Of a DNA stretch of 64,000 nt, positions 1 to 64,000 are shown piece by piece. Source of the stretch: Bordetella parapertussis (GTDB taxonomy: Bacteria; Pseudomonadota; Gammaproteobacteria; Burkholderiales; SG8-41); NCBI GenBank assembly GCA_945906815.1, contig CAMDRT010000001.1, forward strand, positions 1 to 64,000, given 5' to 3'. Each line of letters opens with the position of its first letter. Positions within the stretch are counted from its first letter, which is position 1. The notes under the pieces are model-generated. The model saw only the letters and a list, made by a program, of their open reading frames with translations, had not been told where the DNA came from and ran no database searches. Both the position numbers and the translations under genes were made by a program.

Positions 1-1199
1 ATGATGTCCATCAGCACCACCTCTACCTCCGGTTGGGCGCGCAACTGCTCTAGGCCCCCCGCGCCGTTCTCGGCGTGGTAGACGGCCATGCCGCAGGACT
101 CGAGCGTGCCCTCGGTGCCGACCTCGCGCGCGACGCGGGTGACCTCGCCGGCGAAGCCGTTCAACTGATCCACCATGACGTTGATGGTGTTCTTGAGCTC
201 GAGCACCTCGCCTTTGACATCCACCGTTATTTTGCGCGAGAGGTCGCCCTTCGCCACCGCGGTAGTCACTTCGGCGATGTTGCGCACCTGACCGGTGAGG
301 TTGTTAGCCATGGTGTTGACGTTGTCGGTGAGGTCTTTCCAGGTGCCGGCGACGCCCGGCACGAGCGCCTGGCCACCGAGCTTGCCGTCGGTGCCGACCT
401 CGCGCGCCACGCGGGTGACCTCACCGGCGAAACCGTTCAACTGGTCGACCATGGTGTTGATAGCCTCCTTGAGCTGGAGGATCTCGCCGCGCACGTCTAC
501 CGCGATCTTCTTGGAGAGATCGCCGCTGGCGACGGCGACGGTGACCTCGGAGATGTTGCGGACTTGGGCGGTGAGGTTGCCGGCCATCTGGTTAACGCTG
601 TCGGTGAGTTCCTTCCAGGCGCCAGTGGCCCCCGGCACGGCCGCCTGACCGCCGAGCTTGCCCTCGGTACCGACCTCGCGCGCCACGCGCGTGACCTCGT
701 CGGTGAAGGTGGAGAGCTGTCCGAGCAGGCCGTTGATCGTGCGGGCGCCGCGCAGGAACTCGCCCTGGAGCGGGCGGCCGTTTGCCTCCAGCGACACGCT
801 CTGGAGCAGGTCGCCCTTGGCCACGGCGTCTATGGTGCGCGTGACCTCCACGGTGGGCCGCACGACGTCGTCCAGCAGCCCGTTGATGGTCCTCACCTTG
901 CTGGCCCAACTGCCGCGCAGCGCCGGCATGGCCATGCGTTCCTGCAGCCGCCCCTCCCGGCCCACCGCGAGGCCCAGGCGATCCACCTCCTGCGCCAGCG
1001 TCTGCTCGCCGGCGACGATGTCGTTGAAGGTGTCGGCGAGCTTGCCGTGGAGGCCGCTCCAGTCCCCCGGTAGCCGCACGGCGAAGTCCCCGTTGCGGAA
1101 GGACTGCAGCGCGGCGAGGAGGACGCGGAGCTGCGGGCCGGCATCGCCATCAGGCGCGGCGTTTGATGCGGATGGCATGGGCCGTTTTGAGGTGGTCAT
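1..1199 (-). CDS. HAMP-array sensor protein joined directly to a receiver-like segment (3' end outside window)
   Basis: The reading frame is open from an ATG at 1199, preceded by a good AAAGGAG ribosome site, to the left edge (399 codons seen). HAMP-type units are recognisable by the recurring GDL(S/L) plus DxxGE pattern near residues 36, 128, 226 and 317. They are linked by the [19 protein letters not shown] spacer typical of large soluble hybrid histidine kinases that read osmotic or stress signals. In such proteins several HAMPs are followed by GAF, HisKA and HATPase domains and then receivers. Here, at about residue 366 (near position 105), the spacer passes in frame into [10 protein letters not shown]...EVVLMDIM, the middle of a receiver domain. 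The kinase core and the start of the receiver are therefore absent. This could be a true in-frame deletion or an assembly join. The N-terminus shows no membrane segment. Confidence 0.75.
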
Positions 1200-1405
1200 G
1201 GTGACTCCTTTAGGTTGGCGGCGTCCCGCTCGCAGTTGCAGTTGAGGCCCGGAGCGGGTGGCAAAAATCAGTATGCGACGTTTTGAATTTGAAGGGTAGA
1301 AGCAAGGCTAATCGTATAAAAACCTTTTATGAATTAAATGGTTATGCTATCGGTCTTGGGCTTAGACTTGCCCGGACAGATAAAATTCACTAAGTAAACA
1401 GTAGT

Positions 1406-1457
1406 GGGCCCCTCTAAAAGTCCGTCACACCGGCGAGTGGGATTTTTAGAGGTCCCC
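1406..1457. repeat. Imperfect inverted repeat between divergent genes
   Basis: CCTCTAAAA (1411-1419) pairs perfectly with TTTTAGAGG (1444-1452), and GGG (1406-1408) with CCC (1455-1457) after a two-base mismatch. The loop is 24 nt. The surrounding 1200-1522 interval separates the minus-strand HAMP gene from the plus-strand Bug gene and contains no other gene. The arms could be a terminator-like hairpin, an operator, or paired insertion-sequence ends. No coding sequence lies between them. The structure is seen in the sequence; its role is unknown. Confidence 0.4.
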
Positions 1458-1522
1458 TATTGAAACCTGATACTGTTTCGCGGTAGCGGCTGGGGTACAC
1501 CATGTTTCAAGGAGAATTTGTG

Positions 1523-2494
1523 ATGCAACGCGTTTTTGGTTTCGGCATTATGGTGTGGGCGCTGTGGTGCGTAGCAGCGCCGGCATTGGCGCAATCCTAT
1601 CCGTATCGTCCGATTCGGCTGATCGTGCCGTTTCCACCCGGCGGCAGCACCGACACCTACTCGCGCATCATCAGTATCAAGCTGTCCGAAGCGCTGGGGC
1701 AGCAATTGGTGCTGGACAATCGCGCCGGCGCTGCGGGTGCGTTAGGGGCGGAGATTGCAGCGCATGCGGCTGCGGATGGCTACACCATAGTGTTGGGGCA
1801 GGACAGCAATCTGGTGGTCGGCCAGGCGGTGCGCAAGCAGAAAAACTATGACACGCTCACCGCCTTTGCGCCGATCTCGCTGGTGGTGCGTACGCCACAG
1901 GTGTTTGTGGTGAGCGACAAGTCGCCGCTGCGGTCGCTCAAGGACCTCATCGCAGCCGCCAAGGCGAATCCCGGCGTATTGACATTTGCATCGGCGGGTA
2001 CCGCGGGCAGCAGCCACGTGCTCGGTGCATTCTTCAACGGCGCCATGGGCATCAATACCCTGCATGTGCCGTATAAAGGCGGTGGGCCGGGCATGCTCGA
2101 TTTGTATGCCGGACGCGTGTCCTACATGATCACGTCCATGGTCTCGGCGCTAACCTATGCGCGGGATGGGCGCGCAAGACTGCTGGCCGTAACCGGCGTG
2201 AAGCGATCCCCTTTATTTCCCGACGTGCCGACGGCCGCAGAATCTGGTATGCCCGGGTTCGAGGCCATCCTTTGGCATGGCCTGCTGGCACCGGCCAAGG
2301 TGCCGCGGGAAGTGGTCATGCGCCTGAATCGAGAGACTGTAAAAGTGTTGGCCATGCCCGAAGTGCAGAAGAGTCTGCAGTTTGAAGGCGGCATGGTATC
2401 CCCCAGTACGCCGGAAGAGTTCGCCGTTTTTCTGCGCGCCGATATTGTGCGGTGGGAGAAGATGATCAAACAAACGGGCATCACCCTCGACTGA
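1523..2494 (+). CDS. Bug/TctC-family periplasmic substrate-binding protein
   Basis: Encodes about 323 residues of the tripartite tricarboxylate transporter receptor (Bug) family, which binds carboxylates in the periplasm. A signal peptide ends at about residue 23 (ALA/Q). It is followed by the hallmark YPYRPIRLIVPFPPGG and later DNRAGAAGALGAE, the usual ligand-loop region. The ATG at 1523 is chosen over the upstream ATG at 1502 because an AAGGAG ribosome site lies between them at 1509-1514. No tctA or tctB membrane genes are adjacent, so this is an orphan receptor whose partner permease must lie elsewhere. The ligand cannot be told from sequence. It is followed by a convergent cytochrome b561 gene. 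Confidence 0.9.
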   Translation: MQRVFGFGIMVWALWCVAAPALAQSYPYRPIRLIVPFPPGGSTDTYSRIISIKLSEALGQQLVLDNRAGAAGALGAEIAAHAAADGYTIVLGQDSNLVVGQAVRKQKNYDTLTAFAPISLVVRTPQVFVVSDKSPLRSLKDLIAAAKANPGVLTFASAGTAGSSHVLGAFFNGAMGINTLHVPYKGGGPGMLDLYAGRVSYMITSMVSALTYARDGRARLLAVTGVKRSPLFPDVPTAAESGMPGFEAILWHGLLAPAKVPREVVMRLNRETVKVLAMPEVQKSLQFEGGMVSPSTPEEFAVFLRADIVRWEKMIKQTGITLD

Positions 2495-2525
2495 CGGTTG
2501 CCGCGCGCACACCGACAAGCTGAGG

Positions 2526-3086
2526 TTACTCCACCCGGGTGAACGGCAGCATGCGTTTTAACACGTTGTCGCGGTCCCAGTAGTGGTGCTTCAGCGCCGC
2601 ACCGACATGGATGATCAATAGCAGAATCAGCGCATTGCCCATCATCACGTGCGTGTCGTGCAATAAATCGGTCAGGGTTTTGCTCAGCAGCGGAAAATGC
2701 GGCACTTCGAACAGGCCGAACCACAGCGTCGCAATGCCGTCGCGGTCGGTCGACACCCGCAGCCATCCGCTTAGCGGCAGTCCCAGCATGAGTGCGTAGA
2801 ACAGGAAATGGCTGGCATGCGCCGCCCGCCGCGCCCACGCCGGCATCGCATCCGGCAATCGCGGCACCGGATGCTGCAGTCGCCACACGATGCGCAACAC
2901 GCTCAGCAGCAGCACCGTCAAGCCGAACGATTTGTGCAACTGATAGAGCGCTAACTTGTCGGGGTTGCTGTCGGGCAGCTCGTGCATGGTTTTGCCGACG
3001 ATGAGTAGGCCGACCAGTGCGACCGCGATCAGCCAGTGCAAGGTCATGGCGATGGCGCCGTAACGGGCGGCGGGGGTTTCGGTCAC
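2526..3086 (-). CDS. Cytochrome b561 (di-haem membrane protein)
   Basis: 186 residues, four transmembrane helices, related to E. coli CybB and other prokaryotic b561 proteins that pass electrons from ubiquinol or superoxide across the inner membrane. Candidate haem ligands are His17 (in TLHW), His51 (in QLHKS), His146 (in HDTH) and His160 (in IIHVG), matching the four-histidine pattern of the family. The start is the GTG at 3086, six bases after an AGGAG site. The frame is open further upstream but would run into the higA end without a ribosome site. It lies 29 bp downstream of higA on the same strand, so read-through from the toxin-antitoxin promoter is possible though functionally unrelated. 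Confidence 0.85.
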   Translation of the reverse strand: MTETPAARYGAIAMTLHWLIAVALVGLLIVGKTMHELPDSNPDKLALYQLHKSFGLTVLLLSVLRIVWRLQHPVPRLPDAMPAWARRAAHASHFLFYALMLGLPLSGWLRVSTDRDGIATLWFGLFEVPHFPLLSKTLTDLLHDTHVMMGNALILLLIIHVGAALKHHYWDRDNVLKRMLPFTRVE

Positions 3087-3115
3087 GCTAGTCTCCTGAG
3101 GGTCAGCGAGGCCTG

Positions 3116-3424
3116 CTACGCCGCAGCAAGGGTCCTGATTTGCTGATACTTCTTCTGTTGTCCCAACTCCCACAGATCAAGCGTCTGCTGCATACGTAGC
3201 CAAATTTGCGGCCCATTGCCCAGCGCTTTGCCTAGTCGCATGGCCATATCCGGGGTGATGGTTCGCTTCTCGTTCAGGATCTCAGAAACAGTTAAGCGAG
3301 AAACGCCAATCCAGTCGGCAAATTCCTTCTGGGTCATCCGCGTTGCCGGCAGGACATCTTCACGCAGGATGGCGCCAGGATGGGTAGGACGCCGCCTGGG
3401 ATCGCGTAGTGACCGAGTGTTCAT
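3116..3424 (-). CDS. higA: HigA antitoxin, XRE-type DNA-binding protein
   Basis: 102 residues with a helix-turn-helix at about 30-58 (MTQKEFADWIGVSRLTVSEI) and the ILNEKR turn typical of HigA/VapI antitoxins. The N-terminal HPGAILREDVL segment is a family signature. HigA neutralises the upstream-encoded HigB ribosome-dependent mRNA endonuclease and represses the shared promoter. Its ATG overlaps the HigB stop by one base (TAATG), implying translational coupling. The toxin-first order is normal for higBA. Confidence 0.9.
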   Translation of the reverse strand: MNTRSLRDPRRRPTHPGAILREDVLPATRMTQKEFADWIGVSRLTVSEILNEKRTITPDMAMRLGKALGNGPQIWLRMQQTLDLWELGQQKKYQQIRTLAAA

Positions 3425-3702
3425 TAGTGATAGTCCTCCAGGTTAACAATGATTACGTCCTCGCCATCAAAGGCAAAGGTAATACGCCAATTCCCTGAAA
3501 CCGTCATGGCCCACTGCCCTTTTCTGTCGCCCTTGAGGGGATGCAGATACATGCCAGGGATCATCAGTTGCTCAGGGTTGCTCGCCTCGTCCAGGGCATC
3601 AAGAATGCGCGTGACCCTTCCGGCATGCTGGGCTTGAATGCCCTTCGCTTCTCCTTTGCGGAAGAAACGCTCAAGTCCTTTGTGGCGGAAGCTTTTGATC
3701 AC
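3424..3702 (-). CDS. higB: HigB toxin, RelE-superfamily mRNA interferase
   Basis: 92 residues beginning MIKSFRHKGLERFF and ending AFDGEDVIIVNLEDYH, the standard HigB/plasmid-killer layout. The GNWRITFAFDG stretch and the preceding HPLKGDRKGQWAMTV carry the basic and aromatic residues used for ribosome-dependent mRNA cutting in this family. The start is a GTG at 3702. The length equals that of characterised HigB proteins, so the gene appears intact. It forms a two-gene operon with higA, and an inverted repeat just upstream is a likely operator. Confidence 0.9.
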   Translation of the reverse strand: MIKSFRHKGLERFFRKGEAKGIQAQHAGRVTRILDALDEASNPEQLMIPGMYLHPLKGDRKGQWAMTVSGNWRITFAFDGEDVIIVNLEDYH

Positions 3703-3710
3703 AGCGCACA

Positions 3711-3753
3711 GTGTAATCTAGGAGCCTACGAAATGCAATGTGTAGGATTACAC
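3711..3753. promoter_or_regulatory. Probable higBA operator (inverted repeat)
   Basis: GTGTAATC at 3711-3718 is matched by GATTACAC at 3746-3753, with a further CTA/TAG pair partly extending the arms. The repeat sits immediately upstream of the higB GTG at 3702. HigA proteins autoregulate through palindromes in this position, so the site is a reasonable operator. Binding is inferred. Confidence 0.5.
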
Positions 3754-3851
3754 CAAGCGTGCGGTGCACCACTCCTGACTCTATGTCCGGGAAAGCGAAG
3801 GACGCGGGGGCGGAAATCGCCGGGTGACGTTCCAAGCGTGATCGAATTGCG

Positions 3852-4175
3852 TCAGGTCGCCAGTTTCGCAGACGCCAGTCGGTTGATGCTCACGCCCTGT
3901 TCGGCCGCTTCGGTCGCCAGTGCGCGATGCACGAGAGGGGGCACGCGAACGATGAAACGTCCGCTGTACTGCCTCTCGGCCAGCGCCTCGGGGACGGGCT
4001 CTTTACTGGCCTGTAGGTCCGCGACAGCTTCAGCGACCACGCGGCGAATACCGGCCAACGCCTTCTCGGGCGTAGGCGCCAGCCAGGACAAGGATGAAAA
4101 CTCTGCGCACAGACCGACATGCTCGTGGTCTTCCTGCGACCAGGTTACGCGGTAGGTGTAGTGATTGACGTTCAT
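3852..4175 (-). CDS. hicB: HicB antitoxin
   Basis: 107 residues. The N-terminal half (YTYRVTWSQEDHEHVGLCAEFSSL) is the HicB partial RNase-H-like fold that covers the HicA active site. The C-terminal GRFIVRVPPLVHRALATEA followed by GVSINRLASAKL is a ribbon-helix-helix DNA-binding domain. It pairs with hicA just upstream, overlapping it by four bases. As a DNA-binding antitoxin it probably represses its own promoter. Nothing suggests damage. Confidence 0.88.
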   Translation of the reverse strand: MNVNHYTYRVTWSQEDHEHVGLCAEFSSLSWLAPTPEKALAGIRRVVAEAVADLQASKEPVPEALAERQYSGRFIVRVPPLVHRALATEAAEQGVSINRLASAKLAT

Positions 4176-4420
4176 GATTTGATCTCCAATCGTTCGATGG
4201 CCAGCAGCACCTGGTGCACCTGATACGCCTTTGCCTTGCCCTTGTCGTCTTGAATATTGACCCGCGGGTCACCGGCCCACGGCGTTTTGAATATCGAGTG
4301 GCTGCCACCGCGGTGCCGGGCCTTGCCGAAGTAGACCTCGCAGACCTTGTGCAAATCGCCGAAGCGAACATTGGCTGGCTCACGACGCATCTGGTCAAGG
4401 ATTTTTTCGACGCGGCTCAT
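4172..4420 (-). CDS. hicA: HicA toxin, mRNA interferase
   Basis: 82 residues with the small double-stranded-RNA-binding-like fold of HicA. The catalytic histidine is His41 in HRGGSHSIFK, and the family end AYQVHQVLLAIERL is present. HicA cleaves mRNA independently of the ribosome when HicB is degraded. It is the first gene of the pair on the minus strand and overlaps hicB (ATGA). The region upstream (4421-4460) carries GATACTAT, a word also found upstream of the second hicAB in this window. Confidence 0.88.
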   Translation of the reverse strand: MSRVEKILDQMRREPANVRFGDLHKVCEVYFGKARHRGGSHSIFKTPWAGDPRVNIQDDKGKAKAYQVHQVLLAIERLEIKS

Positions 4421-4424
4421 CCAT

Positions 4425-4450
4425 AGATAGTATCACTAATGATATCTCAT
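4425..4450. promoter_or_regulatory. Probable hicAB operator/promoter (first copy)
   Basis: Just upstream of hicA, read on the minus strand, the sequence contains GATATCATTAG followed by TGATACTATC. The GATACTAT word is shared with the direct repeats before the second hicAB at 20284-20307. HicB or HicAB binding here is inferred from the shared word and the position only. Confidence 0.35.
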
Positions 4451-4515
4451 CACAATGTCGAAGGTGAGGGAAAGACTTTGAAAGAACCGCAGGAACCTGA
4501 ACAGTTACGATTTTT

Positions 4516-5712
<1,197 letters not shown>

Positions 5713-5760
5713 TTATAAGATCCGAGTATGGTAACGTGATAAATCCTAAGAGGAGTAACC

Positions 5761-6795
5761 ATGAAATTCAAGTCCACCATTTTTGTCCTGCTCTCGGTAT
5801 TCACTTGTGGATGGGCAGGTGTCGCGCAATCGCAGGAGGTGACGCTCAAGATACACCACTTCCTGCCGCCACCCTCCACCGCGCATGCCAAATTCATTGT
5901 TCCCTGGTGCGAGAAGATCGGCAAGGAATCCGGCGGCAGGCTCGCGTGCCAGATTTATCCCGCGATGCAACTCGGCGGCGCGCCGCCGCAGTTGTATGGT
6001 CAGGTGACGGACGGCGTCGCCGATATCGTGTGGACCCTGCCCGGCTACACCGCGGGCCGCTTCCCCCTGATCGAGGCTTTCGAGCTGCCGTTTACGATGA
6101 CCAACGCCGAGGCCACCTCGCGCGCGCTGTGGCTTTACGTGCAACAGCATGCCAAAGGCGAATTCAAGGACGTGCATCCGCTGGCTTTCCACGTTCACGG
6201 TCCGGGCTACATCCACATGCGTGAGAAGCAGATTCGCACGCTTGCCGACATGAAGGGCGTCAAGGTGCGCGCACCCACCCGGCTCACCAACAAGCTGATC
6301 GGTGCGATGGGTGCCACGCCCGTGGGCATGCCGGTGCCGCAGGTGCCGGAGGCGCTCAGCCGGGGCGTGATAGACGGTGCGGTGATTCCGTGGGAGGTGG
6401 TGCCGGCGGTAAAGGTGGAAGAACTGACAAAATTCCATACTGAAACCGATGCTAAATTTTTCGCAATGTACACCTCGACTTTCATTTTCGCGATGAATAG
6501 CGCCAAGTACAAGGCGCTGTCGCCGGAGCTGAAAAAGGTAATCGATCAGAATTCGGGCGAGGAACTTTCAGCGTGGATCGGTAAGGTATTTCAGGAAGCG
6601 GATGTGCCTGGGCGCAAGCTGGCGGAGGCTCGCGGTAACCAGTTCTACACCGTGCCGGCGGCTGAGCTGGAAAACTGGCGCAAGGTGGCGCGGCCGATCA
6701 CGGACGAGTGGATCAAGGATATCGGTGCCAAGGGCCACGACGGCAAGGCGCTGATTGAATCTGCGCGCGCGCTGATCCAGAAGCATACGAAATAG
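5761..6795 (+). CDS. dctP: TRAP transporter solute-binding protein (DctP family)
   Basis: 344 residues with a signal peptide of about 25 residues and the DctP fold. Features include TLKIHHFLPPPSTAHAKFIVPW near the mature N-terminus and a VKVRAPTRLTNKLIGAMGAT segment carrying the conserved carboxylate-binding arginine. A strong AGAGGAG site precedes the ATG. It is the first gene of a complete dctPQM set and captures a carboxylate in the periplasm for sodium-driven uptake. Its divergence from pobA suggests an aromatic carboxylate ligand, but that is inference. The gene symbol denotes the family, not proven C4-dicarboxylate specificity. Confidence 0.9.
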   Translation: MKFKSTIFVLLSVFTCGWAGVAQSQEVTLKIHHFLPPPSTAHAKFIVPWCEKIGKESGGRLACQIYPAMQLGGAPPQLYGQVTDGVADIVWTLPGYTAGRFPLIEAFELPFTMTNAEATSRALWLYVQQHAKGEFKDVHPLAFHVHGPGYIHMREKQIRTLADMKGVKVRAPTRLTNKLIGAMGATPVGMPVPQVPEALSRGVIDGAVIPWEVVPAVKVEELTKFHTETDAKFFAMYTSTFIFAMNSAKYKALSPELKKVIDQNSGEELSAWIGKVFQEADVPGRKLAEARGNQFYTVPAAELENWRKVARPITDEWIKDIGAKGHDGKALIESARALIQKHTK

Positions 6796-6838
6796 CACTG
6801 CGCCCACGCCGTCAGCTTGACGTTGCAGATCGTTGCAG

Positions 6839-7342
6839 ATGCCTGAAGAGTTGCACGCGCAGGCGGCCACTACGCTCGGCCGCGCACTCGGGGCGGCGTG
6901 CAAGCTCCTCGCCCTCCTCGGCGGTGCGGTGCTGTCGGCGCTGGTGCTGATGTCGGTGGCTTCTATCGGCGGGCGCATGATAGGCAGGCCGATCCAGGGC
7001 GACTTCGAGCTGGTGCAGTTTGGCTGTGCGGTGGCGATCGCTTTTTTTCTGCCTTATTGCCAGCTCAATCACGGCAATATCATTGTGGATTTTTTCACCC
7101 TGCGCGCGCGACCGCGGACGCGAGGCGTGCTCGATGCACTCGGCGCCGTGCTGCTCGCCGTGGTCATGGCGCTGGTGGCGTGGCGCACGGGCGCGGGCGC
7201 AGTGGCGATGAAGGCGGGCGGCGAGACCTCGATGATCATGAGTGTGCCGCTGTGGTATGCCTACGCGCTGATGACGCCCGCCTTCGCGCTCACCGCGATC
7301 GCCGGCCTCTACACCGCGTGGCGCACCTGGAAGGCCGCATGA
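6839..7342 (+). CDS. dctQ: TRAP transporter small permease (DctQ family)
   Basis: About 167 residues with four predicted transmembrane helices (around LLALLGGAVLSALVLMSVA, FGCAVAIAFFLPYC, VLLAVVMALVAW and MTPAFALTAIAGLYTA), the usual DctQ topology. The ATG at 6839 is preferred over a TTG at 6833. The upstream sequence has a short duplicated GTTGCAGAT and no strong ribosome site. The stop overlaps the dctM ATG (ATGA), so the two membrane subunits are probably translationally coupled. Confidence 0.85.
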   Translation: MPEELHAQAATTLGRALGAACKLLALLGGAVLSALVLMSVASIGGRMIGRPIQGDFELVQFGCAVAIAFFLPYCQLNHGNIIVDFFTLRARPRTRGVLDALGAVLLAVVMALVAWRTGAGAVAMKAGGETSMIMSVPLWYAYALMTPAFALTAIAGLYTAWRTWKAA

Positions 7343-8664
7343 GCGCGCTGAGTGTCGGCATTGCACTATTCGCAGGCATGCTCGCACTGATGGCGTTGCG
7401 CGTGCCGATCGCGATCGCCATGTTCGTCGCGGGCGCCATTGGTTATGCAGCGCAGGCGAGCCCGGACGCGCTGCTCAACCAGCTCAAGGGTATGGCCTAT
7501 GCGCGGCTGTCGGTCCACGACTTGTCGGTGATCCCGCTGTTCCTGTTGATGGGCCAGTTCGCTACCCAGGGCGGCCTGTCGAAGGCGCTGTTCGGTCTGG
7601 CGAACGCACTGATCGGCCACCTGCGTGGCGGGATGGCGATGGCAGCGATACTCGCCTGCGCTGTATTCGGCTCGATCTGCGGCTCATCGGTGGCGACGGC
7701 GGCCACCGTGACGCAGGTCGCGCTGCCCGAGATGCGCCGGCACGGCTACTCCGGCCGGCTGGCCACCGCCACGCTGGCTGCAGGCGGCACACTCGGCATC
7801 CTGATTCCGCCGTCCGTGGTGCTGGTGGTTTACTGCATCCTCACCGAGCAGAACATTGCCAAGCTGTTCGCCGCCGCATTCATACCCGGCTTACTGGCAG
7901 CGGCCTTGTACCTCGCCGCCATCGCGATCTACGTCAAGTTAAATCCGGATCATGGGCCCGCCACCGAGCGCCATAGCCGTGCCGAGTTGCTTGCCGCTGT
8001 GCGCGGCGTGTGGCCGATCATGGGCATCTTTCTGTTGATGTTCGGCGGTATCTACGGCGGCTGGTTCACGCCGACCGAGGGCGCTGCGGTGGGTGCGGCG
8101 AGCACCCTGGTGGTCGCGCTCGCCACGCGCGAGCTCGATAGTGCCGGCCTGATGCGCTGCTTCTATGGCACGGCCGTGACCACCGGCATGATTTTCATGA
8201 TTTTTCTGGGCGCCGATATGCTCAACTCGGCGCTCGCGCTGTCGCAGATGCCGGCGCAATTCGCCAAGGCCGTCGCTGGCAGCAACCTGCCGCCGCTCGC
8301 AGTGGTGCTTGGCATACTCGCGTTTTATCTGGTGCTCGGTTGTGTGATGGATGAACTGGCGATGATACTGCTGACCATACCCATTCTTTTTCCAGCGGTG
8401 ATGGCTCTGGACCTCTACGGGCTGAGCGCCACGCACAAGGCGATCTGGTTCGGCATCCTGGTATTGTGCGTGGTCGAAGTCGGGCTGATCGCGCCGCCGG
8501 TGGGACTCAATGTCTACGTCGTGAACAGCTACGCGCGCGACGTGCCGATGGCCGAGACCTACCGCGGCGTGCTGCCCTTTCTTGCCGCCGACGCGGTGCG
8601 TATCACACTGCTGATCGCTTTCCCGGCGCTGAGTCTGTGGCTGGTGGGGGTGTTGGTACCTTGA
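7339..8664 (+). CDS. dctM: TRAP transporter large permease (DctM family)
   Basis: 441 residues, about twelve hydrophobic segments, the sodium-coupled transport subunit of the TRAP system. Family signatures include VPIAIAMFVAGAIGY near the N-terminus, SICGSSVATAATV, AGGTLGILIPPSVVLVVY and GCVMDELAMILLTIPI. The ATG at 7339 overlaps the dctQ stop. The frame is open further upstream in the dctQ region, but the M-S-A-L-S start aligns with family members. It is followed by a convergent Bug gene after 33 bp. Confidence 0.92.
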   Translation: MSALSVGIALFAGMLALMALRVPIAIAMFVAGAIGYAAQASPDALLNQLKGMAYARLSVHDLSVIPLFLLMGQFATQGGLSKALFGLANALIGHLRGGMAMAAILACAVFGSICGSSVATAATVTQVALPEMRRHGYSGRLATATLAAGGTLGILIPPSVVLVVYCILTEQNIAKLFAAAFIPGLLAAALYLAAIAIYVKLNPDHGPATERHSRAELLAAVRGVWPIMGIFLLMFGGIYGGWFTPTEGAAVGAASTLVVALATRELDSAGLMRCFYGTAVTTGMIFMIFLGADMLNSALALSQMPAQFAKAVAGSNLPPLAVVLGILAFYLVLGCVMDELAMILLTIPILFPAVMALDLYGLSATHKAIWFGILVLCVVEVGLIAPPVGLNVYVVNSYARDVPMAETYRGVLPFLAADAVRITLLIAFPALSLWLVGVLVP

Positions 8665-8697
8665 TCGCCACAGCGGTGAACGGCCTGTACCACTTAC

Positions 8698-9684
8698 CTA
8701 TGGCGCCGGCTTCGGAAACGCTCCGATCTCGTTGAAGAACTCCTTGTACTTGTCCAGGCGCTGGTAGAGGAACTTCAAGTATTCTGCGCTGGCGAGGTAG
8801 CGGTCCTCGTAGTAAAACTTCCGCGCATGATCCTTCCACTGCTGCGTCTCGTGCGCGCGCTTGAGCACGGTTTCCATCATCGCCGCGGTTTCCTTCGGCA
8901 CTCCGGGCGGGAAGACGAAGCCGCGGAGGGTGCCCTCATCGATCTTGTAGCCTGCCTCCGTCGCGGTGGGCAGGTCCGGCAGCTGCGGCATGCGCTTTAA
9001 CGAGGTAATGGCAAGCGTGCGCAGCTTCTTCGCTTCGAGCAGAGCCAGGCCTTCGCTCAGGTTCTCGGTGGTGAAATGCGTATGCCCCCCCGCGACCGAC
9101 AGTACCGCTTCGCCGCCGCCCTTGAACGTGACGAACTTGAACTTCGCGCCCGGCGCAAGTTTTTCCAGCGCGTGGATGACCATGCGCCCCGAGCCCAGCG
9201 GATTGGTGATGGCGCAAACGATGGTGTCGGGCTGCTTGCGCGCCGCTTCCGCGAGATCCCTCAGCGTCTTGTAGGGTGTATCCGCGCCCACCATGATGGC
9301 CTGGGGATCCATGGCGAAGAGCGCGAGCGGCGTGTAATTCTCGAGTCCGATGTTGACGTCGGGCCGCACCGCCATGATGGCGATGGTGCCGGTTGCGGCG
9401 AGCATCACGTAAGGATCGCCGCGCTTGGTCTGAAAGTAGTTGTAGGCAATGAGGCTGCCGCCGCCGGTGCGGTTCTGTACTACGAACGGCTGCGGCAGCA
9501 GCTTGTCCTGGCGGACGATTTCGGCGAGCCTGCGGGCATAAATATCGGTGCCGCTGCCGGCCGAGGTCGGCGAAACCAGTTCGATCGGACGCGTGGGGTA
9601 CGGCTGGCCGATGGCCGTTGCGCATACGCCTGCGGCGAGCGCACCACCCACCAGAAATGCGAGTACACCGAGGGAATTCGTCAT
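8698..9684 (-). CDS. Bug/TctC-family periplasmic binding protein
   Basis: About 328 residues. The start at 9684 is fixed by a GAAGGAG site directly upstream; the longer frame to 9780 includes that site and is rejected. After a signal peptide comes QPYPTRPIELVSPTSAGSGTD, the Bug N-terminal motif, and QNRTGGGSLIAYNYF replaces the more common NRPGAGG loop. The mature protein has an aspartate- and lysine-rich tail (RLDKYKEFFNEIG) not seen in the neighbouring Bug genes. No TctA/TctB genes are nearby. The ligand is unknown. It lies downstream of a second Bug gene on the same strand (102 bp gap). Confidence 0.85.
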   Translation of the reverse strand: MTNSLGVLAFLVGGALAAGVCATAIGQPYPTRPIELVSPTSAGSGTDIYARRLAEIVRQDKLLPQPFVVQNRTGGGSLIAYNYFQTKRGDPYVMLAATGTIAIMAVRPDVNIGLENYTPLALFAMDPQAIMVGADTPYKTLRDLAEAARKQPDTIVCAITNPLGSGRMVIHALEKLAPGAKFKFVTFKGGGEAVLSVAGGHTHFTTENLSEGLALLEAKKLRTLAITSLKRMPQLPDLPTATEAGYKIDEGTLRGFVFPPGVPKETAAMMETVLKRAHETQQWKDHARKFYYEDRYLASAEYLKFLYQRLDKYKEFFNEIGAFPKPAP

Positions 9685-9786
9685 GCGGCTCTCCTTCATC
9701 AAGTTAGAGTGTTTAAAAATTAAATAAAAACAATAAGTTATGGAAATTCTGCGATGCATCCATCGCGTCAGATTTGTCACCGGCGG

Positions 9787-10767
9787 TCACGGCGCTTTTA
9801 ACCCTGCCGCCCGCGCCACTTCATCAAACGTTACCAGCATTTCGCGCATGATCTTGTCGAACGCCTCCGGTGTGGTGGGTGCGGGTGTAAAGTCTATCGT
9901 CGCCATTTGCTTTTTAACGTCGGGCATGTCAAGCACGCGCGCGACATCTTTGCTGATCTTGTTCACGATATGTCGCGGTGTTTTCGCCGGCACCAACAAC
10001 GCGTGTGAAGCATCACGGCGGAAGCTGGGCAGAATTTCCAGCACCGTGGGAACATCCGGCAACAAGGGCGAGCGTTTGGGCGTCACCACCGCCAGTGCCA
10101 GCAGCCGCCCGTCCCGGATCATGCCTAGCGCGGGGCCCAAGCCGGGAATGCCGAATTGTATGCGTCCGGCGAGAATCTCGATCAGCATTTCCGACTGCCC
10201 CTTGAAAGCGACATGCGTGCCCGTTATTCCGGCGGACATGCGGAACCGCTCGGTAGTCATGTGAGTGCCGCTACCCGCCCCGGCTGAACCGTACAGAATC
10301 TTGCCGGGCCGCTCATGGGCGAGTGCAATCAACTCTTTGACTGACTTGATACCCAGCGATGGCGTAACCACCAGTGCGCTGGTTGAATAGCCGATCTGCG
10401 TCACGCTGGCGAAGTCGCGCAGCGGATCGTATCCCGCATTGGATCGCAGCACGGCGTTGATGGCAATCGAAGCCGATGTGAGCAGGATGGTGTAGCCGTC
10501 GGGAGTGGCTTGTGCCGCCATCACCGAGGCTATCGAACCGCCGGCGCCCGTGCGATTTTCAATGACCACAGGCTGTCCCCACAGTTCCGCGAGTTTGGGC
10601 GCCAGCAAGCGCGCCGAGATATCCAGCGGACCGCCGACGGAAAAGCCATTGAGGATACGTACCGGCCGCAAGGGCCAGGCCTGAGCGGCGCCTGACGACG
10701 CGGTTTGCGCGCCTGCGATCGGCGCCAGACCCGCAACCAGCAACAACCACAAAACCCGTTTCATCAT
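9787..10767 (-). CDS. Bug/TctC-family periplasmic binding protein
   Basis: 326 residues from an ATG at 10767 preceded by GGAGG; an ATG three bases later is equally possible. The signal peptide is MMKRVLWLLLVAGLAPIAGAQ. The mature region shows the family pattern WPLRPVRILNGFSVGGPLD and ENRTGAGGSIASVMAA. The usual PFPPGG is changed to NGFSVGG, so ligand contacts may differ. It forms a tandem pair with the next Bug gene, but their sequences are clearly different, arguing against recent duplication. Confidence 0.87.
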   Translation of the reverse strand: MMKRVLWLLLVAGLAPIAGAQTASSGAAQAWPLRPVRILNGFSVGGPLDISARLLAPKLAELWGQPVVIENRTGAGGSIASVMAAQATPDGYTILLTSASIAINAVLRSNAGYDPLRDFASVTQIGYSTSALVVTPSLGIKSVKELIALAHERPGKILYGSAGAGSGTHMTTERFRMSAGITGTHVAFKGQSEMLIEILAGRIQFGIPGLGPALGMIRDGRLLALAVVTPKRSPLLPDVPTVLEILPSFRRDASHALLVPAKTPRHIVNKISKDVARVLDMPDVKKQMATIDFTPAPTTPEAFDKIMREMLVTFDEVARAAGLKAP

Positions 10768-10861
10768 AGGTCCTCCGTGTCGTCTGCGGAAACGCCCGCG
10801 ACTCACGGGTTAGTTGAGGCTGATGCTAAAAGAAGAATAGGGAAATCAATCCCGGTATGCC

Positions 10862-11758
10862 TCAGATGCGGTAGAAAGACGCCGCAGTGTCGTGGAAATA
10901 TTTGCGCAACTCTGCGTCCGGCCGGTCTTTGAGTATGCGCTTGGTGGTGGTGACGAGGTCGTCATAACTCGCCCACAATTTCTCCAGCGGGAAATTGCTG
11001 CCGAAGTAACAGCGGTCGCCGCCGAATCGGTCCAGCAGATGATCGAGCGTAATGCGCATGTGGTTCTCGTCGCACTTTGCGGTAAAGAAATTCAGGCCCG
11101 AACACTTGATCCATAAATTGGGCAACGGGTGCAGGTGTTCAAGGCCTTCCTTCCAGGCGTTGACGGTTGCGTCATCGTCCGCCGTCAGCATGCCGGCATG
11201 GACCAGGCAGAAATCGGTCTGCGGATGGTTACGGATCATATCGGCAAAATACTTGAACTGGTGAGAGAAACCTTGCACTTCAAAGCTGAGCTGGTATTTT
11301 TTCAGCAGTTCGATGCCGCGCTGGAATTCATCCGTGATGCACAGATCGGGACGGTCGGTGCGGCTGCGCAACGGGTCGCCTTGCCAGAAATGCAGTTGGT
11401 GACGCACGCCGCGTGTGTTCGCGTGCTGCCGGTGTCCCTGGAGAATTTCTTCGACGTGCGGGTCAGTCATCTCGGCATGGCCGATGATGGCGTGCGGAAA
11501 ACCGGTGCGGTCAGCTTGGGTTTGTAACCATCGGGTTTCGCCGACCGGATCTGAGGGCTCGTAATTCGCCTGTACATGAACCGATTTGATCACATGGTTC
11601 GCGCTGAAATCCGCCAGCAAATCCTCAACCAGATAATTCTGCCGCAGGGGTTGGTAATTGCTGCCATACATCTTCGGTGTGATCGGCGCCACCAGCCACG
11701 GATAATTTTGCCACTCCCACAAATGGTGATGGCTGTCGATGATCGGTCCTTCATACAT
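10862..11758 (-). CDS. Amidohydrolase-2 family (TIM-barrel lactonase/decarboxylase-like) protein
   Basis: 298 residues beginning MYEGPIIDSHHHLWEW, where the HxH at residues 10-12 is the metal-binding start of the amidohydrolase superfamily. Later motifs are FCLVHAGM and a C-terminal YFGSNFPLEKL, in which the common catalytic aspartate (GSDxP) reads asparagine. Many annotated members of this subfamily carry SNFP. Relatives include L-fuconolactonase and 2-pyrone-4,6-dicarboxylate lactonase, so lactone opening is plausible but unproven. It lies 94 bp upstream of the Bug gene start at 10767 on the same strand and may be co-transcribed with it. Confidence 0.8.
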   Translation of the reverse strand: MYEGPIIDSHHHLWEWQNYPWLVAPITPKMYGSNYQPLRQNYLVEDLLADFSANHVIKSVHVQANYEPSDPVGETRWLQTQADRTGFPHAIIGHAEMTDPHVEEILQGHRQHANTRGVRHQLHFWQGDPLRSRTDRPDLCITDEFQRGIELLKKYQLSFEVQGFSHQFKYFADMIRNHPQTDFCLVHAGMLTADDDATVNAWKEGLEHLHPLPNLWIKCSGLNFFTAKCDENHMRITLDHLLDRFGGDRCYFGSNFPLEKLWASYDDLVTTTKRILKDRPDAELRKYFHDTAASFYRI

Positions 11759-11933
11759 GATGGTCTTCCTTTGCTCGAATAAGCACCAGACCGGTTTTAC
11801 CCTAAAATCGGCAGCTCAGCCACAGAGAGCACCGAGGAACAAAGAGAAAACAAGTGCTTGCACCCTCGCGAAAGTCAGTTCGACCCGATCGAGCGCGGCA
11901 ACCGCTTAAGATAGCGCCATTGAACTCTGTGTT

Positions 11934-12077
11934 CTCACAAGAAACAAAAAACGCTCGTCACCCCGGCGTAGGCCGGGGTCCAGAAACGTACTGGATGCTG
12001 GCGTACGCCAGCATGACGAGGTGGTTTTGGTAAGAGCTGCGGTAAAGTATATTCATGCTCACAAGAAACAAAACGCT
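11934..12077. repeat. REP-like multi-hairpin element flanked by a 20-bp direct repeat
   Basis: The core (11955-12019) has outer arms TCGTCA and TGACGA. Inside are a CCCCGG..CCGGGG hairpin (11961-11978), a CCAG..CTGG pair, and a perfect 16-bp palindrome GCTGGCGTACGCCAGC (11997-12012). This matches the general form of GTCA(T/C)CCCGGCG-type extragenic palindromes in Proteobacteria. It is bracketed by CACAAGAAACAAAA(AA)CGCT at 11937-11955 and 12060-12077. The 424-bp gap (11759-12182) in which it lies holds no gene. Confidence 0.65.
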
Positions 12078-12182
12078 ATTATTCACCACCCCGCCCCATG
12101 TTTCTTTGCGAACGCCTGGCCCGCGCGCGGGATTGGGAGACTCTGTGGCTAAATGCTTTTTCTAGGTTTACAGGACCCACCC

Positions 12183-13556
12183 ATGAGCATCACGTCCCAA
12201 ACTACGCGACCCCTGTCCATCACCGGCCCGCTGGCGCAATTCGCAAGCGCGTGGCGTTGGGAGGATATTCCTGCCGCCGTGCGTCACGAGGCCAAACGTT
12301 CATTGCTGAATTTTTTCGCGGTTGCGCTGGGCGGCTGCAACGACCCTACCCTCGCTAAAGCGGCGGCTGTGCTGGAGCGTTTTCGCGCCGGCGCAGTGGC
12401 GACGGTGATAGGCCGTGGTGTACGCACCGATTTGCTCAATGCCGCTGCGCTAAATGCCATGAGCGCCAACGTCTATGACTTTGACGATACCCATATTCCC
12501 ACCATCATTCATCCGACGGCGCCGGTAGCCTCCGCGCTGCTGGCGCAGGCGCAGTGCGCACCGATCAGCGGGATGCAATGGTTGCTCGCTTTTGTGCTGG
12601 GCGTTGAAGTGGAATGCCGTATCGGTAACGCGATTTCACCCGGCCACTACAACCGGGGCTGGCACATTACATCGACTTGTGGCGTGTTTGGCGCTGCCGC
12701 CGCGAGCGGGCGCGCACTGGGACTGGACGCGCAGGGCATGGCCTGGGCGTATGGCAACGCTGCGGCGCAAGCCTGCGGTCTGGTGGAAACGCTGGGCACC
12801 ATGTCCAAGAGCGTGAGCGTCGGCAACGCTGCCCGCAACGGGTTGTTGTCAGCGATACTCGCGCAGGCGGGCTTTGACGGGCCGGCGGCACCGCTCGAAG
12901 GCGTGCGTGGTTTTCTGCACGTCACCGGCGAAAACCCCGACTTGGCGGGGGTGATCGAAGACTTGGGGCAGCGCTGGGAATTGAGCAATAATACTTACAA
13001 GCCTTACCCCTGTGGCGTAGTGCTTAACCCAGTGATCGAAGCCTGTCTACGTCTGCACGCGCACAGCGCGCTTGCGTTGCCGCGCGTCGAGCGCATTGAG
13101 GTCAGCGGCCACCCCTTGTTGCGCCAGCGCACCGACCGCCCCGGCGTGCGCACAGGACGTGAATCGCAAGTCAGCGCGCAACATGCCGTGCCCATCGCAT
13201 TGATGACAGGACGGGCCGGGCTGGAAGAATTTAGCGATGCTGCGGTGTCGCTGCCGGCAGTGCAGGCGTTGGGGCGCAAGGTCTGCATGAGCGACGATCC
13301 TGCACTGTCCATTGATGCCGCGCGGGTGGTGATTACGCAAACCGGTGGCGAGACGTTAAGGGCGGTTATCGACTTCGCGCGCGGCAGCCTCGCGCAGCCG
13401 CTGACCGACCGCGAGCTGGAAGTGAAGCTGATCGCGCTGTGCCGCTATGGCCGCTCCGGCTGCGCCGCAGAACCGCTGATCGAAGCGGTATGGGCGCTGG
13501 ATCACGCGCACGACGCGGGCGCGCTGATGGTTCTGGCCCAGGGTGCGGCACACTGA
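12183..13556 (+). CDS. MmgE/PrpD family protein (2-methylcitrate dehydratase-like)
   Basis: About 457 residues. The N-terminal helical domain has the PrpD hallmark SLLNFFAVALGGC and ANVYDFDDTHIPTIIHPTAPV, and the C-terminal domain has the YKPYPCGVVLNPVIEA motif. The family includes 2-methylcitrate dehydratase, cis-aconitate decarboxylase and many catabolic hydro-lyases. No prpB, prpC or acnD is nearby, so this is unlikely to be the propionate-pathway PrpD. The ATG at 12183 gives the usual N-terminus; the 12153 start would add ten unlike residues. It lies among other catabolic genes of unknown substrate. Confidence 0.85.
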   Translation: MSITSQTTRPLSITGPLAQFASAWRWEDIPAAVRHEAKRSLLNFFAVALGGCNDPTLAKAAAVLERFRAGAVATVIGRGVRTDLLNAAALNAMSANVYDFDDTHIPTIIHPTAPVASALLAQAQCAPISGMQWLLAFVLGVEVECRIGNAISPGHYNRGWHITSTCGVFGAAAASGRALGLDAQGMAWAYGNAAAQACGLVETLGTMSKSVSVGNAARNGLLSAILAQAGFDGPAAPLEGVRGFLHVTGENPDLAGVIEDLGQRWELSNNTYKPYPCGVVLNPVIEACLRLHAHSALALPRVERIEVSGHPLLRQRTDRPGVRTGRESQVSAQHAVPIALMTGRAGLEEFSDAAVSLPAVQALGRKVCMSDDPALSIDAARVVITQTGGETLRAVIDFARGSLAQPLTDRELEVKLIALCRYGRSGCAAEPLIEAVWALDHAHDAGALMVLAQGAAH

Positions 13557-13580
13557 ATAGCCATCGAACACCCGGGGTAT

Positions 13581-15389
13581 CTACTGTGCGAGTAGCGGGA
13601 TCTCGATAAACGAAGGCGTAGCCTCGCCCTGGTGCACCACGTTTCTGGCGACCCGGATATCCGCCGTGGTGTCGTTGGCGAGCACGGGATTGCCGCTGTT
13701 GGTATTGCGCGCACGGCGCGGAAAATTGCTGCTGGTGACATCGACCTCGATGCGGTTGCCGGCGCGGATGGTGTGATGAATGTGCGCGAGGTTGATGCGC
13801 AATGGGTAGATGCGATCGGCTTCCAGGGGCTGCGCGATGGGTGAGGACACATCCCGATACATCGCGCGCACCACACCATCCATCAACAGCATGGCTCGGC
13901 CATCTGCTTCGACTTCGATCAGCTTGGCGACAAAATCGGTATCCGGGCAATCCGACTGCACATGCAGCGTGACGCGGACCTCGCCGGCAATGGTGAGATC
14001 TGCGCTCAGCGCCTCGCTGCGATAGATGAGTCCGTAATCCGGCAGCGCCTGGGCGGGGCGCTGATCGCGCGGGCCGGCATCGATCAGCATGTTGCGCCCG
14101 CCCAGTGTCGGTATGGGGCGGTGCGGATCGTAGGTGTAGCTGCGCGTCGAGCCACCGGGAGCGGATGCCGACAAGCTTGCGTCGCCGCACAGATAAAACC
14201 GCTGCGGCGCTGCAGCGGGCGGCGGCCAGCGTTCGGCGTAGCGCCAGTCATTCGCCACATAAGTGCGGCGATTCTCCACCCAGGCGCGCGGGGAATAGAA
14301 CACCGCGGGTCGTTGCATGATTCCAGTCTGCTCACCCTTTAACCAGTAATCGAACCATTCGAAATAAGGGTCGCGCGGCCAGAAGGGGGTCTCGTAAATA
14401 AAGTAGTGGTCGTTGGGACCGATCCACAGCAACTGATTGCCCACGCGCGACTGAATGTCGCTGAATGCCGCGATCACGCTGGTCTGAAAAATGTCGTACC
14501 AGGTGGTGGCATGGAATCCGGGAATCTCGATGCTGCAACGAAAGTTGTGCTGTGCGCGAAAGGCGTCGGGCGCGGGATGGGTAATAATCTCGTCCAGAAA
14601 AGGCTGCCAGGTGGAAAAATCCGGGTAGTGCGTCAGCGGCAGGCGCATCCAGTCCTCACTGCCAACAAAAGGCAGGCTCGTGCGGCAGGCCGCTTCCAGC
14701 CGCGTATAACGCGCATTGGCCGCAGTGGCCGCCTGCTCCAGGTCTGCCGCGCTGATGCCGAGTTTGCGCATGACGGCTGCACGGTGGGACTGCGACAGGC
14801 CTGGAATATTCTTCGCCACCCATAACCACAACCGTTCCATCTCGATCGCGTTGCCCTCGTAGACCACGTCGTCGTAGATGCTGGATCCGCCGACTTGCGC
14901 GAAAAAAGCGCGCAGGTTGGGATGACGCTGGGACGCTGCGGCCAACGTCGTCGTCGCACCCGCCGATGAACCGGACATGCCGATCATGCGATTGCACCAG
15001 GGCTCACTGGCGATCCACTCCAGCGTGTCGTAACCGTCTGCGGCATCGTCTGCATACACATGGTCTTCGCCTTCGGATGCGTAGCGCCCGCGCGTGTCCT
15101 GATAGACGGCTACGTAGCCTTGGGCGACGATATGCCTGTAGCCTCTCAAAATGGATCCGCGCATCGGCGCATCGGCGGCCGGCAGCCAGCCGCGCGTGCA
15201 ATCGGTGTGGGTATTGCCTGCGGGCGACGTGCTGCCAGTGCTGCCAGTGATCCCGTAGGGCGTGCGCTGTAGAATCACCGGAAAACGCGGCCCGCCGCTC
15301 GGCGGCAGATAAACGAAAGTGTTGAGCTTGACGCCATCGCGCATCGGCACGCTGGTCTGAAATAAGCGCACACCGTTGAAACTTTGCAT
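13581..15389 (-). CDS. CocE/NonD-family hydrolase (X-Pro dipeptidyl-peptidase S15 fold)
   Basis: About 602 residues. An alpha/beta-hydrolase domain carries the nucleophile Ser139 in MIGMSGSSAG, preceded by VYQDTRGRYASEGE. A C-terminal jelly-roll lectin-like domain shows LTIAGEVRVTLHVQSD and NRIEVDVTSSNFPRRARNTN, the latter typical of the CocE family. Members hydrolyse esters (cocaine esterase) or acyl-proline peptide bonds; specificity here is unknown. The start at 15389 follows GGAGAG. It is convergent with the PrpD-like gene. No signal peptide is evident, so the enzyme is probably cytoplasmic. Confidence 0.88.
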   Translation of the reverse strand: MQSFNGVRLFQTSVPMRDGVKLNTFVYLPPSGGPRFPVILQRTPYGITGSTGSTSPAGNTHTDCTRGWLPAADAPMRGSILRGYRHIVAQGYVAVYQDTRGRYASEGEDHVYADDAADGYDTLEWIASEPWCNRMIGMSGSSAGATTTLAAASQRHPNLRAFFAQVGGSSIYDDVVYEGNAIEMERLWLWVAKNIPGLSQSHRAAVMRKLGISAADLEQAATAANARYTRLEAACRTSLPFVGSEDWMRLPLTHYPDFSTWQPFLDEIITHPAPDAFRAQHNFRCSIEIPGFHATTWYDIFQTSVIAAFSDIQSRVGNQLLWIGPNDHYFIYETPFWPRDPYFEWFDYWLKGEQTGIMQRPAVFYSPRAWVENRRTYVANDWRYAERWPPPAAAPQRFYLCGDASLSASAPGGSTRSYTYDPHRPIPTLGGRNMLIDAGPRDQRPAQALPDYGLIYRSEALSADLTIAGEVRVTLHVQSDCPDTDFVAKLIEVEADGRAMLLMDGVVRAMYRDVSSPIAQPLEADRIYPLRINLAHIHHTIRAGNRIEVDVTSSNFPRRARNTNSGNPVLANDTTADIRVARNVVHQGEATPSFIEIPLLAQ

Positions 15390-15537
15390 CACGCGCTCTC
15401 CACTGTCCGGCACTAGCGCAGCACTATGCCATATCGGCGCTTGAACTTGTGCGTGGTTGACCGCTGGCTGAGCCGGCGATACATTGCCAGTTGCTCAAGC
15501 GTGGCGTTCAAAAAAATCAAGCAAGGAGTAAGGCATC

Positions 15538-16449
15538 ATGGACGAGGTGAAAATACTGGCGCAGGGACTGGGTTTTCCGGAAGGACCAGTGGTCTGCGCC
15601 GATGGCTCCGTAGTGTTGGTGGAGCTGCGTAATCAGCGCTGTTCGCGCGTCGCGCCGGATGGCAAGGTCAGCCTCTATTCCGAGTGCGGTGGCGGGCCCA
15701 ACGGGCTCGCGGTGGGGCCGGATGGATTTTTCTATTTGTGCAACAACGGTGGCAACCGTTATGTCGAAGGCCATCCCCTGGGCATGGGTCCGCATGCGGA
15801 TTACCAATTTGGTTGCGTCCAGCGCATCGATCCCCAAAGCGGTGTCGCAAAACTGCTGTACAAAGAAGTGAACGGCCATCTGCTGTCGGCGCCGAACGAT
15901 CTGGTGTTCGACCAGGAAGGCGGGTTCTACTTTACGGATCTTGGTAAGCGCATGCCACGTCACAAGGTTTACGGCGGCGTGTATTACGCGCTGCCTGACG
16001 GCTCGAAGGTGGTCGAAGTGGCCTATCCCGTTTTGAGTCCCAATGGCTGCGGTTTGTCGCCTGATGGCAAAACCCTCTACGTCGCAGAAACCGATGGCGC
16101 GCGGCTGTGGGCGTTTGAGGTGCTAGGTCCTGGCAAGCTGAAGCCCAAACCCGAATATGCGCCGCACAGCGGACGCGTTATTGCCGGGCTCGGCGGCAAT
16201 GCCAAGTTCGACAGCCTTAAGGTTCTGGCGAATGGCAATATCGTGGTGGCGACTTTGATCACCGGCTACCTCACGGAATTTTCGCCGGCAGGCGAAATTG
16301 TGCGCTCTGTAAAAATGCCCGATGACCATCCGACCAATCTGTGCTTTGGCGGAGCGGATATGCGCACGGCGTACATTACGCTGTCCGGCTCCGGGCAGCT
16401 GGGCGTGATGCAGTGGCCGGAGCCAGGGCTAAAGCTCAACTTCAACTAA
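15538..16449 (+). CDS. SMP-30/gluconolactonase-family protein
   Basis: 303 residues of a six-bladed propeller lactonase. Metal ligands are expected at Glu15 (FPEGPV), Asn120 (APNDLVF) and an aspartate in the NGCGLSPDGKTLY blade. Members hydrolyse sugar or other lactones with a divalent metal. AAGGAG lies just upstream of the ATG. The next gene, a CoA-transferase on the same strand, starts 93 bp downstream, so the two may form an operon. Together with the amidohydrolase it gives two potential lactone-acting enzymes in a short stretch. Confidence 0.85.
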   Translation: MDEVKILAQGLGFPEGPVVCADGSVVLVELRNQRCSRVAPDGKVSLYSECGGGPNGLAVGPDGFFYLCNNGGNRYVEGHPLGMGPHADYQFGCVQRIDPQSGVAKLLYKEVNGHLLSAPNDLVFDQEGGFYFTDLGKRMPRHKVYGGVYYALPDGSKVVEVAYPVLSPNGCGLSPDGKTLYVAETDGARLWAFEVLGPGKLKPKPEYAPHSGRVIAGLGGNAKFDSLKVLANGNIVVATLITGYLTEFSPAGEIVRSVKMPDDHPTNLCFGGADMRTAYITLSGSGQLGVMQWPEPGLKLNFN

Positions 16450-16542
16450 AGTCTGCCCCGGCAGCTACGGCAGCCAGTTGGATTAAGCTATGCTTTGTGC
16501 GAAGCTTCGGGCAGTGATGACATAACCAAGGGAGGTAGAACC

Positions 16543-17772
16543 GTGTCGAACAATAGTGCTGATTACGATTTTCTCGCCGGTGTAAGGGTGGTTGACTTTA
16601 CCCAGTTCGAGGCGGGGCCGTCCTGCACCGAAGCCCTCGCGTGGTTGGGCGCAGAGGTGGTAAAAATAGAAAATCCGCGGACCGGCGATCCGGGGCGGCG
16701 GCTGCGTCCGGGCCAGCCCGATGATGATCCGTATTATTTTCACGAGTTCAACGCCAACAAGAAATCGATCACGCTGAATTTGAAAGCGCCGGAGGGATTG
16801 GCGCTGGTCAAGGATCTGCTGCGCAAGGCCGACATCGCGGTGGAGAACATGGCGCCCGGCACGATAGAGCGGCTCGGCCTCGGCTATGACGAGGTCAAGA
16901 AGATCAATCCAGGGATAATTTTTTGCCAGGTCAAAGGATTTGGCGAGGGTAGTCCGTACGAGACCAACCTCGCATTCGACATGATCGCGCAGGCGATGGG
17001 CGGAACCATCAGTGTGACCGGCGAGCGCGGGCGGCAGCCGGTGAAGCCCGGGATTTCTCTGGGTGACACCGGGACGGGCATGACGATGGCGATTACCATC
17101 CTCGCTGCGTTGCGCAAACGTGACAAAACCGGCGAGGGTTGCCGCTTGCAGGTGGCGATGCAGGACGCGATGCTGCACTACATGCGCACCAACTTCTCCA
17201 CCCAAGCACGCTCTGGCAAGGTGGTGGAGCGCGACGGCACGCGCTCGGGCGGCGGCTCCAATGCGCCCTCGGGGCTATTTCCCTGCGCGCCGGGCGGGCT
17301 GAATGACTATGTTTGGATCATGACCAGTCGCGCCAATCCCGAGCACTGGTCGCGCCTGTGCAAGGTGATCGGACGCGAGGATCTGGTCAACGATCCGCGC
17401 TTTGCCACGCCGGCGTTACGGGTGAAGAACGACGCTGAACTCGACCCCATTATCACTGCCTGGACCAAAGCGCGTACCAAGCATGAGGCGATGAAATTGG
17501 TGGGCGGCGCGGGCATACCGGCAGGCGCGGTGCTGGATACCATGGAACTGCAGAACGATCAGAGCTTCGAACAACGCGGCATCATGCAGGTGATGGAGCG
17601 CGAGGGTTACCCCCCTTTCAAAATGTCATCCTGGCCGGTGCGGATCAACGGCAAGCCGCCGAAGATAAAGGCCTCCCCGGGTCTGGGCGAGCATACCGCG
17701 GATGTGCTCAGCGGCTGGCTGGGTCTTAGCACTGATGCCATCGCTAAACTGCAGGCGGATAAAATCGTCTGA
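16543..17772 (+). CDS. CaiB/BaiF family (type III) CoA-transferase
   Basis: 409 residues from a GTG at 16543 eight bases after GGGAGG. Family III signatures are present: VVDFTQFEAGPSCTEALAWLGAEVVKIENP, then NKKSITLNLK, and the likely catalytic Asp146 in AFDMIAQAMGG, equivalent to Asp169 of formyl-CoA transferase. These enzymes move CoA between carboxylates (formyl, oxalyl, carnitine, succinyl, benzylsuccinyl types). The donor and acceptor cannot be told here. Its place beside lactonase-like and PrpD-like genes suggests activation of an organic acid for degradation. Confidence 0.9.
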   Translation: MSNNSADYDFLAGVRVVDFTQFEAGPSCTEALAWLGAEVVKIENPRTGDPGRRLRPGQPDDDPYYFHEFNANKKSITLNLKAPEGLALVKDLLRKADIAVENMAPGTIERLGLGYDEVKKINPGIIFCQVKGFGEGSPYETNLAFDMIAQAMGGTISVTGERGRQPVKPGISLGDTGTGMTMAITILAALRKRDKTGEGCRLQVAMQDAMLHYMRTNFSTQARSGKVVERDGTRSGGGSNAPSGLFPCAPGGLNDYVWIMTSRANPEHWSRLCKVIGREDLVNDPRFATPALRVKNDAELDPIITAWTKARTKHEAMKLVGGAGIPAGAVLDTMELQNDQSFEQRGIMQVMEREGYPPFKMSSWPVRINGKPPKIKASPGLGEHTADVLSGWLGLSTDAIAKLQADKIV

Positions 17773-17797
17773 GCGAATGAATGCACTACCCTGAATT

Positions 17798-17840
17798 GAC
17801 CTGACATGGCGGCACTACCAAACCGCTAACGGTCAGGTCA
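17798..17840. terminator. Hairpin between convergent genes, possible bidirectional terminator
   Basis: TGACCTGAC (17798-17806) and GTCAGGTCA (17832-17840) form a perfect 9-bp stem with a 25-nt loop. They sit between the convergent ends of the CoA-transferase and the Bug gene. No long T-run follows on either side, so intrinsic termination is uncertain. Confidence 0.4.
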
Positions 17841-17874
17841 GTTCGAAACGTTTACCTGTAATCAGCGCTACGCT

Positions 17875-18831
17875 TTATTTCCCGAGACGCGCGCCGCTGT
17901 CGCCCAGCACCCGGGTCCAGTGCTCGGTGTCTTTTTTCAAAAACGCAGCGAACTCCGCTGGCGTGGAACCCACCGCTTCGGCGCCTACCGCGAACATGCG
18001 TTGCTGCAGATCCGGGTTCTTCAGCGCTTTGACCAGTTCGGCGTTGATCCTGGCGATGATCTCTGGTGGCGTGCGCAGCGCCACGTTCATCCCGTACCAG
18101 CCCAGCATTTCAAATCCGGGCAGCGTATCGGCAACCGGTGTCAGGCCCGGCGCGAGCTTGGTCGGTTTCTGATAGGTGACGGCCAGCGGCCGGATTCTGC
18201 CGCTGGCGGTGAAGGCCGGCAACGAGGGCACTGCCGGACAATAGACATGAATATTACCGCCGATGAGATCGGCAAGCGTGGTTGCGGTATTGGCGTACGG
18301 CACGTGGGTGAGCTTGAGACCCGCCATGGCGTTAAGTTTTTCGATACACAGATGCGACGAACCCCATTGGCCGCCGGAGCCATACAGCAGTTGGCCGGGC
18401 CGCGCCTGCGCATAAGCGATCCACTCCGCAATAGATTTCACCGGCAGCGCGCTACTCACCACAATCGCAAACGGCGTGGTGCCGACCAGTGTCACCGGTG
18501 CGAACTCGGTGGCCAGCATATAGCGCTGGTACATCAGCGTGCCGATCAACTGCGTCATTGTGCTCAGAAACAGGGTATGGCCATCGGGCGCCGACCTCGC
18601 GAGCAACTCCGCGGCAATCAGGCCGGTTGCGCCGGGGCGGTTGTCGATGACGACATTCTGGCCCCACGATTCGCTGAGCTTGGCGCCCAGCAGGCGCGCG
18701 ATCACATCAGGCGCGGAGCCGGCACCGTTGGCGACGATCATGCGCACCGGGCGGGCGGGATAGGTTTGGGCAACACTTTGTGTGAAGGAAAGTGCAAACA
18801 TTGCGCCAGCGACTATTGCAGACAAACGCAT
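17875..18831 (-). CDS. Bug/TctC-family periplasmic binding protein
   Basis: About 318 residues. The signal peptide is MRLSAIVAGAMFALSFTQSVAQ, followed by TYPARPVRMIVANGAGSAPD and DNRPGATGLIAAELLA, the two standard Bug motifs. The start at 18831 has a GGGGAT site nearby; the longer frame to 18906 has no signal sequence at its start and is rejected. It is convergent with the CoA-transferase and divergent from the Sel1 gene. It is the fourth Bug receptor in 18 kb without membrane partners. The ligand is unknown. Confidence 0.87.
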   Translation of the reverse strand: MRLSAIVAGAMFALSFTQSVAQTYPARPVRMIVANGAGSAPDVIARLLGAKLSESWGQNVVIDNRPGATGLIAAELLARSAPDGHTLFLSTMTQLIGTLMYQRYMLATEFAPVTLVGTTPFAIVVSSALPVKSIAEWIAYAQARPGQLLYGSGGQWGSSHLCIEKLNAMAGLKLTHVPYANTATTLADLIGGNIHVYCPAVPSLPAFTASGRIRPLAVTYQKPTKLAPGLTPVADTLPGFEMLGWYGMNVALRTPPEIIARINAELVKALKNPDLQQRMFAVGAEAVGSTPAEFAAFLKKDTEHWTRVLGDSGARLGK

Positions 18832-19035
18832 ATTAGATCCCCGGTGAATATGGCGATTGCGTAGAACGGTAAATTCGCGTCGTGCATAAAAACCATTCGA
18901 TTGCACGCTCAGTATAGTTTAGGCTGCCGCCTATCGCAATTTTGGCCGTTCACTTGCGATAGTAATTACGCAATGCGAGTAGTATTCATGGTGTAGCAAA
19001 GCACGACCACCGCAACGGTTGAAGGGGAGGGCAAC

Positions 19036-20235
19036 GTGCCAACTCAGCGCCGTATCACCAGTGCCGTTTTTGTGTTTACGCTTGCCCTCGTTGCTGGCGT
19101 TGGGGGTTGTAGTGAGCCGGCCGCCCCGGTCGCTGCGCAGGAGGAGGGCGTAGCGTTGACGCCGGAGCAGGCGTTTGCCGCGAACCTAAAGAAGGCCGAG
19201 GCACGTGATGCCGAGGCGCAGCAACTCACTGGATTTTCGTATCTCTACGGTATCGCGGTTGCCAAGGATGTGGCCAAGGCCACAGGTTGGTTGAGGAAGT
19301 CTGCAGCACAAGGCAATGCGGAGGCGCAATTCATTCTGGGGTGGATGTATGACGAAGCTGTCGGTGTCCCCCAGGACGCGGCCAAGGCGGCGCAGTGGTA
19401 TGAAAAAGCTGCCGCGCAGGGGCATGCAAAAGCGCAATTCAATCTGGGTTCGTCCTATTTAAACGGCGATGGTGTGCCCAAGGATGCGGCCAAAGCAGTG
19501 CAGTGGTATGAGCAGGCTGCCGCGCAGGGGCATGTAACAGCGCAATTCAATCTGGGCTGGGCCTATCTTAACGGCACTGGTGTGCCCAAGGACACGGCCA
19601 AGTCTGTCGACTGGTATGAAAAGGCTGCCGCACAGGGGAATGCAAAAGCGCAATTCAATGTGGGCTGGGCTTATTTCAATGGTGAGGGTGTCACCCGGGA
19701 TCCGTCCAATGCGGCGCAGTGGTATGAGAAGGCTGCTGCGCAGGGGCATGCCCATGCGCAATTCAACCTGGGCTGGTCCTACTTCAACGGTGATGGTGTG
19801 CCCAAGGACGCGGCCAAGGCAGCGCAGTGGTATGAAAAAGCGGCCGCGCAAGGGCATGCCCACGCGCAATTCAATCTGGGCTGGGCCTATTTCACCGGCG
19901 ATGGGGTGCCCCAGGATGCAGTTAAATCGGCCGAGTGGTATGAGAAAGCGGCCGCGCAGGGGAATGCCCATGCGCAAACCAATCTGGGTTGGTCCTATTT
20001 CCACGGCGATGGGGTGACGACGGATGCGGTGTTGGCTCACGCATGGTTTACTCTCGCGGGAGATTTGGAAAGGGCGGTAAAGGCTCGCGCCAGTGCCGCA
20101 TCGCAATTATCCCAAGCGGAATTAGCCGAAGCCCAACGTATTTCATTGGGATGGAAAAGAGGGCAGAGTCTCGTGCGTGAAGCAAAGCAGGGCGCCGCAA
20201 ACGCATCATCGGCCTCGGGAAATACAAAATTCTGA
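19036..20235 (+). CDS. Sel1-like repeat lipoprotein
   Basis: 399 residues from a GTG at 19036 following GGGGAGGG. The signal peptide ends in AGVGGC, so Cys25 is a probable lipidation site. Then come about eight Sel1 repeats of 36 residues (residues ~64-351) with the pattern NLGWxYxNGDGVPKDxAKAAQWYEKAAAQGHAxAQF. The repeats form an alpha solenoid for protein-protein contacts; such lipoproteins act as adaptors in envelope signalling or host interaction. The C-terminus (residues 352-399) is a helical, serine-rich tail. No partner gene is evident next to it. Confidence 0.88.
   Translation: MPTQRRITSAVFVFTLALVAGVGGCSEPAAPVAAQEEGVALTPEQAFAANLKKAEARDAEAQQLTGFSYLYGIAVAKDVAKATGWLRKSAAQGNAEAQFILGWMYDEAVGVPQDAAKAAQWYEKAAAQGHAKAQFNLGSSYLNGDGVPKDAAKAVQWYEQAAAQGHVTAQFNLGWAYLNGTGVPKDTAKSVDWYEKAAAQGNAKAQFNVGWAYFNGEGVTRDPSNAAQWYEKAAAQGHAHAQFNLGWSYFNGDGVPKDAAKAAQWYEKAAAQGHAHAQFNLGWAYFTGDGVPQDAVKSAEWYEKAAAQGNAHAQTNLGWSYFHGDGVTTDAVLAHAWFTLAGDLERAVKARASAASQLSQAELAEAQRISLGWKRGQSLVREAKQGAANASSASGNTKF
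19333..20088 (+). repeat. Tandem 108-bp coding repeats of the Sel1 gene
   Basis: Seven consecutive 108-bp units begin at about 19333 and repeat every 36 codons. Several neighbouring units share long near-identical DNA such as GCGCAATTCAATCTGGGCTGG. High DNA-level identity suggests recent unit duplication or gene conversion, and makes copy number prone to change. Confidence 0.75.
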
Positions 20236-20283
20236 GGGGGCGAATCCAAGGAGGGCTGGCGGTTAGCGTCGGCATGATTGAGA

Positions 20284-20307
20284 TTGATACTATAAATTGA
20301 TACTATA
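20284..20307. promoter_or_regulatory. Direct repeats upstream of second hicAB, probable operator
   Basis: TTGATACTATA occurs at 20284-20294 and again at 20297-20307, ending six bases before the hicA start. The 13-bp spacing is just over one helical turn. The embedded GATACTAT also occurs upstream of the other hicAB. Binding by HicB is inferred. Confidence 0.5.
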
Positions 20308-20312
20308 GCGTT

Positions 20313-20567
20313 TTGAATAACAAACACCGGAAAACACTGCTAGCGATCTTCGATGAACCTACTCGCTCAGATATTGAGTGGAAGGCGATAGAGGGCATGC
20401 TGCTAGCGGCGGGCGCAGAAATCAGCGAAGGTAGCGGCTCGCGGGTGCGCATTGGCTTGAAGGGCGTGCGTGCCGTGTTCCACCGGCCGCACCCGCGCAA
20501 GGAGACTGACCGGGGCGCGGTTAAGTCGATGCGGCGTTTTTTGGAGTCAGCGATGGTGATGCCATGA
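20313..20567 (+). CDS. hicA: HicA-type toxin (second copy)
   Basis: 84 residues from a TTG at 20313. The sequence DIEWKAIEGMLLAAGAEISEGSGSRVRI and the HRPHPRKETDRGAVKSMRRFLE tail are typical of a HicA subgroup whose catalytic residue is contributed near GSGSRV...H. It differs from the first HicA (no GGSH motif), so the two modules are not recent duplicates. It overlaps the hicB ATG by four bases. It appears full length. Confidence 0.82.
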   Translation: MNNKHRKTLLAIFDEPTRSDIEWKAIEGMLLAAGAEISEGSGSRVRIGLKGVRAVFHRPHPRKETDRGAVKSMRRFLESAMVMP

Positions 20568-20899
20568 TGGAATACAAGGGTTACATCGGTGTGGTCGAGT
20601 TCGACGACGAGGCAGGGATTTTTCACGGCGAAGTGGTCAATACGCGCGACGTGATCACGTTTCAGGGTAAGTCCGTGGCCGAGATCAAAAAGGCGTTCCG
20701 GGAATCGGTTGACGACTACCTGGAGTTTTGCAAGCAGCGCGGAGAAGAACCCGACAAGCCGTTTTCCGGAAAGCTGATGCTGCGCATGGAGCCGTCCCTT
20801 CATCGCGCGCTGGCGGTCGAAGCGCGGCGCGGTAAAAAAAGTATCAACAGTCTCATCGTGGAAAAGCTGCAAAAGAACCGGATGGCAAGCAATGCGTAG
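20564..20899 (+). CDS. hicB: HicB-type antitoxin (second copy)
   Basis: 111 residues starting at one of two adjacent ATGs (20564 or 20567). The N-terminal part, MEYKGYIGVVEFDDEAGIFH followed by GEVVNTRDVITFQG, is the HicB_lk fold. The C-terminal KLMLRMEPSLHRALAVEAR and KSINSLIVEKL is a ribbon-helix-helix. It is translationally coupled to hicA. It is the last intact module before the eroded toxin-antitoxin cluster on the opposite strand. Confidence 0.88.
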   Translation: MMEYKGYIGVVEFDDEAGIFHGEVVNTRDVITFQGKSVAEIKKAFRESVDDYLEFCKQRGEEPDKPFSGKLMLRMEPSLHRALAVEARRGKKSINSLIVEKLQKNRMASNA

Positions 20900-20926
20900 C
20901 CAGGCGCAAAGGGATCAAGTCTTTTG

Positions 20927-20940
20927 TTATCGTACGATAA
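20927..20940. promoter_or_regulatory. Perfect 14-bp palindrome
   Basis: TTATCGTACGATAA is a perfect palindrome between the convergent ends of hicB and the minus-strand antidote gene. It could be a protein-binding site or a hairpin tip. Function is unknown. Confidence 0.35.
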
Positions 20941-20973
20941 CGGCGGTGTTCTGAATTTTGTGTTTCTTGCGCA

Positions 20974-21324
20974 TCACGCCGCGATTGCATCAAGCGTGCG
21001 CTTTTTCCCTTTGCGCACCGGCTTGGCGGTTACGATAAGTTGCAGCCCCGTGGCGTCCAGTATCCGCGTGAGGCTGCGCAGTTCGGGATTGCCATCACTG
21101 GAAAGCGTGCGGTAAAGCTGCTGGCGATTGAGGCCCGCGCGGGCCGCTACTTTGGTGATACCGCCGTGCGCTTCTGCCACGTTACGCAAGGCTTGCAACA
21201 GCGCGCCGGGGTCTTCCTCGCTGGCGGCTGCATTGATGTAGGCCGCAGCCGTGGCAGGGTCGGCCAGCCGTTGCAACAGGTAGGGTTTATGGGGTACTGC
21301 GGGGGATACGTGTTCTTTGCGCAT
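20974..21324 (-). CDS. Addiction-module antidote (HigA-like, COG3636 type)
   Basis: 116 residues. LLQRLADPATAAAYINAAASEEDPGALLQALRNVAEAHGG is the family N-terminus, followed by a helix-turn-helix (ITKVAARAGLNRQQLYRTL) and GNPELRSLTRILDATGLQL. The start has TTGGAG upstream. Such antidotes follow a killer gene. Here only the C-terminal part of that killer remains just upstream (21287-21433), so this antitoxin looks orphaned. A basic, alanine-rich tail (KPVRKGKKRTLDAIAA) is present. Confidence 0.85.
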   Translation of the reverse strand: MRKEHVSPAVPHKPYLLQRLADPATAAAYINAAASEEDPGALLQALRNVAEAHGGITKVAARAGLNRQQLYRTLSSDGNPELRSLTRILDATGLQLIVTAKPVRKGKKRTLDAIAA

Positions 21325-21433
21325 AATCGCTCCAATACGCTTTCGCGTTTTTAATGTCCGCTTTCTGCGAACGTTTGCTGCCGCCGCAAAGCAGAATCAC
21401 AACTACCTTGCCCGCCCGCGCTTTTCGCTCGCG
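21287..21433 (-). pseudogene. C-terminal remnant of an addiction-module killer toxin (RelE/HigB type)
   Basis: An open stretch with no start codon reads RERKARAGKVVVILLCGG then SKRSQKADIKNAKAYWSDYAQRT and ends at a TAA inside the antidote's 5' end. LLCGGxKxxQxxDIxxAKxYW is the characteristic C-terminus of the killer proteins that precede COG3636 antidotes, with the expected gene overlap. The first two-thirds of the toxin are missing. The fragment begins immediately after the stop of the upstream XRE gene, in the same frame, marking a deletion junction at about 21433. Confidence 0.7.
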
Positions 21434-21724
21434 TTACGCGGCCTTCTTCACCCGCAGTTGCACGCGCAGGCCCGCGTGCGCCAGCATGTTCACCAGCGCA
21501 TCAAGGCTGAATTTGTCTATCCTGCCGCGCACCACGTCATTAAGGCGCGGCTGCGTGATGCCGAAGCGCTTGGCTGCTTCGCGCTGCGTTGCGCCACGCG
21601 CGGCAGTGCGCACGCGCGACATGAGTTGTGCGCGCAACATCAGGTTGTTCGCTTCGTCGGACGCAAACCCCAAGTCCTGAAAAACGTTGCCGCTGCCGCG
21701 CGTCATTTTCAGTTTGGTGTTCAT
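21434..21724 (-). CDS. XRE-family antitoxin-like regulator, orphan
   Basis: 96 residues from an ATG at 21724. The helix-turn-helix region is QREAAKRFGITQPRLNDVVRG, followed by FSLDALVNMLAHAGLRVQLRV, matching the short XRE antitoxins that pair with Gp49- or RelE-like toxins. FQDLGFASDEANNLMLRAQLM is the usual N-terminus. The partner toxin would lie upstream, but only 16 bp separate this gene from the next antitoxin, so no toxin is present. The frame itself is intact. Confidence 0.8.
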   Translation of the reverse strand: MNTKLKMTRGSGNVFQDLGFASDEANNLMLRAQLMSRVRTAARGATQREAAKRFGITQPRLNDVVRGRIDKFSLDALVNMLAHAGLRVQLRVKKAA

Positions 21725-21740
21725 CTTTGCTGCGGCGTTG

Positions 21741-22094
21741 TTATACCGCTCTTTGCACCCGGCCCGTGCGGGTTGTAACGCGGGTGACAGGCAGTGAGGC
21801 GCGGAATGCCGCACGAACCGCAGCGGGCTGCTTTGACGCCACCAGCAACAGTGCGCGCGCTGGCCCGTGAGGCTCACGCCGCGCCTGTTCCCAATTGCGC
21901 AGCGTTCCCACGCTTACCCCCATGAACCCGGCAAATTCGGTCTGTGAGAGGCCAAGTTCCTTGCGAATCATAGGCACGTCCGAGGCCGAGGGCATCTCAA
22001 CCGTGTGTGTTTTGAGCTTTACTTTGCCTTGCCGCCACGCCTTGAGCTCTTGCAAGCCTTCGATGATTTCTTTGCCGATATCGCGCTTTTTCAT
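21741..22094 (-). CDS. NadS/HigA-like XRE antitoxin
   Basis: 117 residues. KKRDIGKEIIEGLQELKAW is the family N-terminus, and VPMIRKELGLSQTEFAGFMGVSVGTLRNWEQARREPHGPARALL is a helix-turn-helix with the diagnostic WEQxRRxPxGPAxxLL motif of antitoxins paired with RelE-type toxins. The start overlaps the end of the truncated relE-like frame upstream (ATGA). The C-terminal 25 residues (FRASLPVTRVTTRTGRV) are less typical and could reflect a changed 3' end. Confidence 0.85.
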   Translation of the reverse strand: MKKRDIGKEIIEGLQELKAWRQGKVKLKTHTVEMPSASDVPMIRKELGLSQTEFAGFMGVSVGTLRNWEQARREPHGPARALLLVASKQPAAVRAAFRASLPVTRVTTRTGRVQRAV

Positions 22095-22312
22095 TTGAAT
22101 TCCTCAATCAGTTTCACCATGCGCTTTAGCTGTGCTGCGCTGAGATTTTCTTGCTCGCCCTTGGCATACATCGTCAGCAGCACAATCTGCGCCTCAGTCG
22201 TTATCCAGTAATAAATTACCCGCACGCCGCCAGACTTGCCTTTGCCGCCTGCGCCCCAGCGCACCTTGCGCACACCGCCTGATTCCCGAAATGACGCGCT
22301 TTTACAACCCCG
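22091..22312 (-). pseudogene. RelE/HigB-like toxin lacking its N-terminal half
   Basis: The frame is bounded upstream by a TAG at 22313-22315 and reads FRESGGVRKVRWGAGGKGK followed by SGGVRVIYYWITTEAQIVLL and TMYAKGEQENLS. GGVRKVRW and GGVRVIYYW are signature segments of RelE toxins paired with NadS-like antitoxins. About 40-45 residues expected before SGGVRKVRW are missing. A GTG at 22273 could start a 60-residue product, but that would lack part of the fold. Gene order and the 4-bp overlap with the antitoxin are otherwise normal. Confidence 0.65.
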
Positions 22313-22351
22313 CTAACAGGTTGTGCCATCAAATGGTTTCGCAGGCCGCAG

Positions 22352-22441
22352 TTAGCCGATTTTCAACGCCAGTTCCGCCGTCCGCAGGTGCGTGTAGCGT
22401 TTCAACATTTGCAGTGTCTCTCGATACTGGCCATTCCACGC
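22352..22441 (-). pseudogene. C-terminal remnant of a tyrosine recombinase/integrase
   Basis: A short frame ending in TAA at 22352-22354 reads RETLQMLKRYTHLRTAELAL followed by KIG. This resembles the conserved end of phage-type integrases (GHxTLQMLKRYTHLR), including the catalytic tyrosine of RYTHL. The normal GHK preceding this motif is replaced by NGQYR, and nothing integrase-like lies upstream, so only the tail survives. It sits about 70 bp from the 3' end of tRNA-Arg(CCU). The identification rests on a short motif. Confidence 0.5.
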
Positions 22442-22513
22442 TCCCGATTGAGATGGGCGTGTGATGGAAAGGGAAGGTGTGATGGCGGCTTAACGCTAAG
22501 CCCTTGAATCTAT

Positions 22514-22589
22514 TGGCGCCCCGAAGACGAATCGAACGTCCGACCTGCCCCTTAGGAGGGGGCTGCTCTATCCACTGAGCTACCGGGGC
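22514..22589 (-). tRNA. tRNA-Arg (anticodon CCU)
   Basis: On the minus strand a full cloverleaf can be drawn. The 7-bp acceptor stem GCCCCGG pairs with TCGGGGC. The D arm is GCTCAGTGGATAGAGC. The anticodon stem GCCCC/GGGGC encloses the loop CTCCTAA (anticodon CCT). The T arm is GGACG-TTCGATT-CGTCT. The 3' CCA is encoded (22514-22516). It reads AGG codons. tRNA-Arg(CCU) is a common integration target, in keeping with the integrase remnant alongside. Confidence 0.95.
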
Positions 22590-22617
22590 GTGCAGCCTGA
22601 TTATACAAGCGCCTGCG

Positions 22618-23826
22618 TTACTTCCAGTTCCAGAAATCCTGCCGTTCTTTCATCAACGCTTTCGCCAGTACCATCTTGTGCACTTCGGACGCGCCATCAA
22701 CTAGGCGCGCCTGCCGCGCGTAGCGATACATCCATTCCAGTGGCGTGTCTTTCGAATAGCCGCGTGCGCCGTTGAGTTGTATGGCGGTATCCACGGCGTG
22801 ATGCAGCACATCGGCGACGACGATTTTTGCCATCGACACTTCCTTGCGCGCGTAGTCGCCGGCGTCGAGTTTGGCAGCCGCGCGCATCACCAGCATGCGG
22901 CCGATTTCGATTTGCATGGCGGCGTCGCCCAGCAGCCATTGCACGCTTTCCTTGTCGCCGAGTTTGCCGCCGTGGGTCATGCGGGTGTCGACGTAATCGG
23001 CAGCGATCTCCATCGCGCGGCGCGCGAGTCCCAGCCAGCGCATGCAGTGTGTGAGGCGCGCGGTGCCGAGCCGGATCTGTACGAACTTGAGTCCGTCGCC
23101 GACGTTCATCACGCGATTTTCATCGGGAATTTCGAGGCCGTCGAATTCAAGTTCGCAGTGGCCGCCGTGTTCTTCCGGCCCCATGATGGGGATGCGGCGC
23201 AGGATGCGCCAGCCGGGTTGGTCTTTGTGGAACAGGAACGCGGTGAGTCCTTTGCGCGGATCGTCCGAGGTCTTTGCCAGCAGCAGAAAATGTGAGGCCA
23301 CACCCGCGCCGGTGATGAACCATTTACGGCCTTTAATAATCCAATTGTCGCCCGATTTTCCTCGCACTGGGGTGGCGGTGGTGAGCGTCATGGTCGGATC
23401 GGAGCCGCTGCCCGGTGCCGGTTCAGTCATCACGATGGAGGAGCGCACTTTGCCTTCGACGATGGGCATCATCCAGCGCGTTTTCTGCGCGGGCGTGGCG
23501 ACTTTGTTCAACACCATCATGTTGCCGTCGTCGGGCGCGGCGCAGTTGAACACCACCGGGCCGAAGATCGAGTAGTTCATTTCTTCGTAACATGCGGCCA
23601 TGCCGACCACGGACAGGCCCTGACCGCCGACGGCTATGGGCATTTGCGGGCACCACAGGCCAGCGGCCTTCGCCTTGGCGCGTAGTGTTTCGAGTAAATC
23701 GAGGCGTATGTTTTCGTGATCGTCGAACGACGCCGCGTCGCGTTCGAGCGGTAGTATGTGCGCGGCGACAAAGGCCTTGTAGCGTGCGCGGTAGCTTTCT
23801 ATTGCGGGAGGCAGAGTGAAGTCCAT
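22618..23826 (-). CDS. Acyl-CoA dehydrogenase (ACAD10/11 or LvaC-like)
   Basis: About 402 residues. The start MDFTLPPAIESYRARYKAF at 23826 is preferred over 23874. FAD and substrate motifs include MTEPAPGSGSDP, KWFITGAG and a C-terminal NGARGYSKDTPLEWMYRYARQARLVDGASEVHK. The FVAAHILPLE N-terminus and YRxARxxRLxDGxxEVH end resemble the ACAD family that works with an APH-type kinase on 4-hydroxyacyl-CoAs. An acyl-CoA synthetase, a DUF6285-like protein and such a kinase follow upstream on the same strand. A 32-bp inverted repeat separates it from the ligase gene. Confidence 0.9.
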   Translation of the reverse strand: MDFTLPPAIESYRARYKAFVAAHILPLERDAASFDDHENIRLDLLETLRAKAKAAGLWCPQMPIAVGGQGLSVVGMAACYEEMNYSIFGPVVFNCAAPDDGNMMVLNKVATPAQKTRWMMPIVEGKVRSSIVMTEPAPGSGSDPTMTLTTATPVRGKSGDNWIIKGRKWFITGAGVASHFLLLAKTSDDPRKGLTAFLFHKDQPGWRILRRIPIMGPEEHGGHCELEFDGLEIPDENRVMNVGDGLKFVQIRLGTARLTHCMRWLGLARRAMEIAADYVDTRMTHGGKLGDKESVQWLLGDAAMQIEIGRMLVMRAAAKLDAGDYARKEVSMAKIVVADVLHHAVDTAIQLNGARGYSKDTPLEWMYRYARQARLVDGASEVHKMVLAKALMKERQDFWNWK

Positions 23827-23868
23827 GGGGGTTCCGGTTAGGGGAAGGGCAAGGGCAAGGGCATTTTT

Positions 23869-23982
23869 AACCACAGATGAACACAGATAAACACAGATAA
23901 GTTCAAACGCAATAAATACTCTATCTCACTGTTATAGAAGGGTTTTTCATTTATCTGTGTTCATCTGTGTTCATCTGTGGTT
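23869..23982. repeat. Long hairpin built from the word ATCTGTGTTC
   Basis: The left arm (23869-23900, containing AACCACAGATGAACACAG) and right arm (23951-23982, containing CATCTGTGTTCATCTGTGG) are inverted copies matching at 31 of 32 positions. Each arm is itself a tandem of a 10-bp word. The loop is 50 nt and AT-rich. It lies between two minus-strand genes, upstream of the acyl-CoA dehydrogenase start. Confidence 0.8.
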
Positions 23983-23993
23983 CATATGGTTTT

Positions 23994-25553
23994 TCAGTCT
24001 TTCAACGCACGTGCCATCTCGCGCAACACGAATTTCTGGATTTTTCCAGTGGCGTTCTTGGGTAGTTCACCAAACACAATTATTTTTGGCGCTTTAAAAC
24101 GCGCCATGTGTTCCTGCGCATAGGCGATCAAGGCCGCCGCATCGAGTGTTTGCCCGGGCTTGAGGGTGACAAATGCGATCGGCACTTCGCCCCATTTTTC
24201 ATCCGGCGCAGCGACCACCGCGGCTTCCAAAACGGCAGGGTGTGCCGACAGCGTGCGTTCGACCTCCACTGAAGCGATATTTTCGCCACCGGAGATGATG
24301 ATGTCTTTGGCGCGATCTTTGATTTCGATGTACCCGTCGGCGTGCAGCACCGCGAGGTCGCCGCTGCGAAACCAGCCGTCGGGTGCGGCTTTGCGCGTGG
24401 CGTCATCATCGCGATAGTAGCCGAGCATTACGTTGTTGCCGCGCAACGCGATTTCACCCAGCGTGGCGCCGTCGTTCGGCACATCGCCGCCTTGGGCATT
24501 CACCACGCGCAGGGATTGCGCCACCACGTTGCCTACACCCTGACGTGCTTTGATCTGCGCTTGCTGCGCGGCGGGCCACTGATCCCAATCCTTACGCCAT
24601 TCGCAGATGACGGCGGGGCCAAAGGTTTCAGTCAGGCCGTACAGATGGGTCATGTTCATGTTGAGTTCGGCCATGCGGGCGAGCAGCGCCGGCGTGGGTG
24701 GTGCGCCACCGGTGGAGACGTTGACGGTGCGCGCGAGCGGCTGCGCGCCGGGGTGCCACGCCAGCATGATGAGTATGGTGGGTGCGGCGTTGAACTGGGT
24801 GACGCCAGAATCGCGCAAGTGGTTCCAGATCAGCGCCGGATCGGCTTTACGCAGGCACAGGTGGGTGCCGCCCGCGGCGGTTACCGCCCAGGTGAAACAC
24901 CAGCCGTTGCAGTGAAACATCGGCAGCGTCCACAAAAAAACACTGCTTTCATTGAGCGCGCTGTGCATCGCCATCGCCAGCGCCTGCAGGTACGCGCCGC
25001 GATGGTGGTACATCACGCCTTTGGGTTTGCCGGTGGTGCCGCTGGTGTAGTTGATGCTGAGCAGGCTGCGTTCGTCGCTGACCGCTGCAGAGTAGGGCGT
25101 GGCAGTAGCGAGCAAGTGTTGATACTGATCATCGCCGCCGGCGCGGATCAGCGTGATCTTGCATTTTGCGTTGGCAGCGATAGTGCGTGCGGTGTCCTCG
25201 AATTCAAAATCGTAAATGAGTGTCTGCGCGTCGCAGTGTTCGATGATGTAGGTCAGATCAGCGGCGGTGAGCCGTACGTTCAGTGCCACCAGCACGGCGC
25301 CCGCAAATGGCACGCCGTAGTGCGCTTCGAGCAACACGTGCGTGTTGGGCGCGAGTACTGCCACGCGCTCGCCGGGGCGCACGCCGGCGTTACGCAGCGC
25401 ACCTGCAAGCCGTGTGCAGCGATCAAATAGTTGCGCGTAGGTCCAGCGCTGATCGCCGTCGATAACGGCCGTTTTGTCGGCGAAAACCAGCGCCGAGCGG
25501 CGCAGAAAAGCGCTCGGGGTGAGCGCTTCAAACGCCATGGGGGTGTTAAGCAT
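23994..25553 (-). CDS. Acyl-CoA synthetase, AMP-forming
   Basis: 519 residues of the adenylate-forming family that makes acyl-CoA from a carboxylate, ATP and CoA. Motifs in order: YTSGTTGKPKGVMYHHRG (phosphate loop, ~residue 170), LPMFHCNGWCFTW, YGLTETFGPAVICEW, GWFRSGDLAVLHADGYIEIKDR, SGGENIASVEVE and the catalytic lysine in PKNATGKIQK. The HCNGW motif is typical of medium- or short-chain members, for example methylthiopropionyl or LvaE types. It is placed between an acyl-CoA dehydrogenase and a putative hydroxyacyl kinase, so it probably supplies their CoA thioester. Confidence 0.93.
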   Translation of the reverse strand: MLNTPMAFEALTPSAFLRRSALVFADKTAVIDGDQRWTYAQLFDRCTRLAGALRNAGVRPGERVAVLAPNTHVLLEAHYGVPFAGAVLVALNVRLTAADLTYIIEHCDAQTLIYDFEFEDTARTIAANAKCKITLIRAGGDDQYQHLLATATPYSAAVSDERSLLSINYTSGTTGKPKGVMYHHRGAYLQALAMAMHSALNESSVFLWTLPMFHCNGWCFTWAVTAAGGTHLCLRKADPALIWNHLRDSGVTQFNAAPTILIMLAWHPGAQPLARTVNVSTGGAPPTPALLARMAELNMNMTHLYGLTETFGPAVICEWRKDWDQWPAAQQAQIKARQGVGNVVAQSLRVVNAQGGDVPNDGATLGEIALRGNNVMLGYYRDDDATRKAAPDGWFRSGDLAVLHADGYIEIKDRAKDIIISGGENIASVEVERTLSAHPAVLEAAVVAAPDEKWGEVPIAFVTLKPGQTLDAAALIAYAQEHMARFKAPKIIVFGELPKNATGKIQKFVLREMARALKD

Positions 25554-25585
25554 AAGCTATTGTTTTTAAATGAATTTTTGGAATT

Positions 25586-25963
25586 TTATGTCGTTTCCTG
25601 CAGACCTTTGGGATAAGTTATGGCGAGTTGGGCGCGCGCCCCGGCCAGCAGGTGTAGCCGCAGCCGGGTTTGCTGATCGGCGCTGCTTTCAAATTTGCCG
25701 TGACGTATGTCCAGCGCCAATTGGCGATTGCGTGCAGGCAAGGCGGCAGCATGCTGCGCGTCGTTGTAAAGCCAGTCGAGGCTGCGCATTTCTTCGCCGG
25801 TATTTTTGTCGTGTGATGCGAGCTCGCGCGCGGCGATGCCGAGCGCGTTGGCGATCATGTGCAGGGTATAGCGTTGCTCCGGCTGTGCGCTGGGCAATAT
25901 CTCCTGCGCCAGTGTTTGATGGGCAATACGCAGCAACTCCAGTGCGTTGGGTCTGTCGGTCAT
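25586..25963 (-). CDS. Small DUF6285-like protein, probable partner of the kinase (LvaB-like)
   Basis: 125 residues from an ATG at 25963 that overlaps the kinase stop (ATGA). MTDRPNALELLRIAHQTLAQEILP and the central RYTLHMIANALGIAARELA match the small helical proteins encoded next to APH-type kinases in acyl-CoA catabolic operons. In the levulinate pathway a small protein in this position (LvaB) is needed for kinase activity, so a similar role is inferred. No catalytic motif is visible. The family name is from memory and needs a profile search. Confidence 0.7.
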   Translation of the reverse strand: MTDRPNALELLRIAHQTLAQEILPSAQPEQRYTLHMIANALGIAARELASHDKNTGEEMRSLDWLYNDAQHAAALPARNRQLALDIRHGKFESSADQQTRLRLHLLAGARAQLAITYPKGLQETT

Positions 25964-26988
25964 GGTGATGGGGTTGGTGAGTCGGTCAGTTGCATGATTT
26001 CCCACTCAAGTTCGGCGACGATTTTACCGGTGAGCGCCAGTTCAAGCGACGGCTCGACGCCGGATAAATGCCGCTGCGCCTGCTGTAGCGCGATAACAGA
26101 CCACCGGATATGCGCCATCACCTGCCAGTAGCGCAGCGCCGCAGCGGGCACTTTGCGTCCGCTGGCGGCCTCGTAGGCCGCTATGAAATCATCGAGATCG
26201 GCCACACCACCGACGCTGTAATGTGAATGTCGAAAGCACCAGCACTTGGCGCAAATCCAGCCGATGTCTTCAAGCGGGTTGCCAAATGCCGCGAATTCCC
26301 AATCGAGCAAGCCGGCGAGCTTACCCTCATGCAGCAGATAGTTGCCGGTACGAAAATCACGATGCACGAAAGTGGTTTCTTCCTGCGCAGGCGCGTGGCG
26401 TTCGCACCAGCGTAAGCCCCATTCCAGCACCGGATGCGGTTCGTCCAGCGTGTCGAGATAGGCGCGGCAGGCATGGATGACATCGCGCGCGAGTAAGGTT
26501 TTCAGGAAAGGCAGTTCATTAAGCGGCGGACGGATGGCGTGGATGCGCGCAGCGGTTTGCGCCAGTGCTTGCGCCAGCGCGCGGCGGTCAAACGCGAGTC
26601 GCACCACTTTATGGCCGGCGGCGATGCCGGGCAGCTTTTCCATTACAAAAAAAGGTTTGCCGATAACGGCGACATCGTTGCACAGGAACAGCGGTGTGGG
26701 TGCCAGCAGTCCATGCTCGTGCGCAAAGCGGATGATGGCGAATTCGCGCTCGCGCGGCAGGCTCGAGGCCACAGTTGCCGGCGCGTCGGTGCGTAGCACC
26801 CAGGTATGTGTGCCGGCATGCGCGCCGCCGTCAACAGCGACATTCAGTTCCCAGTTTTGCTGAATCGCGCCGCCGGACAACAGCTTAAGTTGCGTGACGT
26901 TTACCGTGCGCGCAGCGCATGCATGGCGCAGAAAACGCTCGATCGCGTCCTGGGCTGGTGGGGTGTTTTGGCGCGAGGTGTTAGACAT
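25960..26988 (-). CDS. APH-fold phosphotransferase (ACAD10/11 or LvaA-like hydroxyacyl-CoA kinase)
   Basis: 342 residues with an aminoglycoside-phosphotransferase/choline-kinase fold. The N-terminal lobe has LSGGAIQQNWELNV and the WVLRTDAP lysine-equivalent region. The catalytic loop HRDFRTGN is at residues 209-216 and the metal-binding DWE at 229-231. PREREFAIIRFAHEHGLLAPTPLFLC is typical of the acyl-CoA-linked subgroup. In ACAD10/11 and LvaA such kinases phosphorylate a 4-hydroxyacyl-CoA so that a dehydrogenase-fold enzyme can remove the phosphate. The gene is first in a four-gene minus-strand set with DUF6285-like, ligase and dehydrogenase genes. Confidence 0.85.
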   Translation of the reverse strand: MSNTSRQNTPPAQDAIERFLRHACAARTVNVTQLKLLSGGAIQQNWELNVAVDGGAHAGTHTWVLRTDAPATVASSLPREREFAIIRFAHEHGLLAPTPLFLCNDVAVIGKPFFVMEKLPGIAAGHKVVRLAFDRRALAQALAQTAARIHAIRPPLNELPFLKTLLARDVIHACRAYLDTLDEPHPVLEWGLRWCERHAPAQEETTFVHRDFRTGNYLLHEGKLAGLLDWEFAAFGNPLEDIGWICAKCWCFRHSHYSVGGVADLDDFIAAYEAASGRKVPAAALRYWQVMAHIRWSVIALQQAQRHLSGVEPSLELALTGKIVAELEWEIMQLTDSPTPSP

Positions 26989-27094
26989 GCGAGGGGATTA
27001 GGCTGAACCAAATCCTATTCTCCCTGTATCGGAGGCAACCTACAACCATCGCCAGTGCTATGATTGCATACAGCACAAAGCGATGGAGGTTTTC

Positions 27095-27472
27095 ATGATC
27101 AAGGATTTCGATCACGTGGTGCTGACCACGGCTGATCTGGACAAGTGTCTCGACTTTTACACCCGCGTGCTGGGCATGCGGGTGGAGCATTTTGGCGCCG
27201 GGCGCATTGCGCTGCGCTTTGGCGAGCGCAAGTTCAACGTGCATCCGCCGGGTTTCGAGGCCGGGTTAAAGGCGCATAAGCCGACACCGGGTTCGCTGGA
27301 TTTTTGTTTTCTTGCCGACAAACCGATGGCTGAAGTGATCGCGCATCTGCAAGCGTGCAACGTCACCATCATCGACGGACCGGGCAAACGCACCGGCGCG
27401 CGTTTTGATCTGCGCTCGGTGTATGTGCGCGATCCGGACCAGAATCTGGTTGAAATTTCCGAGCCGTATTGA
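27095..27472 (+). CDS. VOC/glyoxalase-family metalloprotein
   Basis: 125 residues from the ATG at 27095, which follows a GGAGG inside the alternative start at 27083. IKDFDHVVLTTADLDKCLDFYTRVLGM is a classic vicinal-oxygen-chelate N-terminus with the first metal histidine. The end VRDPDQNLVEISEPY carries the metal glutamate. Members include glyoxalases, fosfomycin-resistance proteins and dioxygenases; this subgroup is often annotated as virulence protein without known substrate. The next gene begins 15 bp downstream. Confidence 0.82.
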   Translation: MIKDFDHVVLTTADLDKCLDFYTRVLGMRVEHFGAGRIALRFGERKFNVHPPGFEAGLKAHKPTPGSLDFCFLADKPMAEVIAHLQACNVTIIDGPGKRTGARFDLRSVYVRDPDQNLVEISEPY

Positions 27473-27486
27473 CACCTGAACTTGCC

Positions 27487-28323
27487 ATGACACTCGCACG
27501 CACCTGGCAGGAAATTGTTGCGGCGCCGCGCGCGCAACTGAACCTTGCCCACGCCGCGCTGGTGATAGCCGCCGACGAATATCCGCAACTCGATGTCGCG
27601 GCGTATCTGGCGCGTATCGATGAACTGGCAGCGAATTTCCGCAAGCGTTTGCGCGAGGACATCACGCCCACGGAAACCCTGGCGTTGCTGAATCATTATA
27701 TGTTTGAGGAGCTCGGTTTCGCGGGCAACAGCGACGATTATTACGATCCACGCAACAGCTATTTGAACGAAGTGCTCGAGCGCAAACTCGGCATACCGAT
27801 CACCCTGTCGCTGTTGTATATCGAGGTCGGCCGCCGTTTGAGTCTGCCGTTAAGCGGGGTGTCGTTTCCGGGACACTTTTTGATCAAGTGCGCGTTGCGC
27901 GACGGCGCGGTCATTCTCGATGCCTATGCCAAGGGCGCATCACTGGGCATCAAGGATTTGCAAAAGCGCTTGCGGGTGCTGAGTGGCGGCCGCGATGTCG
28001 CGCCGGAAGCGGTGATGCGTCTGCTGACTGCCGCGCCGCCCACCGAGATACTCGCGCGCCTGTTGCGCAACTTGAAAGCGAATTACTATGAGCGCGGCGA
28101 CAAAATGCGCGCGTTGACGGCGCTGCACCGCGTGCTGGATCTGTGCCCCGGCGCGGCTGATGCGGTGCGCGAGCGTGCGCGCCTGCATGAAGAGCTGGAA
28201 TGTTTTCGCGCGGCATTGCTGGATTTTGAAACGTATTTGCAGTTGGCGCCGCAGGCGAGTGATGCGTCCGCGGTGCGCGAGAAAATCGCACTGTTGCGCG
28301 AGCGGGCGTCACGGCTGAATTGA
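27487..28323 (+). CDS. SirB1-like transglutaminase-fold/TPR protein
   Basis: 278 residues. The N-terminal half has the conserved LLNHYMFEELGFAGNSDDYYDPRNSYLNEVLERK, then GIPITLSLLYIEVGRRL and the LSGVSFPGHFLIK histidine segment characteristic of the SirB1/YchA family. The C-terminal half has TPR-like helices (ALTALHRVLDLCPGAADAVRERARLHEELE). E. coli YchA is its best-known relative, and its biochemical role is not settled. The cysteine of true transglutaminases is not obvious. The gene follows the VOC gene closely and may share its transcript. Confidence 0.82.
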   Translation: MTLARTWQEIVAAPRAQLNLAHAALVIAADEYPQLDVAAYLARIDELAANFRKRLREDITPTETLALLNHYMFEELGFAGNSDDYYDPRNSYLNEVLERKLGIPITLSLLYIEVGRRLSLPLSGVSFPGHFLIKCALRDGAVILDAYAKGASLGIKDLQKRLRVLSGGRDVAPEAVMRLLTAAPPTEILARLLRNLKANYYERGDKMRALTALHRVLDLCPGAADAVRERARLHEELECFRAALLDFETYLQLAPQASDASAVREKIALLRERASRLN

Positions 28324-28467
28324 GTGTTTTAGTTCACGTTTGATGCAAGCGATGGCGCACGTCGTTGATAACGCGATGCGACGCGGGTTACGGTGTTCAT
28401 GTATGCTATACAGGACTGGTGGCGCTAAGCGCGATGGCATCAATCCGGCAACAAAAAAGCGGGGGAC

Positions 28468-28899
28468 ATGATGGAACCTCATGTGTGGTGGGCAGTGGCC
28501 GGCATCGGACTGATCATTGTGGAGATGATGTCGGGCACCTTGATATTGCTGGTGCTGGGGCTGGCGGCGTTTGCCGGTGCGGCGGCGGCGTGGTTCGGGT
28601 ATTCGTTCTGGGTGCAGGCGCTGAGCGCCGTGGTACTGGCGACTGGGGGCATGATAGTGGCGAGCAATCTGAAAAAGAAAAAAATCGCTGGTGACAAAGA
28701 CCATAATTCGCTGGACATCGGGCATACCGTGATACTGGAATCCTGGGTGAGCGAGGCCGACGGTGTGGCCAAGGTGCGCTATCGCAACGCCACCTGGGAC
28801 GCCAGGGTTGCCGGCACGCGCACCCCCGGCGGCACGGTGTTTTATATCGTCGCGATGGATGGCAGCACGCTGCACATTGCGAGCAACAAACCACAGTGA
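28468..28899 (+). CDS. NfeD-family membrane protein
   Basis: 143 residues from one of two adjacent ATGs (28468/28471) after GGGGGAC. Two hydrophobic stretches (WWAVAGIGLIIVEMMSGTLILL and the helices up to VVLATGGMIVASNL) are followed by an OB-fold C-terminal domain (IGHTVILESWVSEADGVAKVRYRNATW). Short NfeD proteins are encoded beside SPFH/stomatin-like proteins and are thought to act with them in membrane microdomains. The SPFH gene follows after 29 bp. Confidence 0.88.
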   Translation: MMEPHVWWAVAGIGLIIVEMMSGTLILLVLGLAAFAGAAAAWFGYSFWVQALSAVVLATGGMIVASNLKKKKIAGDKDHNSLDIGHTVILESWVSEADGVAKVRYRNATWDARVAGTRTPGGTVFYIVAMDGSTLHIASNKPQ

Positions 28900-28928
28900 A
28901 GCTGTAAATTTACAACCGGGAGACGAGC

Positions 28929-29927
28929 ATGATCGGAAAAGTCATAGGCGTTGCAATCCTTGCGGTGGTGCTGGTGGCAGCGAATCTGACCGCATACGCC
29001 ATACCCTTTTTTCTCATTGGTCTGGTGGTGGTGGCGGGCTGGGAATCGATGCGCCAGGTGCCGCAGCAGCAGGCGTGGGTAGTGGAACGGTTGGGGAAAT
29101 TTCACGAGGTGCTGGAGCCAGGCCTGAACTGGATCATGCCGTTTTTAGACCGGGTGGCGTACCGTCATTCACTCAAGGAAACGCCGCTGGATGTGGCGGA
29201 ACAGGTGTGCATCACCAAGGACAATACGCAACTCGGCGTGGACGGCATCATCTATTATCAGGTGACCGATCCCAAGCTGGCATCGTATGGATCAAGTAAC
29301 TATATCGACGCGGTGACGCAGCTTGCGCAAACCACGCTGCGCTCCGAGATCGGCAAGATGGAGCTCGACAAGACCTTTGAAAGCCGCGATGAGGTCAATC
29401 GCCAGGTAGTTTCGGTGCTGGATGAGGCGGGGCGCACCTGGGGCGTGAAAGTACTGCGTTACGAAATCAAGAATCTGACGCCGCCGGAAGCGATTTTGCG
29501 CTCGATGCAGGCGCAAATCACGGCGGAGCGCGAAAAGCGTGCACTGATCGCCAAATCCGAAGGCCAGCGCCAGGAAGAGATTAATCTGGCTGAGGGTGTG
29601 AAGCAGGCCGCAGTGCTCGAATCCGAAGGGCAAAAGATTGCCCAGGTCAACAAGGCGGAGGGCGAGGCGAAGGCCATTACCACCATCGCTGACGCGACGG
29701 CAGCCGCCGTGCGCACTGTGGCGTCGGCGATGAGCGAGCCGGGCGGTATGAATGCGGCGAATCTGAAGGTTGCGGAACACTACATCAGTGCGTTCGGCAA
29801 TCTTGCCAAGACCAATAACACCATGATCGTGCCGGGCAATGTCGCGGATGTGGCGACGATGATCGGCACCGCGATGAATACGCTGAATACGATTAAGGCG
29901 GGATCGGGAGCGCCGGCGCAGAAGTAG
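28929..29927 (+). CDS. SPFH/band-7 (stomatin-like, QmcA-type) protein
   Basis: 332 residues. An N-terminal membrane segment spans about residues 5-40. The SPFH domain has VPQQQAWVVERLGKFHEVLEPGLN and DNTQLGVDGIIYYQVTDP. A heptad-rich AEREKRALIAKSEGQRQEEINLAEG coiled coil follows, then an alanine-rich C-terminus. Such proteins form large membrane-bound oligomers linked to quality control. RBS GGGAGAC precedes the ATG. The NfeD-SPFH pairing is classic. Confidence 0.92.
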   Translation: MIGKVIGVAILAVVLVAANLTAYAIPFFLIGLVVVAGWESMRQVPQQQAWVVERLGKFHEVLEPGLNWIMPFLDRVAYRHSLKETPLDVAEQVCITKDNTQLGVDGIIYYQVTDPKLASYGSSNYIDAVTQLAQTTLRSEIGKMELDKTFESRDEVNRQVVSVLDEAGRTWGVKVLRYEIKNLTPPEAILRSMQAQITAEREKRALIAKSEGQRQEEINLAEGVKQAAVLESEGQKIAQVNKAEGEAKAITTIADATAAAVRTVASAMSEPGGMNAANLKVAEHYISAFGNLAKTNNTMIVPGNVADVATMIGTAMNTLNTIKAGSGAPAQK

Positions 29928-29936
29928 GAGATTGGA

Positions 29937-30006
29937 CCAGGACTGAGGGCCGAGGACTTGGGACTGAGTAGTCCCCCAGCCCTGAATCCTCAGTCCCTAG
30001 TCCTGC
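29937..30006. repeat. Imperfect hairpin of GGACTGAGGA-type words, probable terminator region
   Basis: The left part (CCAGGACTGAGGGCCGAGG then ACTTGGGACTGAG) and the right part (CCCTGAATCCTCAGTCC then CTAGTCCTG) are built from the same 10-bp word in opposite orientation. They can fold into a long imperfect stem. It lies between the convergent ends of the SPFH gene and mlaA. Confidence 0.6.
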
Positions 30007-30076
30007 CACTAATCCGCGGCCGACGACACCCAAACCCGCACCACAGGTCGCAGGGTTGGCTGCAGTGTCTCAGCGG

Positions 30077-31084
30077 CTACACCTCTGCGGCGGTGGGTGC
30101 GCTGGGCAGAACGATTTCGGCTTGCGGTGCGGCGGTCGGCGCAGTCGCCGCGGGGTCTGACTGCACAGCAGGCACGGTAACTGTTTGCGGCGCGGGCGTG
30201 GCAGGCATCGCCGCTGCTGCGGCGGCCTCTTGCGCCGCAGCGCGCGCGGGGGTCCAGTCTTCGGCGCGTGCTGCATAGCCCAAGGGCGTGCCCACCGGCG
30301 TGTCACTGCTGGCACTGCGCGGGAGGGGATGGCCGTGCGCGCGCGGTTTAATGTTCAGTTCAGTGTCGTCTTTTTCGCGCGGCGGTGCGCCGTCGTGGAC
30401 CAGGTTGCGGCGCCGCTGCAAGTAGGCGTCACGTAAAAACTCATAGGGATCGAGTGCTGCGGTTTCGAGTATCTTCGAGGTGTCCAGCAGATCGGCGCGG
30501 TGGCTCAACGCGTGTGTGCCCCACAGGCTGTTGCGTAGCCGCATCGAGCGCACGTAGGTGATGGGGTCGGTTCTGTAATCCACTATACGCGCCGCGGCGT
30601 CGCGCAGATTGCTGGGTCCCACCACGGGCAGCATCAGAAAGGGTCCATCGCCCACACCCCAGTAGCCGAGCGTCTGGCCGAAATCCTCGTTGTGTTTTTC
30701 CATGCCAAAATGGGTGGCGACATCGAAGAAACCCGCGATGCCGGCGGTGCTGTTGATCAGCACCCGGCCGACATCAGAAATCGCGTCTATGAATTTTCCC
30801 TGCAGCAAATTATTCAACGAGATTAAGACATCGTTAATGTTGCTGAATATGTTGGCGACACCGGTGCGCAAAAACTGCGGCAGCAGCGCACGATAACCCT
30901 CAGCTACCGGCCTGATCAACGCCGTATCCACAGCGTCATTAAAGCTGTAGACGACGCGGTTCATCGGTTCGAGGGGATCGCGCGGATTGGTGCTGGCGCA
31001 GCCGCCCAGCAACATCAGCGGCAACAGTAGCGAAAGCAAAAAAGTGCGCAGCGCGCGCGCGGCTGAGTGTGACACGGGCGACAT
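30077..31084 (-). CDS. mlaA: MlaA/VacJ outer-membrane phospholipid-transport lipoprotein
   Basis: 335 residues. The signal peptide has lipobox LLGGC. The mature protein has DPLEPMNRVVYSFNDAVD, then INDVLISLNNLLQGKF, FGQTLGYWGVGDGPFLMLPVVGPS and NLRDAAARIVDYRTDP, all MlaA signatures. MlaA sits in the outer membrane and removes surface phospholipids for the MlaFEDB ABC system. After the conserved domain there is an unusually long alanine/proline-rich tail (roughly residues 265-335). The other mla genes are not in this window, so it is a stand-alone locus. Confidence 0.92.
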   Translation of the reverse strand: MSPVSHSAARALRTFLLSLLLPLMLLGGCASTNPRDPLEPMNRVVYSFNDAVDTALIRPVAEGYRALLPQFLRTGVANIFSNINDVLISLNNLLQGKFIDAISDVGRVLINSTAGIAGFFDVATHFGMEKHNEDFGQTLGYWGVGDGPFLMLPVVGPSNLRDAAARIVDYRTDPITYVRSMRLRNSLWGTHALSHRADLLDTSKILETAALDPYEFLRDAYLQRRRNLVHDGAPPREKDDTELNIKPRAHGHPLPRSASSDTPVGTPLGYAARAEDWTPARAAAQEAAAAAAMPATPAPQTVTVPAVQSDPAATAPTAAPQAEIVLPSAPTAAEV

Positions 31085-31453
31085 TTCGTAAGGCCTTGTT
31101 TTTATGGGTTTTACTATAACTGGCGCGAGATCAGCAGGAGGAACATTATAACAAGCTAAACGGCATGCTTACGCTCATTATGCGCCGCCAAGTGTGGGTT
31201 TTGCACAAAGCTTACACCCTACGCTGACGGGATTGTATTTGCCGCATAATTTTGGTGGATGGTAAAATGTAAGATATTGATATTTATATGATTTTTAAGA
31301 ATTATCCGATAATACTCCCGCGCCTTTGCTAGAATACCAAGCTACTCTGGCTACGTGCGACTGCAGGTGTGTAACAGCGCCGCTTTTACCCTGCTTCTTG
31401 AGCTTTACGCCAGCCGGTTACTTTATTCCTTATTCCTTATCGAGGCCTTCATC
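31085..31453. promoter_or_regulatory. Divergent intergenic region between mlaA and gabD
   Basis: This 369-bp gap must contain the promoters for both outward-facing genes. It includes an AT-rich core (31250-31310) unlike the GC-rich genes around it. A TAGAAT at about 31331 could be a -10 element for gabD, but no convincing -35 was found. No gene or clear inverted repeat was seen. Confidence 0.3.
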
Positions 31454-32935
31454 ATGTTAGACAAAGTCAAATCTACCGTGCAGTTGAAAGACATGAGCCT
31501 GTTCCGCCAACAGTGTTACATCAATGGCGCGTGGGTGGATGCCGATGATAAATCGACGTTGACGGTTTATAACCCTGCAGACGGCTCGCTGGTAGGCACG
31601 GTGCCCAAACTGGGGCTGGCGGAAACGCGGCGTGCAATTGAAACCGCACACCAGGCGTTTACACTTTGGCGCGCGAAAACCGCCAAGGAGCGTTCCGCGA
31701 TTCTGCGTAAATGGTTCGATCTGATGATCGCCAACACCGAGGATCTCGCGATACTGATGACCCTGGAGCAGGGCAAGCCGATCAGCGAATCGCGCGGCGA
31801 AATCGGTTATGGCGCGTCGTTTATCGAATGGTTCGCCGAGGAAGCTAAGCGCGTGTACGGCGACGTGATTCCGGCGCAGGCAACCGACAGGCGCATTGTC
31901 GTCATCAAGCAGCCGATCGGCGTGTGCGCGGCGGTAACGCCGTGGAATTTCCCCAACGCCATGATCACGCGCAAGGCCGGCCCCGCGCTTGCTGCCGGTT
32001 GCACGATGGTGATCAAGCCCGCCTCGCAAACACCGTTTTCCGCGCTGGCGTTGTGTGAACTGGCTGAGCGCGCAGGTATTCCGAAAGGCGTGATATCGGT
32101 GATTACCGGCGCGGCAGGTCCCATCGGAAAAGAGCTCACCACGCATCCGCTGGTGCGCAAGTTCACCTTCACCGGCTCCACTGAAATCGGCAAGCTGCTG
32201 ATGGCGCAGTGCGCGAGCACGGTGAAAAAAGTCTCGCTCGAACTCGGCGGCAACGCGCCGTTTATCGTGTTCGACGATGCGGACATCGATTCGGCGGTGG
32301 AGGGTGCCATGGCCTCCAAGTTTCGCAACACCGGACAAACCTGTGTGTGCGCGAACCGTTTGCTGGTGCAGGAAGGCGTTTACGACCAGTTCGCGGCCAA
32401 ACTCGCCGCAAGAGTGGCCGCGATGCCGGTGGGCAACGGTCTCGAAAGCGGCATGATGCAGGGGCCGTTGATCGATAAAAACGCAGTACTGAAAGTCGAA
32501 GAACATATTGCCGATGCGCTGGCCAAAGGCGCGCGCGTGGTGACCGGTGGCAAGCGTCACGCTAAAGGCGGGCAGTTTTTTGAGCCGACAGTACTGGCCG
32601 ATGTGCAGCCCAATATGAAAATTACCCATGAAGAAACCTTCGGTCCGGTGGCGCCGTTGTATCGTTTCAAGAGCGAAGCGGAGTTGCTGGAACTGGCGAA
32701 CAACACGGAATTCGGGCTCGCCGCGTATTTCTACAGCCGTGACATTGGGCGCATTTGGCGCATCGCGGAAGGTCTGGAATCGGGCATAGTTGGCATTAAC
32801 GTCGGTATTATCTCAACCGAGGTTGCGCCCTTCGGCGGGGTCAAGGAATCCGGCATCGGGCGTGAAGGTTCCAAGTATGGCATCGAGGAATTCCTCGAAG
32901 TGAAATACCTGTGCATGGGTGACGTGACAAAATAG
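31454..32935 (+). CDS. gabD: Succinate-semialdehyde dehydrogenase (NADP+)
   Basis: 493 residues from the ATG at 31454 (an internal ATG at 31493 is possible). Catalytic Cys297 lies in NTGQTCVCANR, the general base glutamate in LELGGNAPFIV, and the cofactor loop in FTGSTEIGK. PWNFPNAMITRKAGPALAAGC is the GabD type. The FRNTGQTCVCANR sequence with two nearby cysteines is characteristic of redox-regulated SSADH. It oxidises succinate semialdehyde to succinate in GABA or 4-hydroxybutyrate breakdown. No gabT is adjacent. A hairpin terminator follows. Confidence 0.9.
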   Translation: MLDKVKSTVQLKDMSLFRQQCYINGAWVDADDKSTLTVYNPADGSLVGTVPKLGLAETRRAIETAHQAFTLWRAKTAKERSAILRKWFDLMIANTEDLAILMTLEQGKPISESRGEIGYGASFIEWFAEEAKRVYGDVIPAQATDRRIVVIKQPIGVCAAVTPWNFPNAMITRKAGPALAAGCTMVIKPASQTPFSALALCELAERAGIPKGVISVITGAAGPIGKELTTHPLVRKFTFTGSTEIGKLLMAQCASTVKKVSLELGGNAPFIVFDDADIDSAVEGAMASKFRNTGQTCVCANRLLVQEGVYDQFAAKLAARVAAMPVGNGLESGMMQGPLIDKNAVLKVEEHIADALAKGARVVTGGKRHAKGGQFFEPTVLADVQPNMKITHEETFGPVAPLYRFKSEAELLELANNTEFGLAAYFYSRDIGRIWRIAEGLESGIVGINVGIISTEVAPFGGVKESGIGREGSKYGIEEFLEVKYLCMGDVTK

Positions 32936-32973
32936 AGCCGTATCACCTAACACACAAAACAAATCGTTATGTG

Positions 32974-33005
32974 CATTCCCCGCGACAGGTTCGCGGGAAT
33001 TTTTA
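32974..33005 (+). terminator. Intrinsic terminator after gabD
   Basis: ATTCCCCGCGA and TCGCGGGAAT form a near-perfect GC-rich stem around a short ACAGGT loop, followed directly by TTTTTA. It ends 13 bp before the next ATG. Confidence 0.75.
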
Positions 33006-33017
33006 TCTGGAAAACCC

Positions 33018-33674
33018 ATGAACACCGCACCTAAAATATATCTGGTTCACGCTGCTGCCGTTTCGATAGCGCCTGTCGCTGCGAGTTTTCGTACGGCATG
33101 GCCCGAGGCCAGGGTCGCGAATCTACTGGAAGATTCGTTCATGCCTGACCTCGCGGCAGACGGCAAACTCACCGACGCGATGATCGGCCGTTTTGTGCAT
33201 ATCGGTCACTATTGCGTAAAGGCTGGCGCCGACGCGATACTGTTCGCGTGTTCGGCATTTGGTCCGGCGATTGAAGAATGCCGTCGTCAACTGAAGATCC
33301 CGGTGTTAAAGCCGAACGAGGCCATGTACGAGCAACTCGTCGCCAAAGATTGCAGCGTGAGCCTGCTGGCGACATTTCCGCCGTCGATTCCGTCGATGGT
33401 GACGGAGATCACAGATACCGCCAATGCCGCCGGCACCAAAATCAAGCTCAACGCACATCTGGTCGACGGCGCGCTCGCGGCATTGCAAAGTAACAACGCG
33501 GACGAGCACAACCGGTTGATTGTTGAATTTGCCGCGAAACAACAAGGTGACGTGATCGCGTTCGCGCAGTTTTCGATGGCGCCCGCACTGAAGGCTGCGG
33601 CCGCGCGCACCAGCACGCCGATACTGACCACACCGGATAGCGCGGTGGCCAAGTTAAAGCGGATGCTGGCTTAG
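33018..33674 (+). CDS. Aspartate/glutamate racemase-superfamily protein
   Basis: 218 residues. One catalytic-type cysteine, Cys78, lies in ILFACSAFGPAIEE. The position of the second catalytic cysteine (usually LGCT near the C-terminal half) reads FAQFSMAPALKAA, with no cysteine. A two-base proton-shuttle racemase is therefore unlikely. A decarboxylase, isomerase or maleate-isomerase-like reaction is more plausible; the substrate is unknown. It starts just after the gabD terminator, so it probably has its own promoter or depends on read-through. Confidence 0.78.
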   Translation: MNTAPKIYLVHAAAVSIAPVAASFRTAWPEARVANLLEDSFMPDLAADGKLTDAMIGRFVHIGHYCVKAGADAILFACSAFGPAIEECRRQLKIPVLKPNEAMYEQLVAKDCSVSLLATFPPSIPSMVTEITDTANAAGTKIKLNAHLVDGALAALQSNNADEHNRLIVEFAAKQQGDVIAFAQFSMAPALKAAAARTSTPILTTPDSAVAKLKRMLA

Positions 33675-33718
33675 GCCGCATAGTGGTATTCGAGGTGCGC
33701 TGCGACGAGGCGTATGGT

Positions 33719-34564
33719 ATGAACTGGGTCGTGGTCGCGATGCGTTTTCTGGCATTGCTGATACTGGTTGGCGGCGTGACTGTAGCCGCCGCTCAAACCA
33801 TCGAGATGCAGCTCGACCAGGCGCTGGCAGGCGCACATCGCAGTGAGGCGAATCGCGCACGCGACCGCTACCGTCATCCGCGAGAGACTCTGTTGTTCTT
33901 TAGCCTCAAGCCGGACATGGCTGTGCTGGAAATCTGGCCCGCAAGCGGCTGGTATTCGGAAATCCTCGCGCCGGTGCTGCGCGACAAAGGCAAGCTGTAT
34001 CTTGCCGGCAATGCGCTCGAGAATCCCAGGCTTCCCAATTGGCAGCGCGAGGCACGGGAAAAGCAGGAAGCCGCATACGCCAAGCGCCCGGAACTTTACG
34101 GCAAACCGGTGTTTACCTCGCTAGGCCCGCCGGATTATGTGGCAATCGCGCCGCCGGGCAGCATGGATATGGTGCTGACGTTTCGCAACGTGCATAACTG
34201 GAGCCTTCAAAACACCGATGCGCAGGTATTCAGGGCATTTTTTGAGGCGTTAAAACCCGGTGGTACGCTCGGCGTGGTGGAGCATCGCGCGCATCCGGGT
34301 ACCCCGTTCGCACAACAGGTTAAGTCGGGCTACATGACCGAAGCGTATGTGATCGAGCTTGCGGAAAAATCCGGATTCAAGCTGGTGGCGAAGTCGGAAG
34401 TGAACGCGAATCCCAAAGACACCAAAGATCATCCCCATGGTGTGTGGACGCTGCCGCCGCTGTCGCGCGGGCGGCTCGATCCGCAGAAGTATCTGGCTAT
34501 CGGCGAAAGTGATCGCATGACGCTCAAATTCGAGAAGCTGGCCGCCGTCAAGGAAGTGAATTAA
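33719..34564 (+). CDS. Exported methyltransferase-like protein
   Basis: About 281 residues from the ATG at 33719 (33740 also possible). The N-terminus MRFLALLILVGGVTVAAAQ is a signal peptide. The mature part resembles class I SAM-dependent methyltransferases: MAVLEIWPASGWYSEILAPVL occupies motif I and VFRAFFEALKPGGTLGVVEHR motif IV/V. Motif I is altered (EIWPASG rather than ExGxGxG). Because SAM is not known in the periplasm, its true activity is uncertain. A TTG-started hydrolase follows two bases after its stop, suggesting an operon. Confidence 0.75.
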   Translation: MNWVVVAMRFLALLILVGGVTVAAAQTIEMQLDQALAGAHRSEANRARDRYRHPRETLLFFSLKPDMAVLEIWPASGWYSEILAPVLRDKGKLYLAGNALENPRLPNWQREAREKQEAAYAKRPELYGKPVFTSLGPPDYVAIAPPGSMDMVLTFRNVHNWSLQNTDAQVFRAFFEALKPGGTLGVVEHRAHPGTPFAQQVKSGYMTEAYVIELAEKSGFKLVAKSEVNANPKDTKDHPHGVWTLPPLSRGRLDPQKYLAIGESDRMTLKFEKLAAVKEVN

Positions 34565-34566
34565 TA

Positions 34567-35457
34567 TTGTTTAAAAACATATACTTACGTATTATTATTG
34601 GGCTTATTTTGATGCCCGGTGGCGCATCTGCTGCGGTCCCCGAGACCGTAACATTCGCCAGCCGCGACGGCAAAACCGAACTCATCGCTTATCTGTTCCT
34701 GCCCGCAACAGCGGGGCCGCACGCGGCGGTCGTCATGCTGCACGGGCGCGCGGGGCCGTATTCGTCGCTCAAACCCGGTGTGGTGTCGGCAGAAAATCTT
34801 AGCGCGCGTCACCGCATGTGGGGCCATTTCTGGGCCGAGCGCGGGTTTCTCGCGCTGCATGTCGATAGTTTCGGTCCGCGCGGTTATGCGCAGGGTTTCC
34901 CCAAAGGTTCTTACCAGCGGCGTCCCGCTGAGGTTAATGAACAGACCATGCGCCCGCTCGATGCCTACGGCGCGCTGGATTATTTACACACACGCAGCGA
35001 TGTGATTGCAGATCACATTGGCGTGCAGGGCTGGTCGAACGGCGGCATGACCTTGTTGGCGGCGCTGGGGAAAAATCCGCCGCGCGCAGCGCCCGACCTG
35101 GTGCATCGCGCCCTGCTTGCCGAGCCGGCACCGGTCCGTGACTTTCGTGCGGCCATCGCGCACTACCCCGGGTGCACCGTGCAACGTGACCAGGGTGACT
35201 ACCAGCCTTATGCGCCGTTGCTGTTACTGGTGGCTGCCGACGACGATGAGGTTTCACCCCAGGTGTGTGCCGCATTGGCCGCGCAACTGAAACAACGCGG
35301 CGCTGCTGTTGATTTCATGGTGTATGAAGGCGCGCATCATGCCTATGATGATCCCGGCAGGACTAAACAAGGCCACGCCCCCAACAAAGCTGCAATGGAA
35401 GATACGCTGCTGCGCGCGGCAGCGTTCTTCCGGCATCATTTGCAGACCCGCAATTGA
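34567..35457 (+). CDS. Dienelactone-hydrolase-family alpha/beta hydrolase, exported
   Basis: 296 residues from a TTG at 34567. The signal-like N-terminus ends near PGGASA. The hydrolase core has VVMLHGRAGPYSSL, the nucleophile serine in VQGWSNGGMTLL, the acid in LLVAADDDEVSP and the histidine in YEGAHHAYDDPGR. A dienelactone hydrolase proper uses cysteine, so this serine member is probably an esterase or lipase-like enzyme. It is tightly linked to the methyltransferase-like gene upstream, and gamma-glutamyltransferase starts 29 bp downstream. Confidence 0.83.
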   Translation: MFKNIYLRIIIGLILMPGGASAAVPETVTFASRDGKTELIAYLFLPATAGPHAAVVMLHGRAGPYSSLKPGVVSAENLSARHRMWGHFWAERGFLALHVDSFGPRGYAQGFPKGSYQRRPAEVNEQTMRPLDAYGALDYLHTRSDVIADHIGVQGWSNGGMTLLAALGKNPPRAAPDLVHRALLAEPAPVRDFRAAIAHYPGCTVQRDQGDYQPYAPLLLLVAADDDEVSPQVCAALAAQLKQRGAAVDFMVYEGAHHAYDDPGRTKQGHAPNKAAMEDTLLRAAAFFRHHLQTRN

Positions 35458-35486
35458 AGCTTTTTGGGTGGTCCGTTCAAGGCAAA

Positions 35487-37163
35487 ATGATTCCTAAAAA
35501 CAAAACGGTAATGTTCTTGTGCGCATGGCTGTGGCTGGCACCGCTCAGCCCCGCGCAGGCGCAGCAGACGGCGGCGATTGCTTCGGCGCATCCGCTGGCA
35601 ACCGCAGCGGGTAACGAAATTCTTAAACGCGGCGGCAACGCGTTTGACGCAGCGGTGGCGGTAGCTGCTGCACTGGCGGTGGTGGAGCCGTATGCGTCGG
35701 GATTGGGTGGCGGCGGGTTTTTTTTGTTGCATCGTGCGTCGGATGGCAGGCAAGTAATGGTCGATGCGCGCGAGACAGCTCCGGCTGGGGTGAAGCATGA
35801 GCATTACTTCGACGCCGCAGGTAACCCGCTGCGCGGTGCCACACTCCACGGTGGCACCGCATCGGGGATACCCGGCACAGCGGCGGGGTTGGTGCATGTG
35901 GCGCAGCGCTACGGTACGTTGCCGCTGGCGGCATCTCTCGCGCCTGCGATACGTCTGGCACGCGACGGCTTTGCCGTGGATGGCCGCTATGCGCGCATCG
36001 CAAAAATGCGTGCAGCGGTTTTGCGCAAATGGCCGGATGCTGCGCGCATTTTTCTGGCCGAGGGGCAGGCACTGACCGCGGGTTATAGGTTGCAGCAGGC
36101 GGAACTCGCGCAGACGCTGTCGCTGCTGGCGAGCGAGGGTGTGCGCGGATTTTATGCCGGGCCGGTGGCGCGCGCGCTGGTGGATAGTGTCAATGGCGCG
36201 GGCGGCGCGTGGCAGTTGTCGGACCTTCAGCGCTATCGCGTGGTCGAGCGCGAGCCGATGCGTGTTGCCTATCGCGGCGCGACCATCACCACGGCGTCGC
36301 TGCCCTCCGCGGGCGGCATTGCGCTGATGCAGGCCTTCGGCATGTTGGAACACCTCGAACTCGCAGGTGTGTCCGACAGCGAATCCGCACACAAGGTGGC
36401 GGAAGTGCTGCGCCGCGTGTTTCGCGATCGCATGCAATTGGGCGATCCCGATCAGGTCCCGGTGCCGGTGGTGGCTCTTGTCGATAAAAATTATATCCAA
36501 CAGCGAGCGGCATCCATTTCATCACAGGCAGCTACCGCCAGTGACACACTGGGTGTGCCGTTGGCGGCAAAAACCGAGAGCTACAACACCACGCATTTTT
36601 CGGTGATTGACAGCGCGGGTAATCGTGTCGCTGCAACGCTCACGGTAAACTTGATGTTTGGTTCGGGCCTGGTCGCCAAAGGGACCGGCGTGCTGCTGAA
36701 TAATGAGATGGATGATTTCACGCTGCGGCCCGATCTGCTGAACAGTTACCGCTTGCGCGGCAGCGCAGCCAACGCGATCGCGCCAGACAAGCGGCCGCTG
36801 TCGAGCATGACGCCGACCTTTGTGGAAGATGAGCGCGGGGTGCTGATACTGGGTGCGCCGGGCGGCTCGCGCATTATCAGCATGGTGTTGCTGGGCGTGC
36901 TTGAACATTTGCGCACGCCTGAGGTGAATGTGCAACGCCTGGTGACCCTGCCGCGCTACCACCATCAATACTGGCCCGATGCCATCGAAGTCGAACCCGA
37001 AGGTTTCAGCGCCGAGTGGCACGCTGCGCTGCAAGGCAAGGGCCACCGCATCCAACAGGTCAATCGCAAGTGGGGCAATATGCAGGCGGTGTTCAAGTCG
37101 GCGCAGACCGGTGTCGCGCAGGCGGCGAGTGATCCGCGGGGGAGTGATGTGGGGTGGTACTAA
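35487..37163 (+). CDS. ggt: Gamma-glutamyltransferase (Ntn hydrolase)
   Basis: About 558 residues with a signal peptide (LAPLSPAQAQ). IASAHPLATAAGNEILKRGGNAFDAAVA is the family N-terminus. Autocatalytic cleavage is expected before Thr368 in YNTTHFSVID, giving large and small subunits. GLGGGGFFLL and APGGSRIISMVLLGVL are also conserved. The enzyme cleaves the gamma-glutamyl bond of glutathione and relatives in the periplasm. The start at 35487 is preferred to 35454 because the signal peptide begins there. A tandem-word hairpin follows. Confidence 0.92.
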   Translation: MIPKNKTVMFLCAWLWLAPLSPAQAQQTAAIASAHPLATAAGNEILKRGGNAFDAAVAVAAALAVVEPYASGLGGGGFFLLHRASDGRQVMVDARETAPAGVKHEHYFDAAGNPLRGATLHGGTASGIPGTAAGLVHVAQRYGTLPLAASLAPAIRLARDGFAVDGRYARIAKMRAAVLRKWPDAARIFLAEGQALTAGYRLQQAELAQTLSLLASEGVRGFYAGPVARALVDSVNGAGGAWQLSDLQRYRVVEREPMRVAYRGATITTASLPSAGGIALMQAFGMLEHLELAGVSDSESAHKVAEVLRRVFRDRMQLGDPDQVPVPVVALVDKNYIQQRAASISSQAATASDTLGVPLAAKTESYNTTHFSVIDSAGNRVAATLTVNLMFGSGLVAKGTGVLLNNEMDDFTLRPDLLNSYRLRGSAANAIAPDKRPLSSMTPTFVEDERGVLILGAPGGSRIISMVLLGVLEHLRTPEVNVQRLVTLPRYHHQYWPDAIEVEPEGFSAEWHAALQGKGHRIQQVNRKWGNMQAVFKSAQTGVAQAASDPRGSDVGWY

Positions 37164-37167
37164 CTGC

Positions 37168-37261
37168 GTGAACGAGTGAACGGGTTAACGAGTGAACGGG
37201 ACAGGCCGGTGCAGTGGTTACTCGTTCACCCGTTCACTCGTTCACTCGTTCACCCGTTCAC
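37168..37261. repeat. Hairpin of GTTCACTCG/CGAGTGAAC tandem words in the accA leader
   Basis: The left arm (37168-37200, GTGAACGAGTGAACGGG-type) and right arm (37229-37261) are inverted copies with about 3 mismatches in 33. Each is a tandem of an 8-9 bp word. The right arm ends only 14 bp before the accA ATG, so an accA transcript starting upstream would carry this structure next to its start codon. Confidence 0.75.
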
Positions 37262-37275
37262 TGTATGATCCCCCC

Positions 37276-38235
37276 ATGAAGCAAACCTTTCTCGATTTCG
37301 AAAAACCTGTCGAAGCACTCGAATCCCGCATCGAAGAACTGCGTTTTGCGCAGGACGATTCGGCGGTGGAACTTTCCGATGAAATAGAAAAACTCAGCAG
37401 GAAAAGTCAGCGCCTGACCAAGGATATATATGCCAAGCTCACGGCGTGGCAAATCTCGCAGGTGGCGCGACATCCGCAGCGGCCCTATACGCTCGATTAC
37501 ATTAACAGTCTGTTCACAGGATTTGAGGAATTACACGGCGATCGTGCCATGGGCGATGATCCGGCGATTGTCGGTGGCGTGGCGCGGTTCAACCAGCAAA
37601 ACGTGGTGGTGATCGGTCATCAAAAAGGGCGCGACACCAAAGAACGCACGCTGCGCAATTTCGGCATGCCCAAGCCCGAAGGTTATCGCAAGGCGCTGCG
37701 GTTGATGAAACTGGCCGAAAAATTCAGTCTGCCGCTATTCACGTTTATTGATACGCCCGGGGCCTACCCAGGGGTGGACGCCGAGGAGCGCGGGCAGTCG
37801 GAAGCCATCGGCCGTAATCTGTATGTGATGTCGGAATTGCGCACACCCATCATCTGCACGGTGATCGGTGAAGGCGGCTCGGGCGGTGCGCTGGCGATTG
37901 CAGTGGGTGATGTGACACTGATGCTGCAGTATTCGACGTACTCGGTGATCTCCCCGGAGGGGTGCGCGGCGATTCTGTGGAAGAGCGCAGACCGGGCAGC
38001 GCAAGCGGCCGAGACGCTGGGCATTACCGCGACCCGTTTGAAAGCGCTGGGACTCATCGACAGGATAGTCGCCGAGCCGCTGGGGGGGGCGCATCGTGAT
38101 TCCGATGCGATGAAGCAGCTGATGAAAAAAGCGCTGGCCGAGACCTGGCAGGCGCTGCGCGAAAAATCCATCGACGAATTACTCGCGGCGCGTTTTGAAA
38201 AGCTGATGGGTTATGGCAAGTACAAGAGCGCCTGA
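37276..38235 (+). CDS. accA: Acetyl-CoA carboxylase carboxyltransferase alpha subunit
   Basis: 319 residues, standard length. [19 protein letters not shown] is the usual N-terminus. [44 protein letters not shown] and [16 protein letters not shown] form the carboxyltransferase core. With AccD it transfers carboxyl from biotin to acetyl-CoA to make malonyl-CoA for fatty-acid synthesis. The ATG at 37276 excludes the repeat-derived codons of the longer frame. The upstream hairpin may affect its expression. Confidence 0.97.
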
Positions 38236-38312
38236 CACGGCGCAGTTGCCCTGGGTTTCGCCGTATCCGCGGCTGTGCACAGGGCGCAAGCAAATAATCT
38301 GCTACTTTGTCG

Positions 38313-39689
38313 ATGCGTGCCGCAGTGAAGTCCGCGCAGGCCACTGAGCGTCTCACGGGGTGTGTGGAACGCACGCTCGCGGCGCATGTGGCGCCTGGGG
38401 CAAGCGTGTGCGTGGGCTTAAGCGGCGGCGTGGATTCCGTGGTGTTGCTAGCCCTACTGCACGCGCTCGCGCCGCGCTATGCTTGGCGTCTGTCGGCGAT
38501 TCATGTCAACCACCAGTTAAGTCCGCATGCGGCCGAGTGGGCGCGCTTTTGCCGGCGCCTGTGCCGCGGCCACGGCGTGCCTCTGCGCGTGGTAAAAGTT
38601 CAGGTGGCGCGCGGCGACAGTATCGAGGCGGCGGCGCGTGCGGCGCGTTACGCGGCGTATCGCGCGCAACCTGCCGCACACGTGGTGCTGGCGCAGCATC
38701 AGGATGATCAAGCGGAAACGGTGCTGCTGCAGTTGTTGCGTGGCACGGGGGTCAAGGGCCTCGCGGCGATGCCGGTGGCGCGCGCGGATGCGCTGCGCCC
38801 GGGCCTGTGCCTGCTGCGCCCTTTGCTCGAATTTACACGGGCTGAAATCGAGCAGTATGCCGCGGCCCGCGAGGTGGCGTGGATCGAAGACGAAAGTAAC
38901 GGCGACGCTTATTATCTGCGCAATTTTTTGCGCATCGAAATACTGCCGCGCCTCGAAAAACGCGCCCCGGACTATCGTAAAACGTTGTCGCGCACGGCGG
39001 GTCACATGGCTGAAGCGGCGCGCTTGCTGGATGCGCTGGCGCAAATCGACGGCGCCGGCGCGCTGGCCGGCGGCACGCTGGCGGTGGCGGCCCTGCGTCA
39101 TTTGCCGCTGGCGCGCGCGCGCAACCTGCTGCGTTATTTTCTCGCCCAGCAACACCTGACGATGCCTGACGCGCGGCGGCTTGACGAAGCGTTGCGGCAG
39201 GCGCTTACCGCGAAAATCGATGCGCGTGTATGCATCGACCTGGGCACGCAGGGCACGCAGAACACGCATAGCCTGCGGCGCTTCGGCGGCGCGCTGCAGG
39301 TGGCGATAACACAGCCGCGGCAGTTGCCCGGTGCAAAAGCGTTTTCGCGGCGCTGGCTTGAGGAACAGCGCTTGGTGATTCCCGAATTGCACGGCGTGCT
39401 GGAAATGCGCCGCCGGCGTGGTGCGGGCATTGATCTTGAAATGCTGTTGGCAAAGCCGGTCACTGTGCGCCTACGGCGTGGCGGCGAGAAGTTGCAGCCG
39501 GATGCCGCGCGTCCGCGCCGGCAGGTGAAGGATCTGTTTCAGGAGCACAGCGTGCCGCCGTGGCGGCGTTCGCGCCTGCCGTATTTGTGGTCGGGCGAAC
39601 GGTTGGTGTGGGTGGCGGGTTTGGGCATAGATTGCGCGTTTAAGGCGCACACAGGCGCCGCCGGGGTGGTGCCGGGCTGGGTGGAGTAG
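38313..39689 (+). CDS. tilS: tRNA(Ile)-lysidine synthase
   Basis: 458 residues. The PP-loop ATP-binding motif SGGVDS is at about residues 37-42. AAARAARYAAYR, HQDDQAETVLLQLLRGTGVKGLAAM and RPLLEFTRAEI are standard TilS segments. The C-terminal domain has RRGGEKLQPDAARPRRQVKDLFQE, which binds the tRNA acceptor. It converts C34 of tRNA-Ile(CAU) to lysidine, enabling AUA decoding, and is essential. It directly follows accA, a common betaproteobacterial arrangement. A TTG at 38307 is an alternative start. Confidence 0.95.
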   Translation: MRAAVKSAQATERLTGCVERTLAAHVAPGASVCVGLSGGVDSVVLLALLHALAPRYAWRLSAIHVNHQLSPHAAEWARFCRRLCRGHGVPLRVVKVQVARGDSIEAAARAARYAAYRAQPAAHVVLAQHQDDQAETVLLQLLRGTGVKGLAAMPVARADALRPGLCLLRPLLEFTRAEIEQYAAAREVAWIEDESNGDAYYLRNFLRIEILPRLEKRAPDYRKTLSRTAGHMAEAARLLDALAQIDGAGALAGGTLAVAALRHLPLARARNLLRYFLAQQHLTMPDARRLDEALRQALTAKIDARVCIDLGTQGTQNTHSLRRFGGALQVAITQPRQLPGAKAFSRRWLEEQRLVIPELHGVLEMRRRRGAGIDLEMLLAKPVTVRLRRGGEKLQPDAARPRRQVKDLFQEHSVPPWRRSRLPYLWSGERLVWVAGLGIDCAFKAHTGAAGVVPGWVE

Positions 39690-39917
39690 CGGTTGCGGGA
39701 AACGCAATGATCCCGCGTATCGACAACTTGGATTCTGCAGGGCGCTGCGTGTCCGCTACCCACGCACTGGTCGCGCCGGGGCAATAAGCACACCTCGGCG
39801 GTTGTTGGGAAAGCACTGGTTGTTGCACTGCAACCAGCCCCGAAGTGTCTTTATTTCAACAGCTTATCGTGATATCCTGCGCGGCCATTTTAAATTCGTG
39901 GCGAAGGGTAGGAAATC

Positions 39918-40343
39918 ATGGCTGTAGAACGTACGTTGTCAATTATCAAGCCGGATGCCGTTGCAAAAAACGTCATCGGGCAGATTTACACGCGGTTTGA
40001 AAATGCGGGGCTGAACATTATTGCGGCACGCATGGCACAATTATCGCGCGCGGATGCCGAAGGGTTTTACGCCGTACATAAAGAGCGTCCTTTTTTCAAG
40101 GACCTGGTGGATTTTATGACCTCCGGACCGGTGGTCATTCAGGTGCTCGAAGGTGAAAACGCGGTGCAGAAAAATCGTGATTTGATGGGCGCGACGGACC
40201 CTAAGAAAGCTGCCAAGGGCACCATTCGTGCTGACTTCGCCGCCAGCATCGACGCAAATGCCGCGCACGGTTCGGATTCAGCGGAAAATGCCGCGGTCGA
40301 AATTGCCTATTTTTTCGCCACGCTGGATATTAGCCCCCGCTAA
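39918..40343 (+). CDS. ndk: Nucleoside diphosphate kinase
   Basis: 141 residues, canonical length. [20 protein letters not shown] is the N-terminus. The phospho-histidine is expected in [12 protein letters not shown] (His near residue 117). It balances nucleoside triphosphate pools using ATP. GGTAGGAAATC precedes the ATG. It is the first gene of the long forward housekeeping series. The 228-bp gap after tilS (39690-39917) holds no gene I can recognise and probably contains the promoter. Confidence 0.97.
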
Positions 40344-40361
40344 CAGGTATAGACAGGTGAT

Positions 40362-41510
40362 ATGCCGGTCAATTTGCTCGGACTAGGAAGGCCAGAACTC
40401 ACCTCGTACTGCGCGGATTTGGGTGAAAAGCCCTTTCGCGCCAAACAATTACTGCATTGGATGCATCAGGCGGGCGCGAGCGATTTCGGCGTCATGAGCG
40501 ACATCTCCAAGCGCTTGCGCGAACAACTGGCGCTGCAGGCGGTCATCAGCGGCCCGACGGTGGTGCGCGACACGGTCGCTGGCGACGGCACCCGAAAATG
40601 GTTGATGGACGTAGGCGCCAGCAATGCCATTGAAACGGTGTTCATTCCCGAAGCCACGCGCGGCACCTTGTGCATTTCTTCGCAAGCCGGATGCGCGCTG
40701 GAATGTTCTTTCTGCGCCACCGGGCGCCAGGGTTTTAATCGCAACCTGAGTGTCGCTGAAATCATTGGCCAGTTGTGGTGGGCCAACCAGTGTCTGGGGG
40801 CCTACGACAGCCGCAACCACGGCGATGCGCGTGCCATCAGTAATGTGGTGATGATGGGCATGGGCGAGCCATTGGCGAACTTCGACAATGTGGTTGCCGC
40901 CATGCACTTGATGCTGGACGATGATGCCTATGGCCTTTCGCGTCGGCGAGTGACCTTGTCCACCTCGGGGCTGGTACCCGCAATGGATCGGCTGCGGGAT
41001 GCGTGCCCGGTGGCGCTGGCGGTGTCGCTGCACGCGCCCAATGATGCCTTGCGTAATCAACTGGTGCCGATCAACAAAAAATATCCGATCCACGAGCTGC
41101 TTGCGGCGTGCGTGCGTTACATCGAAAAAGCGCCGCGTGATTTTGTCACCTTCGAGTATGTGCTGCTCGACGGCGTGAACGATGCTGTGACGCAGGCGCG
41201 TGAGCTTGTGGAAACGGTGAAATCCGTGCCCTGCAAAATCAATTTGATTCCATTTAATCCGTTTCCCGCGGCGGGTTACCAACGCTCCCGGCCCGATGCG
41301 GTGGCGCGGTTTCGGGACGTATTGCTGCGCGCCGGGCTGGTGGCGACGACGCGCAAGACGCGCGGCGACGACATCGCGGCGGCGTGCGGACAACTCGCCG
41401 GGCAGGTGGCGGATAAAACGCGCCGCGTAGAACGATTCAATGAGCGTTTCAATGCGCGCGCAGCGCTTGCTGAAAATGTGCAGAATAGGGATGCCGGAGC
41501 CACCCCATGA
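40362..41510 (+). CDS. rlmN: Dual-specificity 23S rRNA/tRNA m2A methyltransferase
   Basis: 382 residues. The radical-SAM cluster motif is [11 protein letters not shown] (Cx3Cx2C). [25 protein letters not shown] and [21 protein letters not shown] are all RlmN hallmarks, and the second catalytic cysteine lies in [15 protein letters not shown]. It methylates A2503 of 23S rRNA and A37 of some tRNAs. It ends in an ATGA overlap with pilF. The C-terminus is extended by about 20 residues ([20 protein letters not shown]) relative to many homologues. Confidence 0.96.
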
Positions 41511-42289
41511 AGCGGCTGGTGGTGTGCCTGGGTGTTCTTTTGAGCGCAGCATGCGGCGTGCAACCGACGGTGCAAAACAGTCAACTTACCCAGTCCACCA
41601 CCTCCGACACGGACCGCGATGCGCGCGGGCGCGCGCGCATCCATACCGATCTCGCGGTGAATTATCTGGAAATACGCAATCTCGCTGTGGCGCTTGAAGA
41701 AGCGGGTATCGCGCAGCGTGCTGATCCCAGCTATGGGCCGGCGTTCAATGCAGCCGGGCTGATTTACATCGAATTGCAGGACGATCGCATGGCCGAAGAC
41801 AGTTTTCGGCAGGCGCTGCGCGTCAATGCACGCGATGCCGATGCCAATAACAACTACGGTACATTTTTGTGTCAACGCAAACGCGAAGCCGAGGGCATCA
41901 AGCATTTTCTGCTCGCGATCAGCGATCCGCTCTACCAGAACCCCGATCGTTCTTATGTGAATGCCGGCGTCTGCGCGCGTCTGCGCGGCGATCTGGTCAA
42001 CGCGGAAAATTATTTCCGCAGCGCGCTCAAACTGCGCCCGCATCAAGTGCAGGCGCTGTATCAAATAGCCGACATGTCATACGCGAGCGCGAAATTCGCC
42101 GAAGCACGCTCGTTTCTGACGCGCCTGAACCCGGTGTCGTCGGGCAGCCCGGAAATTCTGTGGCTTATGCTGCGCACCGAACGGCGCTTGGGAGACAACC
42201 ATTCGGTGGCCAGTCTGGCGCACCAGTTGCGCTCGAATTTCCCCGAGTCGAAGCAAACCGAGTTGCTGACGGCCGGGCGTTTTGATTGA
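41507..42289 (+). CDS. pilF: Type IV pilus biogenesis lipoprotein, TPR
   Basis: 260 residues. The signal peptide ends at LLSAACG, giving a probable lipidated cysteine at residue 16. TPR units follow: [47 protein letters not shown] and [18 protein letters not shown]. PilF/PilW helps assemble the PilQ secretin in the outer membrane. Its place between rlmN and rodZ is the usual proteobacterial order. No other pilus genes are in the window. Confidence 0.92.
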
Positions 42290-42294
42290 AGTGC

Positions 42295-43149
42295 ATGGAA
42301 AATGCCAGCGAGCCGATGGAGGCTACCCCTACCGCTGCCATACCCGCCGCCGAGGCGTCGTTGCCTGGCGCCGTGTTGGCCGCCGCACGCGTGGCGCAGG
42401 GCGTGTCGCTGGAAGAGATCGCGCGCCAGCTCAAGTTGTCGGTGGTGCAAATCCGCGCGATCGAGGCGGACGATTACGCCAAATTGCCATCTGCGGTGTT
42501 TGTGCGCGGCTTCATTCGTACCTATGCGCGCACGCTGAAACTGGATGCCGCGCAATTGTTGCTGCCCAGGATAGTCGCCGCTGAAGCAAGCGATGCGCGG
42601 ATGATGCAAGATGCGCCGCGCCCCTCGATCGAGCCCAGCGCGTACCGGCGTGTGCCCCAGATCGTCGCCGGCGTCGCCTGTGTGCTGCTGGCGCTGGCGT
42701 TCTACGAGTTCGTGCTGAATGCGCCGCCGGTAGCCGCGCCGGTAAGTGCTACGCCTGCAGTTGCGTCTGCGGCAGCTGCAGTGCCCGACGCTGTACAGAC
42801 GGTGACGCCAGCCGTGCCCGCCAACGTGGTTGTGGCGGCCGCGGCAACGCCCCAACCTGCGCTTGAGCCTAGCGCCGCGACTAAGGGCAGGGAAACGCCG
42901 ACAGCGGATGCCCAACGCGCACTGCACTTCGTGTTCGGCGGCGAGTCCTGGGTCGAAGTTCGTGACGGCGATGGCAAAATCCTGCTTTCCAGAACCCATG
43001 CTGCGGGCACGGAACGCGTGGTGCGCGGCGAGCCGCCGTTCAGTGTGGTGGTGGGTGGCGCGGGTAAAGTCAAGCTGACCTACAATGACAGGGCAATTCA
43101 ATTGGCGGATTACGCGGACAATGATGTGGCGCGCTTGCAGTTGCGGTGA
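42295..43149 (+). CDS. rodZ: RodZ-like cytoskeletal protein with HTH and DUF4115
   Basis: About 284 residues from the ATG at 42295; a TTG at 42286 overlapping the pilF end is an alternative. The cytoplasmic helix-turn-helix domain has LAAARVAQGVSLEEIARQLKLSVVQIRAIE and FVRGFIRTYARTLKLD. A single membrane segment lies at about VPQIVAGVACVLLALAFYEFV, then an alanine/proline/valine-rich linker, then a C-terminal DUF4115 domain (SWVEVRDGDGKILLSR). RodZ links MreB to the membrane in rod-shaped growth. Confidence 0.92.
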   Translation: MENASEPMEATPTAAIPAAEASLPGAVLAAARVAQGVSLEEIARQLKLSVVQIRAIEADDYAKLPSAVFVRGFIRTYARTLKLDAAQLLLPRIVAAEASDARMMQDAPRPSIEPSAYRRVPQIVAGVACVLLALAFYEFVLNAPPVAAPVSATPAVASAAAAVPDAVQTVTPAVPANVVVAAAATPQPALEPSAATKGRETPTADAQRALHFVFGGESWVEVRDGDGKILLSRTHAAGTERVVRGEPPFSVVVGGAGKVKLTYNDRAIQLADYADNDVARLQLR

Positions 43150-43177
43150 AAAATACGTCAACGCTTACCGGTAGCCA

Positions 43178-43245
43178 CAGGATATACCGGACAAGCGCCA
43201 TGAGTTTTCATCCTGTATATCCTGTATATCCTGTATATCCTGTTC
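43178..43245. repeat. Tandem TATCCTGTA words with an inverted partner
   Basis: The 9-bp word TATCCTGTA is repeated about three to four times at 43210-43245, and ACAGGATATA at 43178-43187 is its inverse. ACCGG/CCGGT pairs flank the array on both sides. The structure lies between rodZ and ispG. Confidence 0.7.
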
Positions 43246-43271
43246 ATGCCGGTTAAAAAAATGCACTTCAG

Positions 43272-44525
43272 ATGAATTGTCTTCCCCTTTACGGTCCCAT
43301 CCCGCGCCGCACCAGCAGCGCGGTGCGCGTTGGCGATAGCGCTTACGTGACGCTAGGCGGCAACGCGCCCATCGTGGTGCAGTCGATGACCAATACGGAT
43401 ACCGCCGACATCGCGGGCACCGTTACCCAGGTAGCGGCGCTGGCGCGCGCTGGCTCGGAAATCGTGCGCGTTACCGTCAACACCAGTGAGGCGGCTGCCG
43501 CCGTGCCGCATATACGCGACAAGCTGGATGCGATGGGTGTCTTTGCGCCGCTGGTGGGCGATTTTCATTACAACGGACATCGTTTGCTGACGCAGCATCC
43601 GGCGTGTGCCGAAGCGCTGGCCAAACTGCGCATTAATCCGGGCAATGTCGGACGCGGCTCCAAGCGTGATGAACAATTCGCGACCATGATTGAATTCGCC
43701 TGCCGTTACCATAAACCGGTACGCATCGGTGTCAACTGGGGCAGCCTCGATCCGGAACTCATCGCGCGCATGATGGATGACAACGCTAGGCAGGCGGCGC
43801 CCGATGAGGCCGCCGTGGTCACGCGGCGCGCGCTGGTGGCGTCGGCCATCGACAGCGCGGCGCTGGCTGAAAAACTGGGTCTGGCACACGACAAAATTGT
43901 GTTGTCGTGCAAGGTCAGCGGGGTGCAGGATTTGATCGCGGTGTATCGCGACCTGGCGGCACGTTGTGACTATGCGCTGCATCTGGGTTTGACCGAAGCC
44001 GGCATGGGATCCAAGGGCATAGTGGCGTCCACCGCGGCGATGGGGGTGCTGTTGCAGGAAGGCATCGGCGACACCATACGGGTGTCGCTGACACCCGAAC
44101 CCGGTGGTGATCGCACGAAAGAAGTCATTGTTTCTCAAGAGATTCTACAGACCATGGGGCTGCGCTCGTTTACGCCGATGGTGATCGCCTGCCCCGGCTG
44201 TGGACGCACCACCAGCACGTTTTTCCAGCACCTCGCGGATCGCATTCAACGCTATTTGCGCGAGCAAATGCCGCAGTGGCGTGGCAAGCATCCGGGCGTG
44301 GAAAGCATGAATGTAGCGGTGATGGGTTGCGTGGTGAATGGTCCGGGCGAAAGCAAACACGCCAATGTCGGCATCAGCCTGCCGGGCTCGGGTGAGAACC
44401 CGGTGGCGCCCGTGTTTGTGGACGGCGTGAAAACGGTGACCTTGAAAGGCGAGCATATCGCCGAAGAATTTCAAGGCATCGTTGAAAAATACGTGCAGGA
44501 TAAATATCCTGCTGTCGCACCATGA
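43272..44525 (+). CDS. ispG: 4-hydroxy-3-methylbut-2-en-1-yl diphosphate synthase
   Basis: 417 residues. [21 protein letters not shown] and [19 protein letters not shown] mark the TIM-barrel. The [4Fe-4S] ligands are in [12 protein letters not shown] and [21 protein letters not shown]. It converts MEcPP to HMBPP in the non-mevalonate isoprenoid pathway. It carries the insert-bearing longer form common in betaproteobacteria. The stop overlaps hisS by four bases. The start is given as the ATG at 43272. Confidence 0.96.
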
Positions 44526-45805
44526 GTAGCGCGGGCGAGCAGATTCGCGCGGTGCGCGGCATGAACGATGTGCTGCCGGATGACGCCTGGCTGTGGCAAT
44601 ACGTGGAGGACACGGTACGCGACGTATTCCGCCAGTACGGCTATCGCAACATCCGCACGCCGATCGTCGAATCCACCAGTCTGTTTGTGCGCGGCGTAGG
44701 CGCAGTCACCGATATCGTCGAAAAGGAAATGTATTCGTTCGAGGATGCCATGAACGGCGATAAATTGTCGCTGCGCCCCGAAGGCACTGCGCCCACGGTG
44801 CGCGCGGCTTTGCAACACAACCTGCTCTACCAGGGCCCGCAGCGGCTGTGGTACAGCGGGCCGTTGTTTCGCCACGAGCGTCCGCAGAAAGGCCGCCACC
44901 GTCAGTACCATACCTTCGGCGTGGAAGCGTTGGGCTTTCCCGGACCAGACATCGACATCGAAATGCTGGTGCTGGCGCGCCGCTTGTGGCAACGCCTCGG
45001 CCTTGAGCACGTCGAACTGCAAATTAATAGCATAGGCAGCAACGACGAGCGCCGCATGTTTCGCGGCAAGCTGGTTGACTATTTCGAGCAGCATCGCGCA
45101 GTGCTCGACGAGGATTCGCAACGTCGGCTGTTGACCAATCCCTTGCGCATTCTCGATTCAAAAAATCCGGCGCTGCAAAGTGTGATCGACGCCGCTCCGC
45201 AGTTGATGGCGCATTTGGGCGAGGCATCGCGTGCAAATTTCGATGCGGTACTCGCAGGACTGGAGGCGGCAGGTATTCCGTATGTGATCAATCCGCGGCT
45301 GGTACGTGGCCTGGATTATTACAATCTCACGGTGTTTGAATGGGTGAGCAGTGCTCTCGGCGCGCAAAGCGCGGTGTGTTCCGGCGGACGCTACGATGGT
45401 TTGTTTGAACAACTCGGCGGCAAAGCCACAGCGGGTTGCGGTTTTGGCATCGGTATCGAGCGCCTGCTGCTGTTACTGGAAGCGCGGGCCGCTACACTAC
45501 CGAAAGGGGCGCCGGACGTGTGGCTGGTGCATCAGGGCGCGGCCGCCGGCGCGTTCGCGCCGCTGGTGGCTGAACGATTACGCGACGCCGGCTTGAGTGT
45601 GGTGCTGCATTGCGGGGGCGGCGGTTCCAGCAGTTTTAAGGCGCAGATGAAAAGAGCTGATGCTGGTGGTGCGCGATTCGCGGTTATCATCGGCGACAGC
45701 GAAGCTGCGGCGGACACACTGACCGTGAAAGCGCTGCGGCACACTGCGGAGCAACGCACGGTGGCATTGGAAGAAGCCATCGTTATGATAAAAAATGGAA
45801 CATAA
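44522..45805 (+). CDS. hisS: Histidyl-tRNA synthetase
   Basis: 427 residues, class II synthetase. Motif 2 is [23 protein letters not shown], preceded by [17 protein letters not shown]. The histidine-specific motifs are [13 protein letters not shown] and [15 protein letters not shown], and motif 3 is [12 protein letters not shown]. The C-terminal anticodon-binding domain contains [27 protein letters not shown]. It charges tRNA-His. It is translationally coupled to ispG and followed by yfgM after three bases. Confidence 0.97.
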
Positions 45806-45808
45806 TCA

Positions 45809-46447
45809 ATGGCTTATGATTTAGAAGAACAAGAGCAGATAGCGGTCATCAAGGATTGGTGGCGCAAGTACGGCAACCTGGTGACGACTGCTGTACTCGC
45901 GTTGGTGGTGGGGATCGCAGGGATACAGGGGTGGCGTTATTACCGTGCGCAGTCGTCGTCGTCGGCAGCCATACTCTACAGCCAACTAGACACCGCTGAA
46001 AAAGGTAGCGAGGCGAAAAAAGTTCAAGACATCGCTGCCACGCTTGCCACCACGCATGCAGGCACGCCCTATGCCGTCATGGCCGCACTGCGCGCCGCGA
46101 AGTCTCTGGCCAGTGCCAACGATCTGGCGAACGCCAGGCAACGCTTGCAATGGGCGCTCGACAATGCCAAAGACGATGAAATGCGCGATATCGCGCGGCT
46201 GCGTCTGGCTGGGGTGTTGCTGGATGAAAAAAAGCACGATGAGGCGTTGAAACTGCTCGACGCCAAACATTCCGCAGCGATTGACGGTTTGTATGCCGAT
46301 CTGCGGGGCGACATACTCGCCGAGCAAGATAAACGCGCCGAAGCGCGCGCGGCGTATCAGATTGCGTTGGAAAAAAGCGAGCCGCGCGGCTCGTACCGGC
46401 AATTGGTGCAAATCAAGTTGGATGCGTTAGGCGAGGCGCAAAAGTGA
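45809..46447 (+). CDS. yfgM: YfgM-like TPR membrane protein
   Basis: 212 residues. A short cytoplasmic head (YDLEEQEQIAVIKDWWRKYG) is followed by one membrane helix (LVTTAVLALVVGIAGIQGW) and a periplasmic TPR_21-type domain (AVMAALRAAKSLASANDLANARQRLQWALDN). In E. coli YfgM associates with the SecYEG translocon and PpiD. It sits between hisS and bamB, as is usual. The stop overlaps the bamB start. Confidence 0.9.
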   Translation: MAYDLEEQEQIAVIKDWWRKYGNLVTTAVLALVVGIAGIQGWRYYRAQSSSSAAILYSQLDTAEKGSEAKKVQDIAATLATTHAGTPYAVMAALRAAKSLASANDLANARQRLQWALDNAKDDEMRDIARLRLAGVLLDEKKHDEALKLLDAKHSAAIDGLYADLRGDILAEQDKRAEARAAYQIALEKSEPRGSYRQLVQIKLDALGEAQK

Positions 46448-47619
46448 TGCAGGCCGCGTGGGCGACTAAGATGGTTGCGGCCGCTGTGTTGTTTAGCGCT
46501 GTGAGCGGTTGCGACACCCTTAAAAGCACCTACGACAGTTGGTTTGGCGCGCCCGCGCCTTCGGCTAAGCCCGCTGCACTGACGCCAATCAGCGCGCAAG
46601 CCAACGTGCGTATCGTGTGGCAGGGTGCGGCCGGCCCGGCGGGCAAGACGGTGTTGTTCCCGATGGTGACTGGCAACACCGTGTGGGTGGCGTCCGCCAA
46701 TGGCCACCTATCAGGCTTTAATGCTGCCAACGGTTCCAGTGTGGGACGCTTTGACATCAAGCAGGCTATAGCTAGCGGTGTCGCGGCCAATGCCACACTG
46801 CTTGCAGTGGGTACAGCGCGCGGCGAGTTGATGGCGTTTGAGTGGTCTGGCAAACTGTTGTGGAAGGTGCAGGTGCCAGGTGAGATGCTGGCGCCGCCGC
46901 TGATTGATGGCGGGCTGGTGATGGTGCGGGTGGGTGATGGCGCGATCCACGCCTACGAGGCGGTCAGCGGCAAACGCCGCTGGGCCTATCAACGATCCGC
47001 GCCGACGCTGTCGGTGCGTAGTCATGCGGGCGTAGTGGCAAGCCGCGGTTCACTCTATGCCGGATTTCCGGGCGGAAGATTAATCGCGCTATCGATAGCG
47101 AATGGCGCCGTTAGCTGGGACAGCGTGGTAGCGCTGCCCAAAGGCACTACCGAACTGGAGCGGGTGGCGGATATAACCAGCCCGCCGGTGGTGGATGACA
47201 GCCGTGCTTGTGCTGCGGCATATCAGGGCCGCACCGCGTGTTTTGACGCTTCCCGTGGCACCGGTATTTGGGCGCGTGACATCTCGAGCTTTAGCGGGTT
47301 GGGTGCGGACTTTCGCAACGTTTACGTCACCGACGACAAAAATGCAGTCAGCGCACTCGACAAAAGCAGCGGCGGCGGCTTGTGGAAACAAGACAAGCTT
47401 TTTGGCCGTGGCTTGACGCGGCCACTGGCTTTTGGGCGTTATGTCATCGTCGGCGACTATCAGGGTTTCGTGCATTTGCTGTCGCGCGACAATGGCGCGT
47501 TTGTGGGGCGTATCGCGACCGATGGCAGCGCCATCGCGGCTGCGCCGGTAGCGCTAGACCTGACGTCCTTTATGGTGCAAACCCGCAACGGCGGTGTCTA
47601 CGCCATCACGGCTGACTAG
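46447..47619 (+). CDS. bamB: Outer-membrane protein assembly factor BamB (beta-propeller lipoprotein)
   Basis: About 390 residues from the ATG at 46447 (TGATG overlap with yfgM); a GTG three bases earlier is possible. The signal peptide ends in lipobox AVSGC. PQQ-like beta-propeller blades recur ([64 protein letters not shown]). BamB is an accessory of the BAM complex that inserts outer-membrane beta-barrels. The gene lies directly before der. Confidence 0.94.
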
Positions 47620-47636
47620 CCAGATCGACGCCTCGC

Positions 47637-49010
47637 GTGAAACCCACCGTCGTTATTGTTGGTCGCCCCAATGTCGGAAAATCAACGTTATTTAACCGCC
47701 TGACGCGCACCCGTGACGCCATCGTCGCGGATGTGCCCGGCCTCACGCGAGACCGCCATTACGGTGAAGGCCGCGTCGGGCAAAAACCCTATTTGGTGGT
47801 GGATACCGGCGGTCTGGAGCCGACGGACGCGATGGGCGTTTACCGCGAAATGGCGCGCCAAACACGGCAGGCGGTGGACGAAGCCGACAGCGTGTTATTT
47901 GTGGTGGATGGCCGCAACGGGGTGGCGCCGCAGGATATTTCCATCGCCACGGAACTGCGCAAAACCGGTCGGCGGGTGTGGCTGGTGGTCAACAAATCCG
48001 AAGGCCGCGCGCATGGCGCGGCAACCGCGGAATTTCACGAACTCGGCCTCGGCGATCCGCTGCCGATTTCAGCGGCACACGGCGAAAATGTCTCCGATCT
48101 GATGGACATCGTGCTGGCGGATTATCCGCATGCCGCGAAAGATGCCGATGACAACGAAAAACGCCCGCGTATCGCCATTGTTGGCCGTCCCAACGTCGGT
48201 AAATCCACGCTGGTGAATGCGCTGCTGGGTGAGCAGCGGGTAGTGGTTTTCGATGAGCCGGGTACTACTCGCGATTCGGTCTACGTCGATTTTGAGCGCG
48301 ATGGGAAACGCTATACGCTAATCGACACCGCCGGTGTTCGGCGCAAGGGGCGAGTCACAGAGGCGATAGAAAAATTTAGTGTAATCAAAACGTTACAATC
48401 CATATCGGATGCTAACGTGGCAGTGCTGGTGCTTGATGCGCAACAGGAAATAGCGGATCAGGACGCACACATTGCCGGTTTTATACTGGAAGCTGGACGC
48501 GCCTTGGTGGTGGCGGTCAACAAGTGGGACGGTCTTCCTGAATATGAGCGCGAGCAGATTAAACTGCACTTGCTGCGCAAGCTGGATTTCTTGAGCTTCG
48601 CCAAACTGCATTTCATTTCCGCGCTCAAGGGGGAAGGGGTGGGCAGCGTGCTGAAATCGGTGGATGGGGCATTTGAGGCCGCGATGGCCAAGCTGTCCAC
48701 GCCGCGATTGACGCGAGCCCTGATCGCTGCTGTGGCGAAACAGGAACCACCGCGCAAGGGCATGAACCGCCCCAAATTGCGCTACGCCCACCAGGGTGGA
48801 TCCAACCCGCCGCGTATTATCATTCATGGCAACGCCCTCGATCATATCCCCGACAGCTACCAGCGCTATCTGGAACACTATTTTCGCGATATGTTCAAAC
48901 TACAGGGTACGCCGCTCAAGGTTGAGTTCAAATCCGCGCGCAATCCCTTTGAACGCAAGCGGCGGCCCAACGCGAACTGGGCCGGTGGCGGGGCCAATGA
49001 CAGGTCGTAA
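47637..49010 (+). CDS. der: Ribosome-biogenesis GTPase Der (EngA)
   Basis: 457 residues from a GTG at 47637. Two GTPase domains are visible: [14 protein letters not shown] near residue 8 with DTGG and NKSEG, and [15 protein letters not shown] near residue 182 with DTAGVRRKG and NKWDG. A C-terminal KH-like domain contains [21 protein letters not shown]-type sequence (with KGMNRPKL) and the end [11 protein letters not shown]. It is essential for 50S ribosome assembly. Confidence 0.97.
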
Positions 49011-49077
49011 CTCACTGGCGCAAAATGGTTTTTTGCAGTAGAGTAGGGCCGAATAACTACAAAATGCGGGGGGCATC

Positions 49078-49314
49078 ATGAGCAATAAGGGCCAGTTTTT
49101 ACAAGACCCGTTCCTGAATCAGCTGCGCAAGGAACATATCCCGGTGTCAGTTTATTTGGTCAATGGCATCAAGCTGCAGGGCCAAGTGGAGTCGTTCGAT
49201 CAGTATGTGGTGCTGCTCAAGAATACCGTTACGCAAATGGTTTACAAGCATGCCATTTCCACTGTCGTTCCCGCACGCGCAGTGACGATTCCTATTGATG
49301 ACGCCGGCGACTAA
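49078..49314 (+). CDS. hfq: RNA chaperone Hfq
   Basis: 78 residues. [25 protein letters not shown] contains the Sm1 motif and proximal-face residues, and [14 protein letters not shown] is the Sm2 motif. It forms a hexamer that helps small RNAs pair with mRNAs. A GGGGGGC run lies before the ATG. The C-terminal tail is short (about 10 residues after the core), as in many betaproteobacteria. It lies between der and hflX. Confidence 0.97.
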
Positions 49315-49355
49315 GCATTTGAAGTGGTTCCCACTGCCGTTATTTGCACCCGCGG

Positions 49356-50537
49356 ATGTTTGAACGCGCAGGCGGCGCCAGCCGTAGCATAGATGCGGTG
49401 TTGGTCGCTCTCGATTTTGGCGACGACGATTATGCGGAGAGTCTCGCCGAATGCCAGTTGCTGGTTTCCAGTGCAGGTGTAACCACCAAAGAAATTATAC
49501 GCGGCAAGCGTGAACGGCCTGATTCGGCCTTCTATGCAGGCAAGGGCAAGGTTGATCAGATTGCTGACGCCGTTGCCGAGACCCAGGCGCAACTGGTGGT
49601 ATTCAATCACGAATTATCGCCTGTTCAGGAGCGTAATCTGAGCCTGCGGTTGCAGTGCCGGGTGCTGGACCGCACCAGTCTGATTCTCGATATTTTCGCG
49701 CAGCGCGCGCGTAGCTTCGAGGGCAAGTTACAGGTAGAGCTGGCGCAACTGGATCATCTGGCGACGCGCCTGGTGCGTGGCTGGACGCACCTAGAGCGGC
49801 AAAAAGGCGGCATCGGCATGCGTGGTCCCGGTGAAACACAGTTGGAAACCGACCGCCGCTTGCTCGGCAAACGCGTGAAAGTGCTGAAAGAAAAACTCGT
49901 GAAAGTGCAGGCGCAGCGCGCAGTGCAGCGCCGCTCGCGCAATCGGGCGCATGTGTTGTCGGTGTCGCTGGTGGGCTACACCAACGCGGGCAAATCCACT
50001 TTGTTCAACCGCTTGACCCGCGCGGACGTTTACGCCGCTGACCAGTTGTTCGCGACACTCGATACCACCACGCGCAAGGTTCACACCGGATCGGCGCACG
50101 CCGGCGCTACCGTGGCTGGCGTGGTGCTGTCCGATACGGTGGGGTTCATCCGCCGCCTGCCGCACATGCTGGTGGCGGCGTTTCGCGCTACCTTGGAGGA
50201 AACCGTGCATGCCGACATGCTGCTGCATGTGGTCGATGCCAGCAGCGCCGATCGCGATGCGCAAATTGAGGCTGTCAACCTGGTTTTGAAGGAAATTGGT
50301 GCTGAGGCTATTCCCCAGGTGCTGGTCTACAACAAGATTGATCTCACTGCTTTCCCACCTCAGGTTGAAGTGAACGAATATGGTAAGATTGCGCGGGTCT
50401 GGATCAGCGCTGAAACTGGGCAAGGTCTTGATGCATTACGGCAGGTGCTGGGGCAGATCGCCACAGACGCATTTGAGGCAAGTGAAGTGAGCGTCGCGGT
50501 GACAAGTGCGGATGGTAACCGCGTCGCCGCGGCCTGA
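49356..50537 (+). CDS. hflX: GTPase HflX (ribosome-associated)
   Basis: About 393 residues from an ATG at 49356; a TTG at 49344 is also in frame. The HflX-specific N-terminal domain includes KPDSAFYAGKGK-like sequence (RPDSAFYAGKGKVDQI) and FNHELSPVQERNL, then GGIGMRGPGETQLETDRR. The GTPase domain has [24 protein letters not shown] and NKID. It splits stalled or hibernating ribosomes. It is followed by hflK and hflC. Confidence 0.95.
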   Translation: MFERAGGASRSIDAVLVALDFGDDDYAESLAECQLLVSSAGVTTKEIIRGKRERPDSAFYAGKGKVDQIADAVAETQAQLVVFNHELSPVQERNLSLRLQCRVLDRTSLILDIFAQRARSFEGKLQVELAQLDHLATRLVRGWTHLERQKGGIGMRGPGETQLETDRRLLGKRVKVLKEKLVKVQAQRAVQRRSRNRAHVLSVSLVGYTNAGKSTLFNRLTRADVYAADQLFATLDTTTRKVHTGSAHAGATVAGVVLSDTVGFIRRLPHMLVAAFRATLEETVHADMLLHVVDASSADRDAQIEAVNLVLKEIGAEAIPQVLVYNKIDLTAFPPQVEVNEYGKIARVWISAETGQGLDALRQVLGQIATDAFEASEVSVAVTSADGNRVAAA

Positions 50538-50619
50538 TCTTGACTTGATAACCGCAAGCTCCGCATCAAAGTAACGCATCACGCAACGCATCCCAACGCT
50601 ACTGTAACCCCTTCATCTT

Positions 50620-51900
50620 ATGGCAGGTCTTGTGCAATCTCTAAATGATTCGCTGCGTTTTTCCCTGCGTCAAGGTGCGGCGCGCATGCTCAATGCGCTG
50701 ATGTCGCTTAACGATCCGCAATGGGGTAAAAAACCCGGCGGCGGTAATCAGGGTCCGCCAGACCTGGATGAAGTGTGGCGTAATTTTCAGAAAAAATTCG
50801 ACGGACTGTTTGGTAAACGCGGTGGCGGGGGCGGACGGCGGGGCAACGACTCCGGTGCGCCCATCGGGCCGAAACAACTGGGCGGCGGTGCGATTGTGCT
50901 GGCAGCGCTGATCGTCGGCATCTGGCTGGCGAGTGGTTTTTACATCGTCAATGAAGGCCAGAATGGCGTGGTGTTGCGCCTGGGTAAGTATGCCGAAATT
51001 ACCGGGCCGGGATTGCGCTGGCACATGCCGTATCCGGTGGAATCGCGGCAAGTGGTCAACGTGTCGCAGGTGCGCAGCGTCGAAGTGGGCTACCGCAACA
51101 ACGTCAAGAGCAAGGTGCTTAAGGAATCGTTGATGTTGACCGACGACGAAAACATCATCGATGTGCAGTTCGCGGTGCAATACGATTTGAAGAGCGCAAA
51201 GGACTACCTGTTTGAGAATCGTTCGCCGGACGATTCCGTGCTGCAGGCTGCAGAAACTGCCATTCGCGAAGTGGTGGGCAAGAGCAGCATGGATTACGTA
51301 GTGCAGCAGGGCCGCGCCGATGTGCAGGACAAGGTGCACAAACTGATGCAGACGATACTGGATCGCTACAAGACGGGGATCAACATCCAGAAGGTCAACA
51401 TGCAAAATGCGCAGCCGCCCGAAAAAGTGCAGGCCGCGTTCGATGATGCGGTGAAGGCCGGACAGGATCGCGAGCGCCAGAAAAACGAAGGCCAGGCCTA
51501 CGCCAACGACATACTGCCTAAAGCCAAAGGTATGGCGGCGCGTTTGCAGCAGGAGGCCGAGGGTCATCGCCAGCGCGTCGAACAGGAAGCCGTGGGTGAT
51601 GCTGAACGGTTTAATCAGGTGGTTGCCGAATACAAAAAAGCGCCGCAAGTCACGCGCGACCGGCTGTATCTCGACGCGATGCAGCAGATCATGACGAGTA
51701 CCACCAAGATCGTGATCGAAAAAGGCGGCAATAATCTGCTGTATCTGCCGCTCGATAAAATCATGCAAATGGGTGCTGCCGCAGAGCCGTCGGCTGCTGG
51801 CGCGGCGCCGGCGGCCCCGGCCGCGGCGCCGGCACCAGACGCCTCCACCGCGCGCAGCCGCGAAGCCTTTCGCTCGCGGGAACGGGAGCAACGCCAATGA
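50620..51900 (+). CDS. hflK: FtsH protease modulator HflK
   Basis: 426 residues. A glycine-rich N-terminal cytoplasmic region (WGKKPGGGNQGPPDLDEVWR and RGGGGGRRGN) leads to one membrane helix (AIVLAALIVGIWLASGFYIV). The SPFH domain follows (VNEGQNGVVLRLGKYAEITGPG), then a coiled coil and an alanine/proline-rich end. With HflC it forms a periplasmic cage around FtsH. The last bases overlap the hflC ATG. Confidence 0.95.
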   Translation: MAGLVQSLNDSLRFSLRQGAARMLNALMSLNDPQWGKKPGGGNQGPPDLDEVWRNFQKKFDGLFGKRGGGGGRRGNDSGAPIGPKQLGGGAIVLAALIVGIWLASGFYIVNEGQNGVVLRLGKYAEITGPGLRWHMPYPVESRQVVNVSQVRSVEVGYRNNVKSKVLKESLMLTDDENIIDVQFAVQYDLKSAKDYLFENRSPDDSVLQAAETAIREVVGKSSMDYVVQQGRADVQDKVHKLMQTILDRYKTGINIQKVNMQNAQPPEKVQAAFDDAVKAGQDRERQKNEGQAYANDILPKAKGMAARLQQEAEGHRQRVEQEAVGDAERFNQVVAEYKKAPQVTRDRLYLDAMQQIMTSTTKIVIEKGGNNLLYLPLDKIMQMGAAAEPSAAGAAPAAPAAAPAPDASTARSREAFRSREREQRQ

Positions 51901-52784
51901 AAAAGGGAATATCCGCGCTGCTCTACGCTCTGCTGGGCGTAGTGATCATCGTTTTCACGTCGATGTTTATTGTGGATCAGCGCCAGAATGCGATTGTGTT
52001 CCGGCTGGGTGAAGTGGTCAGCGTCAAGACCAAACCGGGCTTGTTTTTCAAGATTCCGTTGCTCGACAATGTGCGTTTTTTCGATGTGCGCATTCTGACC
52101 ATCGACACGCCGGAGCCGGCGCTGTTTCTGACCTCTGAAAAGAAAAACGTGCAGGTGGATCTGTTTATCAAGTGGCGCATTTCCGACGTGCGCCAGTATT
52201 ACGGCAGTATCGTGCAAAGTGGTGGTGGCGAGGCGCAGGCGCAGACGCGCTTGCTGCAAACCATCAATCAGGGGCTGCGCGATGAGTTCGGTCGCCGCAC
52301 AGTACATGATGTGGTGTCGGGCGAGCGCGACAAGATCATGGATTTGATGCGCAAAAAGGCCAGCGAAGACGCCGGCAACATCGGCGCCGAAGTGCTCGAC
52401 GTGCGCCTGAAGCGCGTTGACTTGCCCGAGGGTGTGACCGATTCGGTGTATCAGCGCATGGTGGCCGAACGCACCCGCGTGGCCAACGAACTGCGTTCCA
52501 CCGGTGCAGCTGAGTCCGAGAGAATACGTGCCGAAGCCGACAAAACGCGCGCTTTCATGATTGCCGATGCCTATCGCGAGGCGCAAAAAGTGAAGGGTGA
52601 GGGCGACGCCAAAGCGGCGGCAATTTATGCCAAGGCCTACCAGCAAAGCCCCGAATTTTATACGTTCTATCGTAGTCTGGATGCCTACAAAGCCAGCTTC
52701 AAGGGCAAGGGTGACGTGCTGGTGTTGGACCCCAATTCCGACTTTTTCAAGTATTTCAAATCCGGCGGACAGGCCGGCAAGTAG
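51897..52784 (+). CDS. hflC: FtsH protease modulator HflC
   Basis: 295 residues. An N-terminal membrane helix (ALLYALLGVVIIVFTSMFIV) is followed by the SPFH domain (DQRQNAIVFRLGEVVSVKTKPGL) and a coiled-coil region ending in QQSPEFYTFYRSLDAYKASF and VLVLDPNSDFFKYF, the HflC hallmark. It is translationally coupled to hflK by an ATGA overlap. Confidence 0.96.
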   Translation: MKKGISALLYALLGVVIIVFTSMFIVDQRQNAIVFRLGEVVSVKTKPGLFFKIPLLDNVRFFDVRILTIDTPEPALFLTSEKKNVQVDLFIKWRISDVRQYYGSIVQSGGGEAQAQTRLLQTINQGLRDEFGRRTVHDVVSGERDKIMDLMRKKASEDAGNIGAEVLDVRLKRVDLPEGVTDSVYQRMVAERTRVANELRSTGAAESERIRAEADKTRAFMIADAYREAQKVKGEGDAKAAAIYAKAYQQSPEFYTFYRSLDAYKASFKGKGDVLVLDPNSDFFKYFKSGGQAGK

Positions 52785-52835
52785 CGCCACCGCGGTTCGT
52801 GGTGTGACGCGGTCCCATCGCCCTTCGCTGCCGAC

Positions 52836-53036
52836 ATGAGCCAACAACTGCTGCTAACCGCGGTTGCCCTGATGCTGGTATTCGAGGGCATCCTGCCGTT
52901 TCTGGCTCCGGGAATGTGGCGAGAAACGTTTCGCCGTCTCACCGAGTTGAGTGATGGACAAATCCGCTTCATCGGTCTGACATCGATGCTGATCGGATTA
53001 ATCCTACTATTGGTTGCCAAAAAGTGGCCGTTGTAA
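52836..53036 (+). CDS. DUF2065 small inner-membrane protein
   Basis: 66 residues with two hydrophobic helices (LLLTAVALMLVFEGILPFLAPGMW and IGLTSMLIGLILLLVA) joined by RETFRRLTELSDGQIRF. This matches the DUF2065 family always found after hflC in many Proteobacteria. Function is unknown. Its position suggests a membrane accessory of the HflKC/FtsH complex. The TAA overlaps the hisZ ATG (TAATG). Confidence 0.85.
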   Translation: MSQQLLLTAVALMLVFEGILPFLAPGMWRETFRRLTELSDGQIRFIGLTSMLIGLILLLVAKKWPL

Positions 53037-54196
53037 TGCGCACCTGGCTGTTGCCCGAATACGTCGAAGATATACTGCCCGCCGAGGCCGCGCGCATTGA
53101 GCGCCTGCGCCGGACGATTCTGGATTTGTTCGCGGTGCATGGCTATCAACTGGTGATGCCGCCGCTGCTCGAATACGTAGACTCTTTGCTCACCGGCACC
53201 GGGCACGATCTAGATTTGTGCACCTTCAAGCTGGTCGACCAATTATCCGGGCGCATGCTCGGCGTGCGCGCCGACATCACACCGCAAGTCGCTCGCATCG
53301 ATGCGCATCTGTTGAATCGCAAGGGCGTCACGCGCCTGTGTTACGCGGGCAGTGTGTTGCATACCTTGCCATCGGACCTGAATCGTACGCGCGAGCCGCT
53401 GCAAATCGGTGCCGAGATTTACGGCCATCGCGGCGTCGAAAGCGACATTGAAGTCGAGCGTCTACTGTTGCAGGCGCTGGCGGCGTCGGGCATAGTGCAA
53501 GCGCATCTCGATTTGGGCCACGTGGCGATATTCCGCGCACTGGTGCGGCGCGCGAAGATCGCTGCCGCACAGGAATCGGAGTTGTTTCGTGCCATGCAGT
53601 TAAAGGACGTGCCGGCGTTGCGCACGTTGACCCGCAAGCTCCCTCGCATCACAGGTGAGGCGCTGGTGGCGCTGGCGGATTTGTATGGCGGGCGCGAAGT
53701 GCTCGCCGCCGCGAACAAGCGCTTGCCGGATTATCCTGAAATTCGTGGTGCGCTGCGTGATTTGCGGCGTTTGTCGGATGCGCTGAGTGATGCGGCGGAC
53801 ATACGTTTCGATCTGGCGGAATTGCGCGGCTATCATTATCACAGCGGCGTGGTGTTCGCGGCGTATGCGCAAGGCTGGAGCAATGCGCTTGCACGCGGTG
53901 GTCGCTACGACGAAGTGGGCAAGGCTTTTGGACGCGCGCGCGCGGCCACCGGCTTTAGCATGGATTTGCGCGAACTGGCGTCGGTGCGTCCCAATGGCGG
54001 TGCGAAGCCCGGCGTGCTGGCGCCGTACAAACCGAATGACGTAGTGCTGCAAAAGCGCATCGCGGCGCTGCGCGCAGGCGGGGAAATTGTCATTGTCGAT
54101 TTGCCTGGACACGCGGCAACGCGGGGTGAACTGGGATGTGACCGCAAGTTAGTGCCTAATGCGGGATCGTGGGCTGTAATCCAAAAAATATCATAA
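53036..54196 (+). CDS. hisZ: ATP phosphoribosyltransferase regulatory subunit
   Basis: 386 residues, a catalytically inactive histidyl-tRNA-synthetase-like protein. It has WLLPEYVEDILPAEAARIERLR, DLCTFKLVDQLSGRMLGVRADITPQVARIDAH and a GGRYDEVGKAFGRARAATGFSMDL segment, but lacks the anticodon-binding domain of HisS. It activates the short-form HisG in histidine biosynthesis. hisG itself is not in this window. The hflKC-DUF2065-hisZ-purA order is typical of betaproteobacteria. Confidence 0.94.
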   Translation: MRTWLLPEYVEDILPAEAARIERLRRTILDLFAVHGYQLVMPPLLEYVDSLLTGTGHDLDLCTFKLVDQLSGRMLGVRADITPQVARIDAHLLNRKGVTRLCYAGSVLHTLPSDLNRTREPLQIGAEIYGHRGVESDIEVERLLLQALAASGIVQAHLDLGHVAIFRALVRRAKIAAAQESELFRAMQLKDVPALRTLTRKLPRITGEALVALADLYGGREVLAAANKRLPDYPEIRGALRDLRRLSDALSDAADIRFDLAELRGYHYHSGVVFAAYAQGWSNALARGGRYDEVGKAFGRARAATGFSMDLRELASVRPNGGAKPGVLAPYKPNDVVLQKRIAALRAGGEIVIVDLPGHAATRGELGCDRKLVPNAGSWAVIQKIS

Positions 54197-54225
54197 GCAA
54201 TTGTTTTAAAATGATATTTTAATAA

Positions 54226-55539
<1,314 letters not shown>

Positions 55540-55686
55540 GAGAGTTGTGGGGTTGCGGGAAATTCCTGACGTGGCCGTCAGTCGTATACAGACACCGCGC
55601 GCTGCAAATGAAAAATGCGAACCGATACACATCGATTCGCATTCATCATTACTACGCTATACCGCTGTACAAACCTTTAACGCTAC

Positions 55687-55771
55687 TGGTGCCCAGGAAG
55701 GGACTCGAACCCCCACGGTATTACCCGCCAGCACCTGAAGCTGGTGCGTCTACCAATTCCGCCACCTGGGC
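55687..55771 (-). tRNA. tRNA-Leu (anticodon CAG)
   Basis: On the minus strand the acceptor stem is GCCCAGG/CCTGGGC. The anticodon arm CCAGC-TTCAGGT-GCTGG has anticodon CAG. A long variable arm typical of leucine tRNAs contains GGCGGGTAATACCGT, the T arm is GGGGGTTCGAGTCCC, and the 3' CCA is encoded. It is antisense to the flanking purA and rnr genes. Confidence 0.95.
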
Positions 55772-55819
55772 CTGTTACATGCAGGCGGCGAGTGTATCCG
55801 AATGCTCTGAATTGATCAA

Positions 55820-58192
55820 ATGAAAACACGCAAAACAAAAATACCATCTAGCACGAATCCCGCACGCGGTGAGACTACGGGCAAAGCTAAAGCGGCTGCT
55901 AAAACGGGCAAGAAATTGCCTGTCGGCCGCATTCCGCGCGAACCGCGCCCACCTCGCGCGCCGCGCACTCGGATCGACGCCGTAGCACAGTCGCTTGAAG
56001 CGCCGGCCCTCAACGGCCGCAACCAGCGCGATCCGTTTTACGCGCGTGAAGTATTGCGCTACGAAAACCCGCTGCCCAGCCGCGAATTCATACTCGCCAT
56101 CCTCAAGGAGCAAGGCGTGCCGGTGGCGGAGCAGGAGTTGCACGGGCTGCTCGGCATACGCGATGAGGAAGCGCAGCCATTCACGCGGCGGCTGGACGCC
56201 ATGCAGCGCGAAGGCCAGATCATGCGCAATCGGCGCGACGCGATTTGCATTGTGGAAAAACTCGACCTAGTGGCGGGCCGCGTGCAGGGGCATCCCGACG
56301 GTTTCGGTTTTCTCGCGCGCGACGACCAGGGGCCGGATCTGTTCCTTGGCCCCGATGAAATGCGCAAAGTGCTACATGGCGACCGCGTGATGGCGCGCAT
56401 TTCGGGCATGGATCGACGCGGGCGGCCCGAAGGCAAAATTGCGGAAATTCTGGAGCGCGCGAAAACGCGTCATGTCGGCCGGCTGCAAAATCGTCACGGC
56501 GTGTTTTTCGTGGTGGCCGAAGACAAGCGTATCAGTCAGGAATTCATGGTGCCGCCGGATCAAACCGGCAACGCCAAAGCAGGGCAGGTGGTCACTGTGG
56601 AGTTGATTGAGCAGCCGGCGCGGCACAGCCAGCCGGTGGCGCGCGTGGTGGAAGTGCTGGGTGCGTACGGCGATCCCGGCATGGAAATCGCCATCGCACT
56701 GCGCAAGCATTCGCTACCGCATGAGTTTCCGCCGGAGGTGGAAAAACTCGCGGCCAAGTATGCGCCGGAAGTCAGCGCGCGCGATTGCAAAGGGCGGCTC
56801 GATCTGCGCAGCTTGCCGCTGGTGACGATCGATGGCGAGACCGCGCGTGATTTTGATGACGCTGTTTACTGCGCGCCTCTGGGTATTCTAGCCGGCAAAG
56901 GACGCGGCGGCTTCCGGCTGATCGTGGCGATTGCCGATGTCAGTTTTTACGTGAAGCCTAACGATGCGCTGGATATCGAGGCGCGGCAGCGCGGCAACTC
57001 GGTGTATTTTCCGCGCCAGGTCATTCCCATGCTGCCCGAGCATTTGTCCAACGGCTTGTGCTCGATAAACCCCCACGTGGATCGCCTGTGCATGGCCTGC
57101 GATATGACCATCAATGCGCACGGCGACGTCATCGCGTACTCGTTTCATCAAGCGGTAATGCGTTCGCATGCGCGGTTGACCTACACTCTGGTCGCTGCGA
57201 TGCTGGCGGACAAAAGCGCCGGCACGCGGGAGCAGCAGAAGTTGCTGCCGCAACTCAAAAACCTCCATACCTTATTCGGCAAACTGGTGAAGGCGCGCGC
57301 CAAGCGCGGCGCCATTGATTTTGAGACTACCGAAACAGAAATCATTTTCAACGCTCAGCGCAAGATTGAACGCATCGTGCCGGTCAAACGCAACGACGCG
57401 CACCGTGTGATCGAGGAATGCATGCTGGCGGCCAACGTGTGCGCTTCGGATTTTCTGGCGGAAAACGGGCAGGCGATGCTGTTCCGTGTCCACGAAGGGC
57501 CCACCCAGGAAAAGCTTGCTGCGCTGCGCGAATTTCTCGGTGGCTTTGGTTTTGATCTCAGCGGTGGCGACAAGCCGCAGGCCAAGGATTACGCCGTGCT
57601 GCTCGCCAAAGTGCGCGACAGGCCGGATGCGCAACTCCTGCAAACCGTGATGCTGCGCTCGTTGAAGCAGGCGGTTTACAGCCCAAAAAACGCCGGTCAT
57701 TTTGGCCTAGCGTATGAATCGTATACGCATTTCACCTCGCCGATCCGGCGTTATCCGGATTTGCTGGTGCATCGTGCAATCAAAGCCGTGCTGGAGAAAA
57801 CGCGCTACGAGCCGGGCGACTGGATTGCCCTCGGCGAACAATGCTCCATGAGTGAGCGCCGCGCTGACGAAGCAACGCGCGATGTCACAAATTGGCTGAA
57901 GTGTTATTACATGCAGGACAAGGTCGGCGAAAGTTACAACGGCAGTGTCAGCGGCGTCACTGGCTTTGGTCTCTTTGTCGCGCTCGACGATATTTATGCC
58001 GAGGGTCTGGTGCATGTCTCCGATTTGGGCAAGGATTATTTTCATTTTGATGCCGCCAAGCATCAGATGCTGGGCGAGCGCACCAAGCGGCGTTTCCGGC
58101 TGGGGGATCGTGTGCGGGTGAAAGTGGCGCGCGCGAATCTGGATTCGGCAAGGATAGATTTTGTGCTGGATGAGGTGACTACGGGACGATAG
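55820..58192 (+). CDS. rnr: Ribonuclease R
   Basis: 790 residues. A lysine/alanine/proline-rich N-terminal extension comes first, then a winged-helix-like segment (LPSREFILAILKEQGVPVAEQEL), cold-shock domains, the RNB catalytic domain (TIDGETARDFDDAVYC with conserved aspartates, and HFTSPIRRYPDLLVHR) and a C-terminal S1 domain (YNGSVSGVTGFGLFVALDDIYAEGLVH). It degrades structured RNA 3' to 5'. The lysine-rich tail of E. coli RNase R is absent, the protein ending soon after S1. The paired rlmB follows. Confidence 0.95.
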   Translation: MKTRKTKIPSSTNPARGETTGKAKAAAKTGKKLPVGRIPREPRPPRAPRTRIDAVAQSLEAPALNGRNQRDPFYAREVLRYENPLPSREFILAILKEQGVPVAEQELHGLLGIRDEEAQPFTRRLDAMQREGQIMRNRRDAICIVEKLDLVAGRVQGHPDGFGFLARDDQGPDLFLGPDEMRKVLHGDRVMARISGMDRRGRPEGKIAEILERAKTRHVGRLQNRHGVFFVVAEDKRISQEFMVPPDQTGNAKAGQVVTVELIEQPARHSQPVARVVEVLGAYGDPGMEIAIALRKHSLPHEFPPEVEKLAAKYAPEVSARDCKGRLDLRSLPLVTIDGETARDFDDAVYCAPLGILAGKGRGGFRLIVAIADVSFYVKPNDALDIEARQRGNSVYFPRQVIPMLPEHLSNGLCSINPHVDRLCMACDMTINAHGDVIAYSFHQAVMRSHARLTYTLVAAMLADKSAGTREQQKLLPQLKNLHTLFGKLVKARAKRGAIDFETTETEIIFNAQRKIERIVPVKRNDAHRVIEECMLAANVCASDFLAENGQAMLFRVHEGPTQEKLAALREFLGGFGFDLSGGDKPQAKDYAVLLAKVRDRPDAQLLQTVMLRSLKQAVYSPKNAGHFGLAYESYTHFTSPIRRYPDLLVHRAIKAVLEKTRYEPGDWIALGEQCSMSERRADEATRDVTNWLKCYYMQDKVGESYNGSVSGVTGFGLFVALDDIYAEGLVHVSDLGKDYFHFDAAKHQMLGERTKRRFRLGDRVRVKVARANLDSARIDFVLDEVTTGR

Positions 58193-58233
58193 GGTAAGTT
58201 GACGTAAATATCTGTTTTAAAACAATATAATTA

Positions 58234-58286
58234 GACAGGATTAACGCCACAGCCGGATTTATCCTGTGACTCCCGTTAATCCTGTC
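58234..58286. repeat. Nested hairpin of GTTAATCCTGTC words
   Basis: GACAGGATTAACG (58234-58246) pairs perfectly with CGTTAATCCTGTC (58274-58286). An inner CACAG/CTGTG stem (58248-58252 and 58264-58268) is nested inside. It lies between rnr and rlmB. The ATCCTGT core is shared with the array at 43210-43245. Confidence 0.7.
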
Positions 58287-58334
58287 CATCGCTGTTAAAT
58301 GGTTGTTGCTTCTTGATCATTACTCAATGTAACC

Positions 58335-59087
58335 ATGTCCGAATCCCGCATCATCCACGGCTTCCACGCCGTAACCAGTCACCTGCGCAGCGCAGCCGGT
58401 AACGTGCGCGAAATTTACGTCGACGCCGCACGTCATGATCGAAGAAGCGCTGATCTCATCAAGCTCGCCGCATCCCGCAACGTGCGGGTGATGACCGTTG
58501 ATGGCAAACGCCTCGACGGCATCACCGGCAATGCGCGCCATCAGGGTGTTGCTGCCAGCGTGGCGCCGATCAAGCTCGCCACGCATGTCGACGATGTTCT
58601 GGAAACACTCACCGAGCCAGCGCTGTTGCTGATACTCGATGGCGTGACTGACCCGCACAATCTCGGCGCGTGCCTGCGGGTGGCGGATGCGATGGGCGTG
58701 CATGCGGTGCTAGCGCCCAAAGACCGAGCCGTGGGGCTTAACGCCACCGTTTCCAAAGTGGCGAGCGGCGCAGCGGAAACCGTGCCGTATATTCCCGTCA
58801 CCAATCTTGCGCGCACCCTGCGCGAGCTCAAAGCGCGCGACATCTGGATCACCGGCGCGGACGAACTAGCCACACAGGATCTTTACGCCGCCAAACTCGA
58901 CGGCGCGCGCGCGCTGGTGCTGGGCGCGGAAGGCGAGGGTATGCGTCGCCTTACCCGTGAAAATTGCGATGAGCTGGTGCGTATCCCCATGCTGGGCAGC
59001 GTAGAAAGTTTGAATGTGTCGGTTTCGGCGGGGATTTTGTTGTCAGAAACGCGACGGCAGCGGGGCAGGACGTCATCGGGGACTTAA
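58335..59087 (+). CDS. rlmB: 23S rRNA (guanosine2251-2'-O)-methyltransferase
   Basis: 250 residues. The N-terminal L30e-like substrate-binding domain ([13 protein letters not shown]) is followed by the SPOUT knot: [44 protein letters not shown] and [20 protein letters not shown]. It methylates Gm2251 of 23S rRNA. The rnr-rlmB pairing is common. A hairpin lies between the two genes. Confidence 0.96.
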
Positions 59088-59202
59088 TTCGCGGAATTTA
59101 TGGCACTGCCACGTGGTAAAGTTCGGTTGCATGCAGGGTGTGTTTTAGCGTCGCGTAAACGTAACAGTTTTTCAAACCGGGGTGCGTGCCGGTCAGGAGA
59201 AA

Positions 59203-62200
59203 ATGATGCGTAAAGAAGAACGTTCCCGCAGTGGTCGCAATCCAGCGATTCCGAGCAAGCAGCGCCATTCTCATCTCCAGCCTGCGCACAGCGTGCGCGT
59301 GCTTAGGCGCAATGCCGCCGCGCTTGCGGTGGCCGCCTGCTTCAGTGCCGCGGTTGTCAATCCGCTGCAAGCCAATCCGACCAACCCAACGGTGGTCAAC
59401 GGCGCGGCGAAGTTCACCACTACCGGCAATCTGCTCAGCATCACCAATACCCCCAGCGCCATCATCAACTGGGGCAGTTTCTCCATCGGTGCCAGCGAAA
59501 TCACGCGCTTTGTGCAGCAGTCCGCCTCGAGTGCGGTGCTCAATCGCGTGGTCGGACAAACCCCGTCATCCCTGCTCGGTGCGCTGCAATCGAATGGCCG
59601 CGTATTCCTGATTAACGCCAACGGCATCGTATTCGGCGCGGGCAGCCAGATCAATGTCGGCGGGTTGGTCGCCAGCACGCTGAACCTGAGTAACGAAGAC
59701 TTTCTGGCTGGCCGCCTGCGCTTCACCGAAGGCTCACTTGCCAACACTGTTGCCAACACGGGAAATAGTCTCACCAACAGCGGCAGCATCACCACCAGCA
59801 GAGGTGGCAACGTCTACCTCATCGGTAGTGCCGTCACCAACCACGGCATCATCACTAGCCCCAAAGGCGAGGTCATCCTTGCCGCAGGTAATAGCATTGA
59901 GCTGGTCAACCCCGGCACGCCGGATTTGCGCGTCGCAATCGTCGCCCCGGACAACAAAGCGCTGAATCTTGGACAGATTGCAGCCGACAGCGGCCGCATC
60001 GGCATCTACGCCGGACTCATCAACCACGGTGGCGCCATCAACGCCAATTCCGTGGTGGTGGGCGAAACCGGCCAGATCATGCTCAAGGCCAGCAAGAACA
60101 CCACGCTGGTAGCGGGCAGCACCACCACCGCCAACGCTCCCAGCGGCGGCAAGATCGAAATCCAGTCAGGCGACACCACCCTGGTCTCTGGCAACGTGCA
60201 AGCGCATGGCGTGACAGGCACGGGCGGCGACATCAAGGTACTCGGCAACCTCGTAGGCTTAACCGGTAACGCCACTCTAAACGCCAGCGGCAACAGCGGC
60301 GGCGGCAGCGTGCTGGTGGGTGGCGATTTCCAGGGCAAGAATGCTAATGTCCAGAATGCCTTCCGCACTTTTGTGGGTGCGGATGCCAGCATCAGCGCTG
60401 ATGCGGTCTCCACCGGTAACGGTGGCAAAGTGGTGGTGTGGGGAGACGATGTCACGCGTTACTACGGCAACATCAGCGCGCGCGGTGGCGCGCAGTCGGG
60501 CAATGGCGGCTCGGTCGAGGTATCCGGCAAGCGCTACCTTGATTACGCCGGTCACAGCAATACATCCGCACCGTTTGGAACTACCGGCACGCTCCTGCTG
60601 GATCCTGCCGATCTAACCATTAACGACGGGACTGCGGAGATATTCAATGGCGGAAGTTTCACTGGAGGCACATTTACTGGCGCCACCGGAACGGCAAACA
60701 TTATATGGGACACCATTGCCACGGAACTAGTCAATAACACTGTGATACTGACCACGAGTGGCACCGGCGGCAACGGCGATATCACGGTGACCTCTGCATC
60801 GGGGGACCTGAGTGCGACTACCGTCACTAACGGATTGAAATTCCTCGCACACCGCAACATTGCCGTGAATGCCGGTGCGGTTATCAACACGGGGTCGGCG
60901 GGCGCCCTGCAAATGATTGCAGGTTGGGATGGTGGCAGCACTACCACGCCTGTGGTCACCGCAGGCACAGGCAACATCAGCATCAGTGCCAATGTGAGCA
61001 ACACCGCAGGCAACGTAACGCTCACCGCTGGCAATGGTATCAGCATAAATAGCGCCAAAATTTCTGTGGGCGGCGCTAGCAAGACCCTAAGCCTGGATGC
61101 GGGATCGGGGGGGATTACTGTAGTTAACAGCACCTTGCAAGCTACGGGTACTGCAAACAGCAGCGCTACGGTGAACCTGAAGGCGGGTGGTCTCATCGAA
61201 CTCAATACGGCCAGCAGTATCAGTGCATCGAGTGCCGCTGTTACGGGCGGTGCAGGCGGGTCTGCAACGGTAGATATCCAGTCTACGGGAGGGGCAATCA
61301 ACCTCAAGGCAGGTAGTGTGATTAGCACCACCGGGGCTAAAACCGATGCCGGTACAGGCGGTGCGGCCAGTACCTTGTTGCAAGCTACAAACGGTGCAAT
61401 AACCATCCTCGGTAGTACGGTTAGTGCGACTGGCGGTGGCTCCAAAAGCCCTGGCGCCATTGGTGGTGCCGCGACCACGACATTAACCGCCAGTGGTGCA
61501 GGCCTGAGTATTGTCGATAACGGCACTACGGGCAGCACTATCAGTGCCACGGGCGGCGCTAACAACGACACTCTGGGCGGCGGTGCCGGTGGTGCCGCGA
61601 CCATTGTGCTGACGGCGACCCAGGGAACTTACAGCAGCGATGCATTGAGCATCGTGACTGCAACGGGTGGTACAAGCCTTGCCGGAAACGGCACACCTAG
61701 CGTTACGCTGAAAGCGACGCTAAGCGATGTCACGATCAGGGGTGCGATCAAGGGCACTGTAGGCCAGGGTGTCATGGCGGTGACCGCCGGTAACGACATC
61801 GTGCTGACCACCACGGGATCGATAGTTGCCGATACCGGGGCACGCCCCACGGTCGACTTGACCGCAAGCAATAACGTGCAGCTTAACGGCAGCGTGACTT
61901 CCACAGGTAGCGCCAATGGCACAGCGGTTACTATCACCGCAACCAATGGCGCGATGACCAACAGCGGCGGCGGCGCGAGCGGCGTTATTACTGTTCAAGG
62001 CAATATCAATAGTGCGGTCGTGCTAAGTGCAAAGTCAGGTATTGGCACTACAGGAAACCCCATCCGCTACACCTACGCTGGAGCGGGTCCTGCCGGCACT
62101 GCCACGGTCACGGCAACCAATGGCACCGCTAGTGGCAACATCGTGCTGTCGCAGACAACGCGAGACCTGGTTACGAGTAATCTTACGCTGACCAACAACT

Positions 62201-64000
62201 TTGTCGGCGGCGGTATCGATATTAAGTCCGAGGTGGGATCTATCACTGTGCCGGGCAGTACGGTCTTCAAGAATGACAATGGCGCGATGACGCTGCGTGC
62301 GGCAACAAATATCACGCTCGGCACCGGCACCACTGCGGGTAGCGTGACTGCCGGCACAGCGGCTAATGCGGGCGATATCCTGTTGATTGCCGATACCATG
62401 GGTCTGAATGGCGTGGTCAATACGAAAGCAGGCGCCGGCACCGTTACGCTGCAGACCGCCACTGCCAACCGCAGCATCGACTTAGGTGGCGTGGATGTGG
62501 CCGGGGCAGGCGGGGCGCTGGGCATAGATACCGCGGAGTTCTCCAAATTGACTGCTGCGAGCGTGGTCATCGGCAATGCGGCCACGCCCGGCAACCCGAT
62601 TGTTAACGCCGCGCCTGTCACGGTACCCAAGCCGCTTACTATCCACGCCGGTGCGAACCCGATCACGCTTAGCACACAAACCACCAACGACTTCACCGGT
62701 GCCGTATCGCTGAACAACAGCGGCACGAACGATGTCGCGATCAGAGACATCAACGGCTTGACGCTTGCTGTCACCTCGGTGGGCAGAATACTTGACGTTA
62801 CGGCCGGTGCGCCGGGTATTACGCTGACCGGCAATGTGACGTCGGCAGGTGCACAGACTTTTATTGGCGGTACAACTCTGGCCGCAAGCGTCACGCTTAA
62901 CGCGGACGCCGCCAACGCGATCAGTCTGGGCGCAGTGACCGGCGCGGGCTTTAACTTGACCACCACCGGCCTCACCACCATCGCCAGCACCGTGAGCGAC
63001 CTGGGTGCGTTGCAAGCCAACCAGACCTTGAGCACCACGGGTGCAATCGGTGCGACGAGTGTCGCGGTAACGGGGGCCACCACACTGGGCGGCAACGTCA
63101 CCACCAGCGGCGCGCAGAGCTACACCGGCGCGCTAACCCTGAACGCCACCCCCATCACACTCACCGGCACCACCCCGACCTTCAATGGCGGCACAGTGGG
63201 TGCAGGCAAAGATCTGACACTGTCGTTCAGCGGCACCACCACCATTGATGGGGCGAAGTTCACCGGCATCAACGCGCTCACCAGCAACAACGGTGGCACC
63301 ACCAACCTCACCGGCGCCATTACTACCGCCGGTGCGCAGACCTACACCGACGCGGTGACGCTCACCGGTGCCACCACACTGAATGCAGGTGCCGCCAACG
63401 GCGTGAGTCTGGGCGCAGTCACCGGCGCAGGCTTTAACTTAACCACCACTGGCCTTACCACCATCGCTAGCACCGTGAGCGACCTGGGTGCACTGATCGC
63501 CAACCAGACGCTGACCACCAGCGGCGCGCTAGGTGCGACGAGTGTTGCAGTAGCGGGTGCGGCCACACTCGGGGGCAACGTCACCACCACCGGCGCGCAG
63601 AGCTACACCGGTGCGGTCAATTTGAGTGCTCCGGTCATTATGGCCAGCTCTGCGAACGGTCAGATTCAGTTTGTGAGCACGGTCGACGGCGCGCAGGCGC
63701 TGACGGTGAACACGGGTGGGGTTACGCGCTTTGACGCGCCAGTGGGAAGCACCTCGGCATTAACGACGCTGACCACCGACGCACCGGGCACAACCATCAT
63801 CAACAGTTCCATTGGCACCACAGGCGCGATCAACTTGAATGACGCGGTAAGTGGCAACAACCTGACCCTGAACGCTGGAGCAAGTCCGATCACCCTAGCA
63901 AACCCTGCTAATGATTTTGCGGGGACTTTGACGTTGATCGGGTCGAACGCGATTGTGCAAGATGCGAGTGCACTGACGGTGGTTCTGAATACTACCGGCA
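59203..64000 (+). CDS. Two-partner-secretion filamentous haemagglutinin-like adhesin (3' end outside window)
   Basis: The frame is open from adjacent ATGs (59203/59206) after CAGGAG to the right edge (about 1,599 codons seen). An extended signal peptide of about 57 residues (LRRNAAALAVAACFSAAVV...LQA) leads to a TPS domain with INWGSFSIGASEITRFVQQ and the hallmark VFLINANGIVFGAGSQINVGG near residue 138. Beyond this lies a glycine-, threonine- and asparagine-rich beta-helix of repeated NITL/TAGNG-type strands. Such proteins cross the outer membrane through a TpsB/FhaC transporter, which is not visible here. Two copies of a ~161-residue unit lie near the right edge. No stop is seen, so total size is unknown. 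Confidence 0.9.
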   Translation, partial: MMRKEERSRSGRNPAIPSKQRHSHLQPAHSVRVLRRNAAALAVAACFSAAVVNPLQANPTNPTVVNGAAKFTTTGNLLSITNTPSAIINWGSFSIGASEITRFVQQSASSAVLNRVVGQTPSSLLGALQSNGRVFLINANGIVFGAGSQINVGGLVASTLNLSNEDFLAGRLRFTEGSLANTVANTGNSLTNSGSITTSRGGNVYLIGSAVTNHGIITSPKGEVILAAGNSIELVNPGTPDLRVAIVAPDNKALNLGQIAADSGRIGIYAGLINHGGAINANSVVVGETGQIMLKASKNTTLVAGSTTTANAPSGGKIEIQSGDTTLVSGNVQAHGVTGTGGDIKVLGNLVGLTGNATLNASGNSGGGSVLVGGDFQGKNANVQNAFRTFVGADASISADAVSTGNGGKVVVWGDDVTRYYGNISARGGAQSGNGGSVEVSGKRYLDYAGHSNTSAPFGTTGTLLLDPADLTINDGTAEIFNGGSFTGGTFTGATGTANIIWDTIATELVNNTVILTTSGTGGNGDITVTSASGDLSATTVTNGLKFLAHRNIAVNAGAVINTGSAGALQMIAGWDGGSTTTPVVTAGTGNISISANVSNTAGNVTLTAGNGISINSAKISVGGASKTLSLDAGSGGITVVNSTLQATGTANSSATVNLKAGGLIELNTASSISASSAAVTGGAGGSATVDIQSTGGAINLKAGSVISTTGAKTDAGTGGAASTLLQATNGAITILGSTVSATGGGSKSPGAIGGAATTTLTASGAGLSIVDNGTTGSTISATGGANNDTLGGGAGGAATIVLTATQGTYSSDALSIVTATGGTSLAGNGTPSVTLKATLSDVTIRGAIKGTVGQGVMAVTAGNDIVLTTTGSIVADTGARPTVDLTASNNVQLNGSVTSTGSANGTAVTITATNGAMTNSGGGASGVITVQGNINSAVVLSAKSGIGTTGNPIRYTYAGAGPAGTATVTATNGTASGNIVLSQTTRDLVTSNLTLTNNFVGGGIDIKSEVGSITVPGSTVFKNDNGAMTLRAATNITLGTGTTAGSVTAGTAANAGDILLIADTMGLNGVVNTKAGAGTVTLQTATANRSIDLGGVDVAGAGGALGIDTAEFSKLTAASVVIGNAATPGNPIVNAAPVTVPKPLTIHAGANPITLSTQTTNDFTGAVSLNNSGTNDVAIRDINGLTLAVTSVGRILDVTAGAPGITLTGNVTSAGAQTFIGGTTLAASVTLNADAANAISLGAVTGAGFNLTTTGLTTIASTVSDLGALQANQTLSTTGAIGATSVAVTGATTLGGNVTTSGAQSYTGALTLNATPITLTGTTPTFNGGTVGAGKDLTLSFSGTTTIDGAKFTGINALTSNNGGTTNLTGAITTAGAQTYTDAVTLTGATTLNAGAANGVSLGAVTGAGFNLTTTGLTTIASTVSDLGALIANQTLTTSGALGATSVAVAGAATLGGNVTTTGAQSYTGAVNLSAPVIMASSANGQIQFVSTVDGAQALTVNTGGVTRFDAPVGSTSALTTLTTDAPGTTIINSSIGTTGAINLNDAVSGNNLTLNAGASPITLANPANDFAGTLTLIGSNAIVQDASALTVVLNTTG
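62899..63620 (+). repeat. 483-bp internal repeat of the adhesin gene
   Basis: The segment encoding SLGAVTGAGFNLTTTGLTTI plus ASTVSDLGAL occurs at about 62925-63010 and again, 483 bp later, at about 63408-63493. In both copies it is followed by similar ANQTL, GATSVAV and TTLGGNVTT-type sequence. The shared stretch is about 80 codons of a 161-codon unit. Confidence 0.75.

Follow-up and report, generated by a model that had tools for sequence, protein, structure and literature searches.

The window analysed here, a stretch of 64,000 nucleotides, carries a kinase, a DUF6285 protein, an acyl-CoA ligase and an acyl-CoA dehydrogenase side by side, raising the question of whether they constitute an lva-type route for the breakdown of 4-hydroxyacyl-CoAs and, if so, how such a route would work without the reductase LvaD. 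On sequence, the set looks like LvaA-B-C accompanied by a ligase. By analogy with characterised systems, the cluster probably channels 4-hydroxy acids into beta-oxidation: the hydroxyl group would first be phosphorylated and then removed. A probability of about 0.77 is assigned to this reading. The ligase would convert a 4-hydroxy acid into its CoA ester, and the kinase together with the DUF6285 protein would use ATP to phosphorylate the 4-hydroxyl. In the flavoprotein, R268, H276 and R279 would hold the 4-phosphate and D393 would take the alpha proton; FAD would be used transiently and the phosphate eliminated with no net oxidation, giving a 2-enoyl-CoA that would pass into beta-oxidation. 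Each of these steps is modelled on published LvaABC and ACAD10/11 biochemistry. Excerpts of PMC12440821, PMC11342911, PMC6692424, PMC9399607, PMC9628823 and PMC8449060 served as the literature base, and published findings are cited below to the extent of those excerpts.

Gene calls and Pfam searches placed the kinase, DUF6285, ligase and dehydrogenase genes in that order on the minus strand (Table 1), as the original prediction had stated for these four genes. DUF6285 scored 54.8 bits (cut-off 28.1) and AMP-binding 274 and 74 bits, and acyl-CoA dehydrogenase domains were also matched. The genes had further been described as overlapping, which holds for the kinase and DUF6285 genes, whose 4-base overlap points to translational coupling; the other two junctions are gaps of 32 bases (DUF6285-ligase) and 167 bases (ligase-dehydrogenase). 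The latter value applies to the ATG start of the dehydrogenase and not to the GTG, most close relatives being 398 aa long. The palindromic repeat in this gap probably lies outside the pathway. Compared with two relatives, the four genes have Ka values of 0.03-0.27 and Ks values of 0.23-1.34, the changes being mainly silent. The source genome (4.77 Mb, 97 contigs, completeness 95) contains one DUF6285 match, one match to the kinase at a threshold of E 0.001 and 29 to the dehydrogenase.

Table 1. Features of the window considered in the analysis
Feature	Coordinates	Strand	Basis
Amidohydrolase, PF04909	10862-11758		Family match
SMP-30/gluconolactonase (SGL)	15538-16449		Family match
LvaC/ACAD10-11-type flavoprotein (putative), 402 aa from ATG (418 aa if GTG 23874)	22618-23826	-	Alignment, signature, tree
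Palindromic repeat, 39-nt arms, 90% complementary, between ligase and dehydrogenase	23869-23982	.	Dispersed element
Acyl-CoA ligase, 519 aa, putative LvaE role, PRK08162-like	23994-25553	-	660 bits, just below cut-off 677
DUF6285/LvaB-like protein, 125 aa; listed ORF back to GTG 26005, ATG 25963 overlaps kinase stop	25586-25963	-	PF19802, 55 bits
ATGA stop/start shared by kinase and DUF6285 genes	25960-25963	-	Sequence
LvaA-like kinase, 342 aa, type A (GGAIQ motif; H209, D211, N216, D229-W-E)	25960-26988	-	Pfam APH, 131 bits

In mouse ACAD11, as described in the PMC12440821 excerpt, R626, H634 and R637 form the 4-phosphate set, in which non-conservative substitutions were the most disruptive, R631 is a general family residue and D753 is the base. 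The alignment places R626/R631/H634/R637/D753 at R268/R273/H276/R279/D393 of the window enzyme (418-aa numbering), and the histidine of the GGH motif is also kept (window H239, mouse H597). Among the 29 genome matches this five-residue signature is unique to the cluster dehydrogenase, some other rows being gapped at a position. It is present in 25 of the 43 dehydrogenases from the window and its relatives' loci (18 window-like, one of which ends before the aspartate, 2 lva-operon-like and 5 ACAD11-like) and absent in 18, of which 13 read F-R-Q-S-E. A wider scan yielded 570 relatives, and the catalytic aspartate is found in the dehydrogenases of all 80 loci examined as the best of these; the R/H/R residues in the same 80 provide no evidence, as they were selected for by the row filter and by ARLTHCMR, one of two patterns used in the scan.

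In a 40-row tree, in which long branches were flagged among the own-genome rows, dehydrogenases of the window type (18 rows, support 97/99), the lva-operon type (4) and the ACAD11 type (4) form one 26-row group (100/97), with the conventional acyl-CoA dehydrogenases outside it. The window enzyme lies inside neither the lva-operon nor the ACAD11 clade and thus belongs to a third clade of the group. Its nearest named records among the best 80 of the 570 relatives, at 88-89% identity, are metagenome-assembled genomes labelled Burkholderiales or Betaproteobacteria, and the source genome is accordingly regarded as probably betaproteobacterial. One comparison is counted against the 4-hydroxy acid reading. 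P. putida LvaC is given as 56-62% identical to ACAD11/ACAD10 in the PMC11342911 excerpt. The lva-type dehydrogenase L131, which stands here for LvaC and is not the P. putida KT2440 protein itself, scores 196 bits against ACAD11, the window dehydrogenase 205 and a closer homologue (L070:5099) 391, and we cannot reconcile the value for L131 with the published identity.

Taken on their own, the Pfam and NCBIfam names are generic and would also describe ordinary fatty-acid beta-oxidation genes lying next to an unrelated kinase. The signature residues, the single-copy kinase and DUF6285 genes and the fact that the set recurs across the Alpha-, Beta- and Gammaproteobacteria make that explanation highly improbable.

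The kinase has the APH-fold motif H-x-D-x4-N followed by D-W-E, and the kinase domain of ACAD11 is among its PDB matches (E 7.5e-15). Two types of kinase were distinguished among the relatives, type A as in the window and an ACAD11-like type B, and the catalytic residues are present in all 18 type B rows and, apart from two gapped rows, throughout type A (54 of 56). Gene company was counted at the 66 loci, from the best 80 of the 570 relatives, where the dehydrogenase is flanked by 2.5 kb or more in each direction, and the counts therefore describe the nearer relatives. A kinase of either type lies within 3 kb of the dehydrogenase at 55 of the 66 (42 type A, 13 type B) and a ligase within 4 kb at 41. 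The 11 loci with no recognised kinase near the dehydrogenase count against the 4-hydroxy acid reading. DUF6285 accompanies 41 of the 42 type A kinases as against none of the 13 of type B; at the sole type A locus without it (L173) the kinase gene encodes 533 aa, including a long tail that matches no assigned family. When all 80 loci are considered, 53 have type A kinases, 47 of these with DUF6285 and five of the six exceptions at contig ends; 14 have type B kinases, none with DUF6285, and 13 have no kinase. A third kinase type behind the kinase-less loci was rejected as an explanation, as 17 neighbouring ORFs from 11 loci (L178 excluded) gave no kinase family: nine matched other families (phosphodiesterase, integrase, VWA/Tad, amidohydrolase, ABC binding protein, DUF815, patatin and SDR), and eight, which may be false ORFs, matched nothing.

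The two kinase types also differ in a stretch associated with CoA. R176 of ACAD11 was modelled to bind CoA (PMC12440821, excerpt), and the RQ..RW motif aligned with it is present in all 18 type B kinases but in none of the 56 of type A. The window kinase has R168 at the R176 place without the motif, an arginine being found there in 13 of the 56 type A rows. The absence of RQ..RW from the DUF6285-linked type A kinases suggests that DUF6285 may supply CoA recognition. Caution is warranted here, as kinase-type swaps are few and the pairwise test is powerless: a quick tree built from 99 dehydrogenases requires a minimum of 3 changes in kinase type, 4 in DUF6285 and 9 in the SDR, and kinase type and DUF6285 are linked in two independent pairs on supported branches (three on all branches), which agree but are too few for significance (sign test, p 0.5).

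The identity of the DUF6285 protein was examined through an annotated 'kinase subunit LvaB' from a P. aeruginosa plasmid (WP_015270461.1), which served as the LvaB reference in place of P. putida KT2440 LvaB. It matches DUF6285 at 85 bits and is 42% identical to the window protein, so DUF6285 can be equated with the LvaB family; NCBIfam models matched neither protein. By annotation the plasmid operon comprises prpR, phosphotransferase, lvaB, dehydrogenase, SDR, acyl-CoA synthetase, DUF485 and symporter genes, and a Stutzerimonas cluster has the same layout with an additional histidine phosphatase. Ten loci from the G387 family were compared. In five of them (L247-L250, L252) the ligase is divergent and DUF6285 lies between the kinase and the histidine phosphatase, while L251 has neither kinase nor DUF6285. 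The family is probably Pseudomonadaceae, its members containing the Stutzerimonas protein at 100%. For P. citronellolis, the PMC6692424 excerpt describes a similar layout and reports no lvaB, possibly because a diverged DUF6285 gene went unrecognised. The same excerpt reports that growth of P. putida on levulinate needs each of lvaA, lvaB and lvaC, and that LvaB was pulled down with LvaA. Together with the catalytic and signature residues and the conserved clustering, the equivalence of DUF6285 and annotated LvaB supports the originally proposed roles of LvaA, LvaB, LvaC and a ligase for the four genes.

The pairing of kinase and DUF6285 extends beyond the signature dehydrogenases. At 51 of 52 DUF6285 loci from other genomes (38 genomes had a match, 5 of which are not included), a type A kinase is encoded on the same strand no more than 300 bp away, fused to DUF6285 in 10, the exception (L055) having a weak kinase trace only. 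Many kinases of this set, chiefly those beside F-R-Q-S-E dehydrogenases, score about 160-260 bits against the type A profile, as compared to about 400-570 for the window lineage. Only signature-less dehydrogenases occur within 3.5 kb at 14 of the 52 loci, and none at 19, several of which are at contig ends. The pair alone is thus no proof of a 4-hydroxy substrate, and its presence beside signature-less enzymes counts against the main reading.

An alternative is that the kinase and DUF6285 together phosphorylate a different hydroxyl group (a tertiary one, a 5-hydroxyl or one on the side chain of a cyclic compound) in the manner of 25-hydroxysteroid kinase (25-HSK) of Sterolibacterium, the flavoprotein then removing that phosphate. 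The AlphaFold2 model of DUF6285 is all-helical with five helices (mean pLDDT 92.6, pTM 0.73), and DUF6285 alone had a best PDB fold match of E 1.1 and a best PDB sequence match of E 0.25. In the model of a natural fusion (L153; pTM 0.74) the kinase part is confident and the DUF6285 part poor (pLDDT below 50 in 433-498). Row L194, which contained unknown letters, was omitted from alignment A4. In favour of the alternative, structures of 25-HSK are within the top five fold matches of a type A kinase-DUF6285 fusion model, and both dehydrogenase type and gene company differ between lineages. According to the available excerpts, however, 25-HSK uses free steroid alcohols, whereas here a CoA ligase and an enzyme with the ACAD11 signature share one unit, and action on such a hydroxyl appears improbable.

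Within the 4-hydroxy acid reading, a more specific proposal is offered tentatively and with more doubt than confidence: DUF6285/LvaB may be a detachable acyl-CoA-recognition subunit, needed by type A kinases without RQ..RW and lost where a type B kinase takes their place, and the window set, with its third-clade dehydrogenase and no LvaD, may be a dedicated route for 4-hydroxy acids derived from lactones with a substrate range of its own.

The reductase had been predicted to be missing, and this was confirmed for the LvaD type. At 55 of the 66 full-context loci (best 80 of 570), the strand of the dehydrogenase carries an SDR of one clade no more than 2.5 kb away; the other 11 also lack it, so the loss is not peculiar to the lineage of the window. 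No LvaD-type SDR was found in the cluster of the window or of its family relatives. The genome has 39 SDR matches, the best reaching 44% identity with a cluster SDR, while cluster SDRs are 48-81% identical to one another. A quick tree with 43 rows unites the 23 cluster SDRs (SH-aLRT 95) and leaves the 8 best of the 39 outside, the 31 weaker matches not being placed in the tree. In the genus, 12 of 14 genomes have an SDR match at E 1e-55 or better, all at 43-45% identity. In this genome, 95% complete, the absence is well supported for an LvaD orthologue but not for reductase activity as such. It fits a 4-hydroxy acid as the entry substrate without proving it, and that the natural substrate is already 4-hydroxylated is a weaker inference from the missing reductase.

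The core reactions could remain the same with a 4-oxo acid such as levulinate as substrate, the LvaD step being performed by an unlinked SDR of the genome. The 39 matches offer candidates, and P. putida can use levulinate for growth even when lvaE has been lost by mutation (PMC6692424, excerpt), an indication that unlinked enzymes can cover a step. Against this, the best candidates fall outside the cluster-SDR clade, and the 43-45% SDRs of the genus also occur in genomes in which DUF6285 was not found (G406, G408) and are thus not tied to the cluster. A 4-oxo substrate is accordingly considered rather unlikely, and a 4-hydroxy acid is preferred.

Two nearby lactonase-family genes had been suggested as suppliers of that acid. 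Family matches corrected both labels, one gene being an amidohydrolase and the other of the SMP-30/gluconolactonase (SGL) family (Table 1). In the stretches of 15 relatives, several of them too short to tell, the SGL gene recurs once (L049, 92%) and the amidohydrolase not at all, the L049 stretch stopping short of its place; the supply suggestion is not supported, and neither gene looks like part of the unit. In a tally of genes near the scan-locus dehydrogenases, called by a rough script (129 of 318 genes in 119 families), no lactonase family was among the 25 commonest and no constant further partner gene emerged, the commonest family having 5 members. By size alone, no PrpR-sized ORF (about 650 aa) was seen between 15.5 and 31 kb. 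Overall, the earlier interpretation is partly supported.

Alpha-, Beta- and Gammaproteobacteria are all known to contain homologues of lvaABCD (PMC6692424, excerpt), and this kind of cluster is therefore itself known. No description of an LvaD-less cluster or of two kinase types was found among the papers listed around the lva homologues, and no paper using the name DUF6285 in the literature searched. By analogy, the cluster is very likely a reductase-less variant of the known pathway. It would extend to a reductase-free form the recently explained phosphorylation route by which bacteria and mammals bring 4-hydroxy acids into beta-oxidation. DUF6285 gains a putative role and a question, namely why LvaA depends on LvaB when the kinases of ACAD10/11 manage without such a partner. 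The third dehydrogenase clade may differ in chain length, with possible use in lactone or levulinate conversion and for polymer precursors.

The closest known system is the Pseudomonas lva operon, for which Rand et al. 2017 is reportedly the original paper; it was represented here by the Stutzerimonas and P. aeruginosa plasmid clusters and not by P. putida KT2440. It shares with the window a kinase of the same type followed directly by LvaB/DUF6285, a signature dehydrogenase and a ligase of similar type. Identities between the window and lva-operon proteins are 44% (dehydrogenase), 47-48% (kinase), 39-42% (DUF6285) and 49-51% (ligase, against both clusters), a distance that weighs against the main reading. 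Unlike the operon, the window has the order A-B-E-C, a dehydrogenase in a separate supported clade, and no LvaD-type SDR, nearby PrpR-sized regulator or DUF485/symporter pair. Clusters of Achromobacter, Bordetella, Roseobacteraceae and Chelatococcus have the dehydrogenase clade of the window, usually the SDR and often a ligase, but their kinase is of the ACAD11-like type B and DUF6285 is absent. In Sterolibacterium denitrificans, 25-HSK is likewise an APH-fold kinase that phosphorylates an alcohol within an ATP-dependent dehydration; as far as the excerpts describe it, the alcohol is the tertiary one of free steroids, and the route appears to involve neither a CoA ester nor an acyl-CoA dehydrogenase-type partner. 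Mammalian ACAD10/ACAD11 share with the window the five active-site residues and an APH-fold kinase partner, whereas the window has separate polypeptides, a DUF6285 protein linked to a kinase without RQ..RW, and a dehydrogenase of another clade.

The gap between the ligase and dehydrogenase genes of the cluster is occupied by a palindromic element, whose CACAGATGAACACAGAT repeat has 92 matches in the genome with at most one mismatch (46 on each strand), while the reversed control gave none. This gap seems to be a recurrent target, since among the loci fetched from other genomes it is short in L049 and L051 and holds different inverted repeats in L052, L053 and L063.

Upstream of the kinase, the glyoxalase-fold gene and the next three genes are kept together in 10 of the 15 relatives' stretches compared, several of which are short. 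The first of the three was assigned by Pfam as transglutaminase/TPR and the two past it were judged by eye to be NfeD- and SPFH-like. Only one of the 15 stretches, L049, yielded a homologue of the Sel1-like protein (81% identical). The DUF6285 gene is directly followed by a histidine phosphatase gene in several clusters, and this enzyme might act as a remover of stray phosphoacyl-CoA.

Features in the window and in loci of other genomes
Feature	Location	Remarks
Several small genes	window 20564-22094	past cluster 3' end; HicB/HTH-type antitoxin-like by eye
399-aa protein	window 19036-20235	repeated Sel1-like units, lipoprotein-like start; by eye
Palindromic element, CACAGATGAACACAGAT repeats	window 23869-23982	between ligase and dehydrogenase genes
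Small glyoxalase-fold gene	window 27083-27472	divergent from kinase, 94 bases away
Histidine phosphatase gene	L131 9360-10121	
Histidine phosphatase gene	L134 10647-11360	
Histidine phosphatase gene	L268 8372-9049	
Kinase-DUF6285 pair, Cupriavidus plasmid	L269 6057-12769	flanked by dapA-like and indolepyruvate oxidoreductase-like genes

Kinase-DUF6285 pairs also occur in other company. The annotation of the displayed L269 stretch is without any acyl-CoA dehydrogenase. Pairs or fusions adjoin another dehydrogenase clade in L066, L069-L071, L073, L076, L077, L079, L080, L092, L097, L098 and L100; dehydrogenases of that clade carry F-R-Q-S-E in place of R-R-H-R-D, the five ACAD11 active-site residues. 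The E is a conventional glutamate base, and these loci would represent a second use of an LvaA/LvaB-like pair.
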